From positions 1,240,001 through 1,304,000 of the forward strand of contig OZ024928.1 of NCBI GenBank assembly GCA_964017235.1: a DNA stretch of 64,000 nt. Direction: 5' to 3'. This stretch comes from Sabellastarte sp. h YS-2021. Taxonomy: Eukaryota; Annelida; Polychaeta; Sabellida; Sabellidae. Of the stretch, positions 1-64,000 are shown in pieces (positions within the stretch are counted from its first letter, which is position 1; every line of letters starts with the position of its first letter). A program made the translations under genes and the position numbers. Below the pieces are notes generated by a model. The model made no database searches, was not told where the DNA came from, and worked only from the letters and a program-made list of their open reading frames with translations.

Positions 1-554
1 ATACAGTTATATAAAGTAGTTTGGCATAATGACATATTCAAGGAAATATGAAGTTGTGAAGCTGCACTGACAACAAAAGCTTGTCACACAGTGACATTGT
101 ATTTAGAAATGTGTAGACTTGGCAATATAGTTTTGGCCTGCCTTGAAGAGAGACAAGTTTTGAGCACAGGTTAGGATGTCATTGTTCATAAAACACATCT
201 AACAGTAATACTGCTGTGGATATAATAAGGGTGTATAGAGGAGTTTACTGTCACACAGATGCAATACCTCAGCAGCCTGTTCAAGTTCTACTTAGAATTG
301 ACTTTCAGAAAAATACACTAGATGTGAAATTCACTCAGATTTTTATCCTAGAAACAATTTCAACACAACAACATATGTTGTAGTCACACAATAACTTACA
401 CAGATTCAATGTTGATTTGAGTTGCTTGAAAATGTCATTTATTATTTATTCTCAGAGTACATACTAAAGGTTAACAGATGTGGAACAGTTTGCAGTTCTC
501 TTTTAGACTGTTTATATATTCTTGTTTACACATTTTTGACATTGTTGGTGGCTG

Positions 555-890
555 TATCTCACATTTCATGGGTCCTACATTTTTGGAATGTGAAAACAAC
601 CTTTACCGAATCATTGGTTTGGAATATTTTTAATATTTTCAGATTTGACCTTAGGCACCCATTAATGCAAGGCTGAACAGGGTTGGCCAAACCTAACAGT
701 ATGTTATTTTATTGGCCATGCAGTTTGGGATGTGAAAATAACCTACAGGGAGATATGGGCTGGGAATTTTTGACATGGTATACTTAATGTGGTATAAGCC
801 TCTCATTTAAGGTCTAATGGATGTAGCCAAACTTTTGAATACCCATATCTCACAGATATTATGATGGGTCCTGTAGGTTTTTATGTGAAA
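555..890 (+). repeat. Degenerate copies of the 146-bp satellite
   Basis: Two or more decayed units carry the phrases GGGTCCTACATTTTTGGAATG, GAAAACAACC and CAGATTTGACCTTAGGC. They match the clearer arrays at 2150-2560 and 38840-39650. They lie in the ATG2 intron left of the first visible exon. Bases 1-550 show nothing recognisable. Confidence 0.6.
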
Positions 891-894
891 CCAA

Positions 895-1215
895 CCTGTA
901 GCAACACTAGCGGGTAACACACTCGCCTAAGAACACAGAGGACTAGGTTCAAACCCAGGTACAGGCTGATACATAGTGACTCAGATGACCACTTAAAATG
1001 GTGGTCGGCTGTCAGTGGGTACTATCCCCAGTGGCAGGCTAAAGAACCTCAAGGACCTTGATAAATGGTCATCCTTGAGCTTCTGTCTTTGATTTAGGGG
1101 AATGTCAGTTACTTGAGAGCTTGGGCTGTACTTGTTCAGTCAGATGGGTTGTATAGCACTTTGAATCCTGTAATATATAGAGATATTTCGCTGAGTATAA
1201 AAATACACAATAACA
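895..1215 (+). mobile_element. tRNA-derived SINE-like element
   Basis: The 5' part looks like a tRNA with a polymerase III A-box-like TAGCGGGTAACACACTCGC at 908-926 and a B box GGTTCAAACCC at 946-956. An unrelated body follows, then a tail with TATAGCACTTTGAATCCTG and AT-rich sequence ending near 1215. This is the layout of a tRNA-derived SINE. The exact 3' end and target duplication were not established. It lies in an ATG2 intron. Confidence 0.6.
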
Positions 1216-1589
1216 ATATTAACAATAGGAAATCATGTGCTGGGAACCTTTGGACCTTGGGTCCCTTGTTTGTTATATGAAGATGGTGGGAAATAATGAG
1301 CTGATTCCTTGTGTGCAGTTTAGAGGGCTTGCCAGCTAGTATGGGTTGTCTTTTTGGTGGATTACATCAGTTTCTGATGTGCTAGGTCTGGTTTCTGTAT
1401 GGTTGGCATTTACTTGTATACTGAAGTTGTGTTTTTATATAAGACATGTTGGCAGACACTTGAGTTTCATTTGCTCTGATCAGACATCAGAATGCTTGTA
1501 CAACATGGATGTCTGGCTGTTGTACCAGCATCATGGAGACCTATTTTTTCTATGCTTTTGATGCAATGCTAGTGAGGTCGATAATTTGT

Positions 1590-2560
1590 TATTGTATCTC
1601 CGAAAAGCGGGATACTATGGATCATGCACGGTCATCGTCCGCGTACGTGTCCGCAGAGACTTTCTTGTGTTCAACCTACAAGCCACATTTGGGATTTCTT
1701 TTGGCAGAGATCTGGCGACCCTACTGTTTTGGTAGCCCAGGAGTCAAAATTATGCTCTGGGGAGTCAAAAATGTCAAAACTTTTGACTATTGCATGTTTT
1801 CAAGCTGTAGGGCACAGTTTCTTTCAGATTTATTTTATATTTAGTGCATGAATTGGTGGGTATGACGTCTGGCCACCCTATCTTTTTTGTAGGCCTGGGG
1901 TCAAAATCAAGCGAGTAATAGCTATTTTAAGCCCAGGAGTCAAAATTATGCTTTGGGGAGTCAAAAACATCAAAACTTTTGACTTGTTGCTTGAAAACTA
2001 TTGCATTTAGAGAAGTTTGTTTAAATATGTTATTCAGCCACTTTTGGGTCAGCTATAACATAGTAAAATTGCAGGCCTGGAACTCATTGCATAGCCGAGT
2101 AATAGCTACTTTGAGGTCCTGACTGTTGAGTAAATCAGTTGAACTCAGTTGAACAGTTGAAAATTGGAGCAAAAGTGCTTATATCTTGCTTATTATTGGT
2201 CCAACAGGTTTGAAATGTGAAACCAACATATAGTAAATCATGGGTTAGGAATCTTCTGATGTGGTCAGATTTGACCTTGGGCCCCTCCTTCAAGGTCAAA
2301 CGAGGATAGCCAAAGTTAAAAGTGCTTATAACTTCCTTATTATTGGTCCTAGAGGTTTGCAATGTGAAAGCAACCTATAGGAAATCATGGGCTAGGAATC
2401 TTCTGATGTGGTCAGATTTGACTTTGGGCCCCTCCTTTAAGGTCATACAGGGATAGCCAAAGTTAAATTGCTTATAACTCACTTATTATTGGTCCTAAAG
2501 GTTTGCAATGTGAAACCAACTTATAGGAAATCATCGGTTAGGAATCTTCTGCCGCGATCT
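1590..2560 (+). mobile_element. Truncated satellite-bearing element (5' part)
   Basis: Sequence around 1624-1700 (GTCATCGTCCGCGTACGTGT, CCGCAGAGACTTTC, ACAAGCCACATTTGG) resembles the left part of the element at 35925 (GGCGTACGCGTCCGCGTG). It is followed by 155-bp-type satellite sequence (about 1980-2150) and then 146-bp-type satellite units (about 2150-2560), the same order as in the full element at 35925-39945. Its right end is missing. Confidence 0.5.
2150..2560 (+). repeat. 146-bp satellite, about 3 units
   Basis: Units contain AGTGCTTATAACT, TATTATTGGTCCTAGAGG, AATCATGGGCTAGGAATC and GACCTTGGGCCCCTCC. AGTGCTTAT starts at 2174 and 2321 (147 bp apart), and the third unit follows about 146 bp later. 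The same family recurs at 38840-39650. Confidence 0.8.
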
Positions 2561-2715
2561 CTTTTATTATGCTTCTACAGCTTTGCTATGTTCGGGGATA
2601 CACCGCCAGCTCACAATAAAGCGTGCGGCATAATTGTAGGTTTTTTAGTGTAATGCTATGTTATTTATGCTGTAATACATCTGTTTGTGTACTACTTGTA
2701 TGTGTTTCATTGTAG

Positions 2716-2849
2716 CCACGTAATGGAGAGCCAGTGGTGCGCTTTTTACACTCCGAGCAAATACAACTGGTGGACAATCACTTCTCCATTCCACTGGGAA
2801 AGAGTGACGTGTTGAAGGCTCCGGACACCTTCCCTGGTGCAGTGTACAG
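2716..2849 (+). CDS. ATG2: ATG2 exon (first in window)
   Basis: The acceptor is TGTAG at 2711-2715 and the donor GTAGAG starts at 2850. The exon starts on a codon boundary and ends two bases into an Arg codon. It encodes PRNGEPVVRFLHSEQIQLVD followed by NHFSIPLGKSDVLKAPDTFP, which matches the ATG2 stretch where a DHF..P.G.SD.LKAP motif precedes the 'RY.L.E' segment of the next exon. The preceding exon is not in the window. The 2.7 kb upstream holds only repeats and intron. Confidence 0.88.
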
Positions 2850-3161
2850 GTAGAGTGACAATGGTACAATGGTGTTATCATACAGTCACATGTCACATTT
2901 CAGGGTCTCCATTTGTACAATACAGATGGATAGGCAGCAACCAAAAGGGAAACATTAGACAGCACATCTTTTCAGCAAGTCAGATTTACCTATATTTCTG
3001 TTTAACTGAAGTAAATTCAAAGACTGGACTTTCATAAGATTTGACCTCATAGAGCAATACCACATTGAACCTGCTTGCAACAGATTCTGCCTCATTTTGA
3101 TTCCATCTTGATTCCAGTGGTTATGTTTGTGTATAGACATGTGTTGTGTATATCCCCACAG

Positions 3162-3275
3162 ATACAGCCTGCAAGAGTTGTCACTGGTCTGGTACATGTA
3201 CGGCGGCAAGGACTTCGAAAGCTCTCCCTCCAGCAAGACCACAAATAAGACCAGCAAGGCCCTGCAACATAACAG
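3162..3275 (+). CDS. ATG2: ATG2 exon
   Basis: The exon follows CCCACAG and ends at AACAG|GTGAG. It encodes RYSLQELSLVWYMYGGKDFE, matching the ATG2 'RYTL.E...IWH.YGG.DF' motif, and then a Ser/Thr/Lys-rich linker. Its 3' end and donor are part of a 56-bp tandem repeat, so a second, near-identical donor lies at 3332. Confidence 0.9.
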
Positions 3276-3440
3276 GTGAGTTGTGTGATGTAACAGATAA
3301 CACAACATATCAGTGAAATGCAACATAACAGGTGAGTTGTGTGATGTAACAGATAACACAACATATCAGTGAAGTGCAACACAATAGAGGAATTGTGTGA
3401 TGTAACAGAAACACAACATGTCAGTGAAATGCAACACAAC
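3262..3440 (+). repeat. 56-bp tandem repeat spanning an ATG2 splice donor
   Basis: Three to four units of about 56 bp. The unit contains the last bases of the upstream exon (TGCAACATAACAG), the donor GTGAG and the following intron. The first two units keep the donor at 3276 and 3332. The third has decayed to AGAGGAAT and the last is partial. Confidence 0.85.
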
Positions 3441-3494
3441 AGATGAATACAGTAACAGTATACAACACAATATATCCCAAACCTACTTTAATCA

Positions 3495-3640
3495 TACAGC
3501 TGTCTGGTCACACTGACCTCTAGTACTGACTTTATTTCAGGTTTTCAGTAAGCTACTGTGTGGTTACACTGACCTCTAGTACTGACTTTATTTTAGGTTT
3601 TCAGTGAGCTACTGTGTGGTTACACTAACCTCTCCAGCAG
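3495..3640 (+). repeat. ~60-bp intronic tandem repeat
   Basis: About 2.5 copies of a unit with TGACCTCTAGTACTGACTTT, ATTTCAGGTTTTCAGT and GAGCTACTGTGTGGTTACAC. Each unit has a pyrimidine-rich stretch and a TTTCAG|GTTT, so it could act as an acceptor. The real acceptor of the next exon is at 3736. Confidence 0.8.
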
Positions 3641-3736
3641 TCACCGTCTTTACACATTTTTTTCAGTGAAATTGAAGCCATGTTATTCCTGCGTTTTATG
3701 TTCCTTTCTTCTACTGGGTTTACTGTGTGTTTACAG

Positions 3737-3836
3737 GTTTGGGCGTGTGGGTAAACAGGGCGGCCCCATCATGAGGAGGGCACGGGGAGGACAAGGTCGT
3801 GACCTTGATGTACTCATGGAACTGCAGCTCTCTAAG
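3737..3836 (+). CDS. ATG2: ATG2 exon
   Basis: The acceptor is TTACAG and the donor GTCAGT starts at 3837. The exon encodes FGRVGKQGGPIMRRARGGQG, then RDLDVLMELQLSK, the basic segment before the conserved 'MELQL.KV.FQ.E.YP' run of ATG2. It ends on a codon boundary. The ORF that reads across the donor into the intron is not coding. Confidence 0.88.
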
Positions 3837-4249
3837 GTCAGTGAATTAAACAATTACATGTTTCGTATTTGTGGGATGTACGTGACATACTCACATGGTT
3901 ATATAGACTTACTAAAATGTCTTTCAGAGGTCAGTAAATCAAGTGTCACATAGTCTAGTGTAAAGTTGAATGAGATGTATGCATCAGACTGACAGTTTTA
4001 CATAAAGTCTCTTAGTTAGCTTTCAGAGGTCAGTAATTTAAGTATCACATTGCCAGGTGTAAATGGTCAGATGTTGTATTAGGGTTAGGCAGTGATGACA
4101 ACACAGGACTGGATGTATATGTGTGGACTGATGACATCACAGGATTGGATGTCAGTGTGTGGACTGATGACATCACAGGATTGGATGTACATGTGTATTG
4201 GATGACATAATGATTGAGTAAATTCTGTGTATTCTGTCTAATTCTATAG

Positions 4250-4417
4250 GTACGCATGCAGTATGAGCTGTATCCTGAACACACAGAGCAGTCCTCCCGC
4301 CAGATTCTAGTAATCAATGACATTGAGATGAGGGATCGACTGGCCAGCTCCAAAATCAACAAGTTCCTGTACCAGTATTCATCTGACAGCGTGCCCAAAC
4401 AGTCACATACACACATG
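4250..4417 (+). CDS. ATG2: ATG2 exon
   Basis: The acceptor is TCTATAG and the donor is ATG|GTGAGT. The 56 codons encode VRMQYELYPEH...ILVINDIEMRDRLASSKINKFLYQYSSD, a highly conserved ATG2 block ('E.RDRLASSQINKFLY'). The donor begins a 1.2-kb minisatellite whose unit repeats the GAGTAAC of the donor. Confidence 0.93.
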
Positions 4418-4429
4418 GTGAGTAACCGT

Positions 4430-5650
4430 AACACCCCCCACACACACTCCGAGTAACAGTCACACACACACCCGGAGTAACAGTCACACCCCCCACACAC
4501 ACCCCAAGTAACAGTCACACCTCCCACACATCCCGAGTAACAGTCACACCTCCCACACACCCCGAGTAACAGTCACACCCCCCACACACACCCCAAGTAA
4601 CAGTCACACACACACCCCGAGTAACAGTCACACCCCCCACACACCCCCCAAGTAACAGTCACACCCCCCACACACACCCCGAGTAACAGTCACACCCCCA
4701 CACACACCCCGAGTAACAGCCACACACCCCCACACACACCCCGAGTAACAGTCACACCCCCCACACACACCCCAAGTAACAGTCACACCCCCCACACACA
4801 CCCCAATTAACAGTCACACCCCCCACACACACCCCGAGTAACAGTCACACCCCCCCACACACCCCGAGTAACAGTCACACACCCCCACACACACACCCCA
4901 ATTAACAGTCACACCCCCCACACACACCCCGAGTAACAGTCACACACCCCCACACACCCCAAGTAACAGTCACACACCCCCACACACACACCCCAAGTAA
5001 CAGTCACACCCGCCCACACACCCCCCAAGTAACAGTCACACCCCCCACACACACCCCGAGTAACAGTCACACCCCCCACACACACCCCGAGTAACAGTCA
5101 CACCCCCACACACACCCCGAGTAACAGCCACACACCCCCACACACACCCCGAGTAACAGTCACACCCCCCACACACACCCCAAGTAACAGTCACACCCCC
5201 CACACACACCCCAATTAACAGTCACACCCCCCACACACACCCCGAGTAACAGTCACACCCCCCCACACACCCCGAGTAACAGTCACACACCCCCACACAC
5301 ACACCCCAATTAACAGTCACACCCCCCACACACACCCCGAGTAACAGTCACACACCCCCACACACCCCAAGTAACAGTCACACACCCCCACACACACACC
5401 CCAAGTAACAGTCACACCCCCCACACACACCCCGAGTAACAGCCACACACCCCCACACACACCCCGAGTAACAGTCACACCCCCCCAGACACACACACAT
5501 CCCAAGTAACAGTCACACCCCCACACACACCCCGAGTAACAGTCACACCCCCCACACACCCCCAAGTAATAGTCACACACCCCACACACACCCCAAGTAA
5601 CAGTCACCCCCCCACACACACACACACACACCCCAAGTAACAGTCGCCCC
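4430..5650 (+). repeat. C-rich minisatellite directly after an ATG2 donor
   Basis: About 40 copies of a 27-34 bp unit of the form CACACCCCGAGTAACAGTCA plus a variable C/A run. Variants AAGTAAC, AATTAAC and AACAGCC are present. The unit's GAGTAAC is also the start of the intron (GTGAGTAACCG at 4418), so the array probably grew from the donor region. A block of about 400 bp is itself repeated with an offset of 408 bp (4713 and 5121). The minus strand is strongly G-rich. Apparent ORFs here are repeat artefacts. Confidence 0.95.
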
Positions 5651-5845
5651 GTCTGCACACACACACATACATGTTGGTAACCTAAATAGTTGCAGAACCA
5701 TATGATGAGAACTGAAACAGTAACCATAACAGTATTTGTGTTGTGATATTTCTGTTTCTGATGAAAACTCTTCATATCAGACCTTAAATATAAGCCACTA
5801 GCAAGTTTTCAGTTTGTGTCTTTATGCTTTTGTTTTTTGTTTCAG

Positions 5846-5950
5846 CTTTTGATGAAAGCTCTGCACACCAGACCAGACCCCAAGCTTTCATCCAGTCATG
5901 AGTGTTCACTGCGGGTATCCATCCAACCACTGAGATTTAACATTGACCAG
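5846..5950 (+). CDS. ATG2: ATG2 exon
   Basis: The acceptor is TTTCAG and the donor is CAG|GTGGGT. The 35 codons begin LLMKALHTRPDPKLSSSHEC and continue SLRVSIQPLRFNIDQ. This corresponds to the ATG2 segment '..KALH..P......ECCLRVSL.PLRLN.DQ' that precedes 'DALFFL'. Phase is 0 at both ends. Confidence 0.9.
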
Positions 5951-6224
5951 GTGGGTACACACTAAAACTTCCTACGCAGTGGTTACACATCTCAACTAAA
6001 AACTACACGAGTATTGGAGTGTTGTGTGCACTGTGCACTTTGTAGGATATAAAATTGAGCAAAAATTCTCTCCATCAACTATTACAACATTACATAGTAA
6101 GTACTTTACTAGTTAGCACAAAATACTGAGGGAAAAGAGGAAAACATGCAGATATGGTATTTTGGTAATTGAGGAGTCTCTGCTTTCTATGTTTGATGAG
6201 TGTGCTGTCATGTGTCTGTTTCAG

Positions 6225-6469
6225 GATGCGCTTTTCTTCCTGATGATGTTTTTTTCTGAGCTGAGTACTGGAGAGGACAGCAGTGCGCCGGGTGTGGAGA
6301 GTCCACCGCCTGTCATGAAGGTCGGCGAGCAGATCGCACTCGATACTGAGGAGAAAATCTCACCAGAAGAATTGCACGTCAAGTTTGATGAAATGCGAGC
6401 CCGAGAAGACCAAGCGGAACAGGAAGTGGCGAGAGAGGCGGAGAAATGTGAGGCCCCAGTGTTCATCAA
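6225..6469 (+). CDS. ATG2: ATG2 exon
   Basis: The exon opens with DALFFLMMFFSELSTGEDSS, the conserved ATG2 'DALFFL..FF..L' motif, then an acidic, low-complexity linker, and ends EKCEAPVFIK before the donor GTGAGT at 6470. The linker is the poorly conserved region between the two well-conserved parts of the ATG2 C-terminal half. Confidence 0.9.
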
Positions 6470-6717
6470 GTGAGTGAAATGATGAAAATTCATCAAGTTA
6501 GTGAAGTTATAAAAAGTCATGATATGAATGAAATGACAAAAAGCGAGTCATTTATATGGTCAGTAGAAAAGCACTGTTAATGGTAAAGTAACCCAGTTTA
6601 TCTGGAAGGGATACATACTGTCTTTTTGAGGTCATTGTTTGTCAGAATTGTTAGTTGTGTCATAAAAGCCTGGCCACTTGTGATATCATGTCAACCAACC
6701 ACCAGTGTTTTATCTTG

Positions 6718-6866
6718 TCAGAGTCTGTTTACATGTCAACCCACTGACAGTCTGTTTACATGTCAACCCACTGACAGTCTGTTTACATTTCAACCCACTG
6801 ACAGCCTGTTTACATGTCAACCCACTGACAGCCTGTTTACATGTCAACCCACTGACAGTCTGACTC
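6718..6866 (+). repeat. 27-bp intronic minisatellite
   Basis: About five copies of GTCTGTTTACATGTCAACCC + ACTGACA. The length is a multiple of three, so an ORF runs through it on both strands, but nothing suggests it is translated. It lies just upstream of the acceptor at 6885. Confidence 0.9.
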
Positions 6867-6885
6867 CTATTTTTTGTGTTTTCAG

Positions 6886-6958
6886 GTGTTTTGTCTTTTC
6901 CCCAGATGTTCCCATTCGTCTGGACTACCATGGCCGCTATGGCAGGGACATGGGACAG
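6886..6958 (+). CDS. ATG2: ATG2 exon, start of ATG_C region
   Basis: A short exon after TTTTCAG, ending CAG|GTGGGT. It encodes CFVFSPDVPIRLDYHGRYGR and DMGQ, matching 'F.SDVPI.LDYHGK...M.QG' at the start of the ATG_C domain. The upstream intron carries a 27-bp minisatellite. Confidence 0.92.
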
Positions 6959-7351
6959 GTGGGTACCCTGTCTATCCCTTACTCGGCAGTATGTACATGT
7001 GGGTACTGTACTGAATACTGTGTCAACCTTTACCTGTACCTCACAGAAAGGTACAATCAGAGGGGTACAGAATCACTGACTACAGAAGAGAGACTTAAAC
7101 TAAGAAATTGTGGTCAGCTGTTTGTCATTTAGCTGTTGAATTCAAAAAAGTTAGTAATATTCGACAGATCAATATAGGAGTTGTAGAAAGAACTCTTTGT
7201 TATGGTTTGTTAGGGTTTGTTATGGTTTGTCATTCAGCTCGTAATAGCAATATTCAACAGGTCAGTGTTGTAGATGTACAAGAAGCTGAGCTCCTTGTGT
7301 TTTTAACCTCTGTATGTGTGTAGTAGTTGAGAAGATGTTTTGTATTGACAG

Positions 7352-7434
7352 GGTACCTGGGCAAACCTGGTGGTGGGATTGGCTCAACTGAACTGCTCAG
7401 AACTACGCCTCAAACGCCTCCATTACAAGAAGGG
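7352..7434 (+). CDS. ATG2: ATG2 exon, ATG_C core
   Basis: The acceptor is TTGACAG and the donor GTAAGG starts at 7435. The exon encodes GTWANLVVGLAQLNCSELRL and KRLHYKKG, one of the most conserved runs in ATG2 ('GLAQLNCSELKLKRL'). Confidence 0.95.
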
Positions 7435-8078
7435 GTAAGGCATGAGTGGGAAGGTATATATGTACCGGTAGTCACCTGAGGGAACCAATAGAGATGTAGT
7501 ACAACTCAATATAAACTGCCATAAAGTGATGGAATAATTCCACAATAGGTTTAACTTTTGTATGTTCATAATGATTAACAAGCTTTGACAGATGAAATCT
7601 TGAGATTTTACTGTCCACACTGCGCTATTTACAAATATCGTTACTGACATGAATGGTAACTTGTATACCACATTTCATTTCATTAAGGTAGAAATGACAA
7701 AATCCACAAAGAATATTTAAGTAATGGTTATTGAAAACAACATTATTTTAGGCTTTCTTGTGCTTAATACTTCATCAAGACAATAAAAAAACATGCAAAT
7801 TTGAGAAAATATCTTCAATTTTTACTTTCTATTCCTTGTAAATAAAGTTTATAGACGTCAAAATATCTTGTAAATACAATTGATGTTTCAAATAATCCCA
7901 GATTTCATTAATTTCAAAGCCCTGAATATCGTATTGGATTTTGAGAACCAGTCCGACTACTAACATTTGAGTATTACAAGGAACTGGTATGTAGATTACA
8001 GGCTTTTTTACAGGCAAGTTTTACATCAATTAATACAGATTACTGGACACTGTGTTAATCATATTGTGTGTAGTGTAG

Positions 8079-8206
8079 ATTACTGTACACTGGTTCATTA
8101 ATACAGAACAGTGGCTGACTAGTGTGTTTTATATTGCAGATTACTGTACACTGGTTCATTAATACACAACAGTGGCTGACTAGTGTGTTTTATATTGCAG
8201 ATTATT
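8079..8206 (+). repeat. 61-bp tandem repeat spanning an ATG2 splice acceptor
   Basis: Units start at 8079, 8140 and 8201. Each has ATTACTGTACACTGGTTCAT and ends TTTTATATTGCAG. The exon start ATTATTGGGC at 8201 is the beginning of the third unit. Duplicate acceptors therefore lie at 8139 and 8200. Confidence 0.9.
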
Positions 8207-8322
8207 GGGCACAGAGAAGTTGGCACGGTACTGTCGAGATGAGTGGCTGCGAGACATCATGAAGAATCAGCTTCCAAGTATTCTGGGAGGAGTGGGTCCG
8301 CTTCATTCACTTGTACAGTTAG
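8201..8322 (+). CDS. ATG2: ATG2 exon, ATG_C core
   Basis: The exon encodes LLGTEKLARYCRDEWLRDIM then KNQLPSILGGVGPLHSLVQL, matching 'GLLG.DK...Y...EWL.DI.KNQLP.ILGGVGP.HS.VQL'. Both of its splice sites sit in tandem repeats: two extra acceptor copies upstream (61-bp unit) and five extra donor copies downstream (about 69-bp unit). Confidence 0.95.
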
Positions 8323-8675
8323 GTAAGTACTAAAACACACTGCTTGGTAAAGGTGGGTGTGCACTAGAGCTATACTCACTTGTACAGTTAGGTAAGTACT
8401 AAAACACACTGCTTGGTAAAGGTGGGTGTGTACTAGAACTATACTCACTTGTACAGTTAGGTAAGTTCTAAAACACACTGCTTGGTAAAGGTGGGTGTGC
8501 ACTAGAACGATACTCACTTGTAAGTTAGGTAAGTTCTAAAACACACTGCTTGGTAAAGGTGGGTGTGTACTAGAACGATACTCACTTGTAAGTTAGGTAA
8601 GTACTAAAACACACTGCTTGGTATGGCTGGGTGTGCACTAGAACTATACTCACTGCTAAAGTTAGGTAAGTACTA
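8305..8675 (+). repeat. 69-bp tandem repeat spanning an ATG2 splice donor
   Basis: Six donors TTAG|GTAAGT begin at 8323, 8392, 8461, 8529, 8597 and 8666 (spacing 68-69 bp). Each is preceded by a copy of the exon end ACTCACTTGTA. In the gene's frame a TAA follows each donor (GGT AAG TAC TAA), so use of a later donor would truncate the protein. Confidence 0.92.
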
Positions 8676-10009
8676 AACCTTGACATCCTACGTGCAGTGA
8701 CACCGCTGTATGAGTTACTGTTTCACTGGCCGTGTGTTCTCTGTACTGATTGTGTCAGTCCAACCGTCAGGAAGACTTACAGTAGATTGTCTCTGTGATA
8801 GTGACACACACTAAAACACAGATCATCTTATCAGTGGAGTTCTAACTTGGTGACGTGGGTTAGAACCTAGATCTGTTTGGTCCAGAGTATGTTTACTCAT
8901 TCGCTGACACATGGGGAGACACTTGACTAGCACTGCTGTGTGAATTTGTATCTTGTGTCTGATATTCAGTTTGATTACTTATTTGTGTACAGAGTCTCAG
9001 GTATTTATGGCTGCCTCTGCTTGATTTACTAACACTTTTGTGAGGAGTTTATTCCTCTCAGTAGGGGCTGGTGTGATGAGAAACTGATATCATTCCAATA
9101 AACACACTGTACAGCCATCCAGTTAACTACTGTGTTTACTGCTCAACTACATGTACACCCCCACCCCCCAGTCCATAACTCAGACTGCTCACCTACCCAG
9201 ATCCCTGCTGGAATTAGGCTGGTTCCCAGACAATCATACTGGGCCTTTAATGCATACAATGGACAGGTGTTATTAAGTGTTGCAGTCTGAGAGAGGGTGA
9301 TAATGGGAGATTTGGTGGATTTATAGGGAAGGAGACTGGGTGGTAGAGGGGTAGGGGAGAGATATGCTTTGATGTGTATGTTGATTAACAGGTGTATCTG
9401 AGGGAGATGTATTAGCTTAGAAGTGTACTAGTAAGGTGTAGGGGGGGGGGGGAGTATTATGACTGGGAGATTACTCGGGTATGTGTTATGATGGGGGAGG
9501 GGAGGGCAATGTAATTCAACACAATCTGGATCATAAACTGGACTTAATACTCAATAAAGTATTTATGACAACATTAATTCAGCATATTTTGTATCACACA
9601 GTGCAGGTTATGTCCAATCCCATCATAAATAGAGAGATATTTGACACTAGATGATTGACAGATGGAACTGTTTGGTTGTATGAGAGTGTGAAGTGACTGT
9701 GAATGTTTCCAGGTCTCACACACTGTAAGCTCATTGTATCAGTACATCAGTGTCTGGTTTGTGAGAGTTTGTCCAACACATCTATTTATGTGGATTTTCT
9801 GTAGTTTTAGAACAAAATATGTCAAAAAATAATTAAAATAAATACCACTAATTCAATACCTTATCCTTCAGAACTCGTCCCATCACACCAGACAGATTTC
9901 TGACTTTGTCAGTTTGAGGTCGACTTGGGGTCAAGTTTTTACATACTGGATGCTGATACAATGAGAATTCAGAGTGGTAACATGTCATCAAACAGGATTC
10001 CATACAAGC
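8676..10009. other. ATG2 intron, no feature seen
   Basis: Intronic sequence with a G homopolymer near 9442 and small low-complexity patches. No ORF, repeat family or RNA gene was recognised. Confidence 0.6.
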
Positions 10010-10470
10010 CTTGGTGAAGAGTTATACGAGATTCACACTTCTGCAGGTAGTGGACATTTCCTGAAGAGTTATATGAGAGTCATACTTCTCCAGGTAGTAG
10101 ACATTTCCTAAAGAGTTATACCAGATTCACACTTCTCCAGGTAGTGGACATTTCCCAGAGTTATACCAGATTCACACTTCTCCAGATAGTGGACATTTCT
10201 CAAACAGTTATACCAGATTCACATTTCTCCAGGTAGTGGACATTTCGCAATGAGTTATACCAGATTCACACTTCACCAGGTAGTTGACATTTCCCAATGA
10301 GTTATACCAGATTCACATGTCTCCAGGTAGTAGACATTTCCTAAAGAGTTATACCAGATTCACACGTCCCCAGGTGGTGACCATTTCCTGAAGAGTTATA
10401 CCAGATTCAGACTACTCCAGGTAGTGGACATTTCGTGAAGAGTTATACCAGGTTCACACTACTCCAGGTT
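10010..10470 (+). repeat. ~47-bp intronic minisatellite
   Basis: About ten imperfect copies of AGAGTTATACCAGATTCACA, CTTCTCCAGGTAGTGG and ACATTTCC. It lies in the large ATG2 intron, just before the first DIRS relic. Confidence 0.9.
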
Positions 10471-10569
10471 AACACATCTGGGATGTCATGTCATGGATCT
10501 ATAACATTCTATAGCTCATCATGACTACTTCTTTGTGGGCAGAAGTGAGGTGTACTGGCTAATTGATGG

Positions 10570-11212
10570 CCTTGTTTGACCCACATGACCAGGCCCCTAA
10601 TGGTAAGGGCAGAGCCACTGATCGTGGTCCCAAGTCTGCCAGGGGGCAGCAAAAAGGTCAATGACAATTACTGTTTGCATGTAAGTTCTGCTTGGAGTTT
10701 GTTCAGGGAGACCAGTGAGTTAAGGGTGTCAGTCATAACTGTGAATTATATTTTCAAACTGCTAATTCTCCGTAAATTGCACTCATCTTGTCTCCCCTTC
10801 ACCATTGTCTCAAGGGCCTCCACATAAGAGCCTGCACATTAGATAAAAAATAAAAGATGTCAAGCTTGATTCTTTTGTAAATCAATCCGTCTTTGCCCCT
10901 CTTGTTCAAAATGCCTCCCTGTTGTGTAAAATCTCCATGTGGTAGATTTTTGTCACAACACAGAAAATCAAAGGGTTTGAATAAAGAAAAGAGTCAGGGT
11001 TTGAAAATTATATCCAACCATCCTTTCATGTGTCCAAAGAATGTGTCCTCAAGAATGTTGTGACTCTTGAAGTCCCTTCAGACCGCCATAGGTGAACCAG
11101 AGGTTGCAGGTCCTCATCCTGTGGGAGGCAGGCTGCGAAAATTTTGGTAAGCCTGGGCCTCTCCGTGTTTGAGTCCAAAGTTGGTCTCAATTTTGAAGGA
11201 GGGCTACAACCT
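10570..11212 (+). mobile_element. DIRS retrotransposon relic (third lineage)
   Basis: A decayed fragment covering the Gag/RT boundary. A Gly/Arg/Lys-rich Gag tail (GRATDRGPKSARGQQKGQ) ends in TGA, followed by CAATTACTG, at about 10657-10669. Further on, one frame reads LFKMPPCCVKSPCGR (Cys-rich segment) and another reads VGGRLRKFW and PKLVSILKEGYNL (start of the RT region, 11115-11212). It is abruptly joined at 11212 to the end of a different DIRS copy. Frames are broken. Confidence 0.7.
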
Positions 11213-11464
11213 GTCAATTGCTAATCCGGTCGGCACAGACCGGCCCGCCAAACATCAGAAAAAGACGTCCTGTGTTTCCACCGGCCAGCCGGTCCCAGTA
11301 CTGTGCACTCGCCAGGTGGCGCATCGTACTTCCTTCCTGTTTAGACAGCGTGACGTCATAGCATCTTTTTCGTTTGGCGCATGTTCTGTGCACACAGAAT
11401 TTCTGTTATCACGAAAATTGTTGGAATTCTTGTGAATTTGATTATTTTATATATTTTATATTTT

Positions 11465-11525
11465 TATATACATCTGATGGAGATTAAGCGCTATAAAAGT
11501 CCACATTAGATTAGATTAGATTACA
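11465..11525 (+). mobile_element. LINE 3' tail fragment
   Basis: Contains CTGATGGAGATTAAGCGCTA, TAAAAGTCCACATTAGA and a (TTAGA)n-type tail, the same 3' end as the LINE copies at 13235, 56060 and 63805. It lies between the DIRS terminal repeat and its Gag start, so it is a severely 5'-truncated insertion. Confidence 0.65.
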
Positions 11526-11550
11526 TACATTAGAGTGACTTTACACCATC

Positions 11551-12400
11551 ATGTCTGCTGCCAAACCCAAGTCGACTAGTAAGACTCAGACCGACCAGCA
11601 GTTATCTTCAGATGTTACCGACACTGGCTCTCCTATGCTTCATAGAACTAGAAAGGACAGTTTTTCAAGCATGTCTTCTGAGTCCGGAAGCTTCTAATCA
11701 ACCCCCATTGGACTTATATGTAGAGGAGGGGGAACTATCGGACAACCAGGACATTACTGTCACCGAAAAAGAGCCACATTTGTCTGTGGAACAGACATAT
11801 CGAGAGACTGTTAGAGGTATCCGGTCCTTCATGGACTTGTCCCATATCCCTGACATAGACAGTGTGGCCAACACTCCTGAAGACAATCCCTTTGCTGGCC
11901 CAAATACTCCAGTACCTGGCAAGGTTTCAGTACAAATGTCCACTGAAGACTGGCTCTGTCGAAAGTTAGCTAAATTGAACCTTACTCTGGTTGAGGGTTA
12001 TCCCTCCCGCGGTTCTGAGGCCGGTGGCCTGTCGAAAGATGTGTTCCTGAGGCCTGCGAAGTCACAGTCCAAGTGGTATGGGCTGTTCTCCGACCACAAA
12101 GTTAACCCATCAGCCTTCTCATCATGGAGCACAGATGTATCGAAGCTCAGCCACAGCTATAGCAGAATTGCCAGGCATTCTGGTTTGTCATATACCCCAC
12201 CAGCCTCGCAAAGAATTTCACGGGAAAACATTGTGAAGATGGGAAAGATCAGCCAGAGAAGCATCTGTTATATGCAACCAGTCGGCCGCCTTCAATAGAT
12301 GCATGTTTAGAGTCCAGCAGAATATGCAGGATCAGTTGAAAACTCTCAGGTCGGACAGCAAAGGGAAAGCCTCCAGCAAAGTGTCCTCAGCAGCTTTTTT
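11551..12400 (+). pseudogene. DIRS B1 gag, disrupted
   Basis: Starts MSAAKPKSTSKTQTDQQ at 11551 and meets a stop early. After a frame change it runs with VEEGELSDNQD, YRETVRGIRSFMDLSHIPD, STEDWLCRKLAKLNLTLVEG and AKSQSKWYGLF, which match the Gag of the intact element (EEGELSD, YRETVRG.RAFM, PEDWLCRKLETLNLVLIEGY, KSQSRWYG). It is interrupted by a LINE at 12401. Its last residues (RPAKGQQSYK, TGA) resume at about 13248-13277. Confidence 0.85.
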
Positions 12401-13235
12401 CCAGTTAATATACTTGGTAACCTCCTTTCACCTGTTGATGCAATTAAGAACTTAGGTGTCTGGTTTGACTCTGATTTTTCCTTCTCTTGCCATGTCAGGA
12501 ATATCTGTAAGGCTAGTTTTGTTCATATCAGGGATTTAAAGCGACTCAGAGGATGTCTTACACGTGAAGCTGCTCTTTTGGCTGCAAATGCCTTGGTGGG
12601 TAGTCGTCTTGACTACTGTAATTCCTTGTTCAGAGGTCTCTCTGCTCTAGACATTCGGAGGCTCCAATGTGTTCAGAACAGTCTTGCAAGAATTGTGGCT
12701 AATACCACCAAGTACTCACATATCACTCCTGTAAGAAAGAGTCTTCATTGGCTGCCTGTCTTGCATCGCTCTGTCTTCAAGACAGCCCTGTTGGTGTACA
12801 AGTTTCTACATAGTGGCCATCCAAAATACTTTGAACCTTTCCTTAAACCCAGACATAGTGTGTATAGAACACGTAGAAGTCAATCTGATGGTGTGCTGCT
12901 TGAGGTCCCACATTGTGCTTCAATATATAAGTCTAAAAAGCATTTTGGCCTTAGCTTTGCATATGATGCCCCAAGGATTTGGAATGATCTCCCTGATGAT
13001 GTACGCTCAGCTAAATCTCTCTCCTCATTCAGAAAAAAGTTGAAAACTTACCTCTTTGAAAAAGCTTACCCACCCTAGATTATCCCTAGTTTTTCATTTT
13101 GTCTCTCCGTGGTGTCGACCCCTGCAATGTCCCTGATTTAACGATTATGATCTCTGATTTTGGCTTTCTGCGTCTTAGAGTCTATCATTAGATAGAGATT
13201 AAGCGCTATAAAAGTACTATTAGAATTAGAATTAC
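12401..13235 (+). mobile_element. 5'-truncated LINE (CR1/L2-like) insertion in gag
   Basis: Encodes the C-terminal part of a non-LTR reverse transcriptase protein, open from 12401 to the TAG at 13078 (NLGVWFDSDFSF, ANALVGSRLDYCNSLFRGLS, LQCVQNSLARIVANTTK, LHWLPVLHRSVFKTALLVYK, PRIWNDLPDDVRSAKSLSSF). This 'LDYCNSL..G' and 'P.LW..LP..IR' signature is typical of CR1/L2/Nimbus-like LINEs. A 3' tail GAGATTAAGCGCTATAAAAG with TTAGAATTAGAATTA follows. Gag of the DIRS element flanks both sides, so the LINE arrived later. Confidence 0.88.
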
Positions 13236-13275
13236 TCATCCCGACCAGCCAAGGGCCAGCAGTCGTATAAATGAC

Positions 13276-15340
13276 AATCACTGATTAGACAAGTTACAGG
13301 TACGACTGCTGGCCGGGAGCTCACCAAGAAAGACATTTACTGGTCAGTTATCAGAGACACATGTAAACTTTCCTGCTGTAACACATGTTCATTCTGAAAC
13401 CGGGCTTCCACAAAGGAAAAATGATTATCAATTAAAATATGTCAAAGGTGTTTCTTGTGTCACTCAATTGTCTTGTGTAAAACCTGTAACAAATGTCCAA
13501 AATGCTGCCTTAAATCTGCCTGTAGGGGCGACACTTCAAACATTTTGGCAAACTTGGCTGAATCTGGTTGCCAGTCTGAAAGTAGTTCAGATCCTGAGAG
13601 AGGGCTACACCCTCCCCTTTCGGATCCGGCCAAATCTCACAAGGTCTCCCACAGTCATAAGCTGTTATGTCAATCCCCACAGGAACCTCTACCTGCTGGA
13701 GGCATTACATCAGCTTATAGACAAAAAAGCAGTAGAGCTTGTACAGAATCAAAGATGTCTGGGGTGTTTCAACCGACTTTTTCTAGTGCCAAAATCCAAG
13801 AACAAATGGAGACATATACTACATCTTAGCAAACTAAATCTTTTTCTCAAGGCGGAAAAATTCAAAATGGAGACACCAGAAACCATCGGGACATCCCTCC
13901 AACAAGGGGAGTGGGTTACCTCAATAGACTTCAAGGATGCCTACTTCCACATACCAATACAGGAACAGTCCAGGAAATGTCTGAGATTTCATGTAGAGGG
14001 CCAGACATACCAGTTCAAGGCACTGCCCTTTGGTTTGTCCACAGCACCCATGGAGTTCACTGTGGTAGCAAAGGAGGTGAAACTGATGGCCATACACAAG
14101 GGTATAAGAATCCCCCAGTACCTAGACGACTGGTTGGTGAGAGCCACATCCCACCAGGTTTGTCTCCAGCATACACAGGATCTGGTAAGGATGTGTCAGC
14201 AACTGGGTTGGCTGGTGAACTTAGACAAATCAGAACTGGAACCCAAGAAGGTTTTTAACTTTGTAGGTTACCAGTTCGACCTCAAGTCCGGTCGGGTCCA
14301 ACCTACACCGGACCGGTGGCAAAACCTTCAAGAGAAAATACTGAAACTGCTATCCCTACCGGCCTGTCCGGTCCGGGAACTCATGTCCTTGATAGGTTTA
14401 TTAACAGCCACAGAAAAGCAAGTTCACCTAGGTCAAATGCACATGAGACCCATACAGTGACATCTCAAAAACAATTGGAGGGTACCCGAATCACTAGAAA
14501 AGGTGATCCCAATTCCCAGGTCCCTGCACCCCCATTTACAGTGGTGGCTAAAAGAGGACAATGTTCTCACATGTCAACCATTACACCCAATAAAACATGT
14601 TCTGCAGATCTTTACAGACACATCAAAAGAAGGGTGGGGCACTCACTTAAATGAGCACACTGCACGAGGTCCCTTCCAGAAAGCAAGCTGCATATAAATT
14701 ATCTAGAACTCAAAGCAGTTTTTCAAGCCTTAAAAGAGTTCCAGGGTCTCTGCTCAGACAAGATAGTTCTTGTAGCAACCAACAACACCACAGTGGTGTC
14801 ATATATAAACAAGGAGGGAGGCATGAGGTCGGGTCCACTTTGTGCCCTACTGTGGAGAATCTTGACTTGGTGCACCAGGAAACAAGTGACTCTCAAAGCC
14901 TGACATATTCCAGGCTGGCTCAATGTGGTAGCAGACAAACTATCCAGGCTAGGCCAGACCATCCAAACAGAGTGGTCTCTCCTTCCAGAGGTTTTCCAAG
15001 CAATATGCAGCAGGTGGCACCGGCCCCAAATAGATCTATTTGCCACGAGGTTTAACAACAAGTTGCCCTTGTTTGTGTCACCGGTACCAGATTCCCTGGC
15101 CACAGCAGTGGATGCACTCAGTCTGCCATGGTAGGATCTGGACGCATACGCCTTCCCACCAGCAGCCATATTGGGCAAAGTGGTGGAGAAGTTACAGGAC
15201 TCCCCATGCAAGACAATCATTCTGATTGCTCCGGGGTGGCCCCATATGCCTTGGTTCTGGGATCTAGTGGCCATGTCCAGCCAAATCCCACTGAGCCTGC
15301 CCAACCTGTTGACACAGCCATTCAGTCAGATCCCTCACAG
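13276..15340 (+). pseudogene. DIRS B1 RT-RNase H-MT, disrupted
   Basis: The longest open part, 13468-14460, encodes VGATLQTFWQTWLNL, LREGYTLPF, DLKSG and a complete-looking reverse transcriptase core with SIDFKDAYFHIPI, LPFGLSTAPMEF and YLDDWLV (YxDD box intact). It ends at a stop after HMRPIQ. RNase H (FTDTSKEGWGTHL, altered) and methyltransferase-like segments (LIAPGWPHMPWFWDLV) follow in other frames with further stops. The overlapping frame upstream carries a Cys-rich run (CHSIVLCKTCNKCPKCC). Confidence 0.88.
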
Positions 15341-16084
15341 AAATCTGACAAATCTAAATCCATGCATGGCTCCTAGAGCCTCAGCAATCAAGGAGCAGGG
15401 TTTCTCTGAGGCAGTGGCAGCAAGAATTGAGGCTCCTCAAAGAGGATCAACCAAATCAGTCTATGAGGCAAAGTGGGCCATTTTTACAAAGTGGTGCATC
15501 ACTAATCAGGTGGACTTCAGGGCACCCCCTGTAAAGTCAGTTGCTGACTTCCTTATGTACCTTTTTCAGGACTGGAAGTTACAGCCCAGCACCATTGATG
15601 AATACAGGTCAGCCATTGCTGATAAACTGGGAAACTTGCCCATTAATATCGGCAAGGACGAAAATCTCACTCGTGTCCTGGATAGTTTCCACTGAGACAG
15701 ACCCAAAGGCTGGTTGGGTGGTATCCCTTCCTGGAACCTCTCCCTGGTTTTACACCAGTTAAAAAAGGTTCTGTTTGAACCAATTAAAGAGGCCTCTTTG
15801 AAGCACCTGACCTTCAAGATGGTATTCCTCTTAGCTCTTGGGTTGGGCAAGTGCCGGAGCGAGATACATGCTTGGCAAAACAAAAACATCAGACACCAAT
15901 CTGACTGGTCAAAGGTTTCCTTGTACCCATCACCCAGCTTTCTTTCCAAGAATCAGATGGCCAAACAGTGTGGCCCCAGTGGTTATACCAGCCCTGGCCC
16001 CAATTCTGGATAGGTCCCTCTGTATGGTCAGAGCATTTGTGTCCTATTTGGACAGGACCTCAGACCTCAGGCAGAATAAGGAAT
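15340..16084 (+). pseudogene. DIRS B1 tyrosine recombinase, N-terminal part
   Basis: Reads RASAIKEQGFSEAVAARIEA, EAKWAIFTKWC, STIDEYRSAIADKLGN, then an in-frame stop (FH*DRPK), then LKHLTFKMVFLLALGLGKCR with the first catalytic Arg region altered (GKCRSEI versus GKRRSEI). The HxxR, H/W and Tyr parts are missing because the element is truncated at 16084. Confidence 0.85.
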
Positions 16085-16345
16085 AATAAGACTACTTGGA
16101 GATTCTCACTGTTGAGTAAATCAGTTGTAACTCGAAAACTATTGCATTAGCAGTATTTTCTTTAAATATGTTTTAACCAACTTTTTACACTTAAACAGCT
16201 ACCTTCTTACTTTACTTCTGAATACCATTTGCAGGGCACAACTTATGTGTCCTTTTTTTTCTGTCACTTCTACTCTGAAACTCAAAACACACAGTCAGCT
16301 GACACAGAGCCCGTTCACGGACACTGATTGCTTGTTTCTTGAATC
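16085..16345 (+). mobile_element. 3' end of the 155-bp satellite element
   Basis: Begins within a 155-bp satellite unit (TTGAGTAAATCAGTTGTAAC at about 16111), then CTACCTTCTTACTTTACTTC, CATTTGCAGGGCACAAC and CAGTCAGCTGACACAGAGCC with CGTTCACGGACACTGATTGC. This matches the right end of the element at 35925-39945. Confidence 0.7.
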
Positions 16346-16389
16346 CTTTTGATAATATTGCCCTTGACAAGAGGGGAGTCCAATGTGCT

Positions 16390-16630
16390 GCTTCGTTTTT
16401 GCCACTGTCACTGGCTTCTTTGGTTTATTTACAGGTCATATCATGACAGGTAGTTTTATGGGCAGAAGAAACCTGTACATACAGTTGGTCAAGGTCCTGT
16501 ACTGTAAACTGCCGTCCGTCGGTAAGCAACTGCCAACTTTCCCACATATGGTCTGGGGTTTGAAACGCAGACGTCAGAGGTGGAAGGCGAGTGTGTTACC
16601 ACTGCACCACAGTGGCCCTGCTGGATTCTT
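16390..16630 (-). mobile_element. tRNA-derived SINE, minus strand
   Basis: Read on the minus strand, the element starts GGGCCACTGTGGTGCAGTGG and TAACACACTCGCC (A-box region, 16591-16622) and has a B-box-like GTTTCAAACCC near 16556-16566. The body includes CTGTATGTACAGG. A second, diverged copy in the same orientation lies at 46214-46463. Confidence 0.65.
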
Positions 16631-17261
16631 TGGAATCCCAGGAGTAATCTGTCTCTTTTTCTTTCTACCCAATCCTCACGAGGAGGGGAAAAGGGGACAG
16701 AAGCAACCTGACCCAGTAACCAGTCAACCTGTTCAGACCTTAGGACCTTAATAAGGGATTTATTTTATATGACAGAACTCTTTGTTTAGTCCCCAATAAG
16801 TTGCCCTCCTTCCATTGGTAGTTATTCTGCAATAGTCTATTAGGTAACATATATTAACTATCCTTTATTTGGAAAGTTGGTTTCCAACAAAGGATAAAGT
16901 CACTTGACAGCCACCTAGCGAGTTGGGGGGAGACATTAGCCACTTGCCAAGTGTATGAGACGATACTGGTCCAGCCACAGTAGGACTCGAGATGTCTTTT
17001 TCTGAGGTTTTGCAGGACCAGCTTATGCCAAAGATATGCATTAGTCTGTTAAGTGAGAAAGTGAGATTTTAACTTTAAAAATTTGAGTTTTCTGCTTTTG
17101 GTATTCCTTTTTTTTTTTTTTTACAATCATAAGTACAATTAGAACCTAATTGGGATTACTGTGCTTCTGTATTTATTGTCCAGGGTATCATGAACCTGTT
17201 TTCAATGACTTTGCAAGGTATAAAGTATCTCTTGTGATGGCTGTGTTTTTGTGTTTTACAG
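16631..17261. other. ATG2 intron, no feature seen
   Basis: Intronic sequence with a T homopolymer near 17108. No repeat family was recognised. It ends at the acceptor TTTTACAG of the next ATG2 exon. Confidence 0.6.
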
Positions 17262-17416
17262 TACAAGGTATTAAGAATCTGTTCTGGATGCCAGTTGAAC
17301 AGTACAAAAAGGATGGGCGTATTGTGCGGGGAATCCAAAGAGGCACACAGTCTTTTGTCACCTGCACAGCGATGTCCACACTAGAACTCACCAACAAACT
17401 GGTGCAAACCGTACAG
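17262..17416 (+). CDS. ATG2: ATG2 exon, ATG_C end
   Basis: Acceptor TTTTACAG. The two-base start completes the Val codon left open by the previous exon. The exon encodes VQGIKNLFWMPVEQYKKDGR, IVRGIQRGTQSFVTCTAMST and LELTNKLVQTVQ, matching ATG2 'QG..DL.W.PIEQYRKDGRIVRG.QRG..SF....A...LEL.N..VQ..Q'. The donor is CAG|GTAAAA at 17417. Ten further copies of this donor follow in a 57-bp tandem array that stays in frame. The intron before this exon is about 8.9 kb and contains two DIRS relics. Confidence 0.94.
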
Positions 17417-18030
17417 GTAAAATACAGACAAGAAACTGGTCAGACAGGTACCAAACTGGTGCAAACCATACAGGTAAAATACAGACAAGAAACTGGTCAG
17501 ACAGGTCACAAACTAGTGCAAACCGTACAGGTAAAATACAGACAAGAAACTGGTCAGACAGGTACCAAACTGGTGCAAACCGTACAGGTAAAATACAGAC
17601 AAACTGGTCAGACAGGTCACAAACTAGTGCAAACCGTACAGGTAAAGTACAGACAAGAAACTGGTCAGACAGGTACCAAACTGGTGCAAACCGTACAGGT
17701 AAAATACAGACAAGAAACTGGTCAGACAGGTCACAAACTGGTGCAAACCGTACAGGTAAACTACAGACAAGAAACTGGTCAAACAGGTACCAAACTGGTG
17801 CAAACCGTACAGGTAAAATACAGACAAGAAACTGGTCAGACAGGTAACAAACTGGTACAAACTGTACAGGTAAAATACAGACAAGAAACTGGTCAGACAG
17901 GTAACAAACTGGTGCAAACCGTACAGGTAAAATACAGACAAGAACTGGTAAGACAGGTACCAAACTGGTGCAAACCATACAGGTAAAATACAGACAAGAA
18001 CTGGTAAGACAGGTAACAAACTGGCAGACT
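17395..18030 (+). repeat. 57-bp in-frame array of 11 splice donors
   Basis: Units of 57 bp contain AAACTGGTGCAAACCGTACA|GGTAAAATACAGACAAGAAA. The first unit includes the true end of the ATG2 exon. Donors CAG|GTAAA start at 17417, 17474, 17531, 17588, 17642, 17699, 17756, 17813, 17870, 17927 and 17983. One unit has a 3-bp deletion, so the frame is kept through the tenth donor. The last unit has lost one base. The ATG2 frame is open throughout and encodes KLVQTVQVKYRQETGQTGT repeats. Use of donors 2-10 would add 19 to 170 residues without changing phase. Confidence 0.95.
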
Positions 18031-18159
18031 TTTTATACATACTTTACTTAATTTTCATCAGATAAATTTTGCAAAATGTACACAATTTTATCCATGTTGC
18101 ATAAAACATAAATATCTGTGTGTATGTGTGTGTTTCTCTGGTTGTCATAGTGACATCTG

Positions 18160-19878
18160 TTTTTTACCCCACAGCCCTTAAGGGCTGTCGGGGTATTGTT
18201 TTCACCCATGGTGTCCGGATGGGCGGGCAGGCGGTCGGGCGGGCGGTGGGAAATAGTTTGTCCGGGCTGTATCTCAGAAACCGTAAGGTGTAGGAAGTTC
18301 ATACTTGGCAGGGACATTGGTTGGGGGGTGTAGGTATGCAACGTCATGGTCTAACCTTGATTTGACCTTTGACCTTGCTGTAGTGACCTTGAGTTTGAAA
18401 ATCTTGTCCGGGCTATATCTCGGCAACCAGAAGGTGTAGGAAGTTGATACTTGGCAGGGACATTAGTTAGGGGTTGTAGGTGTGCAACGTCATGGTCTGA
18501 CCTTGATTTGACCTTTGACCTTGCCGTAGTGACCTTGACCTTTAAAATCTTATCCGGGCTATATCTCAGAAACCGTAAGGTGTAGGAAGTTGATACTTGG
18601 TAGGGACATTGGTTAGGGGGTGTAGGTGTGCAACGTCATGGTCTGACCTTGATTTGACCTTGCTGTAGTGACTTTGACCTATAAAATCTTGTCCGGGCTA
18701 TATCTCGGAAACCGTAAGGTGTAGGAAGTTGACACTTGCTAGGAACATTGGTTAGGAGTTGTAGGTGTGCAACATCATGGTCTGACTTTGATTTGACCTT
18801 TGACCTTGCCGTAGTGACCTTGACCTTTAAAATCTTGTCCGAGCTGTATCTCAGCAACTGTAAGGTGTAGGAAGTTGATACTTGGTAGGGACATTGGTAA
18901 GGGGGTGTAGGTGTGCAACGTCATAGTGTGACCTTGATTTGACCTTTGACCCTTTCCGTAGTGACCTTGACCTATAAAATCTTGTCTGGGCTATATTTTG
19001 GAAACTTTAAGGTGTAGGAAGCTGATACTTGGTGAGGACATTGGTTGGGAGTAGTAGGTGTGCAACGTCATGGTGTGACCTTGATTTGACCTTTGCACTT
19101 GCCGTAGTGAACTTGACCTATAATACCTGGTCTGGGCTATATCTTGGAAACCGTAAGAGGTGTAGGAAGTTGATACTTGGTAGGGACATTGGTTAGGGGG
19201 TGTAGGTGTGCTACGTCATGTGTCCTTGATTTGACCTTTGACCTTGCTGTAGCGACCTTGACCTATAAAATCTTGTCCAGGTTATATCTCAGAGACTGTA
19301 AGGTGTAGGAAGTTTATACTTGGTAGGGACATTGGTTGAGGGTTTTAGGTGTGCCACGTCATGGTGCAACACTGATTAACCTTTGACCTTGCTCTATTGA
19401 CCTTTAAAATCTTGTTGCACCTTTGGGTTTGTCTGTTGATGCAGATTAAGCACTGTTAAAGTCATATTAGAATTCATTAAGAATTTCCTTTTGCAAGTTC
19501 CCATTGTAACAGATGGAATTTCATCAAGTGAGCCACAGGCTTTTCTCCAACACCACACATAAGCATTCATTGAATGTATTGCCACTTCTGTATGCATGGG
19601 TAATATTCAAAACATCCAAACCATAATTCGGCCATTTTTGGTTTACTGATAATGCTGTCATTTTATTATTGAATTGTCTTGTTTTAATACTTCATCTTTA
19701 TATACATTTCTTTTCCTTAGATATTATTTTCTCTACTTAAGCATTATTTGGACCTAAATATAACTGATGCTGCTCTGAAAGTATCTTGAACTTTGTACTG
19801 TTACACTACTTCTATATCTCATGGTGTTGAAAAATATTTCCCCAGGCTGTGGGGTACGGGCATCTCTGATGCTATTTT
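18160..19878 (+). mobile_element. Tandem-core element with short inverted ends (copy 1)
   Basis: The left end is TTTTTACCCCACAGCCC (18160-18178) and the right end is CCAGGCTGTGGGGTACGGGC then ATCTCTGATGCTATTTTC. TACCCCACAGCC is repeated inverted. Between them lie about eight units of 139-147 bp with ATATCTCAGAAACCGTAAGG, TGTAGGAAGTTGATACTTGG, GTGTGCAACGTCATGG and GACCTTGATTTGACCTTTGA. A unique AT-rich segment follows at 19430-19840. The layout resembles the mollusc 'pearl' elements. It sits in the ATG2 intron next to an acceptor. Confidence 0.7.
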
Positions 19879-19976
19879 CTTTTCTTTCAGTACATAGTTG
19901 AAGTTGGTGTGTCTGTCTGTTTATGGCTGTACGTGTGTATCTTTGGTTGTCATACTGATATTTCTGTACTCATCAG

Positions 19977-20111
19977 TACGTAGCTGAAGTCGGCCATGAG
20001 ATGGTGTCTCCGTTACCCAATATGAGGCGCAGAAAACCACCACGGTACAGACTAAAACAGCCGGCAGACATCAGAGAAGGAGTGGTCAATGCATATACAG
20101 TGATAACAGAG
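19977..20111 (+). CDS. ATG2: ATG2 exon
   Basis: The acceptor is CTCATCAG and the donor GTAATA starts at 20112. The 45 codons encode YVAEVGHEMVSP, RRRKPPRYRLKQPADIREGV and VNAYTVITE. They match the ATG2 segment '..T.YD.VSP......RR.....QPADLREGV..AY..V.E'. A degenerate copy of the exon start with its own AG lies 86 bp upstream at 19891. Confidence 0.92.
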
Positions 20112-20700
20112 GTAATATTAATTACTTGGATAGTCATTCAGAGGTTATATCACTTACTTATAGCCATTACAGAAGTAATATCACTTATGATGAATGTCTA
20201 TACACTCTCTAACTTAACCCTCACGGCCCTGTTAACCTGTAAAACTGGAAAGCACAAGCCCAATCAAGTACCAAAGTACAGCCACTGTCAGTATTTCCAT
20301 AATTGGAAAACTGAGTCTGACTAGAGAATCAGGGTCAGGTATATAGTGAGATTTCTGCTCTACTATACATTTACTTTTGCTTGAAGATAAATTTGAACTA
20401 ACTCCAAAAAATCGTTCGACATAAACCTTTATGATGGTTAGGACTGATTAGCTCATATTGCATGGTTCAAAATCTATACCTGTATCTTGTAGGACATGCG
20501 TCAAACATTGGTTGATCTCATGTGACCAGGGGTAACTGGTCTTGTGATGTTTGTCTAATTCAGGTACTGTAGGACATGGCTGACAACCTGTATAGTGAAA
20601 TGTGTGTGTTAGACACGGGTTATACTATATGTTGTTTTTTCCTTGTTTCATGGTTTAATTGGCTGAATATATTTATATCTTGTGTTTTTCTGTGTTTCAG
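20112..20700. other. Last ATG2 intron
   Basis: GTAATA..TTTCAG intron with no recognisable element. A weak internal repeat of TAATAT(T/C)A..ATT..AGAGGT follows the donor (20105-20190). Confidence 0.7.
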
Positions 20701-20931
20701 GGTTTGAAGGGGACTGCTGACAATATTTACCAGGAGGCAGTGGAGGGGGCGGAGAACAAAGGTGTTACTGGCGCAGTGGGTGGCGTCCTGCGCCAGGTCC
20801 CCCCCACTGTCATCAAACCCATCATCCTCACCACAGAGGCAACCTCCAACATCCTGGGCGGCATGAGGAACCAACTGCTGCCCGACAAAAAGAAGGAGGA
20901 AGAGGACAAATGGAAGCCAGAGGATGCCTGA
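20701..20931 (+). CDS. ATG2: ATG2 last coding exon
   Basis: The acceptor is GTTTCAG. The exon encodes GLKGTADNIYQEAVEGAENK, GVTGAVGGVLRQVPPTVIKP, IILTTEATSNILGGMRNQLL and PDKKKEEEDKWKPEDA, then TGA at 20929-20931. This is the diagnostic ATG2 C-terminus. After the stop, the GAAGCCA..GATGCCTGAG segment is repeated about three times as a short minisatellite. Confidence 0.96.
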   Translation, partial: GLKGTADNIYQEAVEGAENKGVTGAVGGVLRQVPPTVIKPIILTTEATSNILGGMRNQLLPDKKKEEEDKWKPEDA

Positions 20932-22414
20932 GCAGAAGCCAGGGGATGGCTGAGTGGAAGCCAAAGGATGCCTGAGTTGAAATCAGGTTGTGATACAAGA
21001 TATGTGTATAACATCAAGAAAAAAGGCATGAAATGGTCTGATCAAAAGAAGACTGAAAACATTAAGACCAGAACATTGAAATCTGGCAGGCATCCTGAAT
21101 TGTTGTCTTCATTTTTCGGGAAATTTGCAAATTATATAGCTTTAGTATGTTAAATATGTTATCTAAGTGTTACTGCAAATATCAGTACTGCATGTAATGT
21201 AGAATGGGAAACACACATTGTGAGAAGTTGTGTAACATGAAGAAGACACTTCCAAGAATCGCTGATTTTATTTCAATATCGTGTGCTTCCACAGACTTTT
21301 GGTTTTTGAGGATTATTTGAAGTATTTGTAAAGTTTTGGACAGTTGGACAATCTGCTGTAATGTGAACACGTGTGTTTGATTAAATCACGGAATATGTGT
21401 GTACACATAGCTGTATTGTGTATAGCGTGCATATTGCACCTATTTAATGTGTATACATTGTGTAGATTGTGTATACTCTGTATATTGTGGGTATTGCACC
21501 TGTATAAGACTATGTTCACACTTTGCTGCAGTCTGTGATAAGACTGCTAGCTCTGTCTGCCTCAGCATTTATTCTTCTCTTACTGTGTGGCTTTCAATGT
21601 GAGAGTGTTAGAATGTCTCCTTTGTGTCAGTTCATATACTTGTATATATTTGAGGTTTTGTACGAGACTTTTTACACTTGGTGTGTTGAGCCAGTGTACT
21701 GTTTGTCCATGCGATATCCGTGCTGACAACATGTGACTTGCTACACAGAGAGTCAAAATATACTGTACTAACGTCACAGCAGACAACTCGTGTACACAAT
21801 GTTTTACGCCTCTCTAGCAACACAGCTTGTAAAACATTCTGGATCATTACAGTTCTTATGAATTAATGTGTTTTACTTACAAATAATGAGACTTGATATG
21901 CCGTAGATTATTTCTGTATAATGTACTCTGATAATGACATGCTTTGATTCTGTCTGTTAATGTGTATCGCTCACTTACGGCTTTTGTGATGTTTGTAAAA
22001 AACTATTTCCCAAACTTATTTTATTGCATATAGTATTCTTAAGTTAGTATTTTATCTTGATTTATTTTATTCCTGTATGAAGAGTCGCGTGTATGTGACT
22101 GTTTTAGTGCTTTTGACCATGGTTGTGTAACTTGTGTACGGGACTTAAGTATTATCAGGTCTTAGGTTCAAACCCTCCCTGCATGTTGTCACTGGGTCAG
22201 TGGAACAGTGTAGGTATGTGAGAGGGTCTGTCCCCTGTGGTGTTGGTGGTGTTTTAGATGTTTAAATCAAGGTGACGAGTTGACACGTCATTCTTCAGTG
22301 TGTACAGAGTGTCACTGAGTGACATGAGTGACATCACCCAGGGTCACTTTGTGTCATTTTTTGTGGTTGATGACGCTATTGCTTGTGATACAAAGAAAAT
22401 AAAAAGTGAATAAA
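20932..22414 (+). other. ATG2: Probable ATG2 3' untranslated region
   Basis: AT-rich sequence after the stop codon without recognisable coding potential. Two AATAAA hexamers at 22398-22403 and 22409-22414 are plausible polyadenylation signals, giving a 3'UTR of about 1.5 kb. The extent is inferred and transcript data would fix it. Short ORFs here have no recognisable content. Confidence 0.4.
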
Positions 22415-23080
22415 AGTATTGGAAATAATGGTTTATTGAGTGAATGTATCCAGTAAAAAGCCCATCTGAGAAGATTGTGTGACATTCAGAGCAATACTCT
22501 TCCCTGGTACAGTTTAAATACAACATTCTCAATACGAAAAACAGTGAATTTCACCTGACTGAAATCTTCATTCATACGAGTTACAAATGGATTCTTCATG
22601 AAAACAATTGACCCTAACCCTAACCTTGACTTTTAATAGGGCAACAAAGCAGTTAGTCAAATAACTGTTCAAGGCAACACTTAGTAAGCACCCATTGAAA
22701 GGGGGGGGCGCTTATTGGTTTCGCCCACTGTTTTCAGACATCCTACACCGCATTATTTATTTTATTTATTCATGTTTTCACGAGTTTGTCTGATCACCGC
22801 CGCCACTGCCGGATTATGGTCTCTCTTAAATAACTTGTTGGGCTTTCAATTTTTTTCGTTCCTTCTTATCTTTCTTTAAAATTATAGGGGCCAGAAAAAT
22901 TTTGGGGATTCCTTGTGGAGACCTTAAACTTTACTTAAGGTAACCTTAGGCATTTTCCAAAAACACCCGTCATCGCCTTTCGGAATAAAACACACACACC
23001 TATGCTATAAAATTTATCAGGAACAGTCTAGACCTAAAGCCGTAGGTCGGAAAGGATTTTCTGATCAATCGGATCATAGA
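22415..23080. other. Intergenic, no feature seen
   Basis: Mostly unique AT-rich sequence with a G run at 22700-22708. CCCTAACCCTAACC at 22612 is only two telomere-like units. No gene was seen. Confidence 0.5.
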
Positions 23081-23114
23081 TGCCTGAATGGGAGGCTTTT
23101 TATTTTCGTAATTT

Positions 23115-24002
23115 TTTAGGCAGGTTGCGTGTAACCAACCCGCCTATTGGATTGACGTGTCCGACGTCTGTCTGTCCATCTGTCCGTCCACATTTTTGTT
23201 TCCGGACTCTTAACTCAAAAACGCTTTGTCCAATCAAATTCAAACTTGACAGGGACATACATCACCATCATAGCTAGGTTCCTTTCGAAATTGGTGTAAT
23301 TCCAGCTTTTCATTTGTCCGTTTTCTGTCTGTCTATCTGTCCGTCCACATTTTCGTTTCCGGACTCTAACTCAAAAACACTTTGTCCAATCGAATTCAAA
23401 CTTGACAGGGACATACATCATCATAGCTAGGTTCATTTCGAAATTTGTATTATTCCGTCCGTTCGTTTGTCCGCTTTTTGTCCATTTGTCTGTCCGTCAA
23501 CATTTCTGTTTTCGGACTCTAACTTGAAAACGCTTTGTTCAATCGAATTCAAACTTGACAGGGAGATAGATCACCATCATAGCTAGGTAACTTTTGAAAT
23601 TGGTGTACTTCCGTCCGTTCGTTTGTCCGTTTTTTATCCGTTTGTCTGTCCATCAACATTTTTGTTTCCGGACTCTAACTCGATAACACTTTGTTCAATC
23701 GAATTCAAACTTGACAGGGAGATAGATCACCATCATAGCTAGGATCCTTTCGAATTTGGTGTAAGTCCGTCCGTTCATTTGTCCATTTGTCTGTGGCTCA
23801 ACATTTTCATTTCTGGACTCTTGCTCGAAAATGCTTTGTCCAATCTAATTCCAACTTGACAGGGAGATAGATCCTCATAGCTAGGTTGCTTTCGAAATTG
23901 GTGTACTTCCGTCTGTTCGTTTGTCCATTTTTTGTCCGTTTGTCTCTCCGTCAATATTTCCTGCGCAACCGGCCTGTTGGGGCATCTCTGACCCTCTTGT
24001 TT
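23115..24002 (+). mobile_element. Tandem-core element with CAGG(CC)GGTTGCG-type ends
   Basis: The left end is GGCAGGTTGCGTGTAACCAA. The right end is CGCAACCGGCCTGTTGGGGC then ATCTCTGACCCTCTTG. The two ends are roughly inverted, and the right end shares GGGCATCTCTGA with copy 1. The core is about five units of 150-156 bp with GGACTCTAACTCAAAAACGC, TTTGTCCAATCGAATTCAAA, CTTGACAGGGA and ATCATAGCTAGGT. Confidence 0.6.
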
Positions 24003-24419
24003 TAAAAATGGGTACTTGGTCTGTATCTCAAAAACGGTCAGGATTTCGGTGTTTTGTTGGAATAACTTATTCAGCTACTTTTTGATAATCTTTCACATGC
24101 CAAAGTTTTAGCCCTGTATCTGCAATCTTAAGGTCACCTCCATTTTGCTTAGTTTTTCACTTTTTTCGACCAAACTTGGCATATATATTAAGATTTACTA
24201 AAGGATTATCCTGACTTTATGGTGACCTTTCACTGTTAATATAATCGGAGCTATGGCCCCCCTAAAGTCATAAAATTGGAATAAAGCCGTCTGGACCCTT
24301 TCTTTTTCCATATCTAACATATATTGATATTGAAGTAGATGAAAAGAAGACTCTTACTACCTTCTGATTTAAATACTAATGATGTTATGGCCATCTTAAA
24401 CTTAAAATGTAGGGTTCTT

Positions 24420-24960
24420 CAGCCCTAAGCTCAGTTAAAGTTAAATTTTCTAAAATAAAACTTGGCACATTTATAGAGGTTGGCAGAAGGGACATTACTC
24501 ATTTTATGATTACCTTAAAGTCACAATACGAATGCAGTTATGGTCACCTTACAGTGAAAAAAAGGAAGTTTTCAGCTTCCAGCTATCTTATTGTTAAACT
24601 GACCTCAGCTAAACTTTATGCACTTATAAAGATGGCAAAAGGGACATTCCCATTTTATGATCACCTTAAAGTCCCAATATGAATGAAGTTAAGGCCACCT
24701 TGCAGTGAAGGTATGGAGCTTTTAATCTCCAGCTATTGTATTGTTCAGCTGACCACAGTTAAATTTTGCACACTTATTAAAGATGAAATAGGGACATTCT
24801 TATTTTCTTTCCACCTTGGAGTTCCAATACAAGCACAGTCATGGCCATCTTGAAGTAAAAATGAGGGTTTTCAGCTCCCAACTGACTTACTGTTCAATGA
24901 CATCAGTTCAACTTGACACATTGATTAAGGTTAAGGAAGACTTTTAATGGCCTTTTCACT
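24420..24960 (+). repeat. Degenerate ~150-bp tandem repeat
   Basis: Four decayed units with GACCTCAGCTAAACTTTATG / GACCACAGTTAAATTTTGCA, CTTATAAAGATG and GGACATTC. GAC(C)..CAG starts at 24601, 24751 and about 24899, spacing 148-150 bp. Sequence at 24003-24420 may hold still older units. Confidence 0.65.
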
Positions 24961-24999
24961 TAAAATTCCTGTATTTAAGAGACTTTGGCCAACTTAATA

Positions 25000-26280
25000 T
25001 AATAAATATATAGTTTTTGCTCCCACCTCATTTATTTTAAGACTTTTTAAAACCAAACGTGCCACAAGTATACTTAACACAAAATGTCTATTGTCTGGCA
25101 AAGCTAACCTAGTGTTTTTGAAGTTATGGCATCTTGAAAGAAAAAAAATAAGGTATTTAGCGTGCAGTGATGCGGTTATTGATATTTTGCAGCTCATCAG
25201 TGTCCATATAAAATAAAATCCCAATTTTAGGCAGATTAAAAAAATCCCACATTCTTCTGATTCCATTCTTGTGGAATTGTGTGGATATGACTTTTCCTTT
25301 TTGGGAAAAAAGCTTTAATTAATTCAGCTTTTGTTTAGCAGCAGGAGTTGTTGATCTAGCTACTTATTCACATACACTATGTAAATTGGTCAAATGTATA
25401 GATTTGACTTCTTTCAGAAGATAAGATGATTGGAAAGAACACTTTCTCAAAAACAGTTTTTCTTGTACAGTATTTTATCTCCAGCTAATTGAAAAAAAAA
25501 AATGAACGAGTTCTCTGTTTTTTCTCCTCCAACTCTGTATTTGCTTTTGTGTGATATCTATCTGGAGGAAGATTCACTCACTGATGCCCCACTGTGCTTT
25601 GTGTGTTAACATCTGTGTATTATGTAATGTGTCTGCACACTGAGTGAAAAGATTGATAAGGGACATCAAGATGTGTTCATTTCTTTTCATTTGCCTACAG
25701 TAAATCTTTTTGAGGTTAAATAATTCAAACGAGGACATTTATCTTTAGGTTCATGGAAGAAGAGCCTTGTGGAAATAATGCCTCGTCTGTTTTGAGCTTA
25801 AATAATATGTAAAAATCTTGGGCTTTCATGATATTCAGATATAGAGTCATGTGTGAATTTAAAATGTTACCAATGACATCTGACAGCATGACATACCATT
25901 ATCTTGAGCATATTTATCTTATAAAAATATTAAATAGCAATGAATTTTCAGAGACATAAAATGCCTCAAAGATATACAACATATGAATGTCCCTATCTAT
26001 AGCCAATTATAATTTACTAGAGTGTATCTTTATCATTATAAATCTAGGATAAAATATCTCCTGGAAAAAAAATTTACGATCCCAAATTTGCAGCAAAAAT
26101 GATATATTCTTTTCATAAAATATACCACTCTATGAAACACAATAAAGTTCTGCTTACAGTCTAAAACTGTAACTGTTATAGTTTTTAGATAATCCACTTT
26201 TCCATTAGATACAAAACACAGTAAAGCTTGCCTTCTCCTTACAGTCTCATACCACAACTACTACAGCTTTATAAACTCAA
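25000..26280. other. Intergenic, no feature seen
   Basis: AT-rich sequence with poly-A patches near 25140 and 25492. Short ORFs have no recognisable content. Confidence 0.5.
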
Positions 26281-26319
26281 GTCTCCATCCAGGCCGCTCG
26301 TTTTTGTTAGCAAAAACCT

Positions 26320-27310
26320 TTTTCTAGTTTCCTTATATCTCAGAAACTGTAACAGATAGAGCGATTTTGAGCAAATTTTCAACCCAAAGGGTAATAGAAG
26401 ATTATTCTGATAAAAAGGAAAAATTTAGATTTTCGGAACTTTAACTGTGAAGCTAACTGACTAATAGCTAACAAGCTATTTTAGTAGCTCTTTGGTTTCC
26501 ATGTATTTAAAGGAAAAGGAATCAAAATATTCTAACCTAATTTGGTATGGAAGATTATTGGATTAATAGCTTGCTTGGTATTGCTTTTGTGAGTCTGCAT
26601 AGCTAAGTGAGTAATAGCCATTTAGCTACTTAATTAGCTGTTTTCAGTACTACACTATAGTTTTCTGCTCAATTAAATGAAAAGTACAGGAGATATCTTA
26701 ACCAAATTTGGCACGGAGGATTAAAGGGTCCATAGATTGCTTTGTATAGCTTTGGGGGTTTTATAGCTCCATAGCAATGTTATTAATAGCTAATTTGCTA
26801 TTTTAAGTAAATATTTAGCAATTTTGTGTCACTTGGTTTCTCCTCGTTTTAAGGAAAAGTATTTAGCTATCTTTACCAAAATTGCTATGCAGGATTATTG
26901 GGTCAATACCTTGCTTGGTATTGCTATCGTTTGTTATAGCGTTATGGCTAACTGAGCACTAGCTAATTAGCTATTTTGAGTGGCAATTTGGTATCAGTGC
27001 ATTTAAAGGAAAAGAAATCAAGGTATTTGAACAAAATTAGGTATGGAAGATTATTGGGTCAATAGTTTGCTTGGTATTGCTTTTGGGAGTCATGCTCTTT
27101 AGCTAAGTGAGTAAGAGCCATTTTGCTATGCAGTTAGCTATTGCAAGTACTATTTAGTTTTCTCTTCAATTAAAGGCGATATCTTAGCCAAATTTTGGTA
27201 GGGAGGATTACAGGCTTCATAACCTGCCTGGTATAGCTTTGGGGTTTTATAGCTCCAGAACTTTGCTCTTAATAGCTAAATAGCTATTTATTTATCATTT
27301 GTATTTAGGG
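26320..27310 (+). repeat. Degenerate satellite of 'TAGCTA'-rich units
   Basis: Begins with CTTATATCTCAGAAACTGTA and CAGATAGAGCGATTTTGAGC. Irregular units follow with GGA(A)GATTA(T)TGGGTCAATAG, TTGCTTGGTATTGCTTTTG, and AATAGCTAATTAGCTATTTT. Repeats at about 26500-26640, 26690-26830, 26860-26990 and 27000-27160 alternate in two subtypes. Confidence 0.6.
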
Positions 27311-27900
27311 GACAGGGGAAGAGAGAGTGGATCCACCGGCTCCCACATTTTCTATTGCTTATAGCTCGGCAACCACTGGGCGGATTCTCTTCAAATTTAG
27401 CACATGTATGCAGTAACCCTGGTAAATTTTTTTCGAATATAGTGTCATGACATTTCAACCAATCAGAGAAGTCACATGACCAAAAACATGTTTTTGAAAG
27501 GGGTGTGCTTGTCTAGATGATAATTTAAAAAGCACTTCACCTATTGATATGAAATTCAGCAAGTGAGTTTGCTATATGGATGTCTGGAAATCATTAACTT
27601 TTGGAAGTGATGAAATACAAAATGGCCGATTTATAAACGACTAGCTAACGACACGATTTTTCTTAATGCTGAAAATGAAAAATCTTTAATATCTCGGAAA
27701 CGGTGCGAGATAGAGCAATTTCAACAAAAATTTTGACTCACAGGGTATGAACAGAGTCCACTGGCAACTTTTCCCAAAAATTTCTTTCCCACCATTTTTG
27801 GCGGCCATCTTGAATTTCTGTGTAAAACGCAAAAACAAATTTATCTTGGAAACGGTGCAAGATAGAGATTTCGACAAAATTTTTGACCCACAGGGTATCT

Positions 27901-30900
27901 CCCAGATAGCAAGATTGTGGGCCACCATTGGCTATGGGTGGCAAAATATAGCTAGTGGGCCACCACTGAGCCACTGCTGGCCCACTGACTGCATTTTTTC
28001 AAAATTTTTAAAGCATTATAAACAACTTCATAAGCAACCTCAGCTATTGTTTTCTGACATATTATTTAACACTAGTCAATGTGGAATATATTGCGTGGTC
28101 CACTGTTGGCGCACCAACTACTAAAGTCAGTGGTTGTAGCTCAGGGACCAGCCTACGCCCACTGGTGTAAAATTCTGGGAAAAATTAGATAAAATGTGCA
28201 TTTTCTTTCACTAAACATAAGTTAATGTCATTCTCATAAACATATTATTCTGTACTCCTTCATTTTGCTCAGTCAATCTTTCCTCCACTTTATGACTTTA
28301 TATATTGCTTGCCTATATATTTGCCACATTGGTCCATCAGCGGCCCACCCACTACATAAATGAGCCACTGGTGGCAAAGATTTTATTTTTAGTGAAAGTT
28401 AAAGAAAGATATCTTCACTTTTTCCATTTGATATAATTTTGTGTTTTGATGAAACCTAAAATTATCCCAAAATTATTTTTGTCTGATGCAACTATGATGC
28501 AATTATTTTTGTCTGACACATGCAACTATGATCTGTAAGAGCTATACTTAGGTAGTGGACCAATGGTGGTCCACTGGTGACTAAACCTGAAGCTCTGCTG
28601 AACAACATTTGTTTTGACAGACCTTGAAAAAATAATACCTTTGCTTAAACTCATTTGGTTCGTGTGAATTACTTATTATGTGAGTGGTTGTTTTAAATTT
28701 TATTGCACAAAAAAATTGTAAGATTTGCCACTGGTGGTCCATCAGTGGTCCACCTTCTGCCTGAATGGTACACGTACTGTTGGTCCACCGGTGGCCCACA
28801 GATGGCAAAGTAATACATCTCTGGATTAATATATATTTCTATCTTTTCTCACTCTTGTGCCACAAATTTCTTCTAAGGTTTAACACTGGCAGCCCCACCA
28901 ACTATATCAGTGGTATATGAGGTATGATCGATGGGCCATTGATGGGAATTTTCACCCGGATTTTAGACCGAATCAATAAAATCATCTGACATATATACAG
29001 AAAAGTTAACAGAAGTGAAAGATTCCCCTGTAAACAAATCACAAAACATGTACAGGTGAAAAATATGTTATTAATTCAAAAGCCTATTAATTGGGGTTGA
29101 GGTGTAGCCACCAGTGGACTACCCTTGGTCACTAGCTGCTATATGTGTGTGTGGGATGAAATATAAAGTTTCTTAAATTCAATGGAATAATTACACCTGA
29201 AACATATTCCAATCAGTGGCTGAATTACCCATGCCAACGTTGGCCCAATGAAGGCTTGCCAACCAAAACTCAGGCTGCTGAGGTTGGGTAACGGTGGGCC
29301 AATGGTGGATTTTTATTCAAAATGGCGGTGAGCAATAATAAGGGATTATGGGACACTTAGTGAAAAATGATTGATTATGGTATGTCTAAAAATCATATTT
29401 CAGTGAGCCCACAATTTTTACCCCACACCCATGGTGTCCGGATGGGCGGGCGGGCGTCCGGGCGGGCGGGCGGGTGGGCGGGTGGCAGGAAAAAAGGGTT
29501 TGTCCCGGCTGTATCTCAGAAACCGTAAGGTGTAGGAAGTTGATACTTGGTAGGGACATTGGTTAGGGGGTGTAGGTGTGCAACGTCATGGTCTGACCTT
29601 GATTTGACCTTTGACCTTGCCGTAGTGACCTTGAGTTTGAAAATCTTGTCCGGGCTATATCTCGGAAACCATAAGGTGTAGGAAGTTGATACTTGGTAGG
29701 GATATTGGTTAGGGCGTGTAGGTGTGCAACGTCATGGTGTGACCTTGATTTGACCTTTGACCTTGCCGTAGTGACCTTGACCTATAAAATCTTGTCCGGG
29801 CTATATCTCAGAAACCGTAAGGTGTAGGAAGCTAATATTTGGTAGGGACATTGGTTAGGGGGTGTAGGTGTGCAACATCACGGTCTGACCTTGATTTGAC
29901 CTTGCTGTAGTGACCTTGACCTATAAAATCTTGTCCGGGCTATATCTCGGAAACCGTAAGGTGTAGAAAGTTGATACTTGGTAGGAATATTGGTTAGGGG
30001 GTGTAGGTGTGCAACGTCATGGTCTGACCTTGATTTGACCTGTGACCTTGCCGTAGTGACCTTGACCTATAAAATCTTGTCCGGGCTATATCTCAGAAAC
30101 TGTAAGGTGTAGGAAGTTGATACTTGGTAGGGATATTGGTTAGGGGGTATAGGTGTGCAACGTCATGGTCTGACCTTGATTTGTATTTTGACCTTGCCGT
30201 AGTGACCTTGACCTATAAAATCTTGTCCGGGCTATATCTCAGAAACCGTAAGGTGTAGGAAGTTGATACTTGGTAGGGATATTGGTTAGGGGGTGTAGGT
30301 GTGCAATGTCATGGTCTGACAAGGATTTGACCTTTGACCTTGCTGTAGTGACCTTGAGTTCGAAAATCTTGTCCGGGCTATATCTCGGAAACCGCAAGGT
30401 GTAGGAAGTTGATACTTGGTAGGGACATTGGTTAGGGGGTGTAGTTGTGCAACGTCATGATCTGACCTTGATTTGACCTTTGACTTTGCTGTAGTGACCT
30501 TGACCTATAAAATCTTGTTGCACCTTTGAGTCTGTTTTTTGATGCAGATTTAGCACTGTTAAAGTCATATTAGAATTTATTAAGAATTTTACTTTCATAA
30601 CTTCCCATTGTAAGAGATAGAATTTCATCAAGTGAGCCACAGATTTTGCTCCAACACCACACATAAGCATTCATTAAATGTATTACCACTTCTGTATGCA
30701 TGATAATATTCAAACCATCTAAACCATAATTGGGCCATGCAGGTGTAGATAAAGAGTGTTGAATTTTAGTTTGCTGATTAATGCTGTTATCTTGTTATTG
30801 AATTATCTTGTTTTAGTACTTCATCTTTATACGCATTATCTTTCTTTTAAACATTATTTCTCCATTTAAACATTGTTTGGACCTTTGTATAACTGACAGT

Positions 30901-31644
30901 GCTCTGAAAGTATCCTGAAGTTTGTACTGGTACAGTACTTCTATATCTCATGGTGTTGAAAATATTTCCCTAGGCTGTGGGGTACGGGCATCTCTGATGC
31001 TATTTTTGACTATTTAACAATTTTAAACATAAAAATAACATTCTCATTATAAATTAACAAAAAAACGTTGTTTCTGAACATTATAATTCTATTATTTGAT
31101 TATGGAATATATCATCCTAAGTTACTGCTCCACCATTGTTTATATTTGGTCATGTGACTTATCAGGGATTCCCTTAACTAAAATCCACCCACAGTCTGTC
31201 AATTATTTGCTTTCTGTTAAACAATGGCCACATAACTCCATGACGCAATGTGACTGGCTGATGCTATAGTGCTAGTAAAATTTTACCAGTGGCTTGCCAA
31301 CGTCAGACCGATGTAGCATCCGCCAATCAAAAAGTCATTCGGCCAACAGTGGCTGCCAACGTCGGACCGACAGATACGCCAATGTTGGGCCAATGTCTAC
31401 GTACTATCTGGGTAGTTGGCTAATGAAGGTGATCCACTGGTGGACCAATGGAAAAGCTTATCGATGGCTGCCAACAGTGGGCCACTGATGGACCACCAGA
31501 AAACCTTATTGTTGGCTGCCAATGGTGGACCACTATCTACCAGCCGGTCACGCCAATGGCTAGCCACCAGCTACAGCCAATATTGGACCGACTGCTATGC
31601 TGCTGGTGGGCCAGTGGTGGCCCTACAGAGTCTTGCTATCTGGG
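27901..31644. mobile_element. TIR transposon CCCAGATAGC...GCTATCTGGG
   Basis: The left end is CCCAGATAGCAAGATTGTGG with GGCCACCATTGG. The right end is GGCCCTACAGAGTCTTGCTA with TCTGGG, its inverted counterpart. The flanks rejoin into a normal satellite unit (GGGTATCT + GTAGAGTGTACTGG), with CT shared at both sides, a possible 2-bp target duplication. The interior is rich in TGGCCCAC/GTGGGCCA motifs and carries a second tandem-core element (29418-31005). No transposase ORF was recognised, so it appears non-autonomous. The superfamily is unknown. Confidence 0.7.
29418..31005 (+). mobile_element. Tandem-core element (copy 2), nested
   Basis: The left end is TTTTTACCCCACACCCATGG. The right end is TAGGCTGTGGGGTACGGGCA then TCTCTGATGCTATTTTT. 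About seven 139-147 bp units with ATATCTCAGAAACCGTAAGG are followed by the same unique AT-rich segment as copy 1 (30520-30950). It is inserted inside the CCCAGATAGC transposon. Confidence 0.72.
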
Positions 31645-33822
31645 CTGTAGAGTGTACTGGCGACTTTTCACAAAATCACTTTCCTGTCACTTTTGGCGGC
31701 CATCTTGAATTTTTGCATAAAACGCAAAAACACTTATCTTTAAAATGGTGCGAGATAGGGCGATTTCAATGAAATTTTCGACCCACAGGGTACATGGAGA
31801 GTGTGCTGGCAACTTTTTTCAAAAATCGCTTCCCCACCACTTTTGGCGGCCATCTTGAATTTCTGTGTAAAGGGCCAAAATGCATTTATCTCGGAAACGG
31901 TTGGAGATTTCGACAAAATTTTGGACCTGCAGGGTATCTGCAAAGTGTACTGGCGACATTTGGAAAAATCACTTTCCTGCCATTTTCTATGGCCATCTTG
32001 AATTTCTGCGTAAAACACAAAAACACATTTATCTGGAAAACTGTTCGAAATAGAGAGATTTTGATGAAATTTATGACTTGCAGAGTATTTGCAGAGTCTA
32101 CTGGCAATTTTTTGCAAAAATTACTTTCCCGACATTTTTGTTGGCCATCTTGAATTTTTGCGTAAAACACAAAAGCGCATTTATCTCGGAAATGGTGCAA
32201 GATAGTGATTTCGACGAAATTTCTGACCTGCAGGTTATCAGCAGAGTCTGCTAGCGACTTTTCACAAAAATCACTTTCCAACCATTTTTGGCGGCCATCT
32301 TGAATTTTTACGTAAAACACAAAAGCGCATTTATCTTGAAAACGGTGTGATAGATCGATTTTGACGAAATTTTTGACCCGCACTGTTTATTTAGAGTCTA
32401 CTGGCGACTTTTCACAAAAATCACTTTCCAACCATTTTTGACGGCCATGTTGAATTTCTGTGTAAAACGCAAAGACGCATTTATTTTGGCAACGGTGCGA
32501 GATAGAGCAATTTCAATGAAAGTTTTCACCTGCAGAGTATCTGCAGAATATACTGCCAACATTTCACATTTATCTTGGAAACAGTGCGAGATAGAGCAAT
32601 TTCATTGAAAGTTTTGACCCGCAGGGTATCTGCAGAATATACTGCCAACATTTCACAAAAACAGCTTTCACCACATTTTTGGCAGCCATCTTGAATTTTT
32701 GTGTAAAATGCAAAAGTGCATTTATCTTGGAAACGGTGCAAAATAGAGCGATTTCGATGAAAATTTTGACTCGCAGGGTATATGAGTCTAGTGGCAACTT
32801 TTCCCAAAAATCGTTTTTCCGCCATTTTTGGTGGCCATCTTGAATCTCTGCAGAAAACGTGAAAATGCAATTATCTTGGAAACAGTGTGAGATAGAGCGA
32901 TTTTAATGAAATTTTTAATCCGCATGGTATCTGCAGAGTGTACAGGCGACATTTCGCAATTTTGGCTTTCCCACAATTTTTGGCGGCCATGTTGAATTTC
33001 TGCGTAAAATGCAAAAACACATTTATCTCAGGAACGGTGCGAGATCTTGAATTTTGTGTGTACAAAAATGAAAAGAAAAAATATTAATCTACTGGCAACT
33101 TTTCCCAAAAATCGCTTTCCCGCCACAAGCAATTTTGAACCCTTTGGGTACTCGAGAAGTTATATGCAGTGACTCTGAAAAATGTTGAATTTCCCGAATT
33201 TTGGTGGAAATTGAAAATGTCATTTATCTCAAAAACCCTTAGAGATAGAGTGATTTCGAGTAATGTTTGGACCCTTTGGGTACTAGAGACCTTAAATACA
33301 GTGCCTGTGAAAAAAGTTGAATTTCCAGAATTTTGTCCGCCATCTTGAATTTTGGCAGAAATTGAAAATGTCATTTATCTCAAAAACCCTTACAGACAGA
33401 GTGATTTTGAGCAATGTTTGGACCCTTTGGGTACTAGAGACCTTAGATATAGTGCCTGTGAAAAAAGTTGAATTTTCAGAATTTTGTCCGCCATCTTGAA
33501 TTTTGGCGGAAATGGAAAATGTCGTTTATCTCAAAAGCTGTAAGGGATAGATCAATTTCAAGCTAATTTTTGATCATTTGGATACTAGAGATCTTTGGTA
33601 TATTGCCTCTGAAAAATGTCAAATTTCGAACACCGTCTTCAATTTTATCGGAAATTGAAAATGTTGGTTATCTCAAAAACCTTTAGAGACACAGTGATTT
33701 TGAGCAAATTTTGAACCAATGCAAAAAGGCATAAAACTGAAATAATTTACATGTATACTGATAAATATTTAACCATCGTTGATATATTTTACAAATGAAA
33801 TGGGGTCTTGTAAAACTACTGT

Positions 33823-34391
33823 CCCAGTAAACATAGCAAACATTTATTAACGTTTAGTAAACGTACAAACGTTTTTAAAACCAAATATCAAGCAAAATAT
33901 TGACAATTATTCAATATTATGGGTTTATAAACGTTTCAGCAACATTAGTTTGGTTTATAATGTTTAATAAACATTTTTTTAACGTTTTCAAAGAGTGAAG
34001 AATATCTTAACCTCGCTTTCATTTTGGATGATGATATCAGCACAGCCATTTTGAGAGAAACGGGAGAAATATTTCTGTTACCATATCTTGCTGTATCAGT
34101 GTTGTTTAAAGCCAACATTAAATTATAAGTGGAGACATAAAAGTACATTTATATCATAGAATGCACTGTACAAGGTTAACTTAATGTAAACAGGGAAATT
34201 ATTCATAAAATGAAGTTTGTTTACATTCTCCCTTGAATCATGCTGGATATTTGAACGTTTATAAACGTTTATGCTTAAACGTTGATAAACATTTATAGGC
34301 GAACGTTTAGGAGCCCATCATTTAAACCTTAAATAAACTGTTCATAGTTAGGTTTATAAACGTTTATAAACGTTTTTAATGTTTACTGGGT
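33823..34391. mobile_element. MITE with CCCAGTAAACAT inverted ends
   Basis: The left end is CCCAGTAAACATAGCAAACA and the right end is GTTTTTAATGTTTACTGGG. The flanks are TGT on both sides, a 3-bp target duplication. The interior is full of AACGTTTA / TAAACGTT palindromes. No coding capacity. Confidence 0.75.
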
Positions 34392-35920
34392 GTACAATTG
34401 TTGTAAAACGTTCATGGGGTGGATATTACACATGATAATGTGTGTTCTTCTATGCTATCCTGTTTCTTTTCATATGCTGCAGCTACTATCAACAGGGCAT
34501 CCTATATCTAGTTTTAAAACAATTAGCATAACAATAGCCATTTCAGCACCAAGTCAAATGATTACAGTACTAACACTCTCAACCCTTGTCAACCCGGATT
34601 GAGAGGGTTCACACTACAAAGGGGGTTGAACCAATCTCCTTCAAACTGCTTCAATCCACCTCTTGAGTGGGGTTGAGATTTACCCTTGTCAACCCGAATT
34701 GTGAGCATTCAAACTAGTCTCCAATCTGGTTCAATCTGTGTCAACCCAAGTTTATTTCATAGTGTGAATGCCCAGGTAATTGATTCTAAAGTGTCTTCAT
34801 TTCAACGAAGACCCTTGAAAATAGGTCAGGTTCACATATGCCACCACATACCCGCCCACTGGGAGACAAAATTGTAGGTTGTCCTACCAACTGAAATGAC
34901 CACTGGGAAGAACAGAGTATTTTGTGTGAGTCTATAAGTTTTACATGTAGAAAGAGACAGGTCACCTTCACCACACTGAGACGAGTTCAATGATGATCCT
35001 TCTTACAGAAAACTTTGGTGGCTGTCATAGCCTTGCTCTGTCCTTACCCAAAGAGAAATCTGACTCACATACTGGATAATTTCTGTCTAGAATTAAAAAT
35101 TCAAAGAGTAAGAACTCCCTGCTTCCTATGACAATGTATCCAGGGGAACTGTGGTTGACCTTTGGGATTATTATAAGAAAAAGGCTGCAGGGAACCCTAA
35201 AGCAGAGCAGCCCGATAAATTGCAAACATATAGGTATTCAATTATGACTTCTTCCTGCCTTATAATTAAACTGTGATGAAGTTCTGCATGTCCTGTTCAT
35301 CTACCTTTGATAGACAAACAGACCCAGTTATAATATCATCGGGGTGAGGCTAACATGTAGTACCTGAAGCACACAAACCCTCACCTGCAGATATAACCAA
35401 ACAAAAAACACAAAACAATTCTCAATATCCAATCCATATCTGGACCCAGACCATCTGTAAGGTGGACTGAGCCACAGTTAGTCCCCGCCTTGTGTGAAAA
35501 TATAACCCAGATCTGCTGAATAGTTCTTCTGTTATGTGGACAATCAAATATGCAGGACTACTTGAACCTGTCACTTACAAAGTTTTCACTAGATGCCAGT
35601 TTTCAATCTTTTGGTGACTTAGTTTTAAAATGTTTTGTCAAATGCCCATATTAGGTTATGCACTGTGAGAGATGGCTTCTCTCAGTCTTCTCTTTATGGA
35701 GAAAAGAAAGGTACTATATTGTCCGCCATTTTGTGGGGCTACAAACAAGTGAGTTCTTAGTTTAATCATGTGAAGTGTAAGGTCGGTTTACCTTACAGTT
35801 TTTTGGAAACATTTTACATCCACAATATAACAATGTGGATAATCCATTGCATAGCATTGGACATATTGTCCATAAAAACCCCTGAACTACATTTTGTTAA
35901 TTCTGAATATCTGAGGTAAC
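34392..35920. other. Intergenic, no gene seen
   Basis: At 34570-34750 a short block repeats CCTTGTCAACCCG(G/A)ATTG and TTCAA(A/T)C..G(C/G)TTCAATC in both orientations and may be a decayed MITE. The rest is unique, and short ORFs are without recognisable content. Confidence 0.4.
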
Positions 35921-36339
35921 CATTTTTATGTCAGCTGACTTGTCAGTCAGCTGACATTATGTCGTCACTCTGCGGCGTGGGCGTACGCGTCCGCGTGAAC
36001 AACTTCTCCTCCAAAACTACAAGGCCTAGAGACGTGCTGTTTTTTTTAAAAGATACCTTATCTATCGAGGATGAAAAATTGTTCAAGGCATGCAAATCTG
36101 TCTGTTCGTCTGTTTGCTAGAGACATTACAAGGGGGGTACCCCCACCAAAAGTGTGAAAATTTCAACACTTAATCACAATTTTCTCAGTGACTATTGCAG
36201 GGATTTCTCTCATATCATGCATATATGTACTAGGCCACAGGTAGATTCTCTTGTGTGAGTATGAGACCTGGATCTGTCTTACTTTTTTTTTAATAAATTT
36301 TTTTAATAATTTTTAATGCATTAAAATTCATGAAATCAT

Positions 36340-38835
36340 GCACAAAATCATTTATAACTTGAAAAGTGTTGCATTTAGAGCATTTTGTTAAAATATGTTA
36401 TTCAGCTACTTTTTTCATAGCTACAATATGGTGAGTAAGTTGGGTGCCTGTCTCAATAGCTAAGTGAGTAATAGCTACTTTTGGGCTTTTCAGTAACTTC
36501 CATCATGAGTAAAATCACTTGTAACTTAAAAACTATTGCATTTAGAGAATTTCGTATAAATATGTTATTCAGCTACTTTTGGGTCAGCTATAACATAGTA
36601 AAATTTTAGACCTGTAGCTCATGGCATAGCTGAGTAATAGCTACTTTTAGGTTATCACTGTTGAGTAAATCGCTTATAGCTTGGAAACTATTGCATTTAC
36701 AGTATTTTGTTTCAATATGTTATTCACCTATTTTGGGATCAGCTATAACATAGTGAAGTTTCAGATCTGTGGCTCATTGCATAGCTGAGTAATAGCTACT
36801 TTGAAGTTCTCACTATTGAGTAAATCACTTGTAACTTAAAACCTATTGCATTTAGAGAATTTCGTATAAATATGTTATTCAGCTACTTTTGGGCCAGCTA
36901 TAACATAGTGAAATTTCAGATCTGTAGGTCATGGCATAGCTGAGTAATAGCTACTTTAAAGTTCTCACTATTGAGTAAATCAGTTGTAATTGGAAAACTA
37001 TTGCATTTAGAGAATTTCGTATAAATATGTTATTCAGCTACTTTTGGGTCAGCTATAACATAGTAAAATTTCAGACCTGTAGCTCATGGCATAGCTGAGT
37101 AATAGCTACTTTTAGGTCATCACTATTGAGTAAATCAGTTGTAACTTGAAAACTATTGCATTTACAGTATTTTGCTTAAATATGTTGTTCACCTACTTTT
37201 GGGTCAGCTATAACATAGTAAAATTTCAGACCTGTAGCTCATTGCATAGCTGAGTAATAACTACTTTGAGGTTCTCACTATTGAGTAAATCAGTTGTAAT
37301 TGCAAAACTATTGCATTTAGAGAATTTCGTATAAATATGTTATTCAGCTACTTTTGGGCCAGCTATAACATAGTGAAATTTCAGATCTGTAGGTCATGGC
37401 ATAGCTGAGTAATAGCTACTTTGAAGTTCTCACTATTGAGTAAATCAGTTGTAATTGGAAAACTATTGCATTTAGAGAATTTCGTATAAATATGTTATTC
37501 AGCTACTTTTGGGTCAGCTATAACATAGTAAAATTTCAGACCTGTAGCTCATGGCATAGCTGAGTAATAGCTACTTTTAGGTCATCACTATTGAGTAAAT
37601 CAGTTGTAACTTCAAAACTATTGCATTTACAGTATTTTGCTTAAATATGTTGTTCACCTACTTTTGGGTCAGCTATAACATAGTAAAATTTCAGACCTGT
37701 AGCTCATTGCATAGCTGAGTAATAACTACTTTGAGGTTCTCACTATTGAGTAAATCAGTTGTAATTGCAAAACTATTGCATTTAGAGAATTTAGTATAAA
37801 TATGTTATTCAGCTACTTTTGGGTCAGCTATAACATAGTAAAATTTCAGACCTGTAGCTCATGGCATAGCTGAGTAATAGCTACTTTTAGGTCATCACTA
37901 TTGAGTAAATCAGTTGGAACTTTAAAACTATTGCATGTACAGTATTTTGCTTAAATATGTTGTTCACCTACTTTTGGGTCAGCTATAACATAGTAAAATT
38001 TCAGACCTGTAGCTCATGGCATAGCTGAGTAATAGCTACTTTGAGGTTATCACTGTTGAGTAAATTGCTTATAACTTGGAAACTATTGCATTTAGAGTAT
38101 TTTGTTTCAATATGTTATTCACCTATTTTGGGGTCAGCTATAACATAGTGAAGTTCCAGACCTGTGGCTCATTGCATAGCTGAGTAATAGCTACTTTGAA
38201 GTTCTCACTGTTGAGTAAATCAGTTGTAATTGGAAAACTATTGCCTTTACAGAAATTTGTGCAAATATGTTATTCAGCTACTTTTGGGTCAGCTATAACA
38301 TAGTGAAATTACAGACCTGTAGCTCATGGCACAACTGAGCAATAGCTATTCTCAGGCACTGACTGTTGAGTAAATCGGCTATAACTTGAAAAATATTGCA
38401 TTTGGAGTATTTTGTTAAAATATATTGTTCACCTACTTTTGGGTTAGCTATAACATAGTGAAATTACAGACCTATAGCTCATGGCATAGCGGAGCAATAG
38501 CTATTTTCAGGTTCTCACTATTGAGTAAATCAGTTGTAACTTGAAAACTATTGCATTTACAGTATTTTGCTTAAATATGTTGTTCACCTACTTTTAGGTC
38601 AGCTATAACAGAGCAAAAATTCAGACTTGTAGCTCATTGCATAGCTGAGTAATAGTTACTTTGAGGTTCTCACTGTTGAGTAAATCAGTTGTAACTTGAA
38701 AACTATTACATTTAGAGTATTTTGTTAAATATGTTATTCACAGACGTTTTGGTCAGCTATAACATAGTGAAATTGCAGACCTCTATGGCATAGCTGAGCA
38801 ATAGCTTCTTTCAGGTTCTCACTGTTGAGTAAATC
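36340..38835 (+). repeat. 155-bp satellite with a 465-bp higher-order repeat
   Basis: About 16 units with TTGAGTAAATCAGTTGTAAC, AACTATTGCATTTAGAG, TATTCAGCTACTTTTGGGTC, AGCTATAACATAGT, TTTCAGACCTGTAGCTCATG and GCATAGCTGAGTAATAGCTA. TTGAGTAAAT starts at 36971, 37126, 37281 and 37436, exactly 155 bp apart. Three unit variants repeat as a set: the trio from 36971 is repeated from 37436. Confidence 0.93.
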
Positions 38836-38839
38836 ATTG

Positions 38840-39650
38840 TATCCAACCTGTAGGAAATCATGGGCTGGGAATCTGTTAATATGGTCCGATTTGACCTTGG
38901 AACCCTCCTTCAAGGTCAAATGAGGATAGCCAAACATAAAAGTGCTTATAACTCGCTTATTATTGGTCCTAGAGGTTTGGAATGAAAACCAACCTATAGA
39001 AAATCATGAGCTGGGAATTTTTTGGTGTGGTCGGATTTCACCTTGGACCCCTCCTTCAAGGTCAAATGAGGATAGCCAAACTTAAAAGTGCTTATAACTC
39101 GCTTATTATTGGTCCTAGAGGTTTGGAATGGAAAACCAACCTATAGAAAATCATGGGCTGGGAATCTTTTGGTGTGGTCGGATTTCACCTTAGACCCCTC
39201 CTTCCAAGTCAAACGAAGATAGCCAAACTTAAAGTGCTTATAACTCGCGTATTATTGGTCTTGGAGGTTTGGGATGGTAAACCAACATATAGGAAATCAT
39301 GGGCTGGGATTCTTTTGGTGTGGTCAGATTTGACCTGGGACCCCTCCTTCAAGGTCAATTGAGGATAGCCAAACTTACAATTGCTTAGAACTCGCTTATT
39401 ATTGGTCCTACAGGTTTGGGATGGTAAACAAACTACAGGAAATCATGGGCTGGGAATTTTTTTGTGTGGTCGGATTTGACCTTGGACCCCTCCGTCAAGG
39501 TCAAACAAGGATAGCCAAACTTAAAAAGTGCCTATGACTCACTTATTATTGGTCCGAGAGGTTTGGGATGGTAAACCATCCTAAATTCTTTGGCTGGGAA
39601 TCTTTTGGTATGGTCAGATTTGACATTTGGACCCCTTCTTCATGGTCGAA
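38840..39650 (+). repeat. 146-bp satellite, about 5.5 units
   Basis: AGTGCTTATAACTCGC starts at 38941, 39087 and 39233 (146 bp apart). Units also carry AATCATGGGCTGGGAATCTT, TTGGTGTGGTCGGATTT and CCTTCAAGGTCAAA. It is the same family as at 2150-2560. Confidence 0.92.
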
Positions 39651-40079
39651 CGAGGATATTGCATTTATAGTATTTCTCTAAATATTTTTAACCTACTTTT
39701 TACACTTAAACAATTACCTTGTAACTTTATTTCATAATACCATTTGCAGGGCACAACTTTTTTGTCCTTTTCTTCTGTCAGCTTCGGAATATCTTTCGAA
39801 CATGCTGTTCAGTTACCATTTACTGTATTTCTGTACAGCCCTTTCCCTGATAATTATGCTTTCCTCTCATTATCACCATCACAAATCAAAAACATTCAGT
39901 CAGCTGACACAGTGCCCGTTCATGGGCACTCTCCTCTTGTTAAACATATTTATTTGCAATTGGGCGACAATTGTAAAGGTACAAATGTATTAAGTCCTTT
40001 TGTTGATGAAATATTTATAAATGGAACATGATACAATCAATCAGAGGAAATGAATGAGGCCACCTTAAACCACTAGTGT

Positions 40080-41408
40080 ATTATTTTTGCCCTTGGTGTC
40101 CAGCTGGGTTGATGGTTAAATCCATGGGAAATATCTTGTCCAGGCTCTGTCTCAGAAAACTGTAATAGGCTAGTTACACATAGCCGGATGTGCCACGGAT
40201 ATACCCCACGGTTCCATATATGGTAACTGACAAGGGATGAGGGTGGGTCATGTAAAATTTACGGAACTGCCGCGGATCTGCTACAGACCGCCACGGACAG
40301 GTTTGCAGATGAAAAGACTGCAAAAAAGCATTGGTTTTCTGACTGTTTTTTAATCCGCAAACCTTTTCCGTGTCAGTCTGTAACAGATCCAGTTAGATCC
40401 GGCAATGTTTTGTGGGATATTTGCTTGCGGAATCATCAAGGATGAAAGGTATGCCACAAGGCAACCAGGATGGGTTTAGGGACAATAAGGACACTCACGG
40501 ATGAGCTACAGATGAGATACGGAGGGCTACAGCTACCCTGATCAGATAAGGTCCGTACAGACTTTACGGAAAAATCCAACAGTTTTGATTTTTCCGTAAC
40601 ATGCTAGAGATCTTATCTGATCCCTGGCATATCACTACAGACCACAGCATGACACTATGGATCTCACAAGGACATTAGGGATGTTATGGATGACTTTACG
40701 GACACAAAATATGATCTATAAATCACTCAACATTTTCCATTTTAGGAAACCTGGCATGATCTGTCGGACCATCCTTGGATGTGTAACTGGGGTTTTAGGT
40801 GAAGGATGTTGATACTTTGTCGGAACATTGTTGGGGATGTAGGTGTACAATGTCATGGTGTGAAATTGATTTGACCATTGACTTTGCTGGTGACCTTGAC
40901 CTTTAAAACTTCGACTGGGCTCTATTCAGGTGTAAACCATAAGGTATAGGTAGTTGTTTCTTGATAGGGACATCAGTTGAGGGGGTGTAGATGTGCAATT
41001 TCATAGTGTGATCTTGGTGTGACCTTTGAACTTGGCTCTGCCAGATTGTTTTCTATTGTCATATTTGAGACATATTTCTCCCATGACAAAGATATCTGCT
41101 GCTTCTTATAATTACATGTACATTCAGCTATCTACATTAACAATGAAACTTCAATTAATAAAGGTTACAGCTTCATAACTTTTAGTTTAATAACTTAATG
41201 CTGTCAGCTGGCTATTGAATTGTCTTGTTTTGATACTTCTTGTACATTTTTTTCTTTTCACTGTTATTTCTGCTGCATCTTTAGTTAGCTTATACCCACT
41301 GTTTTGAAAGTCGCCTGATCTTTGTACTGTTTCAACTCTCTATAAGTCATGTTATCCAACTATGTTTCCCCAGCCTATGGGGTACAGGCATCTATGTTGC
41401 CATTTTAA
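40080..41408 (+). mobile_element. Degenerate tandem-core element (copy 3)
   Basis: Left part GCCCTTGGTGTCCAGCTGGG, units with CTGTCTCAGAAAACTGTAA and GGTGTGAAATTGATTTGACC, right end CCCAGCCTATGGGGTACAGG then CATCTATGTTGCC. It is strongly decayed and interrupted by a MITE at about 40160-40792. Confidence 0.6.
40160..40792. mobile_element. MITE with AGTTACACAT inverted ends
   Basis: The left end is CTAGTTACACATAGCCGGAT and the right end is ATCCTTGGATGTGTAACTGG. The flanks rejoin into a copy-3 satellite unit (CAGAAAACTGTAA + GTTTTAGGTGAAGG). The interior has many CGGATCTG/CAGATCCG-like words. Exact ends and target duplication are uncertain. Confidence 0.5.
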
Positions 41409-42215
41409 AATAAGTTTTGGAAATGTAAAGAAACAAACTATAAATCCAAAGAAATCTGTTGTTGCTAGAATTTCAAAGTCACCTTAAATAGGGCACCAGT
41501 TATGCTGGTGTTCCACTGGAGCCGACCGGTCGGTAACTATGTCTTTTTTCAGAGTTGGGACCAATGTTTACAAGGTCGGTTGTAGTTTCCAGGCCTGTCG
41601 GGGAGAGTCGGTGGAATATCAAACATGTTAATGAAACAGGACTGTCTGTATCAAGTATCTGGCTTGTCCCAAATATGGTGATCCAGACTGTATGTGATGA
41701 CAAACTGATTGAGCGGGAAATGTAACAGTACAGTCGGTAACTTTAGCCGGCCTATCTGTGAGTGTTCTTGACAGGCCTGTAAATTTTCAAGGCCAGTCAC
41801 TAACTTTTCACGTCAAAACAAAAAAAAATAAAAATTTTCACGTCTGGGTCCTAGAGTCGGAAAAGTTTATACCCGACAGGATGTAAAGTGAAACAGACAA
41901 GCCATAAACAAAAGCCGACAGGCCTGTAACACCATCAGACAAGCCGGGAACTGCAACCGACAGGCCAGCAATATTTTTGCCTCTTACAACCTGTCAGTTT
42001 CCAAATGTGTGGCTACAGAAAAGCCAGTCAGCACACACACTTCATTCATTTGGGCTTTGACTTGTCGAGAGACAACTGGTGTGCAGCTTTAGATATTAAA
42101 TTTTTCATTTTTTTTTTTTGCAAATTAGCTTAAGTTTGAGCTAGGCTGGACTGGGTGGGAATGAAATCTGTTCTATGAGGTTTCAAGTTTTTGTTTTTGT
42201 AAAAGCTGTATATGT
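41409..42215. other. Intergenic, composition unusual, no gene seen
   Basis: From 41505 to 42000 the sequence repeats GACAGGCCTGTAA, GCCGACAGG and CCGACCGGTCGGTAAC words in both orientations. It may be a decayed transposon or the outer part of the Harbinger element that follows. No ends could be fixed. Confidence 0.35.
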
Positions 42216-42226
42216 AACTGATCAGC

Positions 42227-43260
42227 ATGCCAAGGGGCAGAAGGAGAAAGATTGAAGTACCCAGAGATACTCAACCACAGTTTGAGTTAGGAGATACAGC
42301 TGAGGATATAGAGAGAACAAGAAGCGAGAGAGAGGAGAGGGAGAGGAGAGAACAGGAGAGGGACAGAGAGAGGATAGAGAGAGAGAGGATGGAAGAGAGC
42401 CAGGAAAGGACAGACAAGCGACCATAAACAGACACAGATACTGATGTAGAATCCACTCAATCCAGACAGAAGAAGGGGAAAATTAAGTCCATTTTCCTGA
42501 GTGATTCAGACAAAGAAGTCAGGACAAGCTGCAGCCAAGAACACCGAAAGACAGACCTGGTTGAAGGACAGTTTCAGTTTTCTACGAGGTCACATTAGAA
42601 GGAAGGGAATGTCTAAGTCTTCCGCGTTCAAGTCACCACTGAGACCTTCTGCAGCCGCTGCCACAGCTTCAGTTCCCGATACTTCATGAGAGATTAAATC
42701 TGAGATGGAAATCCGCATGACATCAGATGTTACTCATCAGCCTTCGAGCACCAGTCCTAAGCAACGATAGCCTACAGTCGCCACCACCAACACTGCTGAA
42801 GATCCAGTTTTAGATCAGTTCCAGCAGATAAGGTCAATGATTTCAAATTTTCTGGGTGCATGTCAGGACCCCACTCCAAGTCCAAGACAGTGATTCTGCA
42901 ACTATCTCCACTCTGAGATTGAACATCTGGAGGAACGAGACTTTTTGACCTTCAGGAATGAGACAGTGAAACTTCTCGCTGAAATACAGTACAAGGCTGA
43001 AGAATGCAAGAGACAGGTCACAACAAGTCAATAAGTCACCACATTTCAACTTACAGCAGTAACACAGACCACAGCAGGACGAGAATACATACCATACCGG
43101 ATACTCAACCAATCTCTGTACCAGTTGTGCAGCCTACACAGATAGCCACACCACAGCCTGCTACAGTACAGCTCTGCTTTTGGCCTCTGTTCCAAAGTAC
43201 AGCAACCACAGGGGCCAGCATCACCTTCAGCACTGCCAGCATCTTTCCTAGTTGTGGATG
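42227..43260 (+). pseudogene. Harbinger accessory MADF/Myb-like protein, broken
   Basis: Starts MPRGRRRKIEVPRD with a long charged Glu/Arg stretch, stops at 42425, and continues in frame as TDTDTDVESTQSRQKKGKIK and SIFLSDSDKEV. It then jumps frame to KKSGQAAAKNTERQTWLKDS and FSFLRGHIRRKGMSKSSAFK. The latter matches the end of the MADF-like DNA-binding domain found in Harbinger second proteins (KSG.AA..TER..W....F.FL..HI). The middle of that domain is missing, so there is an internal deletion. Pro/Thr/Gln-rich sequence follows in several frames up to about 43500. Confidence 0.65.
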
Positions 43261-43899
43261 ACCAGCAGCCTGGGACTTCCAGATAACTGGTATTCACTTT
43301 GAGCCCAGCAAAGACAGTTAATCCACCTTCCATTGCATCAGGACAACAGGACGGTCAACACAACACTTCTGGATTGTCAAGTCTCTTTGGAAACATTTCA
43401 AGCGTACTACAGTACCAGCAGATGGACACACCACAACCATTTTCCCACCCTCTCAACTTCAACCAGCACCATCACCAGTGACCTCCCAGCCAGTCCAGCC
43501 AGCAGTCAGCCCAAATAAGCAGATCAGCCTGCATTAAGTGGCACCAAGCGGCCCTTGAAAGGGCCACCCGAATCTTCCAAAAACAATTTATAGAGCTACT
43601 TGTTGCCCAAAAACAAAAAAAGCACACCGTCCAACACTTACACTTCCCCCAGAAACACGAAAAAAATTGTGTGAATGAATGAGTGAATGTTGAAAAAATA
43701 ATAATAAAGTTCCACCACAGACCTGAAAATCCTAGGCCTGTCACCTTGTTCAGTATCATTTTTGATATGTTATTATAAAAATTTTTATTTATTTATTTAA
43801 TTTTTTTAGGGGGGGGGGATTTGATAGAACTGATAGATGACAGCATGTTCTCCCCTCAGTCTTCTTACACTGTGTCCTGCCCAGCCAGTGCCCCAAGGT

Positions 43900-44970
43900 G
43901 GTTGAAATAGTCTTTCAGTAGGTCTTGTTGATGTTTGGCCTCCCTCGATGGAATTCTAAAGTTCTCATTCTGTCCCTGCTCCTCCTGGTCATTCTGTGGT
44001 GGCTGTATGTCGTCGGCTGGAGTGGGTGGTCTCTCTGCTCCCCCTGATGGCTTCTCAGCATGTTATGTAGTACCATACATGTTATCACAATGTCTCTCAC
44101 AACTTATGGCATCTGCTCCATGGTGGCCAGCAGCACCCTGAATCTTTCTGCCAGTATTCCAAATGAGTTCTCGACCACGCTCCTGCCCGCTGGATATCCT
44201 GTAGTTGGCTATTCTCTCCTCTCTGGTCAGTTGTCGTCATAAGGGCAAAGGCACTGTCCCCCAACAGGAAGTAGTGTAGATCTGGCCCCTCCTGGTCCAA
44301 GTGGCTCAGGTAGTGGTAGTCTCAAGGTTGCATTCTCAATTCTTCTTTTCAGTTTGCTGTGGTTGAATATCTGAGCATCAGATGATGACCCACTGGCCCC
44401 CACATTGACCCAAAGAAAGTTGTACTCTGCATCAACTAAAGCAAAAAGTACTAGGGAAAAGTAGTCCGTGTAGTTGAATTATTCACTACCTGACTTCTTG
44501 GGCTTCTTTATAGCAATGTGTTTTCCATCTAGTGCACCGACTGCATGGGTGACATTCCATCTGTTCCTGAATCTTTCTTAAATTTTCTTCCAGTATTCAG
44601 GATCAGTGGGACATGTTGAACCAGTATTCATGTTGAAATTCTTTCAAAATGGTTTTGCAGACCTGGGGGACAAATTTGCAGATGGTCGTTCTTCCAACCC
44701 TCCAGTGGTATTGCAGTGAAGTGTAGCTTTCTCCTGTGGAAAAGTGTCTCAATGGAACTGCCAGTTTTAAACTGACTTCCAGTGGCTTCCTGAATACGGT
44801 GGTTGACTTACTCAGATGAGGAGTAATTCTTTCTTCAATTAAATAAAAAAAGGCTGGTTTCATATTGGTGAAATTTCTGTAGCCTGGTATGTCAGTTAGG
44901 ATTAGCTCATCCAAGAGTGTTCTGTAGCATCCTCTCTCCTCTCTCTGCAGTATCCAGGGCATGACCCATG
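43900..44970 (-). pseudogene. PIF/Harbinger transposase (HARBI1-like), broken
   Basis: On the minus strand 44962-44603 reads RTLLDELILTDIPGYRNFTN, LEVSLKLAVPLRHFSTGESY and TSLQYHWRVGRTTICKFVPQ, the N-terminal part of the DDE_4 transposase of PIF/Harbinger elements. After a frameshift, [20 protein letters not shown] carries the first catalytic Asp. FALVDAEYNFLWVNVG follows, then GPDLHYFLLGDSAFAL with the second Asp region, and ITCMVLHNMLRSHQG near the end. At least two frameshifts and two stops are present. It is convergent with the MADF relic at 42227. Confidence 0.8.
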
Positions 44971-45059
44971 GATTCTGTGGCTCCCTTCTGCGTGGTGGGG
45001 GCTGTGGTGGTGGTGCTGGCTGGGCAGGTGCTGGGTTCAGTTCTCTGTCTTGAAATCAT

Positions 45060-46080
45060 GATGAAAAATAACATTCAACTCAATAAAAAAACAAAAGACC
45101 CTCAACTGGTCAAACATTTCCTCTTGATGTGTTGCAGTCATCTTTGAAGTGTGAAATGAGTGTCACATCCCTAGTGACAGGGGTTTATATACTGTGATAT
45201 GGATCCTGATTCTGGATCCCGACTATAGATACCGACCCACAAAAACAATCAGTCCTGTCAGCAAGGGTCGGGAACATGTCTGTTTGTCTTACGGCTTGTC
45301 TGTGATGCAGTTTGTCGGTTAGGGGTTTAGGGCTTGTCATACTATTTCTACGACTGGCCATGCAAAAAACATCCCCGTCCATGTCTCTTCCTGGGCTTAA
45401 TACAGATGGTAGTGTTTTGATTTTATTCAGACTGGTTTCATTTAACTGATTTTAGATATGTCTACGTACAAGGGAATTTCTTGTTAAAATGTCAACTGAC
45501 TGATTTTTTCATGTAAGCAATGGTATAAATGAAGATATTCTGTCAGAGAGTGGGGAATTGGTTTTCCACTGTACAGGCGGCAAACATATAGCTGTAACAA
45601 CTTGGTAAACTTGGCAAAGCCCAGAGTTAATTCATGCACTTTTTCCTGCAAAAATGTGTGGTCTTTGTGGTCTTTATAGGATCATATTAGGGTCGCCAAT
45701 GAGGATGTGCCCTCAGACTGGACAAATGGACAGATATAAAGAAGATTTCAGCTGTACAGACACGGCTAAATGGCCAACAACACTGAGATTTGAGAAAATC
45801 TTAGGAACAACATCTGTTGTAAGAAGTATAGAAAACCCACAAGATGTTCTACAAAACATTCACAGGCAATGATTTCTTACAAGTAGTTTTCACATTTTGT
45901 AGCCCCAGAAACAATTATAAGGGAGATATAAGGCCTTTTTGATATGATGACCCTCCTATTTGGCATTAAAGATGGGATATGGCAGCCATTTTGTTTCCAA
46001 AACAAGGACACAACTACTCTCAGGCAAGCTTTCTATTTAAATTTTGTGCAAATCTGATGATGCTAGCTGCAATATTTTAG
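45060..46080. other. Intergenic, no feature seen
   Basis: Unique sequence. At 45200-45400 GACAAGCC/GGCTTGTC and GTCGGGA words resemble those at 41505-42000, so the two blocks may belong to the same decayed element around the Harbinger genes. The ORF at 45654 (72 aa) is unrecognised. Confidence 0.4.
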
Positions 46081-46870
46081 GTTCCAGAAAACATTAAAGA
46101 TTTTAGAACAATCTTTAAGACCCCAAAACTTTAAAAGTGTTGCCATGGCAAATGTTGCCGCTGGATACCCCCAAAACCTAATCAGCTGTAGATCCTCTTG
46201 GGGTATACATATCTTGATTTATGTACTTATTTTTTATTTGTGGTTTCACACTGCTTTCAACACTATACAGATCATATCACGACGGGTAGTTGGAAGGGCA
46301 GAGGAAACCAGTACATACAGTTGGTCAAGGTTCTACACTGTAAACTGCCAACCAACGGTAAGCAACTACCAGCTTTCCCACTTGAGGTATAGCCGTGAAC
46401 CGAACCCCAGCCTCAGAGGTGGGAGGCGAGAATGTTACACTCTGCCACCATGGGCCCCTGAAAAAACATATCCTGAAAATTTGGTGAAAATCCATACATG
46501 GGTTGAGGCTATGGAACACCCACAAACCTTAGGACCTGAAAATCTTTAAAATGTTGCCATTTCAACAGTGGTAGCTGGATACCCCTCAAAACCTAATCAG
46601 CTCTAGATCCACTTGGGGTAAACATATCCTGAAAATTAGGTGAAAATCCATGCAGGGGTTTAGGCTGTGGAACACCCACAACTTTAAGACCCGCAAAATC
46701 TTGATAGTGTTCTCATGGCAACAGTGGTAGCCAAATACCCCCCAAAACCTAATCAGCTCTTAAGATCCTCTTAGGGTAAACATATCCTGAAAATATGGTG
46801 AAAATCTGTGCAGGGGTTTAGGCTGTGGAACACATACAAGCTTTTTGCCCCCTCCCCCTCCCTCCCAAAG
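46080..46870 (+). repeat. ~150-bp tandem repeat, split by a SINE
   Basis: Units with GTTGCCATGGCAA, TGGATACCCCCCAAAACCTA, ATCAGCTCTAGATCC, CTTGGGGTAAACATATCCTG and AAAATCCATGCAGGGGTTTA. Three units or more. The first is interrupted at 46214-46463. Confidence 0.8.
46214..46463 (-). mobile_element. tRNA-derived SINE, minus strand (second copy)
   Basis: On the minus strand it reads GGGGCCCATGGTGGCAGAGT (A-box region) and has a B-box-like GGTTCGGTTCACGG. The body CTGTATGTACTGG is shared with the copy at 16390. It sits inside a satellite unit, with ACATATC on both sides (a target-site duplication of about 7 bp). Confidence 0.72.
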
Positions 46871-48190
46871 ATGTGCCCTGCAAGTGATATTAAGAAATAA
46901 AGTTCAAATTGTGAACTGTTAAGGTGTAAAAGAAAAACTATTAATGCGATAGTTTTCAAGTTACAACTGGGGCTGGATTCACGAAAGGTCTCAAATCTGA
47001 GATTTTGGTCTCAAATCTAAGATTTTTCTTATATTTTTCTCAGATTTGAGACCTTTTGCTCAGCTGAGATTCACAAAAGATCTCAGGCTAAGATTTTTCT
47101 CAGATTTGGTCTCAAATCTAAGACTGCCTAGGGGGTGACTTAAGTTTTCATAAAATAGAGTAGATGTAATAAAAAGTCACAAAACAAAATGAAAACAGTA
47201 AAGTATGACATATTATTTAACTTGTAACACAAAATATGAATATATATTAAGAGTTTGTACAAAAACAACAGTAACCATTTACATTACTAATTTACATGAG
47301 TGGCTTGTTTTGCTGTTATATTCAGTTCTTCTGAATGTCAGTACAAATTTTCGTAAAGAGACAATGTTTTGCTTGATTCAAAATATTCTAAAATGTGGGT
47401 ATATATATGCTAGAGTGGTAAAATATAAATGTGTATGCTTTCCACTAATCTCAACAAAATGTTATATCAGTTTTGATTGGTCCTGACTCACAACTTTGCT
47501 GAGATTTTGGTCTCAGCTGAGATTCCTTTTGTGAATCTCAACTTAAGCAGAATCTCAGCTGAGCCAAAAATCTCAGATTTGAGAAAAATCTCAGCTGAGA
47601 TTTGGCTAAGACTTGAGACCTTTTGTGAATCCGGCCCCTGATTTACTCAACAGTGAGAATTTCATAGTAGCTATTGCTCAGCTATGACCTACAGGTTTGC
47701 AATTTCACTATGCTACAGCTGACCCAAAAGTAACTGAATACATATTTAGAGAGCATACTCTATTTTTCAACTTACAACTGATTTACTCAACAGTGAGAAC
47801 CTGAAAGTACCTATTGCTCATCTATCCAATGAGCTACAGGTCAGCAATTTTAGTACATTATAGCTGACTGAAAAGTATTTGTATAACATATTAAAACAAA
47901 ATACTATAAATGCAATAGCCGAGTTATAACTGATTTACTCATCAGTGAAAACCTAAAAGTAGCTATTACCAAGCTATGAAATGAGCTACGGGCCTGCAAT
48001 TTCACTATGTCATAGCTGATTCTCTAAATGCAACAGTTTCCATGTTACAAAAGATTTGACTCATTATGTAGGCACAGAAAAGTTAGAAAGTAGCTATTAC
48101 TCACTACTTGGATAGGCTCCCAAGTTACTCCCCATGTAGCTAAACAAGAAGTAGCTGAACAACATATTTTTACAAAATGAAGATGAAACC
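46840..48190 (-). mobile_element. Inverted partial copy of the GTCAGCTGAC satellite element
   Basis: In minus orientation it carries the unique tail (TTAAGAAATAAAGTTC.. at 46890) and then about three 155-bp satellite units at 46940-46972 and 47635-48110 (GATTTACTCAACAGTGAGAA, TAGCTATTGCTCAGCTATG). It is interrupted by a MITE and truncated at about 48190 by LINE sequence. Confidence 0.7.
46973..47634. mobile_element. Harbinger-type MITE, 3-bp CTG duplication
   Basis: The ends are GGGCTGGATTCACGAAAGGT and ACCTTTTGTGAATCCGGCCC, near-perfect inverted repeats with internal CTCAAATCTGAGA palindromes. The flanks are ACAACTG and CTGATTT. Removing the element and one CTG restores the satellite phrase GTTACAACTGATTTACTC. 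Confidence 0.85.
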
Positions 48191-48705
48191 TGCAAGATTA
48201 TAAATGACTCCCCCACTAAATCGTGCTTATTGGACCTTATTCCCACATTCCTATTTATGGATTCTCTTGATATCCTTTTGCCATCCATAACCAAGTTGGT
48301 AAACTATTCCTTCAGCAAAGGTTCATTTCCGGATTCTTTCAAAAAGGTTGCCACCCCTCCTGTGAAGAAAGCCTCACTACCCAGTAATGAACCTAAGAAT
48401 CACAGTCCAGTGTCTGGTCAAGCGGGTTGAAGCTATGGAATTAATGTCCCATGTCAATAGTAACAAGCTGGACAATCCTAATCTGTCCGCATACAAACCG
48501 GGCTATTCTACATACAAACCGGGCTATTCTACATACAAACTGGGCTATTCTACATACAAACCGGGCTATTCTACAGAAACTGCTTTACTGTCAATTAAAA
48601 ATGAGGTCCAACTCTCTCCAGCACAAGGAGAACCCATTGCTTTAGTGTTGCTTGTCAGCAGCTTTTGACACCATTGAACACAATAATCTCCTCAGATATA
48701 TCAAA
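48190..48705 (+). pseudogene. LINE reverse transcriptase, 5' piece
   Basis: Reads LIPTFLFMDSLDILLPSITK, LVNYSFSKGSFPDSFKKVAT, PPVKKASLPSNEPKNHSPVS, then TETALLSIKNEVQLSPAQGE and TIEHNNLLRYIK in changed frames. These are the 'P.PS.LK...V.P..KK....NYRPIS' and 'D.SAAFDTIDH..LL' parts of a CR1/L2-like RT. YKPGYSTYKPGYST repeats come from a 24-bp local expansion at 48490-48565. Interrupted after ATCAAA by a DIRS; the rest resumes at 54963. Confidence 0.8.
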
Positions 48706-49239
48706 TTGCAAATTTAATAAGTAAATCAAATTTTTAATACCCTATCCAATGGACAATTACTAATCCGGTTGGGGCAGACCGGACCGCCAAATGTCAGAAA
48801 AAGACGTCCTGTATTTCCACCGGCTGGCCGGTCCCTAGTACTAGTGCACTCGCCAGATGGCGTGTTGTACTTCCTTCCTGTCTAGACAGAGTGACGTTAT
48901 AGCATCTTTTTCGTTGTCTAAACCTATTAGACCCCTAGTAAGCTGATAGCGGGGTCGGTGGGAGGGTCTTGTGTGTCCATTGGATAGGGTATTAACTTAT
49001 AAAAATTTAATTTACTTATTAAATTTGCAATTTTATTGCATTAATACATCCTATCCAATAGACAATTGCTGATTAACTACCGCTTGGTTGGCGGGTAAGT
49101 TACTAGGGACTTAGGTAAACTCAAAAACAGAACAAAATTTTTTATTGAGCCTGGGTCGACCATGAGGTCAGGGAAACCCTTAAAGGCCATAGTCGGTTAT
49201 CAGAAACTGGTTCACTGGTGCCAACCGACTTACCCCCCC

Positions 49240-50190
49240 CCTTTTTAACAGACCTGCTCTGAGGTAGGGGAAGAGAGGGATGAGTTCAGTCCCATGAGAA
49301 GTAAAAATAAACCTCCCAAAGGAAGCACGTCACAGTTGACCTGATGTAAGGTGTGGGATCTCGTAACATAGGACCACAGTCTGTTTGATCCATGAGGAGA
49401 TAGTGGTAGGTGAGATGTCTTTGTCGAAGCCTTTCCTGAAAGAAACAAAGACCAGTTACTTATTCTGCCTGAGGCCTGAGGTCCTGTCAAAATAGTAGCG
49501 CAATGCTCTGACCGGACAGAGGGACCTGTCAGACTTGAGGGACCTATCTAGAGTCAGGGCCAGGGCTGGTATCACCACTGGGGCCACACTGTCTGGACCT
49601 TCTTTGGCCAACTGATTCTTTGAGAGAAAGCTGGGTGATGGATACAGGGACTCCTTTGACCAATCAGATTGATGTCTAATATTTTTGTTCTGCCAAGCAT
49701 GAATCTCACTTCTACGTTTACCCGACCCAAGGGCTAGGAGGAACACTATCTTGAAGGTCAAATGCTTCAAAGATGCCGCTTTAATAGGTTCAAAAGGAGC
49801 CTTTGTCAGCTGGTGCAAGACCAGGGATAGGTTCCATGAAGGGATTCCCCTCCTTTGGGTCTGTCTCTGTGGAAACTATCCAGATTTTCATCTTTGCTGA
49901 TATTAATGGGCGAGTTTCCCAGTTTATCAGCAATGGCTGACCTGTAACCATCAATGGGACTGGGCTGTAACTTCCTGTCCTGAAAGAGGTACATAAGGAA
50001 GTCAGCAACTGACTTTACAGGGGGTACCCTGAAGTCCACCTGATGAGTGAGGCACCACTTTGTAAAAATGGTCCACTTTGCCTCATAGACTGATCTGGTT
50101 GATCCCCTTTGAGGAGCCTCAATTCTTGCTGCCACTGCCTCAGAGAAGCCCTGTTCTTTGATTGCTGAGGCTCTAGGAGCCATGCATGGA
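49240..50190 (-). pseudogene. DIRS B2 tyrosine recombinase, C-terminus lost
   Basis: APRASAIKEQGFSEAVAARI to LGNSPINISKDEN, a small deletion/frameshift near 49880, then LTKAPFEPIKAASLKHLTFK and LLALGSGKRRSEIHAW (first catalytic Arg present) to RALRYYFDRTSGLRQNK. Further on FDKDIS..SSWIKQTVVLCYE is visible in another frame, but the HDVR box has become CDVL and the H/W and Tyr boxes are deleted. It cannot be catalytic. Confidence 0.85.
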
Positions 50191-52560
50191 GATTTAAGTT
50201 TGTCAGATTTCTGTGAGGGATCTGATTGAAGGGCTGTGTTAACAAGTTGGGCAGATTGGGCAGGCTTAAGGGAATTTTGGTGGACATGTCCACTAGATCC
50301 CAAAACCAAGGCATGTTGGGCCACCCCGGGGCGATCAGGATGATTCTCTTGCATGGGGTGTCCCGCAATTTCTCCACCACTTTTCCCAAGATGGCTGCTG
50401 GTGGGAAGGCGTATGCGTCCAGATCCTCCCATGGCAGACTGAGTGCATCCACTGCTGTGGCCAGGGGATCCGGCACTGGTGATACAAATAGAGGTAACTT
50501 GTTGTTGAACCTCATGGCAAACAAGTCTATTTGGGGTCGGTGCCACCTGCTGCATATTGTTTGGAAAACTTCTGGAAGGAGAGACGACTCTGTTTGGATG
50601 GTCTGTCCCAGCCTGGATAGCTGGTCTGCTACCACGTTCAGCCGGCCTGGAATGTGTCAGGCTTTGAGAGTCACTTGTTTCCTAGAACACCAGGTCAAGA
50701 TTCTCCAGAGGCACACAGTGGGCCCGACTTCATGCTGCCTTCCTTATTTATGTATGACACTACTATAGTGTTGTCGGTGGCAACCAGTACTATTTTGCTG
50801 GTACAGAGGTCTTGGAACTCTTTCAAGGCTAGGAAGACTGCTTTTAGTTCTAGATAGTTTATGTGCAGCTTGCTTTATGGCAATGACCAGGCCCCTCTTG
50901 CAGTGTGTTCGTGTGTGAGCGCCCCACCCTTCTTTTGATGTGTCTGTAAAGATCTGCAGCGTGTGTTGCATTGGGTGTAATGGTTGGCCTGTGAGTACAT
51001 TGTCTTCTGCTAACCAACATTGTAAGTGTGGATGCAGGGACCTGGGAATAGGGATCACTTTTTCTAATGATTCCGCTACCCGCCAGTTCTTTTTGAGATG
51101 CCATTGAATAGGTCTCATGTGCAGTCAGCCTAGGTGAACTTATTTTTGTGTGGCTGTCAGCAAACCTATCAGATATAAACTGTCGGACCGGACATGCCGG
51201 TAGTGACAGTATTTCTAGTATCTTGCCCTGAAGGCACTGCCAACGGTCTGGGGTCGGTCGGACCCAACCAGCCGTGAAGTCGAACTGGTAGCCTACAAAA
51301 TCGAAGATCTGCTTGGGTTCCAGTTCCGACTTGTCCAAATTCACCAGCCAACCTAATTTTTGGCATATTTTCACTAGATCTTGAGTATGCTGGAGACAAA
51401 CCTGGTGGGATCTGGCCCTCACCAACCAGTCGTCTAGGTATTGGTGGATCCTTATACCCTTGTGTATGGCCATCAGTTTCACCTCTTTTGCTACTACAGT
51501 GAACTCCAAGGTGCAGGCTTTGAATTGGTATGTCAGACTTTGGACATGAAATCACAGGTATTTGCTGGACTGTTCTTGTATAGGGATATGGAAGTAGGCA
51601 TCCTTGAAGTCTATTGAGGTGACCCATTCCCCTTGTTGAAAGGATGTCTTCCGGTGTCTCCATTTTGAAAGTCTCAGTTTTTAGGAAAAGATTCAGTTTG
51701 CTCAGATCTAATATAGGCCGCCACCTGTTGTTGGGTTTTGGGACCAAAAATAGTCAAAATAGTTGAAAAACCCCAGAGATGTTTGGTTTTGAACTGGTTC
51801 TATTGCATTTTTGTCTATAAGCTGATGTAATGCCTTCCTGTGGGGATTGACTTGTAGCCTACAAAATCGAAGATCTGCTTGGGTTCCAGTTCCGACTTGT
51901 CCAAATTCACCAGCCAACCTAATTTTTGGCATATTTTCACTAGATCTTGAGTATGCTGGAGACAAACCTGGTGGGATCTGGCCCTCACCAACCAGTCGTC
52001 TAGGTATTGGTGGATCCTTATACCCTTGTGTATGGCCATCAGTTTCACCTCTTTTGCTACTACAGTGAACTCCAAGGTGCAGGCTTTGAATTGGTATGTC
52101 AGACTTTGGACATGAAATCACAGGTATTTGCTGGACTGTTCTTGTATAGGGATATGGAAGTAGGCATCCTTGAAGTCTATTGAGGTGACCCATTCCCCTT
52201 GTTGAAAGGATGTCTTCCGGTGTCTCCATTTTGAAAGTCTCAGTTTTTAGGAAAAGATTCAGTTTGCTCAGATCTAATATAGGCCGCCACCTGTTGTTGG
52301 GTTTTGGGACCAAAAATAGTCGAAATAGTTGAAAAACCCCAGAGATGTTTGGTTTTGAACTGGTTCTATTGCATTTTTGTCTATAAGCTGATGTAATGCC
52401 TTCCTGTGGGGATTGACATAACAGCTTATAACTGTGGGATACCTTGTGAGTTTTGGCCGGGTCCGAAAGGGGAGGGTGTAGTCTGGCCCCTACAGGCAGA
52501 TTTGACACAGCAAGTTTTACATTTGTTACAGGTTTTACACAAGACAACTGAGTGACAGAA
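50010..52560 (-). pseudogene. DIRS B2 RT-RNase H-MT, disrupted
   Basis: In several frames: RLFLVPKPNNRWRPILDLSK, YLDDWLVRARSHQVCLQHTQ, a damaged RNase H (FTDTSKEGWGAH) and MVADQLSRLGQTIQTE to LIAPGWPNMPWFWDLVDM. About ten codons are missing before LEFTVVAKE (the FGLSTAPM motif is lost). A 566-bp segment is tandemly duplicated (51286-51851, 51852-52417). Confidence 0.87.
51286..52417. repeat. 566-bp tandem duplication in the B2 RT region
   Basis: GCCTACAAAATCGAAGATCT starts at 51291 and again at 51857. GATTGAC ends the copies at 51851 and 52417. The copies are nearly identical; one visible difference is CAAAATAG versus CGAAATAG at 51757/52323. Both copies share the small FGLSTAPM deletion, so duplication followed it. 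Confidence 0.93.
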
Positions 52561-52789
52561 GAAAAACCTTTGACATATTTTAATGCACAATCTTTTTGTA
52601 TTACATCTGACAAGCCAAGACTTATTCCTTTCCTTTGTGGGAGGCCCGGTTGCAGAAGGAACAAGATTTCAACAAGAGATTTTACATGTCTCTGTGAAGA
52701 CTGAACAGTTAGTGTCTTTCTTGGTGAGCTCCAGGCCAGCAGTCGTTGTCTGTAAGTTGGTTAGTAATGGTTACACAGTAATTGTCATT

Positions 52790-54667
52790 TATACGACTGC
52801 TGGCCCTTGGCTGGTCGTGAAGAGAAGTTTGTAGACTTTCCTCTGCCTCTCCTGAATTGACGCCTCCCAATATTTTTCCAGGCAGGTCTTTCTTGTTTCA
52901 TGTCCGACCGACCCTCTGACCTTTACCACGCGTATATAAAGATGAAGATTGTCCCGTGCTGTCGTAGTAGGCAATTTCTTCCTCAGCCTTCTTGATAACT
53001 GAGTCTGGGAACAAGGTCGCAATCTGCAGAGGGCAAAGGGTCGAGATCACAGAAGCCTCCCTTGTGCTTTTCGCCCACCGACGTAGGGTATCCTGGGATA
53101 TGCAGTGTGAGGCTGGTGGAATAGATGTTACGCCCACTTTTCTAGAGATTCTGCCAAAACTGCTGTTGAGCTTGGACGGGCCAGTGTTCCAACTAGTGAT
53201 TGAACTAGTGTCACTCTGAGTACCAGGGTAGAGTCCGTACCACTTGGTCTGTGGTCTGGCCAACTTCAAAAACTGATCCATGGGAAGACTACCAGCTTCC
53301 GCAGTCCTGGAGAGATATCCTTCTACTAAAGTTAAGTTTAGCTTGCTTAACTTCTTGCAGAGCCATTGTTCTGTTGGTTTTTGCACCAACACAGGAGCCT
53401 TGGGACCAGCAAAAGAGTTGTCATCCGATGGGTTTGAACTACCCATATCAGGTACATGTGTCCATCCCATAAAGGACCGGATACCACTCATGGTCTCCCT
53501 GTAGTTGTGTTCCTCTGAAGTCGGTTCTTGCTCAACAAAGTCCTGGTCATCTGAAAGTTCGCCCTCCTCCACAAACAGTTCAACTGGAGGTCGGTCTGAA
53601 AGGTCAGACTCTGCCTGAGACTCCATGCTGGAAATGCTGTCCCTTCGACTAGCTTGACGTAGGGGAGGAGATTCAGACCCAGAAGGGTAAGCAGACCTTG
53701 GTTGGTCGGTTTGAGGTCAGTTGGTGAGGGGTTGGTCAGTAGCCAGCTTGCTGGTTGACTGATGCCTGGAAGGTGCTGGGTCGGTACTTGAAGACAAACT
53801 TTCTTGTCAGTGCAGGTCGGAGTGAGGCTTGCCGGGCGACTGGTGCTGTGAAGCAGCAATGTGTGGACCAGTGCGCACTGAAGTGGAGGCCTTGGGTCAG
53901 TGAGACTCCGACTTGAGCTTGCTGGCCGACTGATGTTGGTTGGAAGCATAGACGTCTGGGCCAGTGCGCTCTGTAGATGCCTGTCCATGAGAATCCTTGT
54001 GTGGTTCTAGCTTACCGGCTGACAGCTGCACAGCAGCATGAGTGTCTGGGCCAGTGCGCTTAACAGTAGTGAAACTATCTACAGGTCGGCGAGTCAGCTG
54101 GAAAAAGGGTTCTGAATCTTTAGACATGTTAGCAGTTGGAGAACATGGAGGTGTAACCCTTACATCAGAGGAGAAAGTGGGCTGGAAAGACTTGGACATA
54201 ATGAGAGCTTCCAGTCTATTAAAACCCTCTGACCACTTTGAATCCAGTTCTGATATCTTACTATCAGTAGAAGTAGAGTCCACGGACTTCTTGGCTTTAA
54301 CTGAAGCCTTATCCTTCCTGGGTTTCTTCTTTGGAGGTAACATAGGGGATTTCTGGTCTAACTTCTCTCCCACAACCCCAATTACAGACACACTGGCTGG
54401 GTCCACTAAGGAACTACCATCCGTAGGGGTAGAACTGTCAACACATTTAGCCTCCCGCTTTTCCTTTTTAAGTTTATAAGACGGAGTGGCCAGTTGAACC
54501 CTGTTCTGGAGTGAAGGCATTACAAAACTTACAGTGTGAAGATTCCTTGTTAGACATGCATGGTTCCTCTCCCTTTCCTTAATCACGACAGCATGCGCAA
54601 TAAGCATGCCCATCAAAGCTGGCCATTGCATGGCCGCAACTTCCCTCTTCTGACCTGGGGACGACAT
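52790..54667 (-). pseudogene. DIRS B2 gag, frameshifted
   Basis: Begins MSSPGQKREVAAMQ at 54667 and loses the Cys-rich N-terminal frame by a frameshift. Middle parts read SELDSKWSEGFNRLEALIMS, PPVELFVEEGELSDDQDFVE, NYRETMSGIRSFMGWTHVPD and PTEQWLCKKLSKLNLTLVEG, matching the intact Gag. It ends near 52785 with the same TATAAATGACAATTACTG boundary as the other copies. Confidence 0.87.
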
Positions 54668-54962
54668 ATTGTTCTATACACTGTTAGAAGTGAAGTAATA
54701 TAAAAAACAAATGAAAATATCCTAATATGAAGCAATATTCCACAAAATTCTGGCAATCAGAAAAATCTGTGTGCACTAGTTCGTGCCAAATGAAAAAGAT
54801 GCTGTCACCCTGTCTAGACAGGAAGGAAGTATGACACGCCATCTGGCGAGTGCACTAGTACTAGGGACCGGCCAGCCAGTGGAAACATAGGACGTCTTTT
54901 TCTGACGGTCTACGCCGACCGGATTAGCAATTGTCCATTGGATAGGATGTATTAAAGCAATA

Positions 54963-56062
54963 AAATCTTGCTTTGGTCTTACTGAAACTGATATAAAGTA
55001 GTATGTTTCCCACTGAGCAATCATTGTCAGGTCATTTTGATTGTTTCTACACCATCTAATCTGAACAGCAATCATCTATTGAGTCCCACAAGCATGTGTC
55101 CTGGGTTCATTGTACATAACCCCACTAAGCAAAATCATCAGCCTTCACCCAGACATAAAATGACACTTCTATGCAGATGACACCAAACTATAAAGCCATC
55201 TATCTCACAAGAATACTTCTGCTGTTCTTACCAAACTGAATGCCTGCCTAGAGGAAGCACAATGGATGGCTCTTAGTAAACCGGGACTCAACCCTGTTAA
55301 AACTGAATTGTTTTTGGTTCTAGGGCTCAACATCAGAAACTCTCCTCTCGTCTCCCTGTCAACATTCTTGGAAGTCTCCTCCGCCCTGCTGACTTGTCAA
55401 AAACCTAAGTGTGTGGTTCTATGCGGACTGTTCTTTCGCAGATCATGTAAAAAGAACTTGTAAAGCCTCCTTCCTCCAAATGTGTGACCTTCATAGACAG
55501 TATCTTACTCAAGAAGTGGCTGTCCTTGCTGCAAATGCCTTGGTTAATAGTCAGCTGGACTATTGGAACTCTCTGTTTAGAGGTTTGTCATGTTTTATCC
55601 AGCACAAGCTGAATACTCTTGCACGTACTGCTACAAACAATCGAAAGTATGCTCATGTCACACCCATCCCAAAGCAACTCCACTGGCTGCCTGCCAATTA
55701 CCATTGTATGTTCAAAACCACAACATTGTTAAATTTTTACACAGTGGTTGTCCTAGCTATTTTGGACCATCCTCGTCTCACAGTTGCTCCCACAGTACCA
55801 TAGTCACCCCGATCGTAAATACCCAACAGTTCCTCCTTTCCACTCCTCACTATACAAGCCAAACACTTTGGCCATAGTTTTGCTTTTGATGCTACCAAGA
55901 TTTGTAATAATCTTCCGAATAATGTAATGTGTCTTCTCTGTTGTGACCTGGCTATGTTGTTGGACTTGCAATTATTCACATTGTTTTTGTTCATTTGCAC
56001 CTTAAAGTCTGTCAATTCATGGAGATTAGGTACTATAAAAGTCCACATTAGATTAGATTAGC
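54963..56062 (+). pseudogene. LINE reverse transcriptase, 3' piece and tail
   Basis: Continues the LINE interrupted at 48705. ATCAAA resumes as KSCFGLTETDIK, then a degraded stretch of the expected length (about 195 nt) to HFYADDTKL-like sequence with the YADD box at about 55160-55185. It goes on through SCKKNL, FLQMCDLHRQYLTQEVAVLA, ANALVNSQLDYWNSLFRGLS and HWLPANYHCMFKTTTLL. The 3' end is ATGGAGATTAGGTACTATAA and (TTAGA)n near 56050. There are several stops and frameshifts. Confidence 0.82.
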
Positions 56063-56237
56063 TGGACGGGTACAACGAGAAGGCACTAACAAACAAAAAT
56101 AATAAATAATAGAAATTCAAAGTTTATTAAATATATCAAATCAGCTTAAAAATCTCCCTATACAATTGACTGATAAATATGCAAAAATATAGTACAGTAT
56201 TTTACATTCGGGCAAACATATTACTGTGAGGTGTAAA
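56063..56237. other. Unique segment between LINE and DIRS, duplicated at 63809-63982
   Basis: Starts CTGGACGGGTACAACGAGAA and ends GAGGTGTAAAGGTAA. It is repeated at the right edge of the window with a 2-bp deletion (GTACAGAGAA). No coding or repeat family was recognised. Confidence 0.7.
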
Positions 56238-56566
56238 GGTAAATTGCAAATTTAATAAGTACATTAAATTTTTTTAAGTTAATACCCTATCCAATGGACA
56301 AATGCTATTCCGGTCGGCGCAGACCGGCCCGCCAAACGTCAGAAAAAGACGTCCTGTGTTTCCACCGGCTAGCCGGTCCCTAGTACTAATGCACTCGCCA
56401 GATGGCGTGTCGAACCCCCTTCCTCTGTAGACAGCGTGATGTCATAGCATCTTTTTCGTTGTCTAAACCTATTAGACCCCTAGTAAGCTGATAGCGGGGT
56501 CGGTGGGAGGGTCTTGTGTGTCCATTGGATAGGGTATTAACTTATAAAAATTTAATTTACTTATTA
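56238..56566 (-). repeat. DIRS family-B terminal repeat (element B3, 3' end)
   Basis: Same sequence type as 48706-49035: AATACCCTATCCAATGGAC, GACGTCCTGTGTTTCCACCG, TAGCATCTTTTTCGTTGTCT, CTGATAGCGGGGTCGGTGGG, GTCCATTGGATAGGGTATT. The rest of B3 resumes at about 62767 on the far side of element A. Confidence 0.88.
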
Positions 56567-56900
56567 AATTGCAAATTTTAATTAGTAAATTAAATTTGTA
56601 TTAGTTAATACCTTACCTACCAGACGATAGCTATAGCCCGGCGCCAGCCGGTCCCGCCAAACGAAAGAAAAAGACGTCCCGGGTTTCACCCCCGGCAGGA
56701 CCGGCACACTACAATCCACTCGCCAGGTGGCCTAGTTCCTGCCTCACTCGCCAGAGGGACGTGACGTCATAGCATCTTTTTCGTCCCTAAGATTGAATGA
56801 AGGCTGGAAGCGGGGAAGGCCGGGTGGGAATTTCCCGTCTGGTAGGTAAGGTATTAACTAATAAAAATTTAATTTACTAATTCAAATTTGCAATTTCATT
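56567..56900 (-). repeat. Element A 3' terminal repeat with palindromic edges
   Basis: The outer edge ATTAGTAAATTAAATTTGTA and TTAGTTAATACCTTACCTAC is mirrored at the inner edge by GTAGGTAAGGTATTAACTAA and AAATTTAATTTACTAAT (about 56844-56881). Between them lies the 173-nt arm shared with the 5' end plus about 60 nt found only here. Confidence 0.88.
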
Positions 56901-56935
56901 GCGTTAATACATCTTACCTACCAGACGATAGCTAG
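56878..56935 (-). repeat. Element A internal complementary region
   Basis: TTGCAATTTCATTGCGTTAA, TACATCTTACC and AGACGATAGCT match, in inverted orientation, the outermost 5' end at 62722-62771 (AGCTATCGTCTGGTAGGTAA, GATGTATTAACGCAATGAAA). A copy of the element edge placed internally is the hallmark internal complementary region that DIRS elements use to complete their ends through a circular intermediate. Confidence 0.8.
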
Positions 56936-57054
56936 AATAACTACCCAGTGGAAGGAGGGCAGCCTTCTGAGGATTGGAGAAACTCTTATATTATACTTAG
57001 GTGTGAGGTTCTAGTCCTTTGAGGAGACATGTTAGTCTCAAGGGTAACTAGACC

Positions 57055-57080
57055 CACCTGCCCCCCCCCCCCTTTTTGAC
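57055..57080 (-). promoter_or_regulatory. Purine-rich tract after the recombinase ORF
   Basis: On the element's sense strand an A5 run is followed by a G run of about 14. The family-B copies carry the same A-then-G tract at about 49229-49245 and 62959-62980. It resembles the polypurine tract of LTR elements; a role in DIRS is not established. Confidence 0.4.
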
Positions 57081-57282
57081 TGCTCTGAGGGGAGGAAGAG
57101 AGTAAGAGTTCAAGTCAATGATTCCCACGGTTAACCTGGAAGAGAGGGAAAGTCCTATACCCAGAGGATTACTCTGAAGTAAAAGACTTTGAGAAGCCAA
57201 GGCCTAGGCTAAAAGTGAGCCTACACCTAAAACTGACTAGTATGTACACTATATATAATTATATACAAAGAAGCTTAGGGGA

Positions 57283-60200
57283 CTAGTGGTGGATTTGCTG
57301 GGCAGCCACCACAGGACCCAAGTGAAAAAGCTCCTTATCTGCCCAGGCAACATCCTTAAGGTAAAACTGTGTAAAGGTGTTGTGGGACTTCCAGTGGCAT
57401 GCTGCTAGAATCTGGTCCAGAGATATGCCACCTTGAAAGGCTTTGGAGGCCGCAAAGGCCCTAACATCATGGGCCTTAACCTGATGTAAGGTCAAGGAAT
57501 CTTGGTCAGAGAGATCATAACACAACACTACTGTTTGTTTGATCCAGGACGAGATAGTGGCAGGAGAGATGTCCTTGTTAAACCCTTGTTTGAATGAAAC
57601 AAAAACTAACTCCTTTCCCGTTCTTAGGTCCTGCGTTTTGTCCAGGTAGTAGCGAAGAGCCCGAACGGGGCAAAGGGATCTGTCTTCCTTTAAAGCCTTA
57701 TCCAGAGTGGGGGCTAAGGCTGGAATGACCACAGGGGCCACGCACTCTGGTCCCTCTTTTGCCAAGTGATTTTTCGCCAAGAAACTTGGTGAAGGGTAGA
57801 GGGAAACTTTGGACCAGTCAGCTTGGTGTCTGATATTTTTGTTTAACCAAGCGTGAATCTCACTCCTGCGTTTTCCTGAAGCCAGGGCTAGGAGAAAAAC
57901 AGTTTTGAAAGTAAGGTGCTTCAGAGAAGCCTTTCTGAGTGGTTCAAAAGGCGCTTTTGTAAGCTGGTGTAAAACCAGGGAGAGGTTCCAAGCAGGAACC
58001 CCCCGGCGCCCTTTGGGTCTATCTCTGTGAAAACTGTCTAACAGTCTAGTCAAATTTTCATCCTTGCCGACATTAACCGAGGTATTTCCCAGTTTGTCTG
58101 CAATGGCTGACCTGTAACCATCAATAGTGCTGGGCTGGAGATTCTTCTCCTGGAAAAGGTGCAGGAGGAAATCTGCTATTTGTTTTATAGATGGGTTCCT
58201 GAAGTCCACCTGACTTGTTTCACACCATCTGACAAAAACGGCCCACTTCGCTTCGTAGACTGTTCTGGTTGAACGTCTTTGAGGCGCCTCAATTCTTGAC
58301 GCCACTGGGCTAGAGAACCCCTGCTCCTTGATTGTCTGGGCTCTAGGAGCCAGGCATGGAGATTTAGGTTTGTCAGATCCCTGTGACGTGCCTTGTTGAA
58401 AGGTTGGGTCACTAGATCTGGGTGGTGTGGAAGACAAAGAGGAACCCTCACAGATAGTTCCACTAGGTCCCAAAACCAAGGCATGTTGGGCCATCCCGGG
58501 GCAATCAGGATTGCTCTGCGATACCAGTGATCTGACAGCTTGCTGACCACCTTCCCCATCAGAGACACTGGGGGGAAGAGGTACATGTCCAGGTCCTCCC
58601 AGGATAATGTCAGAGCATCCACTGACCAGGCCTTTGGGTCTGGAATTGGGGACACAAATTGAACTAGCTTGCAGTTGTACCTTGTTGCAAACATGTCCAC
58701 TCGGGGATAATGCCAGGTTTGACAAAGGAGGTCGAAGGTCTCTTGATGGAGGGACCACTCCGTCTGAATGACCTGTCTTTGGCGAGACAATTTGTCTGCA
58801 ATTACATTCAGACGGCCTGGAATGTGTCTGGCCTTCAGTACTATTTGATTGAGGCTGCACCAACATAGGAGCCGCCAAAGAAGGGCACAGAGTGAGCCTG
58901 ACCTCATACCCCCTTCCTTGTTGATGTATGCCACAACCGTGGTGTTGTCTGTGGCAATCAGGACGACCTTTCCTTGCACTAAATGTTGGAATCTTTTTAG
59001 TGCTAACAACACGGCTTTTAGTTCTAAGAAGTTTATGTGCAACTTGCTTTCGGGCACTGACCAAGTACCGCTTGCTGTGAAGTCGCCTAAGTGAGCACCC
59101 CAGCCTTCTTTTGAGGCGTCTGTAAAGATTTGAACTGCGTGTCGCAGGGGGTGTAAGGGCTGACCCTTTAGGACATTTTCCTCTTGGGTCCACCACTGCA
59201 GGTACTGATGGAGAGACCTCGGAATTGGGATCTCCTTTTCCAGAGATTCTGGGACTCTCCAGTGTTTCTTGAGGTGCCACTGAATAGGTCTCATGTGCAG
59301 TCTGCCTAGGGTCACCTGTTTTTCTGTCGCAGTGAGAAGACCTATAAGAGACATGAAAGTTCTCACTGGGCAAGATCTGTTCTGTAAAAGCACTGTTATT
59401 TTCTGTTGAAGGGTTTCCCAACGATTTTGAGTAGGTCTGACTATTCCGTTGAGTAGGTCGTACTGGTAGCCTACGAAGTCGAAGACTTGTTGGGGTTCCA
59501 GTTCTGATTTTTGCATGTTTACCATCCAGCCCAACTCCTGGCAGAGGGCTAGGAGGGATTGGGTTCCCTGGTGGCAAGATTCTTTGGTAGGGGCTCGAAT
59601 CAACCAGTCGTCTAGGTACTGGTGGATTCTTATACCCTGTGACTGAGCCATTAACTTGACCTCTTTGACCACACCAGTGAACTCCATGGGAGCTGTTGAC
59701 AGGCCAAAGGGAAGTGCCCGAAACTGGTACGACTGGTTCTGAAAGTGGAACCTGAGGAATTTTCGGGATGTGTAGTGAATTGGGATGTGGAAGTAGGCGT
59801 CGCTGAAGTCTAGCGATGTCACCCACTCCTCTTGTTGTAGAGAGGTCCGGATTGTCTCTGGAGTCTCCATTTTGAATGTTTTTACGCATAAAAACTGATT
59901 TAGAGTACTGAGATCCAAGATTGGCCGCCACTTGTGGTTCGGCTTTGGGACAATGAACAGTCTGTTGAAAAAGGCTAGTGAGGTTTGAACCCTGACCCTC
60001 TCTACTGCCTTTTTCTCGATCAGAGCTTGTACAGCTGCTTGCAAGTGGGAGTCTCTGATGGGGTTTGCATAGCCACTTACTATCAGGGGATCCCTTACTA
60101 AGGGAGGTCTTACTTTGAAGGGAAGAACATAACCCTCCTTTAATATGGACACTACTTTTGGGTTTGCACCCTTGTGAGCCCATATTTCCCAAAAACTCTG

Positions 60201-60495
60201 AAGACGTCCCCCCACTGGTTGGACACTTGCAACATTGGGGACATTTGGAACATTTGGAGCAGAAACAAAGTGACCGACAAAAGAAGCACTTTTCACACAC
60301 TTTATTTGACTTTTGATCTTTAATTTTGGTCTTACGTCTTTCTTTTGCGACTGCCACCTTGTTACAGTAGGTACACGACATACAACATGATAAGAAACAT
60401 TTGTTGGAACAGATACAAAAGAGTTTCTTGTTATGACACTTTGTACAGAACTGACTGGCCGGGCCACCGGCACCGGACTTGACTTGCAGTAATTG
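57283..60495 (-). CDS. DIRS A Cys-rich / tyrosine recombinase ORF
   Basis: Open from the codon after the Gag stop (60495) to 57283, about 1070 codons. The first internal Met (MSCTYCNK) is at 60381 and gives 1032 residues. The C-terminal part is a tyrosine recombinase with all catalytic positions: SGKRRSEI (Arg838 counted from that Met), HDVR (His971, Arg974), HW (His996) and FTQFY (Tyr1007). The N-terminal ~90 codons after the stop are extremely Cys-rich (19 Cys, e.g. FCICSNKC, CEKCFFCRSLCFCSKC, CPQCCKC) and look metal-binding. The region between (to about residue 732) overlaps the RT ORF in another frame and may be passive. This frame is the Gag frame, so stop readthrough at 60496-60498 would give a Gag-recombinase fusion. 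Internal initiation is the alternative. Confidence 0.9.
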   Translation of the reverse strand, partial: QLLQVKSGAGGPASQFCTKCHNKKLFCICSNKCFLSCCMSCTYCNKVAVAKERRKTKIKDQKSNKVCEKCFFCRSLCFCSKCSKCPQCCKCPTSGGTSSEFLGNMGSQGCKPKSSVHIKGGLCSSLQSKTSLSKGSPDSKWLCKPHQRLPLASSCTSSDREKGSREGQGSNLTSLFQQTVHCPKAEPQVAANLGSQYSKSVFMRKNIQNGDSRDNPDLSTTRGVGDIARLQRRLLPHPNSLHIPKIPQVPLSEPVVPVSGTSLWPVNSSHGVHWCGQRGQVNGSVTGYKNPPVPRRLVDSSPYQRILPPGNPIPPSPLPGVGLDGKHAKIRTGTPTSLRLRRLPVRPTQRNSQTYSKSLGNPSTENNSAFTEQILPSENFHVSYRSSHCDRKTGDPRQTAHETYSVAPQETLESPRISGKGDPNSEVSPSVPAVVDPRGKCPKGSALTPPATRSSNLYRRLKRRLGCSLRRLHSKRYLVSARKQVAHKLLRTKSRVVSTKKIPTFSARKGRPDCHRQHHGCGIHQQGRGYEVRLTLCPSLAAPMLVQPQSNSTEGQTHSRPSECNCRQIVSPKTGHSDGVVPPSRDLRPPLSNLALSPSGHVCNKVQLQASSICVPNSRPKGLVSGCSDIILGGPGHVPLPPSVSDGEGGQQAVRSLVSQSNPDCPGMAQHALVLGPSGTICEGSSLSSTPPRSSDPTFQQGTSQGSDKPKSPCLAPRAQTIKEQGFSSPVASRIEAPQRRSTRTVYEAKWAVFVRWCETSQVDFRNPSIKQIADFLLHLFQEKNLQPSTIDGYRSAIADKLGNTSVNVGKDENLTRLLDSFHRDRPKGRRGVPAWNLSLVLHQLTKAPFEPLRKASLKHLTFKTVFLLALASGKRRSEIHAWLNKNIRHQADWSKVSLYPSPSFLAKNHLAKEGPECVAPVVIPALAPTLDKALKEDRSLCPVRALRYYLDKTQDLRTGKELVFVSFKQGFNKDISPATISSWIKQTVVLCYDLSDQDSLTLHQVKAHDVRAFAASKAFQGGISLDQILAACHWKSHNTFTQFYLKDVAWADKELFHLGPVVAAQQIHH

Positions 60496-60587
60496 TCATT
60501 TATACTGTGTCTTCTCATGAGCCATCTTGGTACCACGTCCGGGTTGACCACCCCGGCCTCTGCCCCGGCCTCTATTGCGGGAACCAA
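58185..60587 (-). CDS. DIRS A reverse transcriptase-RNase H-methyltransferase-like protein
   Basis: 800 codons from the first Met, overlapping Gag by 92 nt in the +1 frame. The conserved part starts VGGRLQSFWEIWAHK (about 125) and LKEGYVLPF. The RT core has SLDFSDAYFHIPI, LPFGLSTAPMEF and the YLDD box (324-327). RNase H follows with FTDASKEGWGAHL (Asp490), FLELKAV (Glu522), ATDNTT (Asp547) and VIADKLS (Asp598), a complete acidic set. The last domain (about 625-710: DMFATRYNCKLVQFVSPIPD, FPPVSLMGK, LIAPGWPNMPWF) corresponds to the Dam-like methyltransferase domain reported in DIRS elements, with FPPV in place of a classic DPPY. The start is uncertain; frameshift from Gag or reinitiation is possible. 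Confidence 0.92.
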   Translation of the reverse strand: MVPAIEAGAEAGVVNPDVVPRWLMRRHSINDNYCKSSPVPVARPVSSVQSVITRNSFVSVPTNVSYHVVCRVPTVTRWQSQKKDVRPKLKIKSQIKCVKSASFVGHFVSAPNVPNVPNVASVQPVGGRLQSFWEIWAHKGANPKVVSILKEGYVLPFKVRPPLVRDPLIVSGYANPIRDSHLQAAVQALIEKKAVERVRVQTSLAFFNRLFIVPKPNHKWRPILDLSTLNQFLCVKTFKMETPETIRTSLQQEEWVTSLDFSDAYFHIPIHYTSRKFLRFHFQNQSYQFRALPFGLSTAPMEFTGVVKEVKLMAQSQGIRIHQYLDDWLIRAPTKESCHQGTQSLLALCQELGWMVNMQKSELEPQQVFDFVGYQYDLLNGIVRPTQNRWETLQQKITVLLQNRSCPVRTFMSLIGLLTATEKQVTLGRLHMRPIQWHLKKHWRVPESLEKEIPIPRSLHQYLQWWTQEENVLKGQPLHPLRHAVQIFTDASKEGWGAHLGDFTASGTWSVPESKLHINFLELKAVLLALKRFQHLVQGKVVLIATDNTTVVAYINKEGGMRSGSLCALLWRLLCWCSLNQIVLKARHIPGRLNVIADKLSRQRQVIQTEWSLHQETFDLLCQTWHYPRVDMFATRYNCKLVQFVSPIPDPKAWSVDALTLSWEDLDMYLFPPVSLMGKVVSKLSDHWYRRAILIAPGWPNMPWFWDLVELSVRVPLCLPHHPDLVTQPFNKARHRDLTNLNLHAWLLEPRQSRSRGSLAQWRQELRRLKDVQPEQSTKRSGPFLSDGVKQVRWTSGTHL
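60490..60498 (-). promoter_or_regulatory. Candidate stop-codon readthrough site
   Basis: On the sense strand the Gag stop reads AAA TGA CAA TTA CTG. CAATTA fits the CARYYA consensus that promotes readthrough after a stop codon (as in tobamovirus UAG CAA UUA). No in-frame stop follows until the end of the recombinase. Other DIRS copies in the window read TGACAATTACTG (about 10659, 52770) and TGACAATCACTG (13275), all fitting CARYYA. Confidence 0.6.
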
Positions 60588-62493
60588 ACGCTTTCCAAGC
60601 TGGTAGTTCCTTTCCGGCTTGAGAAGTTGTTTTAGCAGTGTCTTGAGGTTTCCAACCAGTACTGTAGGGTTGGTATCTCTGTTTTCTGCCTCTACCGGCG
60701 AACCCCCCGCGGCCCGGGCCGGGCTGGGAAGTACGTCGGGAAGCTTCTAATTGGTTTATTTCATCCTCAGCTTTTCTAATAGCAGCATCTGGAAATAGCC
60801 CATATCCATTCAGGGGGCAATTTCTCAAGGAATTGAAAGTATCTGGTTTAATCCCCGGTTTCACAGCTTCCAAGTATGAATCCCTACGGAGTAGGGTCAA
60901 ATTTGCCATCTGCACAAATGTAAAGTCTGCCAAATGTTGTAGAGATTTACCCATGGCGAAACTGACATTCTGGTTAAATGAAGATAAATACAAAAGTTCA
61001 TCCAATGCACCTTGAGCTTTGACAGAAGACTTGCCTTTCTTAAGTTCACTTTGTAAGATATGCAATTGTTCTTGGAAGGCATCCTGTATCTTGGTAATAC
61101 AGCGATTAAACCCCGCTGACTGGTTGCAAATATATGAAGACTCTTTTGCTGCTTTCTCCCACTTACGCATAGTGTCTTGTGATAGTGGGCGGGATGGAGG
61201 CTGAGGAGATGCAGAAGATATGGTTGAAATCCTGGGGAATGAACTATTTATCTTCGCCGCATCATTTGGCCAAGAATTCACTGATTTACCCGGCCTAGTT
61301 GGATCTGTAGGCTCCGCCGGGTGTATCCCATACCATCTGCTCTGGGATTTGGGGGGTCTGAGGAATTGGTCCACATGCAGGCCACCTGGATCACTAGATT
61401 TTGAAGGATAACCTTCTATCAGTACAAGGTTTAGAGTCTCTAGTTTTCGGCACAACCAATCTTCCGGAGGAAGATCCACAGAAATCTTGCCCACAGGTTG
61501 CGAACGGTGACCTGCCCAAGGATTATCAGTGCGGGATTGAGGAGAAAACTCCAGGTCAGGAATGTGTGTCCATCCCATGAACGCGCGGACGCCTCTCACA
61601 GTCTCGCGGTAATTTTGATCTTCACTGAGGACCCGGTCCGGGTCTGAGGTTTCTAAGTCTGGGGATTCCTCTGCGTCAGATAACTCACCCTCTTCAAATG
61701 TTTCCTGAGGATTGACATCGCGGAAGGTGACCGGCCCGGAGCCGGAAGAAGGTTGTTGAAATGCAGCTTGAGAGGAAGCAGACATAGCAGCTGACGACAC
61801 AGTAGCCACCGGAGCAGGGTGTTTAAACATAGGTTCTGCTTCCGGGTAGAGGTTTTGAAGTGGAGATTGTCTGTCAGCAATTGAAAAATCCTGATCTCTA
61901 GGCTCATCCGGGCCAACAGCCGGACCGGCTGGGCCGGAAGAAGCCGAAGTAGAGACAAAAAAGGGTGTCTGGGAAAGAGCACCTGCTGGAGCAGCATGAG
62001 AGACCGGAACTTTGACCGGAGAAAATGTTGGATTTTGTACAGGTGAGGAGCGATGTCCTAAAGTGATAAGCACCTCAAGCCTGGCCATACGAGTGGCCCA
62101 CTTTTCGTCTAGTTCCTGAAGATCTTTCTTAAACTGAGGCACAGGAAGGGACAAATCCGGAGCAGGAGAAACAGATACAGCAGGTTCTTGTTCTGGTTGG
62201 GCATCAAGTACTACCACAGAAGACGGATCGACTAACACTTCCTTTGCTTTAGCCTTTTCCTTTCTGAGTTTATAGGTAGGAGTACTTAACTTGAGCACTT
62301 GCTCCGGGGTAAGGACACTGCAAAAGTCACACTGCAGATTCTGAACACAAGGGTCATCACCCTGTCCTTTCTCGCGACAACGCGCACACCTACTATGTTT
62401 GTCAAATGAAGCCATAATATGGCCACACGCACCCTTTTTCTGTCCTGGAGATGCCATGATAGAACAGTTAACTAATGGCAACACTTCCGACAC
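60496..62493 (-). CDS. DIRS A Gag-like protein
   Basis: 665 codons from the first Met; the second Met (MASPGQKKG, residue 13) is the likelier start because the B2 copy begins MSSPGQK. A Cys/His cluster (CGHIMASFDKHSRCARCREK..C..LQCDFC, about 23-58) looks zinc-binding. A Pro/Ser/Ala-rich middle follows, then the conserved core EEGELSD, NYRETVRGVRAFMGWTHIPD, PPEDWLCRKLETLNLVLIEG, PKSQSRWYG. The C-terminal tail is Arg/Gly-rich (GPGRGGFAGRGRKQ, RNRGRGRGRGGQPGRG), typical of RNA binding. It should package the element RNA. It ends KTQYK, then TGA in a readthrough-type context. Confidence 0.92.
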   Translation of the reverse strand: MSEVLPLVNCSIMASPGQKKGACGHIMASFDKHSRCARCREKGQGDDPCVQNLQCDFCSVLTPEQVLKLSTPTYKLRKEKAKAKEVLVDPSSVVVLDAQPEQEPAVSVSPAPDLSLPVPQFKKDLQELDEKWATRMARLEVLITLGHRSSPVQNPTFSPVKVPVSHAAPAGALSQTPFFVSTSASSGPAGPAVGPDEPRDQDFSIADRQSPLQNLYPEAEPMFKHPAPVATVSSAAMSASSQAAFQQPSSGSGPVTFRDVNPQETFEEGELSDAEESPDLETSDPDRVLSEDQNYRETVRGVRAFMGWTHIPDLEFSPQSRTDNPWAGHRSQPVGKISVDLPPEDWLCRKLETLNLVLIEGYPSKSSDPGGLHVDQFLRPPKSQSRWYGIHPAEPTDPTRPGKSVNSWPNDAAKINSSFPRISTISSASPQPPSRPLSQDTMRKWEKAAKESSYICNQSAGFNRCITKIQDAFQEQLHILQSELKKGKSSVKAQGALDELLYLSSFNQNVSFAMGKSLQHLADFTFVQMANLTLLRRDSYLEAVKPGIKPDTFNSLRNCPLNGYGLFPDAAIRKAEDEINQLEASRRTSQPGPGRGGFAGRGRKQRYQPYSTGWKPQDTAKTTSQAGKELPAWKAFGSRNRGRGRGRGGQPGRGTKMAHEKTQYK

Positions 62494-62570
62494 AAATTAC
62501 ACAGATATAACACAATATAAAAACTAAAGAGTTCACAGATAAAAATCCACAACTTTAAATATCGCGCCAA

Positions 62571-62766
62571 ACGAAAAAGATGCTATGACGTCACGTCCCT
62601 CTGGCGAGTGAGGCAGGAACTAGGCCACCTGGCGAGTGGATTGTAGTGTGCCGGTCCTGCCGGGGGTGAAACCCGGGACGTCTTTTTCTTTCGTTTGGCG
62701 GGACCGGCTGGCGCCGGGCTATAGCTATCGTCTGGTAGGTAAGATGTATTAACGCAATGAAATTTG
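62571..62766 (-). repeat. Element A 5' terminal repeat
   Basis: ACGAAAAAGATGCTATGACG to GGTAGGTAAG (62571-62743) is the exact inverse of 56612-56784. The outer 20 nt GATGTATTAACGCAATGAAA match the internal complementary region. It lies about 75 nt upstream of the Gag start and probably carries the promoter; no TATA box is evident. Confidence 0.9.
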
Positions 62767-63055
62767 CAATTTTATTGCGTTAATACATCCTATCCAATGG
62801 ACAAATGCTGAATAACTACCGCCTGGTCGGCGGGTAAGCTACTAGGGACTTAGGTGAACTCATAACAGAACTAACAAAATTTCCTTTCAGGCCTGGGTCG
62901 ACCTTGAGGTCAGAACCCATAAGGCTACAGTAGGTTACCGGAAACCGGTTAACCGATTTACCCCCCCCCCCCCTTTTTTTAACAGACCTGCTCTGAGGTA
63001 GGGGAAGAGAGGGCTGAGTTCAGTCCCATAATAAGAAGAAACAAGACCACTGCCG
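62767..63055 (-). mobile_element. DIRS element B3, remaining 3' internal part
   Basis: ATTGCGTTAATACATCCTAT, CCAATGGACAAATGCTG, CTACCGCCTGGTCGGCGGGT, a C/T tract and GACCTGCTCTGAGGTAGGGG match 49025-49320 of B2. The copy stops at about 63055, where another repeat begins, so B3 is only an end fragment split by element A. Confidence 0.85.
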
Positions 63056-63089
63056 CGGTATGTATCTCCCGCCGAGTACCGCAGGGGAA

Positions 63090-63516
63090 GAAATACTACA
63101 TTGAAATTTTTCCCCTTTGCATAGGACACTGTTGTACCATCCTGCAGGTCGAAAATTCGCTTGAAACCGCTCTATCTGTTATGCTTTTCGAGATATTGAC
63201 ACTTTTCCATTTTCAGCAAAAATCCAAGATGGCCGCCGAAAGTGGCGAAAAATGAAATTTTTCCCCTTTGGACAGGACACTCTTGTATCACCCTGCGGGT
63301 CAAAAAATCGCTCGAAATCGCTCGATCTGTTACGGTTTTCGAGATAGTGACACTTTTTCATTTTCCGCAAAAATGTAAGATGGCCGCCAAAAGTGGCGAA
63401 AATTGAAATTTTCCCCCTTTGCACAGGAGACTCTTGTACCACCCTGCAGGTCAAAAATTTGCTCAAAATCGCTCTATCTCTTACGGTTTTCGAGATATTG
63501 ACACTTTTCTATTTTT
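63090..63516 (-). repeat. ~120-165-bp tandem repeat with ATATCTCGAAAA core
   Basis: About three units with GAAATTTTTCCCCTTTG, AGGACACTCTTGTA, CACCCTGCAGGTCAAAAAT, CGCTCTATCTGTTA, TTTTCGAGATATTGACAC and AAGATGGCCGCC. On the minus strand this is related to the 27.7-33.8 kb satellite (TATCTCGGAAAC, GATAGAGCGATTT, GGCGGCCATCTTG). Confidence 0.8.
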
Positions 63517-64000
63517 CCTCGTCTCACAGTTGCTCCCACAGTACCATAGTCACCCCGATCGTAAATACCCAACAGTTCCTCCTTTCCACTCCTCACTATA
63601 CAAGCCAAACACTTTGGCCATAGTTTTGCTTTTGATGCTACCAAGATTTGTAATAATCTTCCGAATAATGTAATGTGTCTTCTCTGTTGTGACCTGGCTA
63701 TGTTGTTGGACTTGCAATTATTCACATTGTTTTTGTTCATTTGCACCTTAAAGTCTGTCAATTCATGGAGATTAGGTACTATAAAAGTCCACATTAGATT
63801 AGATTAGCTGGACGGGTACAGAGAAGGCACTAACAAACAAAAATAATAAATAATAGAAATTCAAAGTTTATTAAATATATCAAATCAGCTTAAAAATCTC
63901 CCTATACAATTGACTGATAAATATGCAAAAATATAGTACAGTATTTTACATTCGGGCAAACATATTACTGTGAGGTGTAAAGGTAAATTGCAAATTTAAT
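63517..64000 (+). repeat. Duplicate of 55771-56257 (LINE tail, flank, DIRS B end)
   Basis: CCTCGTCTCACAGTTGCTCC starts at 55771 and 63517. The match continues essentially base for base through the LINE 3' tail (63517-63808), the 174-bp unique segment (63809-63982) and the first bases of a family-B terminal repeat (AAATTGCAAATTTAAT at the window end). One 2-bp deletion was seen. Confidence 0.95.

Follow-up and report, generated by a model that had tools for sequence, protein, structure and literature searches.

How ribosomes reach the tyrosine recombinase (YR) of a DIRS-like retrotransposon is the question raised by one element in the window, by which we mean the whole 64,000-nucleotide stretch of DNA that was analysed. 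In this element the codons following the Gag TGA are CAA TTA CTG CAA, giving the full context AAA-UGA-CAA-UUA, and the Gag frame then runs beneath the reverse transcriptase (RT) gene to the end of YR. The RT/YR overlap has already been described: the passages searched of Piednoel 2011 record a long overlap in half of 28 annotated elements, none of them from Mollusca (PMC3266345). Within the literature passages searched, the expression of the overlapping DIRS frames is left unexplained and readthrough of the Gag stop does not appear; specifically, readthrough is unmentioned in those of PMC3266345, PMC2685390, PMC9210276, PMC6681497 and PMC3783388, and frameshifting in those of PMC5633606. We found no report of DIRS gag/YR readthrough or ribosomal frameshifting in the literature searched. 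UGA-CARYYA, conserved where Gag ends, would offer a directly testable answer to how YR is expressed, and on sequence grounds we consider it very probable that programmed readthrough at this site makes a Gag-Cys-YR protein. Such readthrough would account for a YR frame that stays open along 2.3 kb of RT, though the enzyme itself occupies only the last ~300 codons.

We found that the element has the make-up of a DIRS1-like retrotransposon, with a YR ORF, RT and RNase H without a DDE integrase, and inverted terminal repeats (Table 1). The RT/RNase H protein (P0003) matched the Pfam families RVT_1 (E 4e-22) and RT_RNaseH (E 1.1e-6), no DDE integrase or protease family was among the Pfam matches of P0001-P0003 (E up to 0.1), and no Pfam methyltransferase after RNase H or Pfam family for Gag scored above its cut-off. 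The YR assignment comes from relatives, of which 28 of 30 matched Phage_integrase (E up to 0.01) and 21 of 30 Phage_int_SAM_1; the window's own YR protein (P0002) gave weak Pfam matches only, below the cut-offs, and its AlphaFold model built with alignment A1 had a mean pLDDT of 34.6 and was confident only at ~740-820. PDB sequence matches to A1 were absent at E up to 0.01, and relatives were absent from the viral contigs (queries P0003 and A1) and the genome contigs (A1) searched. Further inverted pairs (I2 and I3) lie near the 3' end of the element, whose termini are placed approximately, and would be compatible with the internal complementary regions and circular junction of DIRS1-like elements. 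The Gag frame as a whole spans 60496-62496 on the minus strand, its first ATG being at 62457. An earlier note on this DNA had stated that Gag ends AAA TGA and that the same frame stays open to 57283, which we confirm, with 1070 codons free of stops. It had also put the Gag start and the recombinase Met 2112 nt apart; the two do share a frame, but the first in-frame ATG past the stop is at 60381, a distance of 2076 nt, or 692 codons.

Table 1. Positions of the DIRS-like element, its frames and the related junctions in the window
Feature	Position	Strand	Remark
DIRS-like element, inverted terminal repeat to inverted terminal repeat	56612..62743	-	outer ends approximate
Inverted arms of the DIRS-like element	56612-56784 and 62571-62743		173 nt, 100% complementary, 5786 nt apart
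Gag ORF	60496..62457	-	ATG 62457 to TGA
TAT AAA directly 5' of the Gag stop	60499..60504	-	P-site codon AAA
Gag stop TGA, candidate readthrough stop	60496..60498	-	codon before is AAA
CAATTA hexamer, CARYYA match directly 3' of the Gag stop	60490..60495	-	
Open Gag-frame continuation	57283..60495	-	1070 codons and stop, ends with tyrosine recombinase (YR)
Cys-rich segment, Gag frame	60223..60447	-	encoded only past the Gag stop
Tyrosine recombinase domains (SAM-like N-terminal and catalytic)	57355..58272	-	Pfam in relatives
RT/RNase H frame	58185..60746	-	853 codons, +1 relative to Gag, 2.3 kb overlap with the continuation
Junction 12-mer, decayed DIRS copy A	10662..10673	+	weak RT homology at 11124-11351
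Junction 12-mer, CAATCA form, decayed DIRS copy B	13272..13283	+	Gag-frame Cys motif still legible
Junction 12-mer, decayed DIRS copy C	52776..52787	-	

The earlier note had reported that four DIRS copies in the window keep TGACAAT(T/C)ACTG. Exactly four exact occurrences were found, starting at 10662 (+), 13272 (+), 52787 (-) and 60498 (-), each ~250-460 nt upstream of RT homology, when base counting would lead one to expect ~0.015. A looser form of the motif, with up to two mismatches, showed no excess in the window (17 found, shuffle mean 17.04). Since three of the four copies (A, B and C) are decayed, they are weak evidence by themselves beside the intact copy, hereafter D.

We draw the wider comparison from junctions located by their linked RT and without the DNA motif, and AAA TGA CAA T(T/C)A was present in six of eight of them (L047 and L052-L056). 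Twenty 10-kb pieces taken at fixed intervals along contig C1 yielded RT homology at L035 (a 29-residue scrap), L039, L043 and L047, while L052-L056 were hand-picked by RT homology from 300 places listed by two RT-protein searches. All five hand-picked junctions carried the motif, but since the RT queries came from families with a known NDN core (NDNY) in the RT frame, they are only partly independent and say more about the silent positions and the Gag frame than about the core. When these six were aligned with the five junctions found by motif (D, A, B and C of the window, and L007 of family F2), positions -2 to +7 and +9 were identical in all 11 (AA TGA CAAT, then A), position +8 was T or C, and the flanking positions varied. 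A UGA stop with CAATTA or CAATCA was thus present in 11 of 11, both hexamers fitting CARYYA as the earlier note had said, and TAT or TAC followed by AAA preceded the stop in 10. The RTs of other families were 68-79% identical to that of the window where compared (P0201 and P0161 against P0003).

The exceptions define how far this conservation extends. Two of the three substantial RT hits in the twenty-piece sample, L039 and L043, belong to a different, decayed DIRS lineage without CARYYA, in which Gag enters RT in the same frame across TGA (CAA TGA TTC and CAA TGA CTC); neither has the Cys segment, and a TAA precedes the L039 TGA by 72 codons. The device is therefore absent from at least one DIRS lineage of this genome, and the expectation that stop and hexamer are kept across families holds in divergent families and fails in the L039/L043 lineage. 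Together, the junctions suggest conservation of the stop and CARYYA at the nucleotide level in this group of families.

Since the RT frame also crosses the junction, the earlier note had allowed that the conservation could come from the overlapping RT peptide, NDNYC, with the stop context a by-product. In favour of this, 149 predicted proteins have an RT frame that crosses the junction with an NDN-like core. However, the core varied in the way that nucleotide selection predicts: NDN[YHQ] occurred in 137 proteins, NDSY in 8, and SDSY, ADNY, NDYY and NNNY in one each, so that the substitutions are Y/H/Q (YAN codons) and N/S (AAY/AGY, with AGY assumed for Ser). Read back in this manner, in which the first base of the hexamer is not readable from the peptide, 147 of the 149 fit TGA-CAR-YYA, the departures being NDYY, which implies (C/T)TA past the stop, and NNNY, which implies TAA; because the junction was recognised by its core pattern, this tally can miss departures. 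In a reduced set of 54 proteins below 70% identity, the core columns carried 0.27, 0.13, 0.45 and 1.04 bits and the columns flanking the core 1.75 to 3.61 bits, so the RT-frame residues on either side vary far more than the core.

Proteins without NDN were also looked through by eye (35 proteins, and part of a further 48 in which the anchor was absent or more than 80 residues in), and barring the variants listed above they seem either to begin past the junction or to have undergone rearrangement. Exceptions were P0307, with NANY, a departure, and P0308, with the motif in the third frame. At the silent position, the second Asn was AAT in 6 of 6 motif-free junctions having the core, despite AAC being the commoner RT-frame Asn codon in D (16 versus 10) and L047 (17 versus 13); the constancy of GAC is little evidence, as this codon is common in any case. 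The RT frame downstream is also under weaker pN/pS constraint than the Gag frame, as described below. With a peptide that varies as CARYYA allows and Gag-frame codons that are better conserved, the peptide explanation is weakened, and we consider it highly improbable that only the peptide is selected.

The earlier note had also asked whether the frame is kept open. We searched the genome (assembly of 1.79 Gb in 647 contigs) with a Gag-Cys query in which X stood for the stop between the Gag tail and the Cys segment. Among the best 150 of 14,518 candidates scored, 149 had exactly one stop, a TGA, and one had none; a frame of 1715-1745 codons was present in 65 of the 150, that of the window's copy being 1737 (666+1+1070). 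With 99-100% identity among them, these copies are not independent. An independent family, L047, has TGA CAA TTA followed by 1072 open codons to the end of YR, with RT at +1. Extra in-frame stops, named in the earlier note as evidence that would count against the idea, were thus absent from 149 single-TGA copies of the best 150 but did occur in L053, where the motif is present and a Gag-frame stop lies 32 codons past the TGA with the frames broken. At least 336 proteins matched the continuation at E up to 0.001 (among 7998 candidates scored), and predicted proteins of ~1030-1090 aa in the Gag/YR frame are common in the protein database.

The openness of this frame was compared with that expected under the RT gene in shuffles of synonymous RT-frame codons within the overlap (4000 shuffles for D, and 2000 each for L047 and F2). 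Gag-frame stops in the overlap of D numbered 0 against a shuffled mean of 31.8 (minimum 15 of 4000), and likewise 0 against 32.4 in L047 and 0 against 18.8 in F2 (489 codons). The third frame, on the other hand, held 63, 64 and 40 stops in D, L047 and F2, above the shuffled means of 48.3, 46.2 and 31.9, so the scarcity of stops is confined to the Gag/YR frame. This stop avoidance supports a selected long frame, though not readthrough alone.

Alternatively, YR might have a start of its own or be translated from a spliced mRNA, its open upstream frame being historical. In the passages searched of PMC3266345, half of the 28 annotated DIRS elements, including molluscan ones, are without long ORF overlap, which speaks for this alternative. 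Stop avoidance over the whole overlap nonetheless suggests translation entering from Gag, as do the conserved Cys codons upstream of the first Met, and a splice removing only the stop would need no CARYYA. We therefore give an own start or splicing very little credence.

In an alignment of 30 proteins (chosen from 120 listed homologues, the window's included, with some rows beginning past the first Cys), six cysteines encoded past the stop were invariant (C67, C73, C79, C82, C85 and C89) and six nearly so (C37, C38, C41, C44, C70 and C88). Past the stop, the Gag frame had a pooled pN/pS of 0.63, the RT frame 0.84 and the third frame 1.08, and the ratio was lower in the Gag than in the RT frame in 20 of 21 pairs, which share families and are not independent. 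Seven families entered this comparison (D, L047, F2, L052, L054, L055 and L056), L053 and the window's A, B and C being left out as broken or decayed. By this measure, the post-stop Cys codons are under purifying selection in the Gag frame. The segment had no solved relative by PDB sequence match at E up to 1; going by its Cys pattern, it is probably metal-binding.

The first Gag-frame Met past the stop is codon 39 in D, with seven Cys ahead of it, codon 35 in L047 and L052, codon 70 in L056, and codon 107 in F2, beyond the Cys segment; L054 and L055 have no Gag-frame Met within 86 codons past the stop. That conserved Cys codons here lack an AUG to start from suggests that ribosomes reach them from Gag.

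Altogether, these findings are consistent with the UGA in AAA-UGA-CAA-(U/C)(U/C)A being a programmed readthrough stop with a hexamer of the tobamovirus type. Most ribosomes would terminate at the UGA and yield Gag, while a minority would insert an amino acid there and continue in frame, crossing the Cys-rich segment and then the stretch lying under the RT gene before ending past YR. We infer that the product, Gag-Cys-spacer-YR, would be made at a low ratio to Gag and would enter the particle by way of its Gag part, so that the readthrough reading predicts a recombinase that travels as a Gag fusion. The Gag-Cys-rich-recombinase fusion proposed in the earlier note is in this way supported by our tests for this group of families. 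Since at least 150 near-identical junction copies exist in the genome, RNA or peptide tests should be feasible.

The hexamer has precedents. According to the passages searched, CAR-YYA is by itself enough to direct readthrough in TMV (PMC2194720), UGA is among the stops on which CARYYA acts (PMC3542737), and an OPRL1 reporter with CARYYA gave similar readthrough at UGA and UAG, ~15% (PMC4132726). With type I (CARYYA) readthrough of tobamoviruses and benyviruses the element shares a hexamer directly past the stop and a conserved in-frame coding extension; on the other hand, the stop here is UGA and theirs is usually UAG, and the setting is a retrotransposon in a large eukaryotic genome with a recombinase in the extension. 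The junction, known here from sequence, would thus work like type I without being a typical member, and if the readthrough reading is right, a YR retrotransposon is added to hexamer-type readthrough. Gammaretroviral MuLV gag-pol likewise has a single in-frame stop past gag separating Gag from the enzyme part, but it is type III, with UAG and a 3' pseudoknot in the passages searched of PMC3542737, whereas the present element has UGA and a hexamer and would fuse YR, not RT, to Gag. Candida Tca2 also places an in-frame UGA between gag and a downstream enzyme; in the passages searched of PMC2194720, it has a potential pseudoknot and its UGA-flanking sequence is insufficient for readthrough in S. 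cerevisiae. RNA structure as the stimulator was not supported in our case, no structure beyond chance being found downstream of the stop (121 nt pseudoknot-free fold, z -0.18). DIRS1-like elements with long RT/YR overlap share Gag, RT/RH, YR, inverted terminal repeats and the overlap, but here YR shares its frame with Gag, a Cys-rich segment is present and the leaky-stop context is conserved, none of which was found in the passages searched.

In-frame readthrough leaves RT, in the +1 frame, to be accounted for, and RT needs an event other than this. An RT-frame Met near the junction is not conserved: D, F2 and L055 have one 3-6 codons upstream, the first one downstream lies 62 codons away in L047 and 56 codons away in L054, and L052 has none from 75 codons upstream to 86 codons downstream. 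A +1 shift at the Gag stop would explain this absence, and one could suppose that AAA-UGA-C is simply a +1 frameshift site making Gag-RT, to which the CARYYA fit is incidental. RT is indeed in the +1 frame and open across the junction, and in the passages searched of PMC9841425, a weak stop can give rise to frameshifting as well as readthrough, with the P-site codon able to influence which frame is taken. A frameshift site by itself, however, leaves unexplained both the selected Gag-frame Cys codons past the stop and the stop-free Gag frame to the end of YR, and the variation of the hexamer follows the CARYYA pattern; we judge it improbable that frameshifting is the whole function of the site.

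A bolder reading, tentative and rather doubtful, is a three-way switch in which termination gives Gag, readthrough gives Gag-Cys-YR and a +1 shift at AAA-UGA-C gives Gag-RT/RNase H. A single codon would in that case govern how much shell, polymerase and recombinase is made relative to one another, and the shared entry point would allow the two enzyme frames to overlap.

Two other indications of frameshifting were considered and set aside. Openness of the RT frame upstream of the junction, as a sign of an upstream shift, was uninformative, the shuffles being stop-free there as well. For a frameshift at the G-run before RT, the P0053 protein, with RFKIAP at that place, argues against a shared G-run. 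The run itself reads AGG GGG ACG in L047 and F2 and GGG GGG ACG in D.

Exact copies of AARTGACAATYACTGCAA number 752 in the whole source assembly (371 forward and 381 reverse), while its reversed control gave 0 exact matches there. This points to a large and apparently recent expansion of DIRS elements in this genome.

Tyr-Lys codons (TAT/TAC AAA) lie directly before the Gag stop in 10 of the 11 aligned junctions, at 60499-60504 of the window, and the identity of the P-site codon reportedly influences both termination and readthrough (PMC9841425). One predicted RT-frame protein spanning the junction, P0255, reads NDYY there, from which we deduce that its junction would be UGA (C/U)UA. UGA CUA is described in PMC4132726 as the alphavirus readthrough context, which P0255 would share provided that the variable base is C.

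In L039 and L043, decayed copies of a DIRS lineage distinct from that of the window's DIRS element and present in the same genome, a single frame holds Gag and RT with a TGA between them, and neither copy has the Cys segment. This lineage possibly has a second readthrough arrangement, leading into RT. In the window's DIRS element, the outer edge of each terminal repeat arm carries an imperfect hairpin.

Coordinates of the hairpins and of the second-lineage copies
Feature	Location	Strand	Details
Imperfect hairpin	window 62723-62809		42-nt arms, 76%, 3-nt loop
Imperfect hairpin	window 56530-56615		39-nt arms, 90%, 8-nt loop
Decayed DIRS copy	L039, about 3310-4510	+	TGA at 3575, context CAA TGA TTC
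Decayed DIRS copy	L043, about 8540-9740	-	TGA at 9483, context CAA TGA CTC
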